A DNA stretch of 36,245 nucleotides, taken from an uncultured Eubacteriales bacterium. GTDB lineage: Bacteria; Bacillota; Clostridia; Peptostreptococcales; Anaerovoracaceae. Position numbers and translations under genes: made by a program. The stretch covers positions 1 to 36,245 of the forward strand of contig ONRQ01000015.1 of assembly GCA_900320285.1 (NCBI GenBank), written 5' to 3'. This document shows positions 1 to 36,245 of the stretch, piece after piece. A model generated the notes under the pieces. It saw nothing but the letters and a program-made list of their open reading frames with translations. It was not told the origin of the DNA and ran no database searches. The first letter of the stretch is position 1. Each line of letters begins with the position of its first letter.

Positions 1-96
1 TCGTCGCTCGTCGCTTATTGGTCGTCGTCTCGTCGACCCTCCTGCAATTCATCCCACCACCTGCAGAGGATGGGGGAATTCTTGCTAAGATATGTT

Positions 97-128
97 AAAA
101 AGGCCGCCAGTTCACGTAACTAGGCGGC
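97..128 (-). terminator. Intrinsic terminator of the candidate small RNA
   Basis: GCCGCC (103-108) pairs with GGCGGC (123-128); AGTT/AACT extends the stem with one bulged A and a CACGT loop. On the minus strand the stem is followed by C and five T (102-97), a canonical Rho-independent layout. On the plus strand the tail is poor in T. Confidence 0.7.
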
Positions 129-177
129 GACACAAATCTTTGGGTCGAGTTAGTCGTTGACGAACGACGCTCTTCCT
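97..177 (-). ncRNA. Candidate small RNA, about 80 nt
   Basis: Seen in sequence: a minus-strand promoter (184-212) is followed by a transcript with no plausible reading frame, an internal hairpin at 168-153 (GTCGTT / AACGAC, loop CGTC), a single-stranded stretch containing CTCGACCC, and a GC-rich terminator hairpin at 128-103 followed by CTTTTT. The start near 177 is placed seven bases after the -10 box and the end near 97 on the T-run. I do not recognise an RNA family. It is inferred to be an independent sRNA because no gene lies between promoter and terminator. Target unknown. Confidence 0.5.
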
Positions 178-183
178 GACCAA

Positions 184-212
184 ATTATAAACATAGCATA
201 GAATGACCGCAA
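184..212 (-). promoter_or_regulatory. Sigma-70 type promoter for the small RNA
   Basis: Minus strand TTGCGG (212-207), 17-nt spacer, perfect TATAAT (189-184). No open reading frame begins downstream on this strand, so it should drive the candidate small RNA. Confidence 0.6.
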
Positions 213-294
213 GGCCCTTTTGAGAATCAGATCTTCTGTCATGCTAATGTGCAAAGGCTTGCCTATGTCTTTGTTTAATAATAAATAAAAGCCG

Positions 295-322
295 TTGACA
301 CATCACTGTATCGTGATATAGT
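295..322 (+). promoter_or_regulatory. Promoter of the DUF4160/DUF2442 pair
   Basis: Perfect -35 TTGACA (295-300), 16-nt spacer, -10 TATAGT (317-322). The DUF4160 start codon follows at 338 with an AGGAG site at 328-332, so the 5' leader is very short. Confidence 0.7.
302..317. promoter_or_regulatory. Operator-like inverted repeat inside the promoter
   Basis: ATCAC (302-306) and GTGAT (313-317) form a perfect 5-bp inverted repeat with a 6-base centre between the -35 and -10 boxes. A dimeric repressor bound here would block the promoter. The HTH-bearing DUF2442 protein downstream is the obvious candidate for autoregulation, but that is inference. Confidence 0.4.
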
Positions 323-337
323 TAAATAGGAGTAATT

Positions 338-592
338 ATGCCAACTATTTCCAGATTCTATGGAATCGTAGTAAGAATGTACTTCCTTCCCTCTGAACAT
401 AACCCGCCTCATATACATGTGATATATGGGGAAAATGCCGCTTCGATCGAAATAGAAACAGGCGCAATCATAGACGGATATCTTCCGGGCAAAGCTTTAT
501 CCATGACACAAGAGTGGATGGAACTGCATAGACAAGAGCTATCAGAGATTTGGGATACACAGGAATTTAAAAGCATTCCGCCGCTAGAATAG
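338..592 (+). CDS. DUF4160 domain protein
   Basis: An 84-residue protein matching the small DUF4160 family: N-terminal PTISRFYGI segment, then the characteristic N-P-P-H-I-H-V block around residues 22-28, then a short alpha-helical end. No signal peptide or membrane segment. DUF4160 genes are very often followed directly by a DUF2442 gene, as here (next start 26 nt downstream), and the pair has a toxin-antitoxin-like size and layout, although I know of no demonstrated activity for this pair. Start ATG 338 has an AGGAG site five bases upstream. Both proteins should be cytoplasmic and co-expressed. Confidence 0.85.
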   Translation: MPTISRFYGIVVRMYFLPSEHNPPHIHVIYGENAASIEIETGAIIDGYLPGKALSMTQEWMELHRQELSEIWDTQEFKSIPPLE

Positions 593-618
593 CAGCGCCG
601 AACCTGAAAGGAGGTTTT

Positions 619-1059
619 ATGTTTCATAAGGTGAAAAGTGTCAGCCCTCTGCCTGACTACAGGCTGAGCGTCCAGTTTTCCGAAGGTGTGACAAAGATAT
701 ATGATGTAAAGCCTCTGTTAAAGAGCCTAAAGCCATTCGAGGCTTTCCTGAACAAGCCAGAGCTCTTTTATGAGGTCTGTGTTGACACAGGCGGTTACGG
801 CATAGTCTGGAATGATGATATCGACTTATCGTGCGACGAGCTATATGACAATGGAGTGAAAGTCGATTCGCCATTTGACAATCTGATGTCATTTGGAGAT
901 GCGACCCAGTTATGGGGTCTGAATGAAAGTACGCTACGTAAAGCAATTGTGTATGGAAAGCTTGTAAACGGCGTTGATGTATGCAAATTCGGAAAGCAGT
1001 GGATAATTACTGTGGACGCAATGAAGCGTGAATATGGAGAGCCAAAGACTACTTTATAA
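619..1059 (+). CDS. DUF2442 protein with C-terminal HTH domain
   Basis: 146 residues. Residues 1-82 match DUF2442 (NE0471 N-terminal-like fold), with the typical opening about residues 1-25 and the Y-G-I-V-W-N-D-D-I-D-L-S block near 60-70. Residues about 92-140 form a second small domain (L-W-G-L-N-E-S-T-L-R-K-A-I followed by a conserved W-I-I-T-V-D) resembling a helix-turn-helix DNA-reading domain, so the protein may be the regulator of its own operon. It lies 26 nt after DUF4160, with a perfect AAAGGAGG site at 607-614. A hairpin at 1081-1102 follows. The DUF2442 call is firm; DNA binding is inferred. Confidence 0.82.
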   Translation: MFHKVKSVSPLPDYRLSVQFSEGVTKIYDVKPLLKSLKPFEAFLNKPELFYEVCVDTGGYGIVWNDDIDLSCDELYDNGVKVDSPFDNLMSFGDATQLWGLNESTLRKAIVYGKLVNGVDVCKFGKQWIITVDAMKREYGEPKTTL

Positions 1060-1080
1060 AGAACGTCTGCACAAACAAGA

Positions 1081-1102
1081 ACAGGAGCCCGAAGGCTCCT
1101 GT
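1081..1102. terminator. Shared stem-loop between convergent genes
   Basis: ACAGGAGCC (1081-1089), loop CGAA, GGCTCCTGT (1094-1102): a perfect 9-bp stem. It lies between the rightward DUF2442 gene and the leftward ABC operon. On the minus strand it is followed by TCTTGTTT, on the plus strand by CATCATTG, so it suits the leftward operon better. A second small stem GGGGA/TCCCC (1113-1126) is followed by TTTT on the plus strand. Confidence 0.55.
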
Positions 1103-1138
1103 CATCATTGTTGGGGACTGTCCCCTTTTGGGTTTCCC

Positions 1139-1915
1139 TCACGCCAGATTAAGTTTGTTTTCCATCAGATATTTGCAGATGAAGAAGTAGATCACCGAGA
1201 AGATCACCGTCAGGATGAAGCCCGGTATGAATACTCTGTTGAAGTTCACGAATCCGTCTGTGCCGTACTCCAGATTGATGAACAGCGGAAGCAGGGCTCT
1301 TCCTACTGATGATTCAAATATCAGGATCCCTATGTAGGCTCCAATCGATGCGAGTGTGGTTCGGTTCTGCACCTGATGTCCGATCGTGATCGCTGCATAG
1401 ATCTGCATGATGGTCTTCACCGTGCCTGTGATTGTCAGAATCAGCACCTCTATCACATACAGTCCGAAATGCTTCGGCAAATCAATCTGATAGAAGGACT
1501 GTATCAGTTCCCTAAGACTTATGAACTCTCCCGAGACTATGACTGCTCCGATTCCTATAAGGAGACCCGTAAAAACTGCAACCAGTATGGTCACAAATAT
1601 CCACAGTGTTGCGGATATCGCCTTGTTGCCTATGTGTTCTGAAACAGTCACCGGCAGCACATGGTTGAAGTATGCTTCGTCGCCCAGCAGACTGTTGCTG
1701 TATCTCTGGACTATCATGATCACTGTCATAACGAAGATGGCTGTCGCTATCGCTGTATAGAGCAGCGCGGATATTACCACCATGAATTCATTCTTCGATT
1801 CCGCAGCCTGAGTCGTCAGTCCGAGAAACAGCGCCGTTGCAGCCCATGCCACATACAGCGGCAGCAGTTTGCGTCCCATTGCCGGGATCTCGTATTTAAG
1901 AAGTTTACCTAACAT
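1139..1915 (-). CDS. ABC-2 type transporter permease
   Basis: 258-residue integral membrane protein with about six hydrophobic spans, including one starting near residue 20, one near 45-65, a pair in the middle, and a last one near 235-250, with a short basic tail. Its start codon lies inside the end of the ATPase gene (7-nt overlap), and GGAGGT precedes it, so it is translationally coupled. Together with the upstream ATPase and GntR regulator this is the layout of YtrA-type operons that respond to cell-envelope stress or antibiotics. Substrate cannot be read from the sequence. The partner ATPase is the adjacent gene. Confidence 0.85.
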   Translation of the reverse strand: MLGKLLKYEIPAMGRKLLPLYVAWAATALFLGLTTQAAESKNEFMVVISALLYTAIATAIFVMTVIMIVQRYSNSLLGDEAYFNHVLPVTVSEHIGNKAISATLWIFVTILVAVFTGLLIGIGAVIVSGEFISLRELIQSFYQIDLPKHFGLYVIEVLILTITGTVKTIMQIYAAITIGHQVQNRTTLASIGAYIGILIFESSVGRALLPLFINLEYGTDGFVNFNRVFIPGFILTVIFSVIYFFICKYLMENKLNLA

Positions 1916-2604
1916 TTGAATACCTCCCTGAAGAGCTTGTCTACGCTTTCACCCTTCTCTTCGCGGATAGCGTCCGCTGCTTTGTGAAGGACCACTCTGC
2001 CTTCCTTTAGGAACACTACGTCATCGAGCACCGACTCCACATCTGCGATCAGGTGGGTCGAGATAAGCACGACCGCATTTTCGTTGTAGTTCGAGATTAT
2101 AGTGCGGAGGATGTAGTCCCTCGTTGCCGGGTCGACTCCGCCGATAGGCTCATCGAGCAGATAGACCTCGGCCTGTCTTGCCATTACCAGGCAGAGCTGC
2201 AGTTTCTCTTTTGTACCCTTTGACATCTTTTTCATTGTCTGTTTGCGGTTGATGCCGAGGTCGTCCACCATGGACTCCGCTTTCAGCCTGTCGAAGTCCT
2301 CGAAGAAGTCTTCGTAGATGTCCATGAGCTGCGATGCTGTCATGTAATCAGGCAGCGCGTTCCTGTCAGGCAGGTATGCCACCACTTTCTTTGTTTCGAC
2401 TCCCGGCATATTGCCGTTGATAGTAACGCTGCCCGATGTAGGCTGAAGCAGCCCGTTCAGTATTTTGATAAGCGTAGTCTTTCCGCTTCCGTTCGGTCCG
2501 AGCAGTCCTACGATCTGTCCCTGCTCCAGCGAGACAGTGACATCGTCAAGAGCCGTAAGATCGCCGAAGTTCTTTGTAAGATTGTTGATCTCTATTCTTG
2601 CCAT
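1909..2604 (-). CDS. ABC transporter ATP-binding protein (YtrB-like)
   Basis: 231 residues, one nucleotide-binding domain. Walker A G-P-N-G-S-G-K-T-T at residues 36-44; Walker B V-Y-L-L-D-E-P-I-G-G-V-D-P; switch histidine in L-I-S-T-H. The signature motif is the degenerate M-S-K-G-T-K-E-K variant typical of this exporter-like subgroup rather than LSGGQ. AAGGAGG lies seven bases before the ATG at 2604. It overlaps the permease gene and follows the GntR gene by 15 nt, so all three are one transcript. The complex should act at the cytoplasmic membrane, probably in export or antibiotic protection. Confidence 0.93.
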   Translation of the reverse strand: MARIEINNLTKNFGDLTALDDVTVSLEQGQIVGLLGPNGSGKTTLIKILNGLLQPTSGSVTINGNMPGVETKKVVAYLPDRNALPDYMTASQLMDIYEDFFEDFDRLKAESMVDDLGINRKQTMKKMSKGTKEKLQLCLVMARQAEVYLLDEPIGGVDPATRDYILRTIISNYNENAVVLISTHLIADVESVLDDVVFLKEGRVVLHKAADAIREEKGESVDKLFREVFKC

Positions 2605-2619
2605 CTCTCTGCCTCCTTT

Positions 2620-2988
2620 CTACTTTATCTCTTTCATCCATTTGTCTACGGATGCTTTTATTGCGTTATCGTCCATTCCTATCTTGCGAAGCTTCTCTGT
2701 GAGTTCTTCGAAGTATTTCTTCGCAAGCTCCTCGTGCAGATCTCTGAGCACAGCTTCCTCCTTTGTAACAAATCTCCCGCTTGTACGCTCCGTATAGACC
2801 AGTCCCCTGCGTTCCAGCTCAGCAAGAGCTCTCTGCATGGTATTCGGATTGACTCCGGCATCCAGCGCCAGATCTCTCACCGACGGCAGCTTGTCGCCGG
2901 GTGCATATGCGTTGCTGGCAATACGCATGGTCATCTCATCTATTATCTGAGTGTAGATAGGGATTCCATCTTTAAAGTTCCATTCCAT
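2620..2988 (-). CDS. GntR-family regulator, YtrA subfamily
   Basis: 122 residues: N-terminal winged HTH (about residues 5-75, with I-P-I-Y-x-Q-I, G-D-K-L-P-S-V-R-D-L-A and N-P-N-T-M-Q-R-A-L-A-E-L-E-R-R-G, the GntR recognition helix) and a short helical C-terminal tail of about 45 residues instead of a ligand-binding domain. That short architecture is the YtrA subfamily, whose members repress their own ABC transporter operon. It is first in the operon, and a 38-bp palindrome covers its promoter at 3013-3050. The ligand or signal is unknown; some relatives respond to cell-wall-active antibiotics. Confidence 0.93.
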   Translation of the reverse strand: MEWNFKDGIPIYTQIIDEMTMRIASNAYAPGDKLPSVRDLALDAGVNPNTMQRALAELERRGLVYTERTSGRFVTKEEAVLRDLHEELAKKYFEELTEKLRKIGMDDNAIKASVDKWMKEIK

Positions 2989-3012
2989 TTTGCCGTCCCT
3001 TCTCTTTCACTT

Positions 3013-3050
3013 TTGTATTACTGTATTAACTACTTAGTACAATAGTACAA
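3013..3050. promoter_or_regulatory. Putative GntR/YtrA operator
   Basis: A 38-bp imperfect palindrome: comparing it with its own reverse complement leaves 8 mismatched positions. Its halves carry the spaced words TTGTA-TA-TGTA-TAA and the reverse, with an ACTA-AG-TAGT core. It overlaps the -10 box and the start region of the GntR operon promoter, so binding would repress it. Confidence 0.7.
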
Positions 3051-3067
3051 AAAGGCCCCCTTGTCAA
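3039..3067 (-). promoter_or_regulatory. Promoter of the GntR-ABC operon
   Basis: Minus strand perfect TTGACA (3067-3062), 17-nt spacer, TATTGT (3044-3039). The GntR start codon is about 50 nt downstream. Confidence 0.75.
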
Positions 3068-3149
3068 CACCTTTTCTGGTTATTTCAATATATTAAGAAA
3101 CGGCATCATCCTTAGCGGAATCGATATCTTTCCGATAGTTAGTCAAAAG

Positions 3150-3181
3150 AAAAAGGATAGCCGCAATGACTATCCTTTTTT
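3150..3181. terminator. Bidirectional intrinsic terminator
   Basis: AAAAAGGATAG (3150-3160) pairs with CTATCCTTTTT (3170-3180) around a 9-base loop, giving a U-run on both strands. On the minus strand it ends the small membrane protein / alcohol dehydrogenase transcript. Confidence 0.85.
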
Positions 3182-3232
3182 GACTTTTCATTTGTTTGGC
3201 ATATACGTTTCTTTTGATTGTTGCGGTCCCGG

Positions 3233-3394
3233 TCAGAGGTCATCGTCCTTTCTGACCAGACAGTAAATCCCTATCATAAGCCAGCATACCGCTGCAACCA
3301 GATATCCCCAGCTGCGTTTTGCAAAGAATACCAGGAAGCACACGATAAATGCTATGAAGTAAAATGCCGCCAATGTTTTATTACTTTGAAACAT
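3233..3394 (-). CDS. Small two-span membrane protein
   Basis: 53 residues if started at the ATG at 3394, which has a perfect AGGAGGTGA site seven bases upstream; a longer frame to 3439 has no such support. Two hydrophobic segments (about residues 9-25 and 29-45) are joined by a short basic turn (K-R-S-W-G), and the end is charged (R-K-D-D-D-L). No family recognised. It follows the alcohol dehydrogenase gene by 68 nt on the same strand and precedes a strong terminator, so it is probably its operon partner. Confidence 0.65.
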   Translation of the reverse strand: MFQSNKTLAAFYFIAFIVCFLVFFAKRSWGYLVAAVCWLMIGIYCLVRKDDDL

Positions 3395-3462
3395 GTATCT
3401 CACCTCCTGCGGGATCACCTGATGCGGCAGGTTTTCCAAGTGTGCGTCTTAAAACCGAAAAG

Positions 3463-4638
3463 CTACTTCAGGCCGGAGGCCATCATGTAGATGTTGAAGA
3501 TATCTTCAGTATCGAGGACTTTGAAGTTTCCGATCTTGCGTGCGTTCTGGAATGTTACTCCAAGTGCTGCCGTGCGGCATGCCGCTTCGTCGAAGTTGAG
3601 TCCGAGGCCCTTGATGTCTGTCGGCATGTCGATCGAGCGGAAGAACGCCTCGAATTTTTCAATAGTCTTGATTGGATCGCTTTCACCAAATACGCCTTCG
3701 CCGAGCTTTACAAATCTGGACGGATCTACTTCCAGCACATACCTTGCCCAGGATCCCCAGATAGCCGCGAGGCCTGCGCCATGCGCTACATCGTATTCTG
3801 CAGAGAGCTCATGCTCTATCTGGTGACATGCCCAGTCACCCTTGTTGGAGTTGCCGGCTGCCATGAGTCCGTTATGCGAGAGCGAGCCGCACCACATGAG
3901 GTTGGCTCTTGCGTCGTAGTCTTCCGGATTTTCGAGCGCTGCCGGAGCCCACTTCATAACTTCCTTAAGGAGTGTGAACGAGAGCTGGTCTGTGAAGTCG
4001 AGCGCATATCCCTGGTGGAAATATCTCTCGAGGGTGTGCATCATGATGTCGGTAGCGCCGCATGCTGTCTGGTATTTTGATACAGTTGCGGTCAGCATAG
4101 GGTCGAGCATAGCAAACTTCACTCTTCCGAAGTCTGTGTTGACGCCCCTCTTGTAGGTAGTCTCGGTCTCGTCGTTAGTGATAACGGACGAGTCACTCAT
4201 CTCGGAACCGGTCGCCGAAAGTGTCAGTACGCATCCAACCGGAGCAGTGCCCTCGACTTTGCGCTTGCCGCAGTAGAAGTCCCAGACATCTCCGCCACCG
4301 TAAACACCGTAGCCGATAGCCTTGGCACTGTCGAGAACGGAACCGCCGCCGACAGCCAGAATGAAGTCGCAGCCTTCGTCCTCGTAAAGCTTTATGCCTT
4401 CGCGTACCAGCGAGACTCTCGGATTTGGAACAACACCGCCGAGTTCAACATACTCGATACCTGCGTCTTTGAGTTTTTCCTCAATATCGTCCAGCAGGCC
4501 TGTTCTTCTGACCGAGCCGCTTCCGAAATGCACGAGCACCTTTACAGCACCGTACTCCTTCAGAACCTCGCCGACCTGATCCTCGGCGCCTATGCCAAAA
4601 TACACATGAGTCGGTGTAAAGTATTCCATTATAGCCAT
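3463..4638 (-). CDS. Iron-containing alcohol dehydrogenase (butanol dehydrogenase type)
   Basis: 391 residues, the full length of group III Fe-ADHs. The nucleotide-binding motif A-V-G-G-G-S-V-L-D-S-A-K is at about residues 95-106. Metal ligands fit D197, H201, H272 and H286, with the same 14-residue spacing between the last two as in YqhD. The family reduces aldehydes (butyraldehyde, acetaldehyde and others) with NAD(P)H in fermentation; the exact substrate cannot be read. An AGGAG site precedes ATG 4638. The gene stands alone between the alpha-glucosidase gene and a small membrane protein gene. Confidence 0.93.
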   Translation of the reverse strand: MAIMEYFTPTHVYFGIGAEDQVGEVLKEYGAVKVLVHFGSGSVRRTGLLDDIEEKLKDAGIEYVELGGVVPNPRVSLVREGIKLYEDEGCDFILAVGGGSVLDSAKAIGYGVYGGGDVWDFYCGKRKVEGTAPVGCVLTLSATGSEMSDSSVITNDETETTYKRGVNTDFGRVKFAMLDPMLTATVSKYQTACGATDIMMHTLERYFHQGYALDFTDQLSFTLLKEVMKWAPAALENPEDYDARANLMWCGSLSHNGLMAAGNSNKGDWACHQIEHELSAEYDVAHGAGLAAIWGSWARYVLEVDPSRFVKLGEGVFGESDPIKTIEKFEAFFRSIDMPTDIKGLGLNFDEAACRTAALGVTFQNARKIGNFKVLDTEDIFNIYMMASGLK

Positions 4639-4747
4639 TGTCTTTCTCCTTTTCTGTAATAGTCCAAGACTTTTACCGTTGTTGCTTTTGCGGCGCTGCG
4701 TACACAGATGTCACCCTTTGGATTCTGGTGCAGTGCCCTGTCGTTTT

Positions 4748-6499
4748 TTATATTCTGTTCTCTTCAAACAGTATAGCCTCGTAAGGCTTCATGTGCATTA
4801 TCTCTTCGACCTCTGCGTCCGTGCGGTCGCGGTTGGTCATGCGGATCGTCAGCTCATCAAGCTCGAAGTCGCCCGGCATTATGAAGTCGGCGCGCACGCC
4901 GGAGAAGTTGCCGACGATCAGGAAGCGCTTGTCCCCATAGCATCTGCTGTATGAGATCACCTGTCTGTCATCAGGATAATACTCGATAGTGCTGCCGTAA
5001 AGGATCGTTTTCTCCGACTTCCTGAATGCGAGCAGCTTCTGGTAGAAGCGGTAGATCGACTTGCCCGGATCGAAGGCCGGGTCTGACGGATCTGTCACAG
5101 TGGTGCTGCTTTTAGCCAGATCTGCCTCAACATTTATTTCCTTGTATTCAGGATTAACGCACTGCCACGGCTTGGCTCCTGCGTTGAATCCCGCGTTGTA
5201 CGACGAATCCCACTGCATCGGGGTTCTGGCGTTGTCTCTGGCGGCGCCCCTCATCATCCTGAACGCAACACGCTCCGGAATATGCAGGTCCTCAGCCATC
5301 TCGAAAATGAAATGCGTCACCGGATCCTTCATCTCTTTGAGGCTTCTGAACTTCGTATTGGTCATGCCGATCTCTTCGCCCTGATAGATGAACGGCGTGC
5401 CCCAGCCGAGGAATGTGATCATCGCCAGGAATGTGGCTGCCTCATATCTATATCTCTTTGTGTTGATGCCGAACCTGCTGACGCTTCTGGCCTGATCGTG
5501 GTTCTCCAGTACGAGCGTATTCCACCCGCTCCCGTGATACTTGATCTGAGGAGCCAGCAGTCCGCGCTTGAACTGCCTGAGGTTGAATGGCTTCGGTATC
5601 ATCTTGAGGCCGAACGCATTATCCGAGGTCAGGTGCTCAAAGTCGAAGATGGTGTCGAGCTCGCCGTTTTCTTCATTTATATATCTGTCCGCGTGCTCTT
5701 CGTCAGGTATGTAGGATTCGCCGACGGTGTATGTGTCGTAAAGCGAGAGCGCCTTGTCGTTCAGCTCCTTCAGGAACTCATGCATGCGCGGCCCGTCGAC
5801 ATAATACGGTACGCCTTTCTGGAATCGGATCGGATTCTTGTCGTCCTTGAACGGATAAACCTTCGAGATCATATTGAACACATCGAATCTGAATCCGTCG
5901 ACGCCCTTTTCGAGCCAGAACTTCAAGACACTTATCATCTCTTCCCTGACCTTAGGATTCTCCCAATTGAGGTCAGGCTGCTCCGGCGCAAAGAGGTGCA
6001 GGTAGTATTCGTTGGTACCCAATATCCTCTCCCATGCCGGACCGGTGAACGAAGACGTCCAGTTGGTCGGCGGGATCAGCTCGCCATCCTTATCTTTTCT
6101 GCCCTCTCTGATGATGTAGTAATCGCGGTATGGCGAATTCTTGTCGGCCAGCGCGGCCTTGAACCACGCGTGCTCATTGCTCGTATGATTGAACACGGCA
6201 TCCATTATCACCCTGAGGCCGCGCTTATGGCATTCAGCCACGAGCCTGTCGAAGTCCTCCATTGTGCCGAACGCAGGATGGATCTTCTTATAGTCTGCTA
6301 TGTCGTAGCCGTAGTCCCTCCACGGCGAATCGTAGAGCGGCGAGAACCAGATGGCAGTCGCGCCAAGATCCTTGATGTAGTCAAGCTTCGAGATGATGCC
6401 GGGAATGTCGCCAATACCGTCATTATTCGAATCCATATAGCTGAGCGGATAAATCTGATAGACCACCGCTTCCTTGTACCAGTTAGTTTTTACAGCCAT
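4748..6499 (-). CDS. GH13 alpha-glucosidase (oligo-1,6-glucosidase type)
   Basis: 583 residues, a complete GH13 enzyme: N-terminal (beta/alpha)8 barrel with a calcium-site-like D-S-N-N-D-G-I-G-D loop (residues 23-31), the D-A-V-F-N-H motif near 100, nucleophile D206 in G-F-R-F-D, acid/base E261 in V-G-E-S, and transition-state D335 in E-N-H-D; a small beta domain closes the C terminus. It belongs to the cluster with oligo-1,6-glucosidase, trehalose-6-phosphate hydrolase and sucrose isomerase; no signal peptide, so it acts inside the cell on imported oligosaccharides. No transporter or regulator lies nearby. The Shine-Dalgarno is weak (AAGAGAC). Confidence 0.92.
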   Translation of the reverse strand: MAVKTNWYKEAVVYQIYPLSYMDSNNDGIGDIPGIISKLDYIKDLGATAIWFSPLYDSPWRDYGYDIADYKKIHPAFGTMEDFDRLVAECHKRGLRVIMDAVFNHTSNEHAWFKAALADKNSPYRDYYIIREGRKDKDGELIPPTNWTSSFTGPAWERILGTNEYYLHLFAPEQPDLNWENPKVREEMISVLKFWLEKGVDGFRFDVFNMISKVYPFKDDKNPIRFQKGVPYYVDGPRMHEFLKELNDKALSLYDTYTVGESYIPDEEHADRYINEENGELDTIFDFEHLTSDNAFGLKMIPKPFNLRQFKRGLLAPQIKYHGSGWNTLVLENHDQARSVSRFGINTKRYRYEAATFLAMITFLGWGTPFIYQGEEIGMTNTKFRSLKEMKDPVTHFIFEMAEDLHIPERVAFRMMRGAARDNARTPMQWDSSYNAGFNAGAKPWQCVNPEYKEINVEADLAKSSTTVTDPSDPAFDPGKSIYRFYQKLLAFRKSEKTILYGSTIEYYPDDRQVISYSRCYGDKRFLIVGNFSGVRADFIMPGDFELDELTIRMTNRDRTDAEVEEIMHMKPYEAILFEENRI

Positions 6500-6535
6500 T
6501 TTTGTCTCTTTTCTGCGATGAGGTTGAGAGTATCT

Positions 6536-6603
6536 GCCGCACGCAGCAATTGTCCTGAAGCGAGCGTGTCAGCGAGCAGAGGGAAATTGCGACGAGATGC
6601 GGC
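6536..6603. other. Nested hairpin between pyrophosphatase and alpha-glucosidase genes
   Basis: GCCGCA (6536-6541) pairs with TGCGGC (6598-6603), and inside it GCAATT (6546-6551) pairs with AATTGC (6585-6590). The loop carries CGAGCGTGTCAGCGAGC. It lies just upstream of the alpha-glucosidase start and 8 nt from the pyrophosphatase stop; there is no T-run, so it may be a processing or leader structure. Confidence 0.45.
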
Positions 6604-6610
6604 GCTTATC

Positions 6611-8227
6611 TTAATTGGATGTTACTGACAGCAGTGTCGGAAGCAGCTGTTTTTTGCGGCTCATTACTCCCGGCATATCGTAAATCTGCTTATCGATCTT
6701 TGCGTAAGGCAGATCGCGATTAGCCTTATTATTGGATGTGAACAGTACACTGTTCTCCCTGAGCACATCTGTCACCATGAGGAGTGTCCAGTCGAGGGCC
6801 TGCGAGTCAGCGATCTTCTGCAGCGCGTCAATGTATGTCTGCGCATATTCCCTTATATCCGACAGAGTAGTGACTTCGCACTGACCGATGCCCATCTTTG
6901 TGCCGCCGTTCTCGTATTTCTTGAAGTCCGAAAGGATCATCGTATCCGGATCCTGTGTCGCCAGGTTGTCTGAAATGCTGAAGAGCTTCTCGCCGAATTC
7001 CTGAACGCTCGGCACCTTTGCGATCCTCGCGAGCATCTCCACCGCCTGCATGTCCTGCATGGTCGTAGTCGGGCTGCGTAGGATCAGCGTGTCGGCGATT
7101 ATACCGGTGAGCATCGTCCTGGCTGCATACTGATCAGGCATTATTCCGTGCCTGATGTACTGCTGATAGATTATCGTGTTGACGCTGCCGAGCGGCTCGG
7201 CGGCGATGAATATCGGCATCGTTGTGGATAGAGAGTCGAGTCTGTGGTGGTCAATGATCTCCACGACGTCTGCAGTCTCGATTCCCTCGATACTCTGTGC
7301 CGGTTCGTTGTGGTCAACCATTATCACTTTGTTGACCGGTCTTTCGAGGAAGCAGCGCCTTGTGACGAAGCCCTTGAACTCGCCTTTCTCCATTACGGCA
7401 AGGCCTCTGATGTGAGAGCTCATGAATATCTTTCTGCCCTCAACGAACAGATCATCTATGTCGATGGTCTCGGTCCTGGACTCCATCATCGATTCGATCG
7501 ACTCCGCAAGTCTGATCCTCCTGAGAGTCTCTGCCGTGCCGAGGCTGGTCATGAATACCGATCCCTCAAATCCACTGAAGTCCACATCCGGAGCTTTTTC
7601 TGTAGCTGCAAGGATTATGGCAGGAACCTGCTTTTTGACAGCCAGCTCGATATGCTCTTTGCGCGTTCCAAGCACTACGATGCAGTTCCCTATCTCCTCG
7701 AGCATATCTCCATATGCTTCATATGTGCCTGCGCCGACCAGCAGGGATCCTTCAATGGTATCGCTCTTTCCCCTGCGAAGCAGCTCTCCCGGAATGACCC
7801 GGAGTATGTTGTCTATCGTAAAGCTGTATGTCGGAATCGCTTCCTTGTTGTCGCGCAGGAACCAGCCCGTGATGTCATCGACACTCAGTAGTCCCTTGAA
7901 ATCTTTTCCATCATATATAGGAACGACTGACGGATTATCCTCGTTATATGCATTCACGAGGGCAAAAATCGGTGCGCCTGCCTGTATGTGCATCTGCGGC
8001 TTGAGCATAACGTCTCTGACCTTAGGGAACACATCCTTTTTATACGGCGGGACCTCAATTCCCATCGCTTCCATCTGCTCCCTCACCTGATCGGATACAG
8101 GGCTGCAGTGGATGGCGATGTATTCATTCTCGCTGTCCGTAAGATTTTTGAGGTTGGCATACGCGGATGCAGCGCAGAGGCTGTCGAGGTCCGGATTCCT
8201 GTGACCTGTAATATATACTTTTCCCAT
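6611..8227 (-). CDS. ppaC: Manganese-dependent family II inorganic pyrophosphatase with CBS-DRTGG-CBS insert
   Basis: 538 residues, against about 310 for plain family II enzymes. The DHH-type N-terminal domain is split: H9, D13 and D15 in the opening motif, then the insert (first CBS about 65-125, DRTGG-like domain about 130-245, second CBS about 246-298), then V-D-H-N at 304-307 and D326-H327-H328, and a DHHA2 domain from about 400. The enzyme hydrolyses pyrophosphate to phosphate with Mn2+ or Co2+; in relatives the CBS pair binds adenine nucleotides (AMP inhibits, ATP activates), and diadenosine polyphosphates also activate the DRTGG-containing forms. AAAGGAG precedes the ATG. Transcribed alone or with the alpha-glucosidase gene (111 nt downstream). 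Confidence 0.95.
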   Translation of the reverse strand: MGKVYITGHRNPDLDSLCAASAYANLKNLTDSENEYIAIHCSPVSDQVREQMEAMGIEVPPYKKDVFPKVRDVMLKPQMHIQAGAPIFALVNAYNEDNPSVVPIYDGKDFKGLLSVDDITGWFLRDNKEAIPTYSFTIDNILRVIPGELLRRGKSDTIEGSLLVGAGTYEAYGDMLEEIGNCIVVLGTRKEHIELAVKKQVPAIILAATEKAPDVDFSGFEGSVFMTSLGTAETLRRIRLAESIESMMESRTETIDIDDLFVEGRKIFMSSHIRGLAVMEKGEFKGFVTRRCFLERPVNKVIMVDHNEPAQSIEGIETADVVEIIDHHRLDSLSTTMPIFIAAEPLGSVNTIIYQQYIRHGIMPDQYAARTMLTGIIADTLILRSPTTTMQDMQAVEMLARIAKVPSVQEFGEKLFSISDNLATQDPDTMILSDFKKYENGGTKMGIGQCEVTTLSDIREYAQTYIDALQKIADSQALDWTLLMVTDVLRENSVLFTSNNKANRDLPYAKIDKQIYDMPGVMSRKKQLLPTLLSVTSN

Positions 8228-8311
8228 ACTAATCTCCTTTTGCTGTTAGCGCTGGCTGTTGTCTGCTGACTCTTTTGCTATAAAGCCAGACCATTTTCTG
8301 CCGGTCCGTTT

Positions 8312-8701
8312 TTATTTTATTTTTGCCTCTGTACGGGCCATGAACTTTTCCGTGTTTATAATGAAGCGTTCGTGCATGCCTTCACCTATAAGGCCGGCAT
8401 CGTCGCTTGCGCTTACTTTGAAGATGAGCCTGCGTCCGTCGACTTCCACGAGCTCGCTTTCGCATGTGATGTGCGCGCCTACCGGACTTGCCGAGAGGTG
8501 CGATACGTCAAGTTTTGTACCGACCGTGCTTCTGCCCTCTTCCATGCAAGGCTCCACGCTCGCCCATGCTGTATTCTCCATCAGAGCTATCATCGCCGGA
8601 GTCGCGTAGACCTGCAGTCCGCCACTTCCCCACGCATTTGCGCACAGCTCCTCAGTGACTATCATCTCATTTCTGTTTTTGATTCCCGTCTTCAGTTCCA
8701 T
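8312..8701 (-). CDS. FlK-like hotdog thioesterase
   Basis: 129 residues, one hotdog domain of the fluoroacetyl-CoA thioesterase-like family. The T-P-A-M-I-A-L-M-E-N-T-A segment (about residues 34-45) carries the conserved Glu on the central helix, and a following S-T-V-G-T-K-L-D-V-S-H block carries the conserved His; a Thr/Glu/His arrangement is used by FlK. In gut anaerobes these genes usually encode general acyl-CoA thioesterases of unknown substrate; fluoroacetate detoxification is not implied. Weak SD (AAAGG). It lies between the pyrophosphatase and LtrA genes in the same direction. Confidence 0.85.
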   Translation of the reverse strand: MELKTGIKNRNEMIVTEELCANAWGSGGLQVYATPAMIALMENTAWASVEPCMEEGRSTVGTKLDVSHLSASPVGAHITCESELVEVDGRRLIFKVSASDDAGLIGEGMHERFIINTEKFMARTEAKIK

Positions 8702-8759
8702 GTATTATACCTTTTCTGTATTGCTCCTCGTAAACCCTATAACATGTATCCGTGCAGCT

Positions 8760-9917
8760 CTAAGAAGCACACTCCGCCGCTTCTTCTGCGGCAACTTTCT
8801 TTCCGACTCGGTAGAACACCGCGAATACGCTCCACACATAGATGACCGTGATCAGGATATGTGCGCGCGGCACATTCATGAACGCCATCATCAGCATAAC
8901 GAAGCAAATAGTCATGAGCCAGAGCTTCTGCATGAACGCTCCGTTGATATGGCACCTCACCTTTGCGTATCTGCCCAGAGCGAACAGGAACGCGAAGTAT
9001 CCCACCATCGACGCGACAAGGAATACCATTTTCGGCCTGATCGCCACCTCTTCCTCGCGCATGAACTCGAGCGACGCTGTAATATTGTTGAGCCCGAATA
9101 TGATGAAGATATGGATCAGCATATACAACAGACCGTTGTCTTCCCTGTTCCTGTCGAGCAGTTTGTCGTAGATGACCTCGTACGACAGGAAGAGCCCCAC
9201 TACTATGAGGAATGCCATCAGTGAGAAGTAGATGACGCTCCAGTCGAAGCTTCCGTCTCCCACAAAGTACGATGAGATCACGACGATCATTTCGCCGAAA
9301 GTGAATACTACGTAGAGCATGGCCCGCTCAGTCAGGTGACTGAAGTCGATCAGACCGCTGACGCCGGTTCTCTTGCCCAGGAAGGTCATCACGATACCGA
9401 GTACCACTGCGGTGAATGCGATCGGCGGGGCAAGTGCCGGCTTCACCACTGAAGCGGCAAGCACTATGGCTGCCTCGATGAAGAGTGTCATCGTCATCCG
9501 CTTTATGACTTCGCAATTCCATACATCCGTCTTATGGTTGCGCAACTCTATCGCGTACTGCATGCCGATGTTGATCAGTATGAGTCCCCAGGCTATGTGA
9601 TACTGCGCCTGATACATATGCCAGTCGCTGCGTGTGCTCTCGCCCAGGAAATACATCAGGTACATAGTGATCAGCAGAAAGACGTGATCACGCACTCCGT
9701 TGCGGCCGAACATGTTTATATAGAATGTAGTGAAGTTCCAGATCTGGATGATCGCCAGCGTGCAGAGTATGTACGCAAGAAATGCGTCAAGCGAAACAAA
9801 GCCTCCTTCGATATGCCCGAGGAGCGCGTTGTTCCGACCCGCCATGTATACGAATACCAGATCGTATATGAGCTCCAGATATTCTACTTTCTTTTCTTCG
9901 TTTTTAAGTGGAAGCAT
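8760..9917 (-). CDS. Low temperature requirement protein A (LtrA) family membrane protein
   Basis: 385 residues with roughly ten to twelve hydrophobic spans. The N terminus has the hallmark V-E-Y-L-E-L-I-Y-D-L-V-F-V-Y block (residues 11-24), and a mid-protein F-T-F-G-E-M-I-V-V-I-S segment matches the second LtrA signature. The family is named after a Listeria gene needed at low temperature, but its molecular role remains unclear. C-terminal tail short and acidic/alanine-rich. Upstream site is weak (CAGGAA well upstream). Separated by 32 nt from the flavodoxin gene, so possibly co-transcribed with it. Confidence 0.9.
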   Translation of the reverse strand: MLPLKNEEKKVEYLELIYDLVFVYMAGRNNALLGHIEGGFVSLDAFLAYILCTLAIIQIWNFTTFYINMFGRNGVRDHVFLLITMYLMYFLGESTRSDWHMYQAQYHIAWGLILINIGMQYAIELRNHKTDVWNCEVIKRMTMTLFIEAAIVLAASVVKPALAPPIAFTAVVLGIVMTFLGKRTGVSGLIDFSHLTERAMLYVVFTFGEMIVVISSYFVGDGSFDWSVIYFSLMAFLIVVGLFLSYEVIYDKLLDRNREDNGLLYMLIHIFIIFGLNNITASLEFMREEEVAIRPKMVFLVASMVGYFAFLFALGRYAKVRCHINGAFMQKLWLMTICFVMLMMAFMNVPRAHILITVIYVWSVFAVFYRVGKKVAAEEAAECAS

Positions 9918-9949
9918 TTAGTCTGTCCGGATGGTTCCTGTTTAAGCGG

Positions 9950-10474
9950 CTACTTATCACCCAGATGCTTCTGTGCCCAGGCTGTTACCTTTTCCTTTGC
10001 ATCGGCTGCAGACGAACCCTTTATGGCAAGTGCCTTTTCGACCTTGGCATGTGTGCAGAATTTCTTCAGATCTTTTCTGCTGTTGGCCTCGCCGCTTCCC
10101 TCGTGTGTCATTACAGGGAACACATGCTTGCCCCTGAAGTGCAGCTTCTCAAGCTGGCCGAATACAGCGCAGGGATAAGTGCCCCACCAGCATGGTCCCG
10201 CGATAACAATGTTGTCATAATCGCTTATGTCTCGCAGATATGCCTTGAGTTTAGGGCGTGCATTATCTCTCTGCTCCTGCTTCGCAACTTCCGTGCACTC
10301 TATGTAATCAGCCGGGTATTCCTTCACTGTCTCGATCTCGAAGAGGTCGGCTCCGACCGCGTCACGGATGTATTCAGCAATGAGCTCGGTATTGCCCTTC
10401 TCGAGCTCGACTATATCGCCGTTAACGTAATTCTGTCCCTTGCGGGAAAAAAATATCACAAGATTTCTGGCCAT
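9950..10474 (-). CDS. Flavodoxin
   Basis: 174 residues, single flavodoxin fold. The FMN phosphate loop region is F-F-S-R-K-G-Q-N-Y (residues 8-16), followed by a 90s-loop-like G-P-C-W-W-G-T-Y-P (near residue 93-101) and a second flavin loop with H-E-G-S-G-E (near 123-128). It matches the family seen in clostridial genomes as 'flavodoxin', a low-potential electron carrier or NAD(P)H quinone reductase-like protein. AGGAG lies upstream of ATG 10474. It is divergent from the flavodiiron gene across a 207-nt region, which may link the two to shared redox control; that link is inference. Confidence 0.88.
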   Translation of the reverse strand: MARNLVIFFSRKGQNYVNGDIVELEKGNTELIAEYIRDAVGADLFEIETVKEYPADYIECTEVAKQEQRDNARPKLKAYLRDISDYDNIVIAGPCWWGTYPCAVFGQLEKLHFRGKHVFPVMTHEGSGEANSRKDLKKFCTHAKVEKALAIKGSSAADAKEKVTAWAQKHLGDK

Positions 10475-10507
10475 TTCTGCTCCTGTTCTGATTATTATTT
10501 CCTAAAT

Positions 10508-10516
10508 ATTATAGCA
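10508..10516 (-). promoter_or_regulatory. Extended -10 promoter for flavodoxin
   Basis: Minus strand TGC followed by perfect TATAAT (10513-10508). No good -35 at 16-18 nt, typical of extended -10 promoters. It is 34 nt upstream of the flavodoxin ATG. Confidence 0.5.
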
Positions 10517-10681
10517 TACGGCTTGTATTGTTTTTGTACATAATACGCACCCTTTTTTTCTCGTGTTTATCACATGAGTAATGTACTATCTTGGTATATA
10601 AGCAACCTGCCTCAGGCGCGCCGCTACAGAGATGTATTTTTGGCATCAGGCCTGCGCCATTACACAAGAAAGGGGAAGACT

Positions 10682-13246
10682 ATGAGTTCGTTAAAACTTA
10701 CGGATACGCTGTGGTGGAACGGCGCGCTCGATCCGGATACCCATATCTCGGACGTAATCGTGCAGATGGAATTCGGCACCACATACAACTCATACACTCT
10801 TAAGGGCAGCGAAAAGACGGCTCTTATAGAGACATCAAAGTACAAATTCTGGGAGGCCTTCAAGGGCGAGCTCGATGATGCGGTAGACATCACCAAGGTC
10901 GACTACATCATCATGGATCACACCGAGCCTGATCACTCGGGAACGCTCGAGAAGCTGCTGGCAATCAACCCGAAGATCACGGTAGTCTGCACAGGCACTG
11001 CGGCAAGCTTCCTGAAGGAGATCATGAACACCGACTTCCGTGTCATGACTGTCAAGGAGGGCGACACCCTCTCGCTCGGCGACAAGACGTTGCATTTCAT
11101 GCCTGTGCCTAACCTGCACTGGCCTGACACCATGTTCACTTATTGCGAAGAGGACAAGACCCTCTATACATGCGACGTGTTCGGCGCTCACTACTGCCCG
11201 CCGTCGGGTGATGTAAGGCGCAGCAGGCTGACCGGTCAGGACGAAGCCAACTACAAACGCACGATGCAGGATTACTTCAACATCATCATCGGACCTTACA
11301 AGAATCCGTTCATGAACATGGCCCTTGAGAGGATCAAGGATCTCGACATTCAGATGATATGCCCAGGCCACGGCCCTGTGCTTGACGCCGGCATCGACTG
11401 GGTAATGGAGAAATATCACGAATGGTGTGCGAGACCTGAGAAGAAAGACACCAGGCTGGTGGTCATTCCTTACGTAAGCGCTTACGGATACACCGGGCTC
11501 CTCGCTGACAAGATCGAGGAAGGTCTGAAGGCAAGCGGACCTATCGAGGTCCATAAGTACGACATGGTATTCGAGGAGGACGTTGCGGGAGTCATCGCTG
11601 ACCTCAACGCGGCTGACGGCATACTCTTCGGAACACCGACTATCGTTGCGGATGCGCTGAAGCCTATCTGGGATCTCACAACGAGCATCTTTCCTCCTCT
11701 CATGAAGGGCAAGCTCGCGAGCGCGTTCGGCTGCTACGGCTGGAGCGGTGAAGGTGTACCTAACATAATCGAGAGACTTAAGCAACTCAAGATGAAGGTG
11801 CTCGACGGCTACCGCATCAGGTTCAAGCCGAGCGAGACAGAACAGCTCGACGCATTCGACTTCGGATACAACTTCGGCTGCGTGCTGCAGAACAAGGAAG
11901 TAAAGAAGTCTGACACTCCTGCCGGAGCAAAGAAGATGGTCAAGTGCGTGGTCTGCGGGGCCGAGTTTGAGGAAGGCACAGACACATGCCCGGTCTGCGG
12001 AGTCGGCAGCGACAAATTTGTTCCGGTCGAATCCAAGGCGACAAGTTTCAAAAAGGATACCGATGAGAAGTTCGTCATTCTGGGAGGAGGTCCGGCAGCA
12101 AAGAGCGCGGCTGAGGCAATCAGAGACCGCAACAGCAAAGCAGTCATTACAATCGTTACTCAGGAGTCCGACCTGCCTTACAACAGACCGATGCTCACTA
12201 AGGCTCTTCTTTCGGATTTCTCGGGCAACCAGGCTGCGATTGAAGGACCTGAGTGGTACGAAGAGCGGAACATCTACTTCATGGCAGACACCACAGTCAC
12301 TAAAATCAATACCGCAGCAAAGAGTGTTGATCTCATACTCCCTGACGGCAGCAATGGAGCGCTCATTTACGACAAGCTGATCTACACTCTCGGCGCTTTC
12401 TGCTTCGTGCCTCCTATCAAGGGAGCCGACCTCGCTCACGTGGCAAGTGTCAGAAACATTGCGGATACAGTCCGTATCAAGAAAGTGCTTGAGGAGCGCG
12501 ATGCCAAAGAAGTCGTCTGCATAGGCGGAGGCGTAATGGGACTCGAAGGCGCATGGGAGCTGAAGCTCGGCGGATATGATGTGACCGTACTCGAGACCGC
12601 ACCTGGTCTGCTTCCTCGCCAGCTCGATGATCCGGCATCGGCCATGGTCGAAAGCATCTGCAACGCAGCAGGTGTGAAGATCGTTACCGGAGCTAAGATC
12701 GTAGAGATCACAGAGGACGCAGTAGTGCTCGATGACGGCACCACCTTCCCTGCCCAGCTCGTGATCATGTCGACAGGTATGAGGCCTTACACAAAGGTCG
12801 CCGAGGACAGCGGCATTGAAGTCGATAAATGGGTCAAGGCTAACGACCGCATGGAAACGAATGTGAAAGATGTCTACGCTGCAGGCGACTGCTGCGTGAT
12901 CAACGGACAGCCACAGGCATTCTGGGCTCAGGCTATCGAGACAGGCCGCATCGCGGGAGCCAATGCTGCAGGCGAGGCGCTTGAGTACAAGGCTCTCGGA
13001 AGTGCGCTGGTCATCAACGCGATGAATACGAGCATATTCGCTCTTGGTACAAACGGCAAGGATCCTGACAAGACATTCCGTACAGTTGAGTTCAGAGACG
13101 ACCAGAGAGGCAACTATGAGAAGTACTACTTCCACAACAACCGCCTCGAGGGAGTCATCCTGGTCGGAGACACAGACCGCATGATAGAGCTCAGCGAGAA
13201 AGTCGACAAGCACGCAACATACAAGGAAATGTTCGGCCGCAAATAG
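10682..13246 (+). CDS. Multidomain flavodiiron NADH:O2 oxidoreductase (FDP-rubredoxin-NROR fusion)
   Basis: 854 residues from ATG 10682, which has AAAGGGGAAG just upstream; a frame extension to 10574 is not homologous. Domain 1 (1-250): metallo-beta-lactamase diiron core with all ligands, H80-x-E82-x-D84-H85, H146, D165 and H230. Domain 2 (about 258-405): FMN-binding flavodoxin. Domain 3: short-spaced rubredoxin, C422/C425 and C436/C439, only ten residues between pairs. Domain 4 (463-854): FAD/NAD(P)-dependent rubredoxin oxidoreductase with G-G-G-P-A-A near 468 and V-Y-A-A-G-D-C near the end. Known class F enzymes (for example Clostridioides difficile FdpF) reduce O2 to water with NADH without partner proteins. 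This is oxygen defence for an anaerobe. Monocistronic, with a terminator downstream. Confidence 0.95.
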   Translation: MSSLKLTDTLWWNGALDPDTHISDVIVQMEFGTTYNSYTLKGSEKTALIETSKYKFWEAFKGELDDAVDITKVDYIIMDHTEPDHSGTLEKLLAINPKITVVCTGTAASFLKEIMNTDFRVMTVKEGDTLSLGDKTLHFMPVPNLHWPDTMFTYCEEDKTLYTCDVFGAHYCPPSGDVRRSRLTGQDEANYKRTMQDYFNIIIGPYKNPFMNMALERIKDLDIQMICPGHGPVLDAGIDWVMEKYHEWCARPEKKDTRLVVIPYVSAYGYTGLLADKIEEGLKASGPIEVHKYDMVFEEDVAGVIADLNAADGILFGTPTIVADALKPIWDLTTSIFPPLMKGKLASAFGCYGWSGEGVPNIIERLKQLKMKVLDGYRIRFKPSETEQLDAFDFGYNFGCVLQNKEVKKSDTPAGAKKMVKCVVCGAEFEEGTDTCPVCGVGSDKFVPVESKATSFKKDTDEKFVILGGGPAAKSAAEAIRDRNSKAVITIVTQESDLPYNRPMLTKALLSDFSGNQAAIEGPEWYEERNIYFMADTTVTKINTAAKSVDLILPDGSNGALIYDKLIYTLGAFCFVPPIKGADLAHVASVRNIADTVRIKKVLEERDAKEVVCIGGGVMGLEGAWELKLGGYDVTVLETAPGLLPRQLDDPASAMVESICNAAGVKIVTGAKIVEITEDAVVLDDGTTFPAQLVIMSTGMRPYTKVAEDSGIEVDKWVKANDRMETNVKDVYAAGDCCVINGQPQAFWAQAIETGRIAGANAAGEALEYKALGSALVINAMNTSIFALGTNGKDPDKTFRTVEFRDDQRGNYEKYYFHNNRLEGVILVGDTDRMIELSEKVDKHATYKEMFGRK

Positions 13247-13257
13247 GCGAAACAAAA

Positions 13258-13282
13258 ACGACAGGGGTTCGTCCCCTGTCGT
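13258..13282 (+). terminator. Stem-loop after the flavodiiron gene
   Basis: ACGACAGGGG (13258-13267) pairs with CCCCTGTCGT (13273-13282): a perfect 10-bp stem with a TTCGT loop, 12 nt after the stop codon. Followed by TAAGTTAAG without a T-run, so it may stabilise the mRNA end, with the real terminator at 13310-13343. Confidence 0.6.
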
Positions 13283-13309
13283 TAAGTTAAGATACCGAAA
13301 TGTTTTACC

Positions 13310-13343
13310 GGGAACTGCAGAATATATGTAGTTCCCATTTTTT
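13310..13343 (+). terminator. Intrinsic terminator of the flavodiiron gene
   Basis: GGGAACTGCA (13310-13319) pairs with TGTAGTTCCC (13327-13336; one G-T pair), loop GAATATA, followed by ATTTTTT. Confidence 0.75.
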
Positions 13344-13413
13344 ATTTATGTAGATCAGTTTTTTATTTATGTAGTTCCCATTTTTTATTTATGTAGATCA
13401 GTTTTTTTATTGT
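13328..13413. repeat. 43-bp tandem repeat, two copies
   Basis: Two near-identical 43-bp copies (13328-13370 and 13371-13413). Each is itself two similar 21-22 bp halves, ATGTAGTTCCCA or ATGTAGATCAG followed by a T-rich TTTTTTATTT run, so there are four alternating sub-units. The first copy contains the 3' arm and T-run of the flavodiiron terminator, so the array looks like a duplication of terminator tail DNA. Confidence 0.85.
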
Positions 13414-13677
13414 GGATAACGACATTGGACTATGTGATTTTAATAAATGGGTAGTTCTGAGAACCAGCTTCCGTCTCAATTGTTGAAAACGAGCTTTTGG
13501 GACGGAAGTCACGAAGCAGTTTCGGTGCAAAACTTCCGTCCTAATTGTCGAAAATGGGCCTTTGGGACGGAAGTCTCGAAGCAGTTTCGGTGCAAAACTT
13601 CCGTCCTAATTGTCGAAAACGGGCCTTTGGGACGGAAGTCCGCAAACCACAATGAATAATTAAATCACTCAATATAA
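13344..13677. other. Gene-free repeat region
   Basis: Between the flavodiiron terminator and the cbiMQO terminator there is no credible gene. It holds the T-rich 43-bp repeats, a non-repeated stretch (13414-13467), the 65-bp hairpin array and an AT-rich spacer. Confidence 0.7.
13468..13640. repeat. 65-bp tandem hairpin repeat, three units
   Basis: Units begin at 13468, 13533 and 13598 (the third lacks the linker). Each starts with ACTTCCGTCC or a close variant and contains the reverse complement GGACGGAAGT 21-22 bases later, giving a 9-10 bp stem. The linker has CGAA-GCAGT-TTCG, a second small stem, then GGTGCAAAA. The second and third units are almost identical over the stem-loop; the first has more differences, mainly in loop positions. 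The spacing of 65 is not a multiple of three, which argues against coding. On either strand the product would be a string of alternating large and small hairpins. Confidence 0.85.
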
Positions 13678-13716
13678 AACATCAGGATTTTGCACGATTA
13701 TGCATTCCCTGATGTT
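13678..13716 (-). terminator. Terminator of the cbiMQO operon
   Basis: AACATCAGG (13678-13686) pairs with CCTGATGTT (13708-13716). On the minus strand the stem is followed by TTATATTGAG, giving a U-rich tail after the ATP-binding gene that ends at 13790. A small TGCA/TGCA pairing sits in the loop. Confidence 0.65.
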
Positions 13717-13789
13717 GTATCTTTTCGTTATGTCCCATTAACTTAATGACAGAATTTCAGTCCCCTGTCAGGACCTAGTTATGTGATAA

Positions 13790-14503
13790 TTACTGCATTC
13801 TGAGCGGGAGCTCCATGCGATTGGCTTCGAGCAGCTCCTTATTGCGTAGAATCTCATTAGCCGGACCGTCTGCCGCGATGCGTCCACCTGAGATGAGTAT
13901 GACCCTGTCACAGGTGTCGAGTATCATGTCGAGGTCGTGGGATGCTATGAGCTTTGTCTGCTCCAGCTCGCGTATCGTGTTGATTACAATTCGGCGGTTA
14001 TACGGGTCAAGTGCTGAAGTTGGCTCGTCCATAAGGATGGCCGCCGGATCCATGGCGAGTATAGTTGCGATTGCTGCCATGCGCTTCTCGCCTCCGGATA
14101 TCTTATGGTTATACCGGTTCTTGAGGTACTCAAGATTCAGGCGCGCCAGCACTTCGTCAACCCGTCTGTCGACCTCCTCGCGCGGAAGGCCGTAGTTGAG
14201 CGGTCCGAATATCATGTCCTCATAGACTGTCGGCATGAACATCTGGTTGTCGGAGTTCTGCAGCACAAAGCCGAGCTTAGCCCGGATGTCACCGAGCGTC
14301 TCCTTTTTCACTTCGATGCCGTCGATCAGCACCTTGCCCTCGCCCAGGAGAAGCCCAAGCAGGAGCTTCATGATGGTAGACTTTCCTGCTCCGTTGGCTC
14401 CGATCAGTCCGACTGACTCTCCTTTTTCGATCCTGAACGACATATCGTGCAGGACTTCCTTGCCTTTTTCATATGCAAAATTAACATTCTGGAATTCAAT
14501 CAT
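13790..14503 (-). CDS. cbiO: ECF-type nickel/cobalt transporter ATPase
   Basis: 237 residues from ATG 14503; a GTG at 14518 is in frame five codons upstream, and neither start has a clear SD (GGGG about nine bases upstream of ATG). A single ABC ATPase domain: Walker A G-A-N-G-A-G-K-S-T near residues 34-42, signature S-G-G-E-K-R, Walker B A-I-L-M-D-E-P-T-S-A-L-D-P, switch H in A-S-H-D. Third gene of cbiM-cbiQ-cbiO, all on the minus strand. It energises uptake of Ni2+ or Co2+ by the CbiM/CbiQ membrane complex. Separated from cbiQ by 142 nt with small hairpins. Confidence 0.9.
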   Translation of the reverse strand: MIEFQNVNFAYEKGKEVLHDMSFRIEKGESVGLIGANGAGKSTIMKLLLGLLLGEGKVLIDGIEVKKETLGDIRAKLGFVLQNSDNQMFMPTVYEDMIFGPLNYGLPREEVDRRVDEVLARLNLEYLKNRYNHKISGGEKRMAAIATILAMDPAAILMDEPTSALDPYNRRIVINTIRELEQTKLIASHDLDMILDTCDRVILISGGRIAADGPANEILRNKELLEANRMELPLRMQ

Positions 14504-14526
14504 TTTATATATCCCCACAGTCTATC

Positions 14527-14607
14527 CCGGTATGCACCGGTCAGTCCGAGTTATTCTTTTGTTATATTTTATGTGCAGTGAAATGCGATGATGTATTATT
14601 TCATCGC
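14527..14607. other. Paired hairpins between cbiQ and cbiO
   Basis: CCGGT-ATGC-ACCGG (14527-14540) and GCGATGA-TGTATTATT-TCATCGC (14585-14607) are perfect stems in the intercistronic space. They could tune the relative amount of ATPase message. No T-run follows, so they are not clear terminators. Confidence 0.45.
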
Positions 14608-14645
14608 TCCAGGCGGCAGATCTTGCATTTACTTGCATCTACTCT

Positions 14646-15449
14646 TCAGCGTACTACCAAACCTCCGATGAGCTGAGCTATATTTCCATATCTCAGCAGC
14701 AAGAAGAACAATATGCATATCACCATGAACAGCGCGTCGCGCGCCTTGAAGCGGTCTATATCCGCGTAATGGAAATGCTCATGGTATCCGCGGAGCATCA
14801 TGCTCGAGAAGAGCTCCTGCGCGCGGTCCATGCTCCGCAGAAGCAGCTGCCCAAGGAATGATCCCCACGCGGAGATGTGGATCCCCTTCTGCCCCGGCGC
14901 GCGCAGATGATACGCATCAGTCATTACAGCAAGTTCTTCCGTCATGACTCCCACGTAGCGGTATGTCAGCTGCAGGAGTGACACGAGCATTGCAGGCACA
15001 TGCAGATTGCGCAGAGCCGCGCAGAGGCTGTCGATCTTGGTAGTCGCCATGAGCAGGAATGATGCCATAAGGCAGAACACGCCCTTCAGCATCAGAGTTA
15101 TCATGGAGATCACGCCGCCCGACACTCCTATGCCGCCAATGCTCACCAGTATCTCTTTATCAAAGAAAGGATTGAAGAGCCCGACCGCCATCACGAGCGG
15201 CAACACTATGCGCAGCTTATAGAAGCAGGTGCGCACTTTTACGCCGCTTATCGTAAACATCAAAACAGGCCACAGCACCATCGGGACGATGCCGCTGAGG
15301 TCGTACTTGTCGAATGAGAGTGTGACAAGGATATATACGATTGTGGTTAGCAGCTTTGCCGCGGGATGCAGAGTGTGGACAGGTGATTTGCGTGCAGCCA
15401 GTTCGTCCATCTCCGAAAGCTCGGCCAAAGCTTTCTGCATTTTGTTCAT
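14646..15449 (-). CDS. cbiQ: ECF transporter transmembrane T component
   Basis: 267 residues with about five to six hydrophobic spans. N-terminal K-S-P-V-H-T-L-H-P-A-A-K-L-L is typical of CbiQ, and the coupling-helix motif L-R-S-M-D-R-A-Q-E-L-F-S-S-M-M-L-R-G-Y lies near residues 205-223 (the M-L-R-G end contacts the ATPase). Forms the scaffold between CbiM and CbiO in the membrane. It follows cbiM by 142 nt, with a perfect palindrome in between, and precedes cbiO. Weak SD (AAAGAAG). Confidence 0.9.
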   Translation of the reverse strand: MNKMQKALAELSEMDELAARKSPVHTLHPAAKLLTTIVYILVTLSFDKYDLSGIVPMVLWPVLMFTISGVKVRTCFYKLRIVLPLVMAVGLFNPFFDKEILVSIGGIGVSGGVISMITLMLKGVFCLMASFLLMATTKIDSLCAALRNLHVPAMLVSLLQLTYRYVGVMTEELAVMTDAYHLRAPGQKGIHISAWGSFLGQLLLRSMDRAQELFSSMMLRGYHEHFHYADIDRFKARDALFMVICILFFLLLRYGNIAQLIGGLVVR

Positions 15450-15522
15450 TGCTTCTTTACAGAGGGACAGTCCCCGTTAGGCACTCAGTCCCTTGTCACA
15501 TGTAGTACTAAAAATCATCAAT

Positions 15523-15546
15523 AAGGGGCATCGTACGATGCCCCTT
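15523..15546 (-). terminator. Perfect 24-nt palindrome between cbiM and cbiQ
   Basis: AAGGGGCATCGT followed by its exact complement. On the minus strand it is followed by TATTGATGATTTTTAG, a loose U-rich tail, so it may act as a partial terminator or an mRNA end-protecting hairpin that raises CbiM over CbiQ. Confidence 0.55.
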
Positions 15547-15591
15547 AACAATATACCATAATTCTTTAGAGAGAGAGGGAAAGAATATGGC

Positions 15592-16647
15592 TTACTCAGT
15601 TTTCAGCTTTCTTTTGCGGAAGAATCCGCCGATCATGCAGATCAGGATCGCAACTCCTGCAACAATAGCCGCTCCGACTATGCCGGATACTGTCGTCCCG
15701 GCTGCCGAGTCGCTGTCCGGGAATGCGTAATCAGGTAAGAACGATGTCTTCTCCTGTATTGACTCCGCCTTTTCGGCCGCGGAGCTCTCGACTCCGAAGT
15801 TCTCCTCATCCAGTCCCATATTAGTGGAGTATCCACCATCCGCATTTCCGAAGAGTGCCCACTCAAGGCCATCCGGGTTTGAGCTTGCCATAAGGCTCAG
15901 TCCGCCGCCTACTACGAGCGCGACTATCGCCAGGATGGAAACGACTGATTTGAGGGAACGCTTTGCGGTTTCACCTTCGCTGAGTTCAACTCCCGACAGG
16001 AGTTCCGGACGTGAATCATGTACAAATACGAGCACGGCCGAAGTGATCAGTCCTTCTACCAGACCGATAGCCAGGTGGATAGGCTGCATCAGAGCGCAGA
16101 ACGCTCCGAACGGCAGCTCGGTTATTCCCGACAGACTTGTCTCAAGCACAACGGAGAATGCCCCCAGTTGCAAGGTGATCACACACCCTATTATCGAGGC
16201 CGCGATGATACGGCCACGCTCGGCGCTCTTGCCCTCGCCGAACCATTTGCTGTTCATTATAGGACGCCAGATCAGGAAGTAGCCGACGAAGCACCCGTAG
16301 AAAGCCATGTTCCAGCAGTTGGCCCCCAGGGCCATTAGCCCCCCGTCGGCGAAGAATAAGCATTGGATCGCCAGTATCACTATCATAGATAGAAAACCGG
16401 CGTACGGCCCAAGCAAGGCCGACAGCAGCATTCCTCCGCACATATGTCCAGAAGATCCTGTCCCCGGAATTGTATAGTTTATCATCTGTCCCGCAAATAC
16501 AAGCGCTGACGTTACCGCCATTACTGGAAGCTTTTGCGGTTCATCATCTTTTTTGAGTTGGTGGATCGATACGCCGGCTGCTGTTGCGGATGCTGCATAC
16601 ATTGTCGCAGCAACTGCAGGAGCCAGCAAAGCATCAGCCATATGCAT
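15592..16647 (-). CDS. cbiM: Nickel/cobalt ECF substrate-binding protein, CbiM-PDGLE fusion
   Basis: 351 residues. Residues 1-205 are CbiM/NikM: the start must be Met1 because His2 is a metal ligand in the family (here M-H-M-A-D); the second histidine is H68 in G-H-M-C-G-G, with F-F-A-D-G-G-L-M-A-L-G-A-N downstream. Residues about 230-340 are a PDGLE (CbiN/NikN-like) domain, with N-P-D-G-L-E and a last membrane span before the basic tail R-K-R-K-L-K. Fused MN forms exist in both nickel and cobalt systems, and the metal cannot be settled here. GGAGGT lies seven bases upstream. First gene of cbiMQO. Confidence 0.92.
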   Translation of the reverse strand: MHMADALLAPAVAATMYAASATAAGVSIHQLKKDDEPQKLPVMAVTSALVFAGQMINYTIPGTGSSGHMCGGMLLSALLGPYAGFLSMIVILAIQCLFFADGGLMALGANCWNMAFYGCFVGYFLIWRPIMNSKWFGEGKSAERGRIIAASIIGCVITLQLGAFSVVLETSLSGITELPFGAFCALMQPIHLAIGLVEGLITSAVLVFVHDSRPELLSGVELSEGETAKRSLKSVVSILAIVALVVGGGLSLMASSNPDGLEWALFGNADGGYSTNMGLDEENFGVESSAAEKAESIQEKTSFLPDYAFPDSDSAAGTTVSGIVGAAIVAGVAILICMIGGFFRKRKLKTE

Positions 16648-16707
16648 AAGAATACCTCCGAGATTGTCCCTTTTATATTAGATACCAAAATTATATGGAC
16701 AGTTTCC

Positions 16708-16731
16708 GGGGCTCACAAGCCCCCGCAGGGG
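16708..16731 (-). promoter_or_regulatory. Mutually exclusive hairpins in the cbiM leader
   Basis: On the minus strand CCCC (16731-16728) can pair with the G-run (16724-16721) around TGC, or that G-run region (16723-16718, GGGGCT) can pair with AGCCCC (16713-16708) around TGTG. The two stems share the G-run, so only one can form. This lies about 60-85 nt upstream of cbiM. I could not match a cobalamin or NiCo riboswitch. Confidence 0.4.
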
Positions 16732-16768
16732 ATGCAATTTCGGTTTTTATTGTTTTTTTGCACTAAAT

Positions 16769-16792
16769 ACGGCCTGCGTTTCCGCAAGCCGT
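16769..16792 (-). terminator. Stem-loop after the DUF5131 gene
   Basis: ACGGCCTGCG (16769-16778) pairs with CGCAAGCCGT (16783-16792) with one mismatch, loop TTTC. It separates the DUF5131 gene from cbiM. The U-rich tail is poor on the minus strand. Confidence 0.5.
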
Positions 16793-16848
16793 CCTTGTAT
16801 CTTTGATGGTCGAAAGAAGCTTATCCGTTTTCAGGCTTTCTGTATTGC

Positions 16849-17727
16849 TTATTTGTTTTCTTTGCATTTGCCGCAGTCGCTGCAGCCGTTGCAGATCAGT
16901 TTCATCGCGCATTCCCTGCAGTTATCGCAATAATGCTTCACATACAGCTGGTCTTCAGGTACCGGCAGCCCCCAGGTGTCTACGAGATCAAACTCCATCG
17001 GCTTACCCTGATAATTCATTCCTGACTTCAGCGCCTGACTCGTCTGCAGACGCTTGCCTTTCAGAGTATACTGCTTCCCGTCCTTAATGAAAGTCGTACC
17101 TGTTTCCATGAAGCAGAATGTTATGTCTCTTGACTCGCATTCCTCTCTCAGCGATTTCACCCAGTCGAAATTGCACGGTCTTCTGCCGCCGTAATTCTCT
17201 CCTCCGCACACGACCTGCTCTATCTGTCCGCTGTCAAGATACCGGCCTAGTTTTACAGGTCCCAGAATCGGAGCAACGTAGATTCCCTTATGTTTAAATG
17301 GAAGTTCCAGAAGTACCGGCAGACGCTCGTCGGCCCGCTTCTGGTTCTCTGTAGTAACGTTCAGGAAGATGTTTTCCCATCCGTCTTCCCAGTCAGAAGG
17401 CAGACACTCAGCTATCCGCTGCGGCCTCTTGGTCACCAAGATGAAGATCACATCGCTTCTCATGCGCATGATGCCCCAGGCTTCATCGCGCCACTGGTCC
17501 GCTTCCTCAAGGAAAAAGTCCGATGTCATGCAGACGCTTATTTTCTCACCGCTCTGTATTTTGTAACTGCCGTTTCTGTTTCTGGACAGGGGGTATCTGA
17601 CATTCGAGGTAAGGTAGATCTCAGAACCTTTCTTATCTCTCATGTCATCAAGATAGTACATATAACAGTTTTCGCAGCCTTCGCTGCATTTGACACATCC
17701 GTGCCAAGGATTCCAGATATCGTGCAT
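16849..17727 (-). CDS. DUF5131 (phage Gp37/Gp68-like) radical-SAM-related protein
   Basis: 292 residues. N-terminal W-N-P-W-H-G-C is the family hallmark, and C14-x3-C18-x2-C21 is a radical SAM-type cluster motif followed by Y. A barrel-like domain continues to about 250 (W-x-N-I-F-L-N-V-T-T-E-N-Q, V-V-C-G-G-E-N-Y-G-G-R-R). The tail (from about 266) has seven cysteines as C-x2-C-x2-C-x5-C-x2-C-x2-C-x2-C, room for one or two extra Fe-S clusters. DUF5131 proteins occur on phages and in bacterial genomes; their substrate is unknown. It starts 6 nt after sdaAA with no clear SD, so it is likely translated by coupling. A link to serine metabolism is not shown. Confidence 0.85.
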   Translation of the reverse strand: MHDIWNPWHGCVKCSEGCENCYMYYLDDMRDKKGSEIYLTSNVRYPLSRNRNGSYKIQSGEKISVCMTSDFFLEEADQWRDEAWGIMRMRSDVIFILVTKRPQRIAECLPSDWEDGWENIFLNVTTENQKRADERLPVLLELPFKHKGIYVAPILGPVKLGRYLDSGQIEQVVCGGENYGGRRPCNFDWVKSLREECESRDITFCFMETGTTFIKDGKQYTLKGKRLQTSQALKSGMNYQGKPMEFDLVDTWGLPVPEDQLYVKHYCDNCRECAMKLICNGCSDCGKCKENK

Positions 17728-17733
17728 GGTTAA

Positions 17734-18633
17734 TTACAGGTGCGCGCGGGCTTTCTGCCATGCGGCCTCTTTGCTGCACTCCGCACACAAAGACGGAGCC
17801 ACTGCGCAGCCGCCCTTAGCTGTTTCGCGAATGCTCTCAGGGAGCGATCTTCCTACATCGTATGTTATCTGTATCATTTCATCCAGCGGTATATGGGGAC
17901 CGACGCCGGCCAATGCAAGTTCAGCTGCAGTATAGGCCCCGACAGCTCCCATCGCGTTCCTTGTCTGGCAAGGCACCTCAACAAGTCCGCGGACCGGATC
18001 ACATGCAAGCCCAAGCAGATTGGAAAGTGCGATACTCGCAGCATGGCAGCACTGTTCCGGAGTTCCGCCGAGTATCTCAACCAAAGCGCTTGCCGCCATG
18101 GCGGATGCGGATCCGACCTCTGCCTGGCATCCTGCTTCCGCACCGGCTACAGAACCATTTCTTGTAATGATATAGCCTATAGCGCCGGCATTTATCAATC
18201 CCTTCCTTATGGCATCAACGCTTATGTCGTACGACTCATACAGCGACATAAGAACAGCCGGCAGGACTCCTGCTGACCCTGCAGTCGGGGCCGCAACAAT
18301 GACTCCCATGCTCGCATTCGTCTCAGCGACCGCAAGAGCATTGACTATCGCTCTGTGTATGACAGGTCCGCAGACAGCCTTTGACTCATCGAGCTGATTA
18401 AGCTTGTTTGCCTCCCCACCGATCAGACCGCCCATCGATTTGACAGGTTCGGATATCGGGCGGTCGACCGCAGTATTCATTACGCGGAGTATCCCGTCTA
18501 CCTGCTCGATCAGTGATTCTCTCCTGAGCTCGCCCAGCTGCATCTCCCTGTTGATCATAACCTCAGAAATAGGTTTCTTCTTATCATGGCACAGCTTGAG
18601 AAGTTCTTTTGCATTCCTGAAATCCCAGTTCAT
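17734..18633 (-). CDS. sdaAA: L-serine dehydratase, iron-sulfur alpha subunit
   Basis: 299 residues, the normal length of the alpha chain of the two-subunit clostridial enzyme. Contains the conserved A-P-T-A-G-S-A-G-V-L-P block and the cysteines G-C-Q-A-E-V-G-S-A-S and C-D-P-V-x-G that bind a [4Fe-4S] cluster in this family. With SdaAB it converts L-serine to pyruvate and ammonia in the cytosol without pyridoxal phosphate; the cluster is oxygen-sensitive. GGGAGGT precedes ATG 18633, 11 nt after the end of sdaAB. Confidence 0.95.
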   Translation of the reverse strand: MNWDFRNAKELLKLCHDKKKPISEVMINREMQLGELRRESLIEQVDGILRVMNTAVDRPISEPVKSMGGLIGGEANKLNQLDESKAVCGPVIHRAIVNALAVAETNASMGVIVAAPTAGSAGVLPAVLMSLYESYDISVDAIRKGLINAGAIGYIITRNGSVAGAEAGCQAEVGSASAMAASALVEILGGTPEQCCHAASIALSNLLGLACDPVRGLVEVPCQTRNAMGAVGAYTAAELALAGVGPHIPLDEMIQITYDVGRSLPESIRETAKGGCAVAPSLCAECSKEAAWQKARAHL

Positions 18634-18644
18634 AGTGCACCTCC

Positions 18645-19319
18645 CTATATCTCGATCAGATCAACGCTGGTGACTGTTTCATACTGAAGAATTTTCTCTT
18701 TCAGTTCTTCGGAAACAGTACTGTCAGTCTCAACTACGGTAACTGCTTTTAAGCCCTTTCCTTCTCTGAAGAGCTTGAGCGTCGCAACGTTGACAGCCTC
18801 CTCAGCGAGGCAGCTGGTAATGTAAGCGACTGTGCCGGTCACATCCCGGTGGCCGATAATCATTGTGCTGTACTCACCATTAAAGTCGACCTCAATGTCG
18901 TTAAGTCTCCTGATACGGACACGTCCCCCTCCGATGGATTCGCCTCTTATCAGGAGAGTATGCCCATCCTCTCCCGTCATAAGTATATCGACGGTATTAG
19001 GGTGGCTTACGGAAGTCTTCTTATCCACAACAAATTTCACTTTAAGCCAGTTTTTTCGCGCTTCAGCATACGCGTTTCTGATACGCACGTCATCCGACCT
19101 GTACCCGAGCATGCCGCCTATCAGAGCCCTGTCAGTACCATGCCCTTTGTAGGTCTCCGCAAATGAACCGTATAGTGTAAACTCGGCTTTTACCGGGGTT
19201 CCTGTGAATATCTGTCTGGCCATCCAGGCAATAGTTGCGGCACCGGAAGTATGCGAGCTTGATGGCCCTACCATTACAGGTCCTATAACATCGAAAAGCC
19301 CGATGTAATTATTTGCCAT
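18645..19319 (-). CDS. sdaAB: L-serine dehydratase, beta subunit
   Basis: 224 residues. Residues about 1-140 form the beta domain with the conserved G-P-S-S-S-H-T-S-G-A motif near residue 18-27; residues about 145-224 form an ACT domain (T-G-T-V-A-Y-I-T to the end) that may sense serine or other amino acids. Strong AAGGAGGGAG site. It begins only 24 nt after the CotH gene ends and 11 nt before sdaAA, so promoter position is uncertain: either it lies within the end of CotH or the unit is one long transcript. Confidence 0.95.
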   Translation of the reverse strand: MANNYIGLFDVIGPVMVGPSSSHTSGAATIAWMARQIFTGTPVKAEFTLYGSFAETYKGHGTDRALIGGMLGYRSDDVRIRNAYAEARKNWLKVKFVVDKKTSVSHPNTVDILMTGEDGHTLLIRGESIGGGRVRIRRLNDIEVDFNGEYSTMIIGHRDVTGTVAYITSCLAEEAVNVATLKLFREGKGLKAVTVVETDSTVSEELKEKILQYETVTSVDLIEI

Positions 19320-19343
19320 GCTCCCTCCTTATCTCTTTACTTT

Positions 19344-21974
19344 TTACTTCTTCGTTTTTATAGATCTGATCTTTGACCAGGAAGAATAGTACTTTTTCCC
19401 TTTCAGTACCTTGTACGTGCGAATGCGAACGTAGTATTTCCTGCCGCGTTTAAGCTTTTTTATTTTCTTTGAAGTTTTCTTATAGCCTTTGACCGATACC
19501 GTCCTTTTGTTTTTTGTAAACTTCCTGTTTGTCGCCAGCTGTATCTGATATCCGCTTATGTGCGATGATACCACCTTCGCGGTCTGTTTCTTCCATCGTA
19601 CCGTGATCGCTTTCGATGACCGCCTGAGCTTCTTAATCTTCGTTCCCTTGAGCTTTACCGTTGCGCCTTCCTGCTTATCAGGTATTTGCTTATTAGGTAT
19701 TACATCTGCCGCATCTTTTACTGTCACTTCACAGGTGGCTGTGTGTGTTTTATAGTTTCCTTCGGAATCAGCGTTGAGCGGCATAATGTTTACCGTGATC
19801 ACGGCCGTGCCCGGGGCTTGAGCTCTTACAACACCACTCATATCTACTGATGCTACGGATTCATTTCCGCTTTCATACATTATTATAGTGTTCTCAAGCA
19901 CTTGACCTTCCGGTTCAAGCGTCCATCTGATCTGATCTGCTTCTCCCGTTTTCAGGCTAATCTTCGGTGTATCACATCTCACACCGGTTATTTTCTGAGC
20001 TTCGGTCACTTTCGAGTCATAGACATGCAGTACATATGATGCTGACATTCCGCTCTTGTGTGTGGCTGTTACTACCACATCACCTGTCCCCCGGAGCGTT
20101 ACGGCTCCTGCTTCACTTACGGTCGCTATATCTTCTTTTGATGAAGACCAGGATACATCCTTGAACGTCACATTTTCCGGTATAAAACTGGCTTCTGTGA
20201 TCAGCTCATATTTCCCGTACTGCAGATCCGCCCAGTCCTCCCGCCGTGGAAGATACATCGCAGCGGGATTGATCTCATCTTCGTTGCTGATGTATCTTGC
20301 ATTGAACACGGTATCCTGCATTATTGAATAATCACCCAGAAATTGCTGTTCTTCCTCGCAGTACCAGCCCACAAACGACTTCCCGTCTTTTGCAGGAGCT
20401 TCAGGAGGATCAAACTCATCCGGATTCGCATTTTCCCTTACGTTCTCAGTCTTTATCGTGGTTCCGTCAGCAGCGTAGGTGATCGTCACCGTTGCCTTCT
20501 GAATAATGTCAAGATTGTCATTTACCCATACCCGTCTCTGATCGATCCACTTCTTCTGCTTTTCGATCACCAGATCGTACTGTTCTGTCGCAGCACTGCC
20601 CGGAAGATCCGGCCAGAGAAGACTGTTTTTAATCTGCGATGCTGCAGTTTCCGCCTTGAACTGATCGATAACACCGTTATCTTTGGTAAGCAATTCCAGC
20701 TTTCCATTCATCAGCTTCCATCTTTCTTTAAGAAGCTCCGTGAACAGAGGGTCCTTCTCGCGCAGGGCGGCTGTCCATGTGAACCAGGAATTATTGAAAC
20801 CGCTGACATCCTCTTCATAATCATTAATATTATCAGTATCGTCGTTCTGATCTCCAAGCGAGGCGTCAAAATCCCATAAAGGTCCCCAGCAAAGTTTGCT
20901 GTCTCTGTCTTTGTAAAGGTAAGTGCTTCCTGTCATGAAAGCATCACCGTTTTGGGTGAATTCCTGTATGAGCCAGTAATCAGCCAGAGAATCAAGGTCC
21001 ATAAGCCCGGCTATCTCGTTATGAGTCTCCTCGTCGATGGATCCGGGTGTCATTATGAGGTTTTCGACATCCTGGATGTATCTGCTTATGTACTCGCGCT
21101 GCCTGTTCTGACCTTCTTTGAGCTCACTGCTGTCATCGCCTTCATATTCAGGCGTTCTGATGTAATACTCCAAACCGTTTTCAGTCCTGAAGACCGCATT
21201 GCGGGGCTCATCACTGTCCTGTGTTTCGTTATAAAAGGATATGAGGTAGCCGCCGCTTATATTGAATTCTCCCTCTTCTTCCGCATTGCTCTTTTTAAGC
21301 TCTTTTATGTTGACCCGGTTTTCTTCAACACTCACAAGCTCACTCAGACAGTAGCTTCCGAGATAGCTTTCGGAACCATAACTGCCCTTCATGACAACAT
21401 CTACAGGTACCATTTCAGGCGTAAACTGCAGACCCATCTGCTCGCCGAGCCAGCTGACGATGCGGTTCTTCATGAGTGTCTCATCTTCGGCATTTGCCAG
21501 CAAAGCCCATTCTTTACTGCTTCCCATGCCGAAAAGATCCTGCCCGGATTTGAACTTTATCTTGTAAGGCTTCTTATCATCCGTCCAGGTCGCATTGCCT
21601 CTGCCTCGTATATAGCTGAGCATTAGCTTACCGGTCTCAGCATCCGGGCTCAGCACTGAGTCCCCATAGCCGTAGCTGTATCCTTCCGGCATCAGTATAT
21701 CAATGCTGCCCGTACATCTGACGCTGTGATCCTCGCTTTCATTCATATCCTGTATCGATCCGTATGTATCACCTTTTTCATCAGTGTACAGCTCGCACTC
21801 ATCAACATTTATGACTATGAGCGGTATCCCGTTCTCAGGTTCCGTCGGCACAGATACAGCTGAACCATCATCTACTGTACGGTCATCATATGCAAAAGCC
21901 GCAAGCGGCATCATCGTTATGATCAGTATCAAGATCATGAGCATGGCCAGCGTATTAAACGATCTTTTTCCCAT
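19344..21974 (-). CDS. Secreted CotH-kinase protein with Big and fibronectin-like domains
   Basis: 876 residues. Signal peptide 1-28 ending A-F-A. CotH-like kinase domain about 50-480: G-R-G-N-A-T-W (124-130), K-K-P-Y-K-I-K-F and the catalytic-region W-D-F-D-A-S (367-372). Then an InlB/Listeria-Bacteroides-like repeat (495-562), two Ig-like Big_2 domains (about 570-655 and 660-755), and a fibronectin-like, very basic end (775-876) full of K-K and R-R pairs. No LPXTG or C-terminal span, so the basic end may bind the wall by charge. CotH kinases phosphorylate spore-coat or secreted proteins in other bacteria; the target here is unknown. GGAGGAAAG upstream. sdaAB follows directly. Confidence 0.88.
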   Translation of the reverse strand: MGKRSFNTLAMLMILILIITMMPLAAFAYDDRTVDDGSAVSVPTEPENGIPLIVINVDECELYTDEKGDTYGSIQDMNESEDHSVRCTGSIDILMPEGYSYGYGDSVLSPDAETGKLMLSYIRGRGNATWTDDKKPYKIKFKSGQDLFGMGSSKEWALLANAEDETLMKNRIVSWLGEQMGLQFTPEMVPVDVVMKGSYGSESYLGSYCLSELVSVEENRVNIKELKKSNAEEEGEFNISGGYLISFYNETQDSDEPRNAVFRTENGLEYYIRTPEYEGDDSSELKEGQNRQREYISRYIQDVENLIMTPGSIDEETHNEIAGLMDLDSLADYWLIQEFTQNGDAFMTGSTYLYKDRDSKLCWGPLWDFDASLGDQNDDTDNINDYEEDVSGFNNSWFTWTAALREKDPLFTELLKERWKLMNGKLELLTKDNGVIDQFKAETAASQIKNSLLWPDLPGSAATEQYDLVIEKQKKWIDQRRVWVNDNLDIIQKATVTITYAADGTTIKTENVRENANPDEFDPPEAPAKDGKSFVGWYCEEEQQFLGDYSIMQDTVFNARYISNEDEINPAAMYLPRREDWADLQYGKYELITEASFIPENVTFKDVSWSSSKEDIATVSEAGAVTLRGTGDVVVTATHKSGMSASYVLHVYDSKVTEAQKITGVRCDTPKISLKTGEADQIRWTLEPEGQVLENTIIMYESGNESVASVDMSGVVRAQAPGTAVITVNIMPLNADSEGNYKTHTATCEVTVKDAADVIPNKQIPDKQEGATVKLKGTKIKKLRRSSKAITVRWKKQTAKVVSSHISGYQIQLATNRKFTKNKRTVSVKGYKKTSKKIKKLKRGRKYYVRIRTYKVLKGKKYYSSWSKIRSIKTKK

Positions 21975-22346
21975 TCTTTCCTCCAGCTGCAGCAGCTTAT
22001 CCCATTATTTTTTCAGGCGCCTTCCGTATTTCCAATGCAGTAAAGAAAGCACCCCTCCCTTTTCTTTGTTCCTGATTATACTATACATTACTCACATTCT
22101 ACGATATGAGATTATTTCACAGAATACAGACATCTGCACTTTGCACTGAAGCCAATTTCCGCTGAATCTAATATGTTAAAAAGTACAATTTTTAGCAAAA
22201 TTTTTGTAGATTTTCACAATGTATTAATGTATTATCAAAGGCGTCCACGCACGAGCGTACTGCCGGATAATGCAGTTATTTGATGGACTTACGACTCATT
22301 CGCAGGACATATGTTATTAGGGTATTGAGACTGAAAGAGATTATTT
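21975..22346. other. Divergent intergenic region, CotH / ATP-grasp
   Basis: No gene seen. For the CotH gene, the minus strand has a TATAGTATAAT -10 region (near 22075-22085) about 100 nt upstream of its ATG, with an unremarkable -35. AGGCGCCT palindrome sits in the CotH leader. The side facing the ATP-grasp gene is AT-rich with no promoter I can place confidently. Confidence 0.5.
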
Positions 22347-23567
22347 ATGAACTTCATTTTTATTGCACCGAATTTCCCGGAGAATTACCGGCATTTCTGT
22401 GACAGACTGCACCGCAATGGTGTCACCGTTCTTGGCATTGGCGATGCTCCTTATGACTCGCTGAGCGAAACCGTTAAAAACTCTCTGACTGAGTATTACA
22501 AAGTCGATTCTCTCGAAGACTACGGTCAGGTCTATCGAGCCGTCGCATTCCTCGCTTTCAGGTATGGCCGCATAGACTGGATCGAATCCAACAACGAATA
22601 CTGGCTGGAGCTTGACGCAAAGCTGCGGCAGGATTTTAACGTTACCACAGGAGTGCAGCCTGATGATCTTGCTCTGTGGAAAAGCAAGGCAGCCATGAAA
22701 CCTGTGTATAAATCCGCAGGTATCCCTTCTGCACGCCAGCATCATGTATCAACTATCGAAGCCGCTCGTGATTTTCTTGAGGAGACAGGCGGATATCCTG
22801 TATTTGCAAAACCGAATGTCGGTGTAGGCGCAAGCGACACTTATAAAATCGAAAACGATGAAGATCTTAAGGCATTCTTTGAGGAAACATCCGGCCATGA
22901 TTATGTCATGGAGGAGTTTGTCGTAGGAGACATCTACTCTTATGATGCGGTATGTGATGAAAACGGAGACCCTCTCTTTGAGTCGTCATTCATGTGTATC
23001 AATGTTGCAGACGCAGTAAACAACGGAACGGAAACAGTCTATTATGTGCTGCCTGAGGTTCCGGAACAACTCCGCGGTTACGGACGTAAGGCGCTGAAGG
23101 AATTCAAGGTGAAAAGCAGGTTCATCCATTTCGAGTTCTTCAGGCTGACCGAGGCAAAAAAGGGTCTTGGTGATGTTGGTGATTTCGTAGGACTTGAAGT
23201 AAACATGAGACCGGCCGGAGGCTTCACTCCGGATATGATCAACTTCTCCCATTCAACTGATGCGTATCAGATATGGGCAGACATGGTCAGCACCGGAACG
23301 AGCTCAGGCAGAAAGAACGGACCTGACCGCTGGTGTGTCTTCGCAAGCCGCAAGGACAGGTTCACGCATGAGCGCACTCACGAGGAGATCCTTTCGCGCT
23401 ATGACGGAAAGCTCGTAATGTGCGAGCGTATGCCGGATATCTTTTCGGATGCAATGGGAAATCAGATGTATATTGCCCTGCTGGATACGGAAGATGAGGT
23501 CCGCGACTATGTTCAGTTCATACTTGACAAGCAGGCAAAGATAGTGATCCCAAGCCTTTATGCCTGA
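22347..23567 (+). CDS. ATP-grasp carboxylate-amine ligase
   Basis: 406 residues. N-terminal pre-ATP-grasp domain (1-110), an ATP-grasp domain (about 115-310) with the P-V-F-A-K-P-N-V-G-V-G-A-S-D loop near 150-163 and the M-E-E-F-V-x-G-D-I-Y-S-Y-D segment, and Mg2+ ligands in F-V-G-L-E-V-N-M-R-P-A-G-G (near 283-295). The C-terminal part (about 310-400) is a variable cap. Such proteins join a carboxylate to an amine using ATP; the substrate is unknown. No co-transcribed gene indicates a pathway. A weak SD (AAAGAGA) lies seven to ten bases upstream. Confidence 0.85.
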   Translation: MNFIFIAPNFPENYRHFCDRLHRNGVTVLGIGDAPYDSLSETVKNSLTEYYKVDSLEDYGQVYRAVAFLAFRYGRIDWIESNNEYWLELDAKLRQDFNVTTGVQPDDLALWKSKAAMKPVYKSAGIPSARQHHVSTIEAARDFLEETGGYPVFAKPNVGVGASDTYKIENDEDLKAFFEETSGHDYVMEEFVVGDIYSYDAVCDENGDPLFESSFMCINVADAVNNGTETVYYVLPEVPEQLRGYGRKALKEFKVKSRFIHFEFFRLTEAKKGLGDVGDFVGLEVNMRPAGGFTPDMINFSHSTDAYQIWADMVSTGTSSGRKNGPDRWCVFASRKDRFTHERTHEEILSRYDGKLVMCERMPDIFSDAMGNQMYIALLDTEDEVRDYVQFILDKQAKIVIPSLYA

Positions 23568-23601
23568 GACACAGATTATCATCCCAAACCTGTACGCATA
23601 A
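23538..23601 (+). repeat. Diverged tandem duplication of the ATP-grasp gene end
   Basis: Bases 23538-23567 encode the last residues K-I-V-I-P-S-L-Y-A and stop. Bases 23572-23601, just beyond the stop, encode in the +1 frame Q-I-I-I-P-N-L-Y-A and stop. About two thirds of the 30 aligned bases agree. It reads as a decayed tail duplication. Confidence 0.6.
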
Positions 23602-23616
23602 ATACGCAAAATAAGG

Positions 23617-23642
23617 AAGGCCGGGTCAGCTGACCCAGCCTT
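23617..23642. terminator. Bidirectional terminator between convergent genes
   Basis: AAGGC.GGGTCA (from 23617) pairs with TGACCC.GCCTT (to 23642), one mismatch, followed by TTAT on the plus strand. It overlaps the stop codon of the leftward esterase and follows the ATP-grasp gene. Confidence 0.7.
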
Positions 23643-24624
23643 TTATGATGCTGCCAATAAGGTCCATCATCGTTTTTGCTTTGGTGAATCTTTGCCAGTA
23701 GAGGGCAAAGCCATGCATCATTCCATCCATTCTTATGAGTTTTGCCATGCCTCCGCTCTCATTAAGTCTGTGAGCAAAGTGCTCGCCGTCATCTCTCAAC
23801 GGATCGAACTCTGCAGTAACAACTATGGCAGGCGGCATTCCGCTAAGGTCTGCAGCCTTGCCCGGATACAGCCTCATATCATCTGAATCTGTCCCTGCGG
23901 GGATATACAGATTCATCATTTTTTTGATTGCATCTACAGGCAGTATGTATTCGCCCTGCCCGTACAGTCTTGCTGATTCCGACTCTTCGAGACTGATGCA
24001 CCCGAAGACTCCGTACAGAAGTATCAGCCCGGATATCGCAGGCGCCTTTCCGTCTCTTGCAAGAAGAGCAAGCGCAGCGCTTATGGTTGCACCGGAGCTG
24101 TCCCCTGCTGCCATTATGAGTTCCGGATCTCCCCCATATGTGGCTGCATTTTCATGTGCCCACTCTGCAAGGCAGACCGCATCTTCGATGCATGCCGGGA
24201 AAGGATTCTCAGGAGCAAGCCTGTATTCTGCCGCGATCACTATGGCGCAGGCGGCATCGGCAAGCTTACCGCAGAGCGGATCGTGGTCTTCTATGCTGCC
24301 CATGATGAATCCGCCGCCATGAAAGTAAAGGATCACAGGGACCTGACCCGCTGCGTCAGCAGCGCCTTCCGGAATATAGATGCGGACCGGAAGGTCTCCC
24401 GCGCTTCCGCGCGGGATGGTCAGGTCTGTCTTTTCATATACTTCATACGGATCGAGATGGGCGGCGTGGCCTGTTATCTCCGCCTCCCTCATACGGGGAA
24501 TATCCTCCGCGCTGAAAGACGCAGCAAATCCATTTCCTTCAAGCGCCGCCTTATAAAACTCATATACTTCCGGATCAAACTTTGTTTTGTCAGTTTTCAT
24601 TTCAGTTAGTAGCGCGCCACACAT
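23626..24624 (-). CDS. Alpha/beta hydrolase, HSL-type (family IV) esterase
   Basis: 332 residues from ATG 24624; an alternative ATG at 24600 (residue 9) is equally plausible because neither has a clear SD. Oxyanion motif H102-G-G-G and nucleophile S176 in G-D-S-S-G fit the hormone-sensitive-lipase-like family; the acid is in E-F-D-P-L-R-D-D near residue 273-280 and the histidine in M-H-G-F-A-L near 309. No signal peptide, so an intracellular carboxylesterase. Physiological ester unknown. Follows panF on the same strand by 63 nt. Confidence 0.88.
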   Translation of the reverse strand: MCGALLTEMKTDKTKFDPEVYEFYKAALEGNGFAASFSAEDIPRMREAEITGHAAHLDPYEVYEKTDLTIPRGSAGDLPVRIYIPEGAADAAGQVPVILYFHGGGFIMGSIEDHDPLCGKLADAACAIVIAAEYRLAPENPFPACIEDAVCLAEWAHENAATYGGDPELIMAAGDSSGATISAALALLARDGKAPAISGLILLYGVFGCISLEESESARLYGQGEYILPVDAIKKMMNLYIPAGTDSDDMRLYPGKAADLSGMPPAIVVTAEFDPLRDDGEHFAHRLNESGGMAKLIRMDGMMHGFALYWQRFTKAKTMMDLIGSIIKGWVS

Positions 24625-24687
24625 TCCGCGCCGAATTGCACGGCAAATCGCGCCTGTAGTATTTCCGTATATCTGCTCCGCTACGTA

Positions 24688-26232
24688 CTAGAAACACTTC
24701 TTCAGCATTTCCGCATCAGGCTCATTCTTATTGAGCATACCTACTATGAAGTATGCCACTCCGCCTGCCAGCAGACCGAGTACGATCTCATGGATCCCGA
24801 ACGGAGCTATCTTGTTGAGGTTGAAAAATACAAATGTAGATACTCCGCAGATTATGGAAGCGATGCATGCAGCTGCGTTGCCGCGCTTCCAGTACAGTCC
24901 GCCAATGAGAGGCCAGAAGAACGTAGCTTCAAGTCCGCCCATAGCAAACAGGTTGATCCATACCAGAATTGAAGGCGGATTCATCGCAAAGATGAACACG
25001 ATCAGTCCCAGTATAATTGTCAGAGCAAAGCTGCTGTATTTGAGTTTCTTCTCGGTGCCTTCGCTGACAGTGATATTCTCATCCTGATCGGCGCGTACAG
25101 CTTCTCTGGCATCCTTCTTAGCGATGTATGTTATGTAAAGGTTCTTGAGAATCGTTGCCGATGCAAGTATCAGCAGGGAATCCACGGTCGACATTACAGC
25201 TGCGAGCGGAGCCGCCAGGAAAAGTCCTGCAGCCCATACAGGCATGTAATTATTGACAACATATGGGATGATTGAGTCAGTATTGGCAAGCTGCTCCTCG
25301 CCTACCAGAGGCAGAGCCAGGGTACCGGCAAAGTGCATGCCTATCATGAGGATGCCGACAACTACCGTGCCCCATATCATTGCCTTATGCAGCGACTCTG
25401 TATCCTTGAAGCCCATGCTTCTGACTGCTGTCTGCGGCAGACCCAGAACGCCTACGCCTACAAGCACCCAGAACGATATGAGATATCCCGGTCTGAGCGC
25501 GGCTATTTCAGCTCCATAAGGTCCTTTTCCTATGAGATCCCAGCCCGGATTATTCGCAGCGTTGAACGACAGTATGTTATCCATACCGCCGCCTGCTCTG
25601 ATCACGAAGAAGAGCAGCAGGAATGTGCCGCAGGCCATAATGAATCCCTGGATAGTGTCAGTTATTACAACCGCTTTGAAGCCGCCGATCGATGTGTAGA
25701 TTATGACAACAGCCGAGAACAGTATAAGAGCGCTTATGTACGAAAGTCCTGTAACCGACTGAAGCAGTGTCGCTCCGCCTTTGAACTGCGCGATCATCTG
25801 TGTGATGAAGAATACCACGAGCATTATGCTGCAGATTATGTCGACAGCCGGTGAATCATACCTTGCCCTGAGGTAGTCCGAGATAGTGACCGCTTTGATG
25901 CGGCGCGATATCATGCCGAGCTTTTTACCTACAATGCCAAGTGTCAGGAACGCGGTACCGATCTGTATGGCCGCTACCCATGACTGTGTAAGACCCCAGC
26001 TTGCGGCAAGTCCCGGTCCTCCCAGGAAGGAGCTTGCGCTTGTGTATGTTGCGATAAGTGTCATTGCGAGGACCACACCACCCATGGTGCGTCCGCCTAC
26101 AAAGTAGTTCTGAATGAAGCCATTGCCCGCATTCTTCCTTGCGGAAGCGCGGCTGATCCATACACCGATGAATGCATTGATCATCATGTAACCAACGAGG
26201 ATCGCAAGTATAGCTATCTGTCTGCCGCTCAT
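24688..26232 (-). CDS. panF: Sodium/pantothenate symporter
   Basis: 514 residues of the sodium:solute symporter family, with about thirteen hydrophobic spans. The opening (N-A-F-I-G-V-W-I-S-R, then N-Y-F-V-G-G-R-x-M-G-G) and the T-Y-T-S-A-S-S-F-L-G-G-P-G block match PanF rather than PutP. The assignment is backed by context: the upstream gene is YhdT, its regular partner in enterobacterial and clostridial genomes. ATG overlaps the YhdT stop as ATGA, and GAGGTG lies upstream, so the two are translationally coupled. Imports vitamin B5 with Na+. The structured leader at 26543-26728 may control both. Confidence 0.92.
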   Translation of the reverse strand: MSGRQIAILAILVGYMMINAFIGVWISRASARKNAGNGFIQNYFVGGRTMGGVVLAMTLIATYTSASSFLGGPGLAASWGLTQSWVAAIQIGTAFLTLGIVGKKLGMISRRIKAVTISDYLRARYDSPAVDIICSIMLVVFFITQMIAQFKGGATLLQSVTGLSYISALILFSAVVIIYTSIGGFKAVVITDTIQGFIMACGTFLLLFFVIRAGGGMDNILSFNAANNPGWDLIGKGPYGAEIAALRPGYLISFWVLVGVGVLGLPQTAVRSMGFKDTESLHKAMIWGTVVVGILMIGMHFAGTLALPLVGEEQLANTDSIIPYVVNNYMPVWAAGLFLAAPLAAVMSTVDSLLILASATILKNLYITYIAKKDAREAVRADQDENITVSEGTEKKLKYSSFALTIILGLIVFIFAMNPPSILVWINLFAMGGLEATFFWPLIGGLYWKRGNAAACIASIICGVSTFVFFNLNKIAPFGIHEIVLGLLAGGVAYFIVGMLNKNEPDAEMLKKCF

Positions 26233-26501
26233 GCCTGCACCTCCTCTTTGGTTTCTTCGGACTCATCATCGAGGCTGAAGTTCACGAACACCTTTTTCAG
26301 CAGTATCACAACACCGATCACTGCTATCACGAATACTCCCGGTGTACTCAGGACCCACCACAGCGGCAGTCCCCACACCGTGGCTCCTGTGCCGGAAAGC
26401 AGATACGCGCATCCGACATGCCACAGGAAACAGATGCAGAAGAGGATCGCAGTAGCGCGGGCCTCTTTCCTGATCTGAGCATTCTTCTCTTCTCTTGTCA
26501 T
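26229..26501 (-). CDS. yhdT: YhdT family small membrane protein (DUF997)
   Basis: 90 residues from ATG 26501, chosen because AAAGGAG lies six bases upstream; a longer frame to 26564 would run through a hairpin with no SD. Two hydrophobic segments (about 20-37 and 46-68) flanked by a basic N terminus and an acidic C-terminal tail (D-D-E-S-E-E). The role of YhdT is unknown, but it is consistently adjacent to panF, suggesting an accessory role in pantothenate transport. First cistron of the pair. Confidence 0.87.
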   Translation of the reverse strand: MTREEKNAQIRKEARATAILFCICFLWHVGCAYLLSGTGATVWGLPLWWVLSTPGVFVIAVIGVVILLKKVFVNFSLDDESEETKEEVQA

Positions 26502-26520
26502 TGAAATGCTCCTTTCGTGT

Positions 26521-26537
26521 CGGCGCCCCGGGCGCCG
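26521..26537 (-). promoter_or_regulatory. GC-rich hairpin just upstream of the yhdT ribosome binding site
   Basis: CGGCGCC-CCG-GGCGCCG is a perfect 7-bp stem six bases before the AAAGGAG site. It could affect ribosome access or be the second stem of a leader switch. Confidence 0.5.
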
Positions 26538-26542
26538 GATAA

Positions 26543-26567
26543 AATAAAAACCGCATAGCCCCACGGC
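26543..26567 (-). terminator. Candidate attenuator terminator in the yhdT-panF leader
   Basis: Minus strand CCGCA ... TGCGG with an inner GCC-GTGG-GGC stem, followed by TTTTTATTTT, about 45 nt before the yhdT ATG. It sits inside the leader, after the promoter at 26763 and after the previous gene's own terminator, so it would stop the yhdT-panF message itself unless an alternative pairing prevents it. Confidence 0.6.
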
Positions 26568-26692
26568 CTGCGGATGGACATTTCATATAATTAAAGGACA
26601 ACAACAGAAAGCTTATTTGCCGCCGGGTCGCGTTCACAAGCGGATACACGCCTCATTGGTGCAGCTTTATCTGATTTTTTCCTCTCCTATAT

Positions 26693-26728
26693 GATGGTAT
26701 TGTTCCGCAAACGCGGATACCGTCCATC
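26693..26728 (-). promoter_or_regulatory. 5' hairpin of the yhdT-panF leader
   Basis: Three stacked stems, GATGG/CCATC, GTAT/ATAC and CCGC/GCGG, with asymmetric bulges, at the very start of the predicted transcript. Its TGCGGA strand can also pair with TCCGCA at the base of the attenuator, so a switch is possible. Confidence 0.5.
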
Positions 26729-26734
26729 AATGCG

Positions 26735-26763
26735 AATATAACACTTCAGGCTGAAATTGTAAA
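26735..26763 (-). promoter_or_regulatory. Promoter of yhdT-panF
   Basis: Minus strand TTTACA (26763-26758), 17-nt spacer, TATATT (26740-26735). It gives a leader of about 230 nt before yhdT. Confidence 0.65.
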
Positions 26764-26770
26764 GAAAAAC

Positions 26771-26798
26771 ACGGCCGGCAGTAATCTGCAAGCCGTGC
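26771..26798 (-). terminator. Terminator downstream of the secreted 217-residue protein gene
   Basis: CACGGC ... GCCGTG stem with a TGCA extension, followed on the minus strand by TTTTTCTTT. It lies 120 nt after the stop at 26917. Confidence 0.65.
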
Positions 26799-26916
26799 AA
26801 AAAAGTAAGTCCTGATCTGCGTCGCGAATCGATTACTCAGAAAATCAGATTCATGCGTTCGGAAATAGCTCTGAAATCATAATAGCTCAGGATATCTTAC
26901 CTCCCTGAGTCCTATT

Positions 26917-27570
26917 TTACCAATAAGTATAATATGTGCATAGCTTGATAGGCTTTCCGCCTTTTACAACTAAATATTCGGTGTATGTATCATGCCACTC
27001 ACCATTACCATAACCATCCCCATACCACAGTTCGCCTTCGTACACATTATTTATATAATAACCCGGTGAGTTGGTTTCTTTATTTGTTGTTTTGGCTTTA
27101 TACTTGCTCTTTTTCTTGCTTTTACCGCTCAGTTTCATCACGCCATCATACAGCTTTTCTTTTTTAGTATTAAATCCGGAGTAGTATATCTTATTTTTCT
27201 TTATTGCATAACTGTTTGGAATATCAGCCAGTTTTTTTGCCTTGCCACCTTTAGTCTTTACGCGTCTAAGTGTATTTAACATCGGTCCGCCTTCAAGAAA
27301 GTACACATACCCTTTATACAGCTTCATGCTGTAAGTTCCACCATTCGTCGCGGCGCTTACAGCATCCCTGTTATACAACTGTTTAACAGACCCGGTTTTA
27401 AGATTTACCTTGAATACTCCGCGATGAGCAGCACAGTATACAGTATTTTTTTTCTTAATAACATTGTATGTAGTCATCTTTTTTGTGCCGCTTGCTCCGA
27501 ACGATACAATTGTAAAGCAGCTGAGGATCAGCGACAGCATAATAACTACAGCAATCATTCTTTTTTTCAT
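26917..27570 (-). CDS. Secreted lysine-rich protein, propeller-like repeats
   Basis: 217 residues. Signal peptide 1-25 (M-K-K-R-M then a hydrophobic core, ending S-F-G-A). The rest is rich in Y, G and K and has recurring short strand patterns such as V-Y-C-A-A-H-R-G-V-F-K-V-N-L, Y-V-Y-F-L-E-G-G and K-I-Y-Y-S-G-F-N, similar to DUF5050 or other surface propeller proteins. No LPXTG anchor or membrane tail. Function unknown. GGGGGTG precedes the ATG, and an extended -10 promoter (27613-27618) is about 40 nt upstream. Lysine-rich like the two larger secreted proteins in this window. Confidence 0.75.
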   Translation of the reverse strand: MKKRMIAVVIMLSLILSCFTIVSFGASGTKKMTTYNVIKKKNTVYCAAHRGVFKVNLKTGSVKQLYNRDAVSAATNGGTYSMKLYKGYVYFLEGGPMLNTLRRVKTKGGKAKKLADIPNSYAIKKNKIYYSGFNTKKEKLYDGVMKLSGKSKKKSKYKAKTTNKETNSPGYYINNVYEGELWYGDGYGNGEWHDTYTEYLVVKGGKPIKLCTYYTYW

Positions 27571-27612
27571 ATAGCACCCCCGAAGATAAAAACAGCTATT
27601 CTTTTCGCGTTA

Positions 27613-27621
27613 ATTATATCA
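27613..27621 (-). promoter_or_regulatory. Extended -10 promoter of the 217-residue protein gene
   Basis: Minus strand TGA-TATAAT (TATAAT at 27618-27613) about 43 nt before the ATG; no good -35. Confidence 0.45.
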
Positions 27622-27683
27622 TATTCAGATGTTGACCTTCTTTTATCCTTCAAAGATACCGGTACTCTTGCAGTTCAGAATAA

Positions 27684-27719
27684 AAGGCGCGCTCTACAGT
27701 TCTCTGTAAATCACGCCTT
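27684..27719 (-). terminator. Terminator after the small membrane protein gene
   Basis: AAGGCG (27684-27689) pairs with CGCCTT (27714-27719), with an inner TACAG/CTGTA stem. On the minus strand TTTATTC follows. Confidence 0.6.
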
Positions 27720-27749
27720 GTTATTCTTACTTTTTATCTTTAATGTCGG

Positions 27750-27947
27750 CTATTTATCGCCATTCTTCTTTTCTTCTTCTTTCCTATCCTCAGGCTTTTT
27801 GCCGGCCCTTGTTGATAGTGCAAAGAACGCTGCTGCGAGCACAAAGTCTCCATATGCCATTGTCCTCGATACAGCACCTGTCATAAGCATTGTTATACCT
27901 ATCGCAAGGAATACTATGCCTAAAATCAGATATTTATTGCCCTTCAT
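27750..27947 (-). CDS. Small membrane protein with charged tail
   Basis: 65 residues. Two hydrophobic segments (about 6-24 and 29-44), joined by G-A-V-S-R-T-M-A-Y-G-D, then a strongly charged tail K-K-P-E-D-R-K-E-E-E-K-K-N-G-D-K. AGGAG lies eleven bases upstream. It follows the large secreted protein gene by 41 nt in the same direction, so it may be co-transcribed and form part of its export or anchoring route; that is a guess. Confidence 0.6.
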   Translation of the reverse strand: MKGNKYLILGIVFLAIGITMLMTGAVSRTMAYGDFVLAAAFFALSTRAGKKPEDRKEEEKKNGDK

Positions 27948-27988
27948 TATTATCTCTGCTCCTCTTTTATATCTGATCCATTGTATAT

Positions 27989-30859
27989 CTATTTGACTTT
28001 GACTTTTACGGTAACGGTTTTGGATGCGGCGTTATAATTAGCGTCGCCGGCAGCTGTCACCTTTACCTTTACCTTATAGGTTCCCTTCTTTGTCTTCTTC
28101 TTGACCGTGATCTTTCCGGTCGCGGCGTCGACTTTGAAGTTCTTTTTAAACTTCTTCTTACTTACGCTGACCTTGCTATAAGATACAGAGCCCTTAGGAT
28201 TGCTGACTGTCATGGCCTTCGTCGGAACGATCTTCTGAGCTTTCTTTTTCAGCTTTTTCTTCTTGAGCTTTACGGTCTTTCCTTTGGCAGTCAGGGTATT
28301 GGCTGCCTTGTTAATGGTATAGGTCACCGTGGCATTTCCAATATATCCACCTCTGAGAGTGATCTCCAGGGAATACTTTCCGGTATTCGTTGAAGATGCA
28401 TTGGACCATTTCACCGTATAATCCTTGCCTTCTTTGAGCGCTTTGCCTCCGATAGCCTTTATGGCCGGTCTCTGCACCTTTCCGTTATAGGTAAATGCGT
28501 TAGCTGACAGCTCCACAGCCGGTCCGTTTTGCACTTCAACGTCCCCGTACTCAACCAGCTTGCCAAGCTCCCCGTTGTGGACCAGATATACTCTTCCTTT
28601 GCGGATAACGCCTCCCTCATTGTTCAGCGTGCCAAACTGATTGATCGCGCTGTACTGAGGCTCGTCCAGCTGGATAGTCTTTTCATAGATATTAGGCTCT
28701 TCCTTTGTCGGGGTGATAGGAATAATAGCCTCATCTACGGTGCATACATAGATATGTCCCGCATAATTCGCTGCAGCATCAGGATTCTTCACGTTATTCA
28801 GGGTGCCGTAGAGATTGAGTGTACCCGGAACAAAGACGATATCACCGTAATTGTTCAGTACAGCGTCCTTATAAACTTTTCCTGCCCCGTCGATTCCGAC
28901 GTTCAGAACACCCGGTACTACTCCGGCTCTGGTAACGTCATCCTTCCATGTTACCTGAATGCCTTTGTGGTATGTCACTGTGCCTTTATCCGGGTCACCT
29001 TTCACAAGCGTATCGGCATATTTTCCATAGTTGTTCAGGGTACCCAGAACAAAGAGCGCACCCTTCAGAGACAGGCAGCCCATATTGTCGAACTGACCGC
29101 CCGGTTCCACCACGATGTCAGCTGTCTTCATGTCGGTAACGACAGGCTGTGCAGGATCTACCGGTTTGCCTTCCTTTCCCTCAATGTTGACTACGCCTTC
29201 GTTGATCAGCGTGCCGCCGTCCTTGATGAGGATCTCTCCATTCGCCAGGTTCTTATTAGGATCGGTAGCCGGATCGACTGCTGTGGCAGCATCATACTCA
29301 GCCTCCGTCGTGCAGGATTCATCGATGATCAGCGTGCCGCCCTCTTCGATCAGCATAGTTGCGTTGTTTCCGATGGCCAGTTCTGCTCCTGCAGTATTGG
29401 AACCGTCCTTGATTCTAAGTGTAGCTCCTCCTCCGACAGTCAGCCCGGCAACTCCCTGATCTACATTGTTTGCGATCTGAATGTCGAATGTATTGACGTC
29501 GAGAATGACAGAGCGACCCGCGCCTGAGATAGACATACCTTCCATCACCGGGACCTCGCAGATCAGAATGATGTCGTGGCTATTGCAACCCGGATCTTCG
29601 AATGCCTTCGTCATGGACCAGAACTTCATCGGATTCTCAGGATCTGTTGCTTCTACCAGCCAGTCGATGCTTCTGAACTGCTTTTCGCTGCCTGACGAGG
29701 CCTGCTGATCTCCGCTCTGCTGTTCACGCGGATCGACAGCTGCATCGATTTCCAGATCCGATCCCTTGACCAGATAGCTGGTAGTGCTGTCCGCTGTTTT
29801 CGCTATGTTTTCATCGTAGAACTTGCCCAGGAGTGCCTTGTTATAGGCAGGTTCATCCTGGAAAGTCTGCATTATGTCGTTTCCTTCTTCGTCAACGCCG
29901 ACCTTTACCTCCATAGGCCATGTGTAGGTCTGGTTTGGATCAAGCGGCTGAAGATCCGGGAAGTAATCCTCCACTTCATCTACGTAGAAACTCAGGGAAA
30001 CATCCGCTACAGGCGCTTCACCCTTACCCTGATCAGCTCCTGCCACGTTTTTGGCCGAAGACAGAAGTATCACGTCAAGATAGGTATTCTCTGTATCGCC
30101 ACCCGTGGTATCTTTCATTGCCTCTGCTCCATTGGCCAGGGAGTAAGATGCCGACTTGCAGCCGGTCTTCTGTGGATCGGCCAGAACATAGGACGTTCCG
30201 TTCATGCCCGTAGCAACCAGCAGTGCTTTGTTGTCTGTCTGCATGACATGGAGATATTTGTTTGCCAGAAGATCAGTACTTGCGTCGATTTGTTCACCGG
30301 CAGCCTCAGCAGCGTCACGCCTTGCCTGCTCTTTTGCTTCCGCGTCCGCTATAATTTTGCTCACATCAACACGGATGATGTAGTAGGATCCGTCAAATCC
30401 GCCCAGCTTCAGATGGGTTCCGCTTCCGTTCGGATCCGGCTCTTCAGTGATGGTATAACGGAAATAACTGTAAGGAGCAATCAGTTCACTGTCTGCGGAT
30501 CTCTTTTCATAATCCGTTCCGCCCTTCTTGATCTCGTAGTTTACCGCTGCACCCATAATGATTGCAGGCAGCTCTGTGGTAGCATTATTCTCCAGATTTT
30601 GCTTTGCAACACTCGGTATACCTATGGTCGCCGTGTCCTTGCTGGCACCTACCTCTGCGGTAACGGCATATACACCGGGCAGAATCTCCTCACTGTCAGG
30701 GCTTACTGTAGCTGGCTGGGCCGGCAGAGTATATTCCGGTGCAGCTGCATACACGTCTCCTTCGCCCATTAATGCCGGCGTGAAAGTAAATCCCATGGTG
30801 GCAATGAGTGCGATGGTGAGTAAGCAAGCCAGTTTCTGACCTATTGCTTTGCTTATCAT
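27989..30859 (-). CDS. Large secreted surface protein with repeat core and basic C-terminal Ig-like end
   Basis: 956 residues. Signal peptide of about 40 (ends D-V-Y-A-A-A). Residues 45-420: alternating conserved blocks, no family recognised. Residues about 440-760: short strand-loop repeats dominated by G-G-x-L, L-N-N-x-G and I-I-K-D-G-G-T-L-type words (L-I-I-D, V-L-G-T-L-N-N-Y-G), which look like a right-handed beta-helix or similar solenoid. Residues about 770-850: MBG-like domain (Y-N-G-K-V-Q-R-P-A). Residues 852-956: lysine-rich Ig-like end (K-K-K-K-L-K-K-K). No LPXTG, so surface retention may be by charge. AAAGG just before the ATG. Likely a surface or adhesin-type protein; function unknown. 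Confidence 0.82.
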   Translation of the reverse strand: MISKAIGQKLACLLTIALIATMGFTFTPALMGEGDVYAAAPEYTLPAQPATVSPDSEEILPGVYAVTAEVGASKDTATIGIPSVAKQNLENNATTELPAIIMGAAVNYEIKKGGTDYEKRSADSELIAPYSYFRYTITEEPDPNGSGTHLKLGGFDGSYYIIRVDVSKIIADAEAKEQARRDAAEAAGEQIDASTDLLANKYLHVMQTDNKALLVATGMNGTSYVLADPQKTGCKSASYSLANGAEAMKDTTGGDTENTYLDVILLSSAKNVAGADQGKGEAPVADVSLSFYVDEVEDYFPDLQPLDPNQTYTWPMEVKVGVDEEGNDIMQTFQDEPAYNKALLGKFYDENIAKTADSTTSYLVKGSDLEIDAAVDPREQQSGDQQASSGSEKQFRSIDWLVEATDPENPMKFWSMTKAFEDPGCNSHDIILICEVPVMEGMSISGAGRSVILDVNTFDIQIANNVDQGVAGLTVGGGATLRIKDGSNTAGAELAIGNNATMLIEEGGTLIIDESCTTEAEYDAATAVDPATDPNKNLANGEILIKDGGTLINEGVVNIEGKEGKPVDPAQPVVTDMKTADIVVEPGGQFDNMGCLSLKGALFVLGTLNNYGKYADTLVKGDPDKGTVTYHKGIQVTWKDDVTRAGVVPGVLNVGIDGAGKVYKDAVLNNYGDIVFVPGTLNLYGTLNNVKNPDAAANYAGHIYVCTVDEAIIPITPTKEEPNIYEKTIQLDEPQYSAINQFGTLNNEGGVIRKGRVYLVHNGELGKLVEYGDVEVQNGPAVELSANAFTYNGKVQRPAIKAIGGKALKEGKDYTVKWSNASSTNTGKYSLEITLRGGYIGNATVTYTINKAANTLTAKGKTVKLKKKKLKKKAQKIVPTKAMTVSNPKGSVSYSKVSVSKKKFKKNFKVDAATGKITVKKKTKKGTYKVKVKVTAAGDANYNAASKTVTVKVKVK

Positions 30860-31017
30860 TTTCCTTTCCCCTTTCCTCTTTCGCTCAGAATCTGTTCTAT
30901 CCTATACAAATCTGTAGTTGCATTAATCCTATCATTTTCGATGCCATTAAGATAGCCTTTTTGCTTTATATCCTTCACTCTAAGCAATGATTTGTGCAGC
31001 TCCGGGCAAAGAAAAAA
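30860..31017 (-). pseudogene. Decayed remnant of a DUF1508 (YegP) domain
   Basis: Bases about 30990-30905 on the minus strand translate to a peptide with K-G-Y-L-N-G-I-E-N-D-R-I-N-A-T-T-D. It matches the end of the second DUF1508 domain of the gene at 31679-32836 (K-S-C-L-N-G-I-E-S-V-R-I-N-S-A-T-E), and the DNA also aligns over about 70 bases from 30909 and 31698. The upstream part of the domain is missing, and a short frame runs on to 30856 without homology. It is the 3' relic of a lost duplicate copy. It forms the leader of the 956-residue gene. Confidence 0.6.
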
Positions 31018-31046
31018 GGCATGATCTGCTATTCGCAAATCATGCC
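31018..31046 (-). terminator. Terminator after the tRNA-binding-domain gene
   Basis: GGCATGAT (31018-31025) pairs with ATCATGCC (31039-31046). On the minus strand it is followed by TTTTTTCTTT. Confidence 0.8.
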
Positions 31047-31074
31047 TCGATTTTTGCTAATGTGGGGCAGTGCC

Positions 31075-31500
31075 CTAGTACAGCTTAGCCCCTGCAGGGA
31101 TCCTGTCGTCTACGAGCAGGAGGTTGAGCATTTCCTCACCGTCGTACTCGTTGACCGCGCTGATCAGCATTCCGTTTGAGTACTCTCCCATCATCTTTCT
31201 CGGCGGAAGGTTCACGATCGCTATCGCTGTCTTTCCAACGAGTTCGGAAGGATCGTAGTACTTCTTGATTCCGCTGAGGATGACTCTGTCCTCGCCGGAT
31301 CCGTCGTTCAGAACGAACTTCAGCAGCTTGTCTGACTTCTTCACTTCCTCGCAGGATTTGATCTTGACTGCGCGGAAGTCGCTCTTGCTGAATGTCTCGA
31401 AGTCCACTGCCTCTTCGAAAAGCGGCTCTACCTTTACCTTGCTGAAATCGATCTCTACTCTTTCCTTCTTAGCGCCTGCGCCCTTGCCTTCCGGCTTCAT
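31075..31500 (-). CDS. Stand-alone MetRS C-terminal tRNA-binding domain
   Basis: 141 residues. Residues 1-30 are a lysine/glutamate-rich linker like the one before the C-terminal domain of bacterial methionyl-tRNA synthetases, then an OB-fold EMAPII/CsaA-type tRNA-binding domain (about 33-141) with V-I-L-S-G-I-K-K-Y-Y, I-V-N-L-P-P-R-K-M-M-G and S-N-G-M-L-I-S-A. In many Clostridia this sequence is the last part of MetRS; here it is a separate short gene. An in-frame TAA lies six codons before the ATG, and there is no SD. It may be a real split-off beta subunit or a broken fragment. Confidence 0.75.
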   Translation of the reverse strand: MKPEGKGAGAKKERVEIDFSKVKVEPLFEEAVDFETFSKSDFRAVKIKSCEEVKKSDKLLKFVLNDGSGEDRVILSGIKKYYDPSELVGKTAIAIVNLPPRKMMGEYSNGMLISAVNEYDGEEMLNLLLVDDRIPAGAKLY

Positions 31501-31678
31501 TGTCGGGAGTGGATTTTAAAGCCTCATACGGCAAATCGATTTGAAAATCGACCATTTCCACCACCATGCCTTGACTGGCCCAGACCATTTTTAGCTTTCA
31601 AAAATTCCTTCGATATGCATCTCCGGACAGGTTTGGGGTAAGCCAGGGGTAAAATGGGGTATCCCTCCCATCTATCGC
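31501..31678. other. Spacer between tRNA-binding gene and EcsC fusion gene
   Basis: No gene seen. TCGATTT-GA-AAATCGA (31537-31552) is a perfect inverted repeat. One frame stays open across the junction from 31600 but has no homology I recognise. Confidence 0.4.
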
Positions 31679-32836
31679 CTACTCTTCCTCAACAACCTCT
31701 GTTGCTGAATTGATCCTGACACTTTCAATGCCATTTAGGCAGCTCTTCTTAGCTTTATAACTCTCACTTGTAGCTATGACCTGTCCATTCTTAGCCTTAA
31801 GTCTGAAGCGATGTTCTCCTGCTTTGTCCATGTACATTTCAAACTTAGGATTCTTGCATTTTTCAGCATCTTCCTTCGTCTGATCTTCAAGTGCAGCAAT
31901 TGGTGCATTCGTCATGACACTCTTTATACCATTCATGCATGCTGCTTTTGACTTGTATACCTCGGAAGTTGCTATAACCTCACCGTTTATAGCTTTGAGA
32001 TCAAACTTTAATCCAGTGTTTGTCTTCCTTATTATATACTTCCCTAGTCTTTCCAACTCGTCCGTTTCAGCAGTCTCTTCAATAAGAGATGTTTCAGCTG
32101 CAGCATCAGCAATCATCTCTGGTACTTCTTCAGCAACTGCGTCTGCTTCAATGATATCAGGTATTACATCATCTATGTCTTCGAGTTCTTCCCCAACGGC
32201 AAAATTACCTTTAATAAACATATTATAAGCTCTGTTCGCAATTGCTTTCGTTTCAGCGAAATCCATTCCTCCGTTGATAGCCGCACCCACGCCCGGAATC
32301 ATCTTTCCAAGGTTAATAAGACCTTTCTCACCAAACTTGGTAATAAATCTGAAACCTAACCGCTGATTGATTTTTGTAAGAACTTTACCTGGAATCTTCT
32401 CAATAGCAACTTTGGCCATCTTATTACCAAATTGTACAGCAAATTTCTTAGTTAACTGGTTAACCGAAACACCTGCCATACACGCATAAATAAAGGTCCT
32501 TACCTGATCACTTTTCAGATCATAGCCACCCATATGTGCAGCACATGCTACCATTCTCATTTGCACATATAGCACACTACTGAGGTTTGCCGGGATAGCA
32601 ACCGGCAATGTAATCAATCCTCCAAAGCCAGTGATAAACCCCGATGTAGTGCATTTAGCTACCTGGTGATTAAGCATAGACTTGGCAGCTTTATTGATAT
32701 CCTTATGTTTAGTAAGGTAATCATCAGCCATATCCTCAACAGAAGAATTGACTTTAGGTATTCCATCACAGGCTTTAATATATATTTCATCAAGGATCTT
32801 CAATATATTATCTTCATTTATTATTGCTTTAGCCAT
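31679..32836 (-). CDS. EcsC-family protein fused to two DUF1508 (YegP) domains
   Basis: 385 residues. Residues about 1-215: EcsC-like domain (F-I-T-G-F-G-G-L-I-T-L-P-V-A-I-P-A-N near 68-85, hydrophobic A-C-M-A-G-V-S-V near 113-120, G-K-M-I-P-G-V-G-A-A-I-N-G). Residues about 216-262: acidic linker with many A, E, D. Residues 264-312 and 331-380: tandem DUF1508 domains (each with K-A-x-N-G-E/Q-V-I-A-T-S-E, then N-G-I-x-S-V). AGGAGAAG upstream. EcsC-type proteins are of unsettled role; DUF1508 occurs as a small tandem-repeat protein in many bacteria. I know of no demonstrated function for this fusion. A remnant of the same tail lies at 30905-30990. Confidence 0.85.
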   Translation of the reverse strand: MAKAIINEDNILKILDEIYIKACDGIPKVNSSVEDMADDYLTKHKDINKAAKSMLNHQVAKCTTSGFITGFGGLITLPVAIPANLSSVLYVQMRMVACAAHMGGYDLKSDQVRTFIYACMAGVSVNQLTKKFAVQFGNKMAKVAIEKIPGKVLTKINQRLGFRFITKFGEKGLINLGKMIPGVGAAINGGMDFAETKAIANRAYNMFIKGNFAVGEELEDIDDVIPDIIEADAVAEEVPEMIADAAAETSLIEETAETDELERLGKYIIRKTNTGLKFDLKAINGEVIATSEVYKSKAACMNGIKSVMTNAPIAALEDQTKEDAEKCKNPKFEMYMDKAGEHRFRLKAKNGQVIATSESYKAKKSCLNGIESVRINSATEVVEEE

Positions 32837-33090
32837 TGAACTTCTCCTGTCACATCATTTCTGCTTTATAGTTAGTTGATTGTCGGATAAAAAACGCTGC
32901 TAAAAATTTTTTCCTGCTTAAGTAATACCAGTACTCTAGTTCATACGCTCCCACAAAAAATCTCTACATTTTTATAATACTACAAAATGAACTCTTATGC
33001 CGTCCTAATTAATGGACTGCGGCCGCTAATCTTGGTTTTTCAACCGTTTTTCAACGATTTTATAAGCTCACTATTGTGCTGGCGGTGTTA
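32837..33090. other. AT-rich leader of the EcsC fusion gene with direct repeats
   Basis: No gene seen. Bases 33035-33044 and 33046-33055 are two copies of GTTTTTCAAC spaced by 11 nt, close to the 3' end of the tRNA-like gene. Such short direct repeats near an integrase are often arm-type binding sites. The region also has AAAAATTTTTT (32901-32912 area) and weak -10-like boxes for the EcsC gene. Confidence 0.45.
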
Positions 33091-33168
33091 TGGTGCTCCC
33101 GACCGGATTCGAACCGGCACTTGAAGGATTTGAAATCCATTTCCTCTGCCTCATTGGGATACAGGAGC
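33091..33168 (-). tRNA. tRNA-like gene, anticodon UCA, CCA encoded
   Basis: 78 nt including an encoded CCA (33093-33091). Acceptor GCTCCTG/CGGGAGC (one T-G pair), T8 and A9 present, D loop with GG, D stem of three good pairs plus a C-A at 13-22, anticodon arm GGA-TTTCAAA-TCC with one T-T mismatch at 28-42, U33 and anticodon UCA, five-base variable loop, T arm GCCGG-TTCGAAT-CCGGT, discriminator A. UCA reads the UGA codon. The short variable arm and 7-bp acceptor are unlike selC. The mismatches and G21 suggest a degenerate or suppressor-type tRNA rather than a standard one. It sits between the EcsC gene and the integrase. Confidence 0.7.
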
Positions 33169-33197
33169 AAATAATGATTAAATGTGCCCATGACAAA

Positions 33198-33221
33198 AGG
33201 AGGACCTTTATCGATCCTCCT
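33198..33221 (-). terminator. Terminator after the integrase gene
   Basis: AGGAGGA (33198-33204) pairs with TCCTCCT (33215-33221) around a 10-base loop; on the minus strand TTT follows. It separates the integrase from the tRNA-like gene. Confidence 0.6.
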
Positions 33222-33256
33222 CATGTCTAAGCTAAAAGAAGTACATAAGCCAACTA

Positions 33257-34489
33257 TCAACTGATCTTCTTTTCTTCAAGATATCTCGACAGATCTCCCA
33301 TTGCTGTCTGCTCGAGTTCCTTGGTTATGTCTACGTATATATTCATTGTGGTACTTATATCCGTATGTCCCAGGACTCCCTGGATCACTTTGATGTTCAT
33401 GCCGGACTCACACATGCGAGTTGTGAAGGTATGCCTGAATGTGTGGCAGCTGAACCTCGGCAGTAGCAGCGGCATATCATCGCCTTCATGGTTATCCCAT
33501 ATTTCATCATTACAGTCACGCATGATCCTCCAGCATGCCTTATTCAGAACTCCGAGATTGAGAACTTCTCCAAAGCGATTGCAGAATATGAAATCCTGAT
33601 ATCCGTCAACAACAGTTGTGCAGTACAATCCCTTCTCATCCTGCTCTTTCTTAATCTGCAGGAAAGCATTCCTCACCGAGTCCAGCATTGGTACTTTTCT
33701 CCGGCTGCTCTGTGTCTTAGGTGTATTGATGGCATATCTCTGTTTGTGATCCTTGTTATAGAAGACAAGCGTATGGTTCACGTCAATTACACCATTCTCG
33801 AAGTCGACATCCTCCCAGCGAAGCCCTGTGAGTTCACCTACTCTCAGTCCGGTCCCAAGGAATATCTCGATAATCGGCTTCCAGTGCCTGTACTCTTCGC
33901 TTTTATCAAGGTATGACAGGAGCAGTTTCTGCTGATCCACAGTGAGAGCGATCCTTTTCTCACTATCATACTGGTGTGAGGCTTTGAGCTCCTTCAGCGC
34001 ACCTGTCGCCGGATTTGTCCTTATATAGTTGTCATCGACTGCAAGCTGCAGCACCTGATGAAGGATCGTATGCATCGACTCTGCAGTTGCGAGTTTCAGA
34101 CCACCTCCGTCGACCATTCTGTTATAGAACTGTCTCACGTCTGACTTCTTGAGTTTACAGATCTTGCACTTGCCAATCTCAGGGGATATGAACTGAGTAT
34201 ACATATACTTATAGTTCTGGAAGGTGTTATCTTTGACACCCTTCTTCGTCCTGCACCAGACTCCGTATACATCATCGAGAGTGACGGTATCTGCATTGAA
34301 TCTGATTCCGTCTATACGGTCCATAGTAATCTGATCTTCCAGTTTTCTCAGAGCTTCAAGCGAAGAAGAATAAACAGATTTCCTCTTTCCTCCATTCTTC
34401 TGATACCTGAATTCATAAGTACCATCCTCGCGCTGGCGTTCTCCTCTTCTGAGGAGCCGGCCCTTACTGTCTTTTCTTTTGCCTGCCAT
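33257..34489 (-). CDS. Tyrosine-type site-specific integrase
   Basis: 410 residues, full length. Residues 1-50 form an arm-site DNA-binding domain like that of Tn916 integrases (R-G-E-R-Q-R-E-D-G-T-Y-E-F-R-Y); residues about 72-170 are the core-binding SAM-like domain; the catalytic domain follows with R216 in L-R-V-G-E-L, K258 (candidate), H349 and R352 in H-T-F-R-H, H375 in L-G-H and nucleophile Y385. Catalyses integration and excision at an att site. AGGAGGAGG precedes the ATG, 18 nt after xis. With xis and the accessory genes it forms the recombination module of an integrative element whose far end lies outside the window. Confidence 0.95.
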   Translation of the reverse strand: MAGKRKDSKGRLLRRGERQREDGTYEFRYQKNGGKRKSVYSSSLEALRKLEDQITMDRIDGIRFNADTVTLDDVYGVWCRTKKGVKDNTFQNYKYMYTQFISPEIGKCKICKLKKSDVRQFYNRMVDGGGLKLATAESMHTILHQVLQLAVDDNYIRTNPATGALKELKASHQYDSEKRIALTVDQQKLLLSYLDKSEEYRHWKPIIEIFLGTGLRVGELTGLRWEDVDFENGVIDVNHTLVFYNKDHKQRYAINTPKTQSSRRKVPMLDSVRNAFLQIKKEQDEKGLYCTTVVDGYQDFIFCNRFGEVLNLGVLNKACWRIMRDCNDEIWDNHEGDDMPLLLPRFSCHTFRHTFTTRMCESGMNIKVIQGVLGHTDISTTMNIYVDITKELEQTAMGDLSRYLEEKKIS

Positions 34490-34507
34490 AAGATTGTCCT
34501 CCTCCTT

Positions 34508-34921
34508 TTAAACCGAGAACTGCGAATCAAGGAATTCCGCGAAGCGTTCTCTCTTGATAAGTCTTCTTGTGCCATTCCAGATAACGAACTCGCAGTCCTC
34601 GTCGGATGTAAGTGCTCTGATCTTCGGTGTTCCCATGGAGAAATACTTTGCAGCTTCATCAATAGTAAGAAGCTGTTTTTCCCAAATTGGAATATCCTTA
34701 CCGTCGACATAGTATTTGATAGATGGTCCTGTCTCCGTCTCCGCAGCAGCTTTTGTCTTAGCTTTCGTTTCATTCTTCTCTTCATTTTCCACGAACTTCT
34801 CACCAAGTCTGGTGATCAGATCGTTATACTGCCTGTCGCTGAGGAGGCCCTCCTCCTTAATGCTTGATAGGCATGCTATCTGCATGCTCTGTATGAAAGT
34901 TTTCTCAAAATTATTATTCAT
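34508..34921 (-). CDS. Excisionase-like protein
   Basis: 137 residues. N-terminal 45 residues form a SHOCT-like helical segment, then a charged linker K-T-K-A-K-T-K-A-A-A, and from about residue 80 a Tn916 Xis-type MerR-like domain (I-W-E-K-Q-L-L-T-I-D-E-A-A-K-Y-F-S-M-G, then R-R-L-I-K-R-E-R-F-A-E-F-L). It should bend DNA and steer the integrase toward excision. AGGAG lies upstream. Gene order xis-int, both leftward, matches Tn916-like modules, although the N-terminal extension is unusual. Confidence 0.88.
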   Translation of the reverse strand: MNNNFEKTFIQSMQIACLSSIKEEGLLSDRQYNDLITRLGEKFVENEEKNETKAKTKAAAETETGPSIKYYVDGKDIPIWEKQLLTIDEAAKYFSMGTPKIRALTSDEDCEFVIWNGTRRLIKRERFAEFLDSQFSV

Positions 34922-34948
34922 TGCTTTTTCTCCTGTTCTATGTCATAT

Positions 34949-34969
34949 GTGGCATGCCTTGCATGCCAC
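34949..34969. promoter_or_regulatory. Perfect inverted repeat upstream of xis
   Basis: GTGGCATGC-CTT-GCATGCCAC: nine perfect base pairs with a 3-base loop, 28 nt upstream of the xis ATG. No T-run on either side, so it is more likely a protein-binding site or an mRNA structure than a terminator. Confidence 0.5.
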
Positions 34970-35052
34970 AATTTAGCCATTTCCGCGGGCACCGGTCAAA
35001 GGTGTACCGCCCGACATTTCCCCGAATCGATATCCTTGACAATCCGGTCCTT

Positions 35053-35391
35053 TCATGCCCAGATCATAAATCTTGCCTTGAGCGTCTTTATATATCCTCC
35101 GACCATGTCCATCGGAAGATTCATCTCTATTGATATATCCAGAAGAGTCTTTCTCTCCATGAAGAATTTTCTGACTATTTCTCGCTCTGTTTCTGTCATA
35201 TCTTCAAGAGCATCCTGCATATCCCGGTGATTGACTCTGCTCATCCACTCGCCATCATCATCCTTACCATATGTGACACCGAAGCCAAGTCTCCTGAGTA
35301 TCGCATCCATTACAGGAGCCATATCATCGTTTTCATCGTATATATATCCTGTCATTCTGATCATTTTTATCACCATGAACCTTTCTGTCAT
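35053..35391 (-). CDS. Sigma-70 region 4-like HTH protein
   Basis: About 112 residues if translation starts at the ATG overlapping the PemK stop as ATGA (35391); an ATG at 35376 is preceded by GAAAGG and is an alternative. Acidic N-terminal part (Y-D-E-N-D-D-M), then M-T-E-T-E-R-E-I-V-R-K-F-F followed by I-S-I-E-M-N-L-P-M-D-M-V-G-G-Y-I-K-T-L-K-A-R, which reads as a sigma region 4-like helix-turn-helix with a recognition helix. No sigma region 2, so it is likely a stand-alone regulator of the element rather than a full sigma factor. Coupled to the PemK gene, and xis follows 131 nt further on. Confidence 0.7.
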   Translation of the reverse strand: MTERFMVIKMIRMTGYIYDENDDMAPVMDAILRRLGFGVTYGKDDDGEWMSRVNHRDMQDALEDMTETEREIVRKFFMERKTLLDISIEMNLPMDMVGGYIKTLKARFMIWA

Positions 35392-35885
35392 TTCGCTGCG
35401 CATCGTGTAGCAGCACTGCGCCTGACTTCTTCCTCGAGTTTCTTCTGCCTTTTCCATTCTTCAAAAGTCTTCATGCTTTCTTTCTTAATGGCTTCTTTCA
35501 CTTCTTTGTCTTCCTTCGAAGCTCTGAGATCGAGAATAGTCTTAAGTCCTCGGTCGACACGGTTCATTGTCGCCAGGTCGAGTTGACCTCGTTTGTTCAG
35601 TATCCTGCTCTTATCGACGGTCCTGATCTGTTCGGCCAGGACCATCGATTTCTTTTCCAGCCCTATGACACCGGGCAGATTGATATGATACTTGTTCCCT
35701 CGTTTGTCTAGCTGACTGGTAATGAACAGGATTATGACTTCCGGTGAGTAAAAGTTGAAGTTATCCGAACTCACAATCAGAACAGGGCGTCCACCTTGCT
35801 GCTCCGATCCTGTAGTATCCAGCTCACCAATGTCATATATCTCGCTTCTCCGGAAAACTCTTTTTTCCGAATTCATTCGTTCCAT
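35388..35885 (-). CDS. PemK/MazF-family toxin-like protein, no antitoxin partner
   Basis: 165 residues from ATG 35885, chosen because GGAGGAAAT directly precedes it (longer frames to 35921 are unlikely). MazF-like SH3 barrel about 13-125: G-G-R-P-V-L-I-V-S-S-D with R33 and F-I-T-S with T56 fit the catalytic Arg/Thr pair used in family endoribonucleases. A tail of about 45 residues (E-D-K-E-V-K-E-A-I-K-K-E, then W-K-R-Q-K-K-L-E-E-E) is basic and coiled-coil-like and longer than in standard MazF. No MazE-type antitoxin lies immediately upstream; the only coupled neighbour is the HTH protein. It may therefore be regulated by that protein or not be an active toxin. Confidence 0.82.
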   Translation of the reverse strand: MERMNSEKRVFRRSEIYDIGELDTTGSEQQGGRPVLIVSSDNFNFYSPEVIILFITSQLDKRGNKYHINLPGVIGLEKKSMVLAEQIRTVDKSRILNKRGQLDLATMNRVDRGLKTILDLRASKEDKEVKEAIKKESMKTFEEWKRQKKLEEEVRRSAATRCAAK

Positions 35886-35961
35886 ATTTCCTCCAGATTC
35901 TTCTGCGTTATTGAAATACACAGCTTCCCTGCGGAGGTGTCTGCAGATTGATATGTAATAT

Positions 35962-36007
35962 AAAGCGGTACCTCAGAAGGCGCACTGCCCCCTGCTGGCA
36001 CCGCTTT
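35962..36007 (-). other. Long stem-loop upstream of the PemK gene
   Basis: AAAGCGGT (35962-35969) pairs with ACCGCTTT (36000-36007), with a GC-rich inner part. It lies about 77 nt before the PemK ATG; on the minus strand it is followed by ATATTACAT. Either a terminator of the upstream transcript or a leader structure. Confidence 0.5.
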
Positions 36008-36245
36008 GTAATCTTTTATCTATCCGCATTTGTCCACCACGCCCCCGGATCAGGGAATAAAGCAGGCGTGTGCTAGCGAAGCACACTCACGGGGTCACTA
36101 ACCCCACCGACGATCTATCGGTTTCCCCTCTTTGCCTGGGACGCTTTTAACGCACGGACTGAGACTGGGGAAGCGTACCATTATACCCATCCGGTGTCAT
36201 CGCGCTTGGCGAGGTGCCCCTCACTTGATCCTTCAGATGTTATCG
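36008..36245. other. Hairpin-dense region at right edge
   Basis: No gene seen, except a possible last 20 codons of a leftward frame ending with TAA at 36183-36181. Stems in sequence: CACGCC/GGCGTG (36038-36043/36065-36070), GTGTGCT-AGCGA-AGCACAC (36068-36086), GGGGT-CACTA-ACCCC (36091-36105), ACCGA-CGATCTA-TCGGT (36106-36122), ACGCTT/AAGCGT (36141-36146/36171-36176) and TCGC-GCTTG-GCGA (36200-36212). It looks like a structured RNA or an origin-of-transfer-like region and continues beyond the window. Confidence 0.55.

Follow-up and report, generated by a model that had tools for sequence, protein, structure and literature searches.

A leucine-type tRNA gene with anticodon UCA at the integrase end of a lysS-integrated element and its possible role as a joint for cargo exchange

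The window analyzed here, a stretch of 36,245 nucleotides that makes up the whole of contig C30 of a draft genome (2.02 Mb, 88 contigs, 78.6% complete; G000), carries a tRNA gene with the anticodon UCA next to an integrase gene, which raises the question of whether this gene serves the decoding of UGA, the integration of the neighboring element or some other function. The gene (33091..33168, minus strand) is the single tRNA that ARAGORN detected in the whole window (anticodon tca), and it matched the Rfam tRNA family (RF00005) with 50.8 bits (E 3.3e-8) as compared to a gathering score of 29. These results and a count of helix pairs, namely acceptor 7/7 (one G-U), D 3/4, anticodon 4/5 and T 5/5 (one G-U), agree with the full cloverleaf, encoded CCA and UCA anticodon described in an earlier note on this DNA as well as with its remark that the D and anticodon stems are weak. 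The gene is 78 nt long, its anticodon loop reads TTTCAAA and its variable region consists of 5 nt. Since the minimum-energy structure of the sequence folded alone was not a cloverleaf and its stability was unremarkable (z -0.92), its assignment as a tRNA is based on the family match. We conclude that it is a real gene, and an unusual one. The direct repeats noticed earlier near its 3' end were also found: two tandem 11-nt units (33035..33056), GTTTTTCAACC at 33035-33045 and GTTTTTCAACG at 33046-33056, are identical at 10/11 positions and lie 34 nt from the tRNA 3' end. They contain the motif TTGAAAAACGGT (minus strand), for which 197 kb of scanned sequence held three exact matches, all at these flanks, i.e., in the window repeat and in two flanks of lysS right junctions (see below). 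When up to two mismatches were allowed, no enrichment of the motif was seen (12 matches vs. 14 in one shuffle). The repeat may represent an arm site of the integrase, a proposal based on a motif that was picked after the flanks had been seen.

ARAGORN labeled the gene tRNA-SeC, a label that appears to rest on the anticodon. Selenocysteine tRNAs possess a long variable arm, a length of about 90 nt or more and an extended acceptor/T axis. By contrast, the window tRNA has a 7-bp acceptor stem, a 5-bp T stem and the short variable region mentioned above, as had been objected earlier against selC. The resemblance to selC that had been seen in the anticodon arm holds for the anticodon loop only, and the same genome has a separate tRNA-Sec gene on contig C65 (68.7 bits, cut-off 47). 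The window tRNA was therefore rejected as selC or as selC-like on the grounds of its size and of the genome's own tRNA-Sec. With tRNA-Sec and the selC-like tRNA-Cys, as described in the available excerpt of PMC7609411, it has the UCA anticodon in common, but it differs in its length, its 7+5 bp, its variable region and A73.

The window tRNA belongs to a family of leucine tRNAs with short variable arm that is found in tRNA arrays and viral contigs. BLASTN with the tRNA as query (E ≤ 0.001) matched 19 of 148 relatives, 17 of them from the same genus, and 28 of the 31 matches listed were full length. For 27 of the full-length matches, ARAGORN assigned UCA to five (window included), GUA to two, GCA to one and leucine anticodons to 19, and all but one of the latter (18/19) sit in loci with at least six tRNA genes. 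Viral contigs gave eight matches to the family pattern, each a tRNA-Leu, and none to the UCA pattern. Dense arrays with short-armed tRNA-Leu, up to 21 tRNA genes in 3 kb, were seen in loci L017-L040. Phage records yielded 29 matches, and among the matches listed (best 20 of 29) those covering most of the query were all less than 80% identical and mostly annotated as tRNA-Leu; plasmid records yielded one weak 31-nt match. Searched by exact pattern, the UCA form occurs in 5 of 349 genomes of the bacterial family, all within the 47 (draft) genomes of the genus. In a genome collection the UCA pattern was found in five contigs, assigned to Clostridiales, Lachnospiraceae or Mogibacterium MAGs, of which one is from sheep jejunum; four of the five carry RUG names and presumably stem from the rumen. 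One of these five, RUG14002, is additional to the copies in the genus genomes.

Leucine character is displayed by the nucleotides outside the anticodon. Position by position, 27 sequences were compared (six with UCA, three with GUA or GCA, 13 leucine-anticodon tRNAs of the genus and five viral ones; other matches were left out), and A73, A14, A15, U48, G18, G19, A20a and C2-G71 were present in 27/27, window included; positions 14, 15, 18, 19 and 20a were preset by the search pattern in the five viral sequences and RUG14002, while the other 21 rows came from BLAST. According to the excerpt of PMC9976931 available to us, A73, A15-U48, G18 G19 and A20a count for leucine identity in Escherichia coli, whereas the anticodon and the long arm do not. 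The bacterial tRNA-Leu identity nucleotides taken from that excerpt (A73, A14, A15-U48, G18 G19 and A20a) are all found in the window tRNA, but its variable region of 5 nt is not the long arm of bacterial tRNA-Leu. Long arms are present in both tRNA-Leu genes seen in the host, which measure 85 and 87 nt. In sequence body, identity nucleotides and size the window tRNA corresponds to the short-armed tRNA-Leu of viral contigs and arrays, from which genes of the window type differ by the anticodon UCA and by their occurrence as single genes at element junctions.

The genes 5' of the tRNA, on the same minus strand, are an intact Tn916-type tyrosine integrase of 410 aa (33257..34489; PF00589, PF02920 and PF14659), the neighbor that the earlier note had recognized, and a Tn916-Xis-like excisionase of 137 aa (34508..34921; PF09035). 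The integrase stop TGA directly abuts a TAG. A search of 119 relatives with the integrase matched five at E ≤ 1e-100, own genome included. In four of them (G000, G003, G014 and G042), with integrases 69-100% identical, a tRNA of the family follows 75-88 bp past the integrase stop, and all four copies have kept the full cloverleaf. The neighborhood of integrase and tRNA is thus a recurrent one. Among 25 loci of distant viral integrases, none of the 13 scanned for tRNAs had one. Between integrase and tRNA, 18-64 nt upstream of the latter, the window contains a GC-rich, terminator-like hairpin (33186..33232, minus strand; fold z -5.1), which was not flagged by a consensus terminator scan of 32800-33400 that returned no site. 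A scan of the same region for sigma-70-like promoters returned no site either (shuffles averaged 1.6). Hairpins were also found upstream of the tRNA in the three relatives in which the integrase precedes it (z -2.8, -2.4 and -3.0), and the corresponding values upstream of the UCA tRNAs in L043, L046 and L044 were -2.2, -0.4 and -0.0.

The element to which this integrase belongs is attached in lysS. Past the tRNA 3' end follow an EcsC/DUF1508 cargo gene recognized by Pfam (31679..32836, minus strand) and an ORF (31075..31500, minus strand) that represents a displaced lysS 3' end, i.e., the C-terminal tRNA-binding domain of LysRS. This ORF was matched in 38 of the 47 genus genomes, mostly inside open frames of about 600-720 codons, and Pfam identified the intact lysS of G000 as LysRS; assignment of the ORF to a MetRS domain was rejected on the basis of the lysS comparison and Pfam. 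The core ACAATGAAGCCGGAAGG (with variants) is common to the aligned lysS genes and remnants, and in the window homology starts with it at 31487..31503 (minus strand), the right junction of the island. Parts of an EcsC/DUF1508-like gene adjoin lysS remnants in L100, L102 and L103 as well. At the other end, lysS is followed by HTH, ParA and ParB genes in all four integrase genomes, with ParA 90-92% identical to the G000 copy; in the lysS regions of G024, G030 and G044, which are without the integrase, neither ParA nor ParB was found, and an HTH fragment in G024 was the single match. From the integrase end, the island extends to a lysS remnant in G000, G014 and G042; the G003 contig stops 168 bp past the tRNA. 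Because ParA/ParB follow lysS and a lysS remnant lies at the integrase end, the integrase is assigned to the lysS-integrated element and the tRNA to its interior, where it has the integrase on one side and the right junction on the other. In G000 the restored lysS and the displaced 3' end with the core lie on different contigs, C32 and C30, respectively, the link between which is inferred, not assembled; lysS and integrase are on separate contigs in G003, G014 and G042, too. Element genes identified are Int, Xis, ParA, ParB, HTH and M78. In L100, L101 and L102 (G024, G030 and G044) a displaced lysS 3' end was found some 5-13 kb from lysS, with transporter- or metabolism-like genes (by eye) in between and no integrase noticed among the listed ORFs; lysS may serve generally as a landing site within the genus.

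Comparison of the flanks of the tRNA copies revealed that DNA has been exchanged at the tRNA. At the four integrase loci the 3' flanks showed identities of 0.49-0.55 over 200 bp (168 bp with G003), i.e., chance level as compared to shuffles (mean 0.50, maximum 0.55), while the 5' flanks of the same loci were alike (0.60-0.88). Moreover, one 3' flank, here called flank A, lies behind both the GCA copy that is linked to the integrase in G042 (L048) and the UCA tRNA of G044 (L043), which is without this integrase: the first 100 bp are identical at 98/100 positions, whereas the 5' flanks are at chance (0.50). The shared sequence begins at TCCGGTCAGGAGCACCA inside the tRNA, in the T arm near the T loop. 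The junction has thus been swapped at the tRNA with a breakpoint near the T loop. A similar but weak case is flank B, a stretch near TTGAAAGTCCCTAAAAGGGAC found behind both the UCA tRNA of G042 and the G014 copy that is linked to the integrase (200-bp identity 0.57). The UCA tRNA of G014, G016 and RUG14002 has an A49 x C65 mismatch, which is expected if the 3' part of the tRNA came from a G49-C65 partner, and the mismatch suggests, from sequence comparison, the T arm as exchange point in this group; the G014 pair does not display a reciprocal exchange, since both G014 copies have C65. In G042, two contigs that overlap by 136 bp, although not a closed assembly, give the order int - tRNA(GCA) - sigma/anti-sigma unit - tRNA(UCA) - HTH gene - lysS remnant, in which the unit between the two tRNA copies is about 2.4 kb long and contains sigma factor and (by eye) anti-sigma genes. 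The UCA tRNA also occurs away from lysS: in G044, beside an operon that by eye resembles one for sulfite reductase, and in the G014 group, whose 200-bp 5' flanks are 85% alike to those of G044. In the G014 group an integrase fragment lies 5' of the UCA tRNA, too. A remnant resembling a tRNA 3' end, GGTTCAACCGGGCGCACCA (by eye), was noticed upstream of the UCA tRNA, on the other strand, in L043 (about 5467) and L046 (about 12983) and is possibly the mark of another integrase.

We propose, at a probability of roughly 0.55, that the tRNA is a recombination joint between the integrase end of the lysS element and exchangeable cargo, operating via recombination in the T arm. Following this, the tRNA, a mobile leucine-type gene with short variable arm and anticodon UCA, would mark the boundary between the conserved xis-integrase end and the exchangeable cargo of the element: cargo modules bearing a tRNA copy would become linked to the integrase end through recombination within the tRNA, with the T arm as the most likely place, and each exchange would leave a complete tRNA at the joint. 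The exchange would be catalyzed by a tyrosine recombinase, this integrase or another, rather than by ordinary homologous recombination, and the window copy would be kept for its role as a joint and take little or no part in translation. As the attachment site of the element is lysS, there is no demonstrated reason why the integrase should act on the tRNA, and with 12 Phage_integrase matches in the genome another enzyme could catalyze the exchange. Homologous recombination between the 78-bp copies could give the same junctions. Several further observations count against the joint: the fifth integrase (G020, 51% identical) has no tRNA behind it, the identity of flank A over 200 bp is only 0.71 owing to extra sequence after flank A in G044, neither an excised circle nor an empty/occupied pair within one species was seen, and all leucine identity nucleotides and CCA are kept in the copies, more than a bare crossover core needs. 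Just four integrase-tRNA loci underlie the proposal.

Part of the earlier suggestion of an attachment-site tRNA is retained in this joint, in that DNA is exchanged at tRNAs of the family. Its canonical form, in which the integrase would restore a host tRNA at one end and leave a 3' fragment at the other, is highly improbable. A breakpoint in the T arm is among the crossover positions given for tRNA-targeting islands in the excerpted text of PMC4383910, but here the integrase lies 5' of a complete tRNA, the element ends at lysS, and no tRNA was found in the left-end loci L099 and L108. Islands integrated in tRNA genes have an intact tRNA at one end and a 3' (rarely 5') fragment at the opposite end; in the genome, searched as a whole at 78.6% completeness, the only matches to the tRNA 3' half apart from the gene itself were 17 and 14 nt long, of which one falls inside an ORF and the other at what looks like the start of a gene, and they do not represent tRNA pieces. 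The copy of the 3' half at the far element end for which the earlier note had proposed to look was thus not encountered. Somewhat unlikely, yet deserving more weight, is the explanation that the gene is an inert passenger, a relic of a phage or array tRNA-Leu carried along by chance, with junctions arising by ordinary homologous recombination. Members of the family with leucine anticodons, present in viral contigs as well as in arrays of tRNA genes within the genus, would provide the source, and the anticodon arms of the integrase-linked copies stray from the tRNA norm; however, the tRNA stands directly behind the integrase in 4/5 integrase loci and its cloverleaf is complete in all four copies. 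The related idea of a degenerate copy applies to the integrase-linked copies of three relatives, which are without U33 and UCA (loops CAGTATA or CAGCATA), but not to the window copy with its intact loop. Since those three loops are without U33, decoding is probably not under selection there.

Decoding is the essence of a further alternative, namely that the window gene would act as a functional opal suppressor: once transcribed, and with leucine attached to it, the tRNA would decode UGA, which would impair termination to some extent but profit the element or co-resident phages. The gene appears competent for this: UCA stands in a 7-nt loop with U33, the loop is identical across all six UCA copies compared (three distinct sequences), the acceptor and T stems are intact, and the leucine identity nucleotides and C2-G71 are all there. 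Nevertheless, such a function seems unlikely. The UCA copies form just 3-4/5 pairs in the anticodon stem, as compared to 5/5 in 11 of the 13 leucine-anticodon relatives of the genus and in three of the five viral ones; the hairpin precedes the gene in a region without a sigma-70-like site; three of the four integrase-linked copies lack UCA and U33; and UGA is an ordinary stop here, since among the ORFs with a length of 200 aa or above (window plus 12 loci, of which some overlap) it terminates 28 of 103. For the earlier idea that the tRNA lets element genes pass UGA codons, no dependent gene turned up in those parts of the element covered by the analysis. In the window, all TAA/TAG-bounded frames of at least 150 codons were scanned for TGA codons, and by inspection no long coding frame continues past an internal TGA. 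The clearest recurring in-frame UGA link in the element loci connects an HTH ORF with an M78-peptidase ORF: the junction reads AAGGAG-TGA-TAT-CWR-ATG (GAGGAG in G000), with UGA and two codons separating the ORFs in one frame, and recurs in all four close copies (G000, G003, G024 and G042; loci L047:5961-7247, L048, L145 and L146); it is absent from a fifth copy, which is 37% identical. The ribosome-binding-site-like stretch and the start codon at the junction explain this link, which counts against a suppressor, and G024 has the link yet was unmatched by the tRNA and integrase searches. Readthrough at this UGA is possible. Elsewhere, a 307-aa ORF in G003 (L142, minus strand, about 4480-6120) is followed in frame by a 239-aa open frame after UGA; among other UGA extensions of at least 25 aa, one (44 aa, L099) weakly matches L140 (E 0.002) and two run antisense to main genes. 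A combination of joint and decoding, i.e., a mobile leucine-inserting opal suppressor in the form of a class-I-shaped tRNA-Leu(UCA) derived from phage or array tRNA-Leu, which would serve as cassette joint and, behind a promoter, as UGA reader, is more doubtful still, and a leucine-type opal tRNA as second role is a bold but unproven thought. An arrangement like that of the window did not emerge from the open-access literature on opal suppressors on mobile elements, on UGA, leucine and phage or on UCA anticodons, judged by title and start of the abstract.

With regard to known systems, the genomic islands in tRNA genes of the Islander set, as far as the excerpt of PMC4383910 describes them, likewise have a tyrosine integrase beside a tRNA, an exchange point in the T arm and tandem islands. 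The present element differs from them in that complete copies of the tRNA lie both beside the integrase and between modules, in that a 3' fragment was not found, and in that it ends at lysS. According to the same excerpt, Islander discards matches inside full-length tRNAs, so layouts like that of this element would be filtered out; the locus would offer a concrete case of a non-host tRNA as cargo-exchange junction inside an integrative element that a fragment-based island finder passes over. Tycheposons, by the partial description in PMC10872708, have a similar layout of border tRNA, tyrosine recombinase and variable cargo; here the integrase is of Tn916 type with Xis, attachment is in lysS and the tRNA does not belong to the housekeeping genes of the host. 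Tn916-type integrative elements have the same Int and Xis families at one end; the insertion in lysS with restoration of its 3' end and the tRNA between Int and right junction set the present element apart. Judging from its nucleotides, the tRNA is moreover a natural candidate for a leucine-charged reader of UGA. As a minor observation, long ORFs of 890 and 806 aa, one on each strand, overlap almost completely at window positions 10574-13255, and the ORF on the minus strand has no Pfam match.
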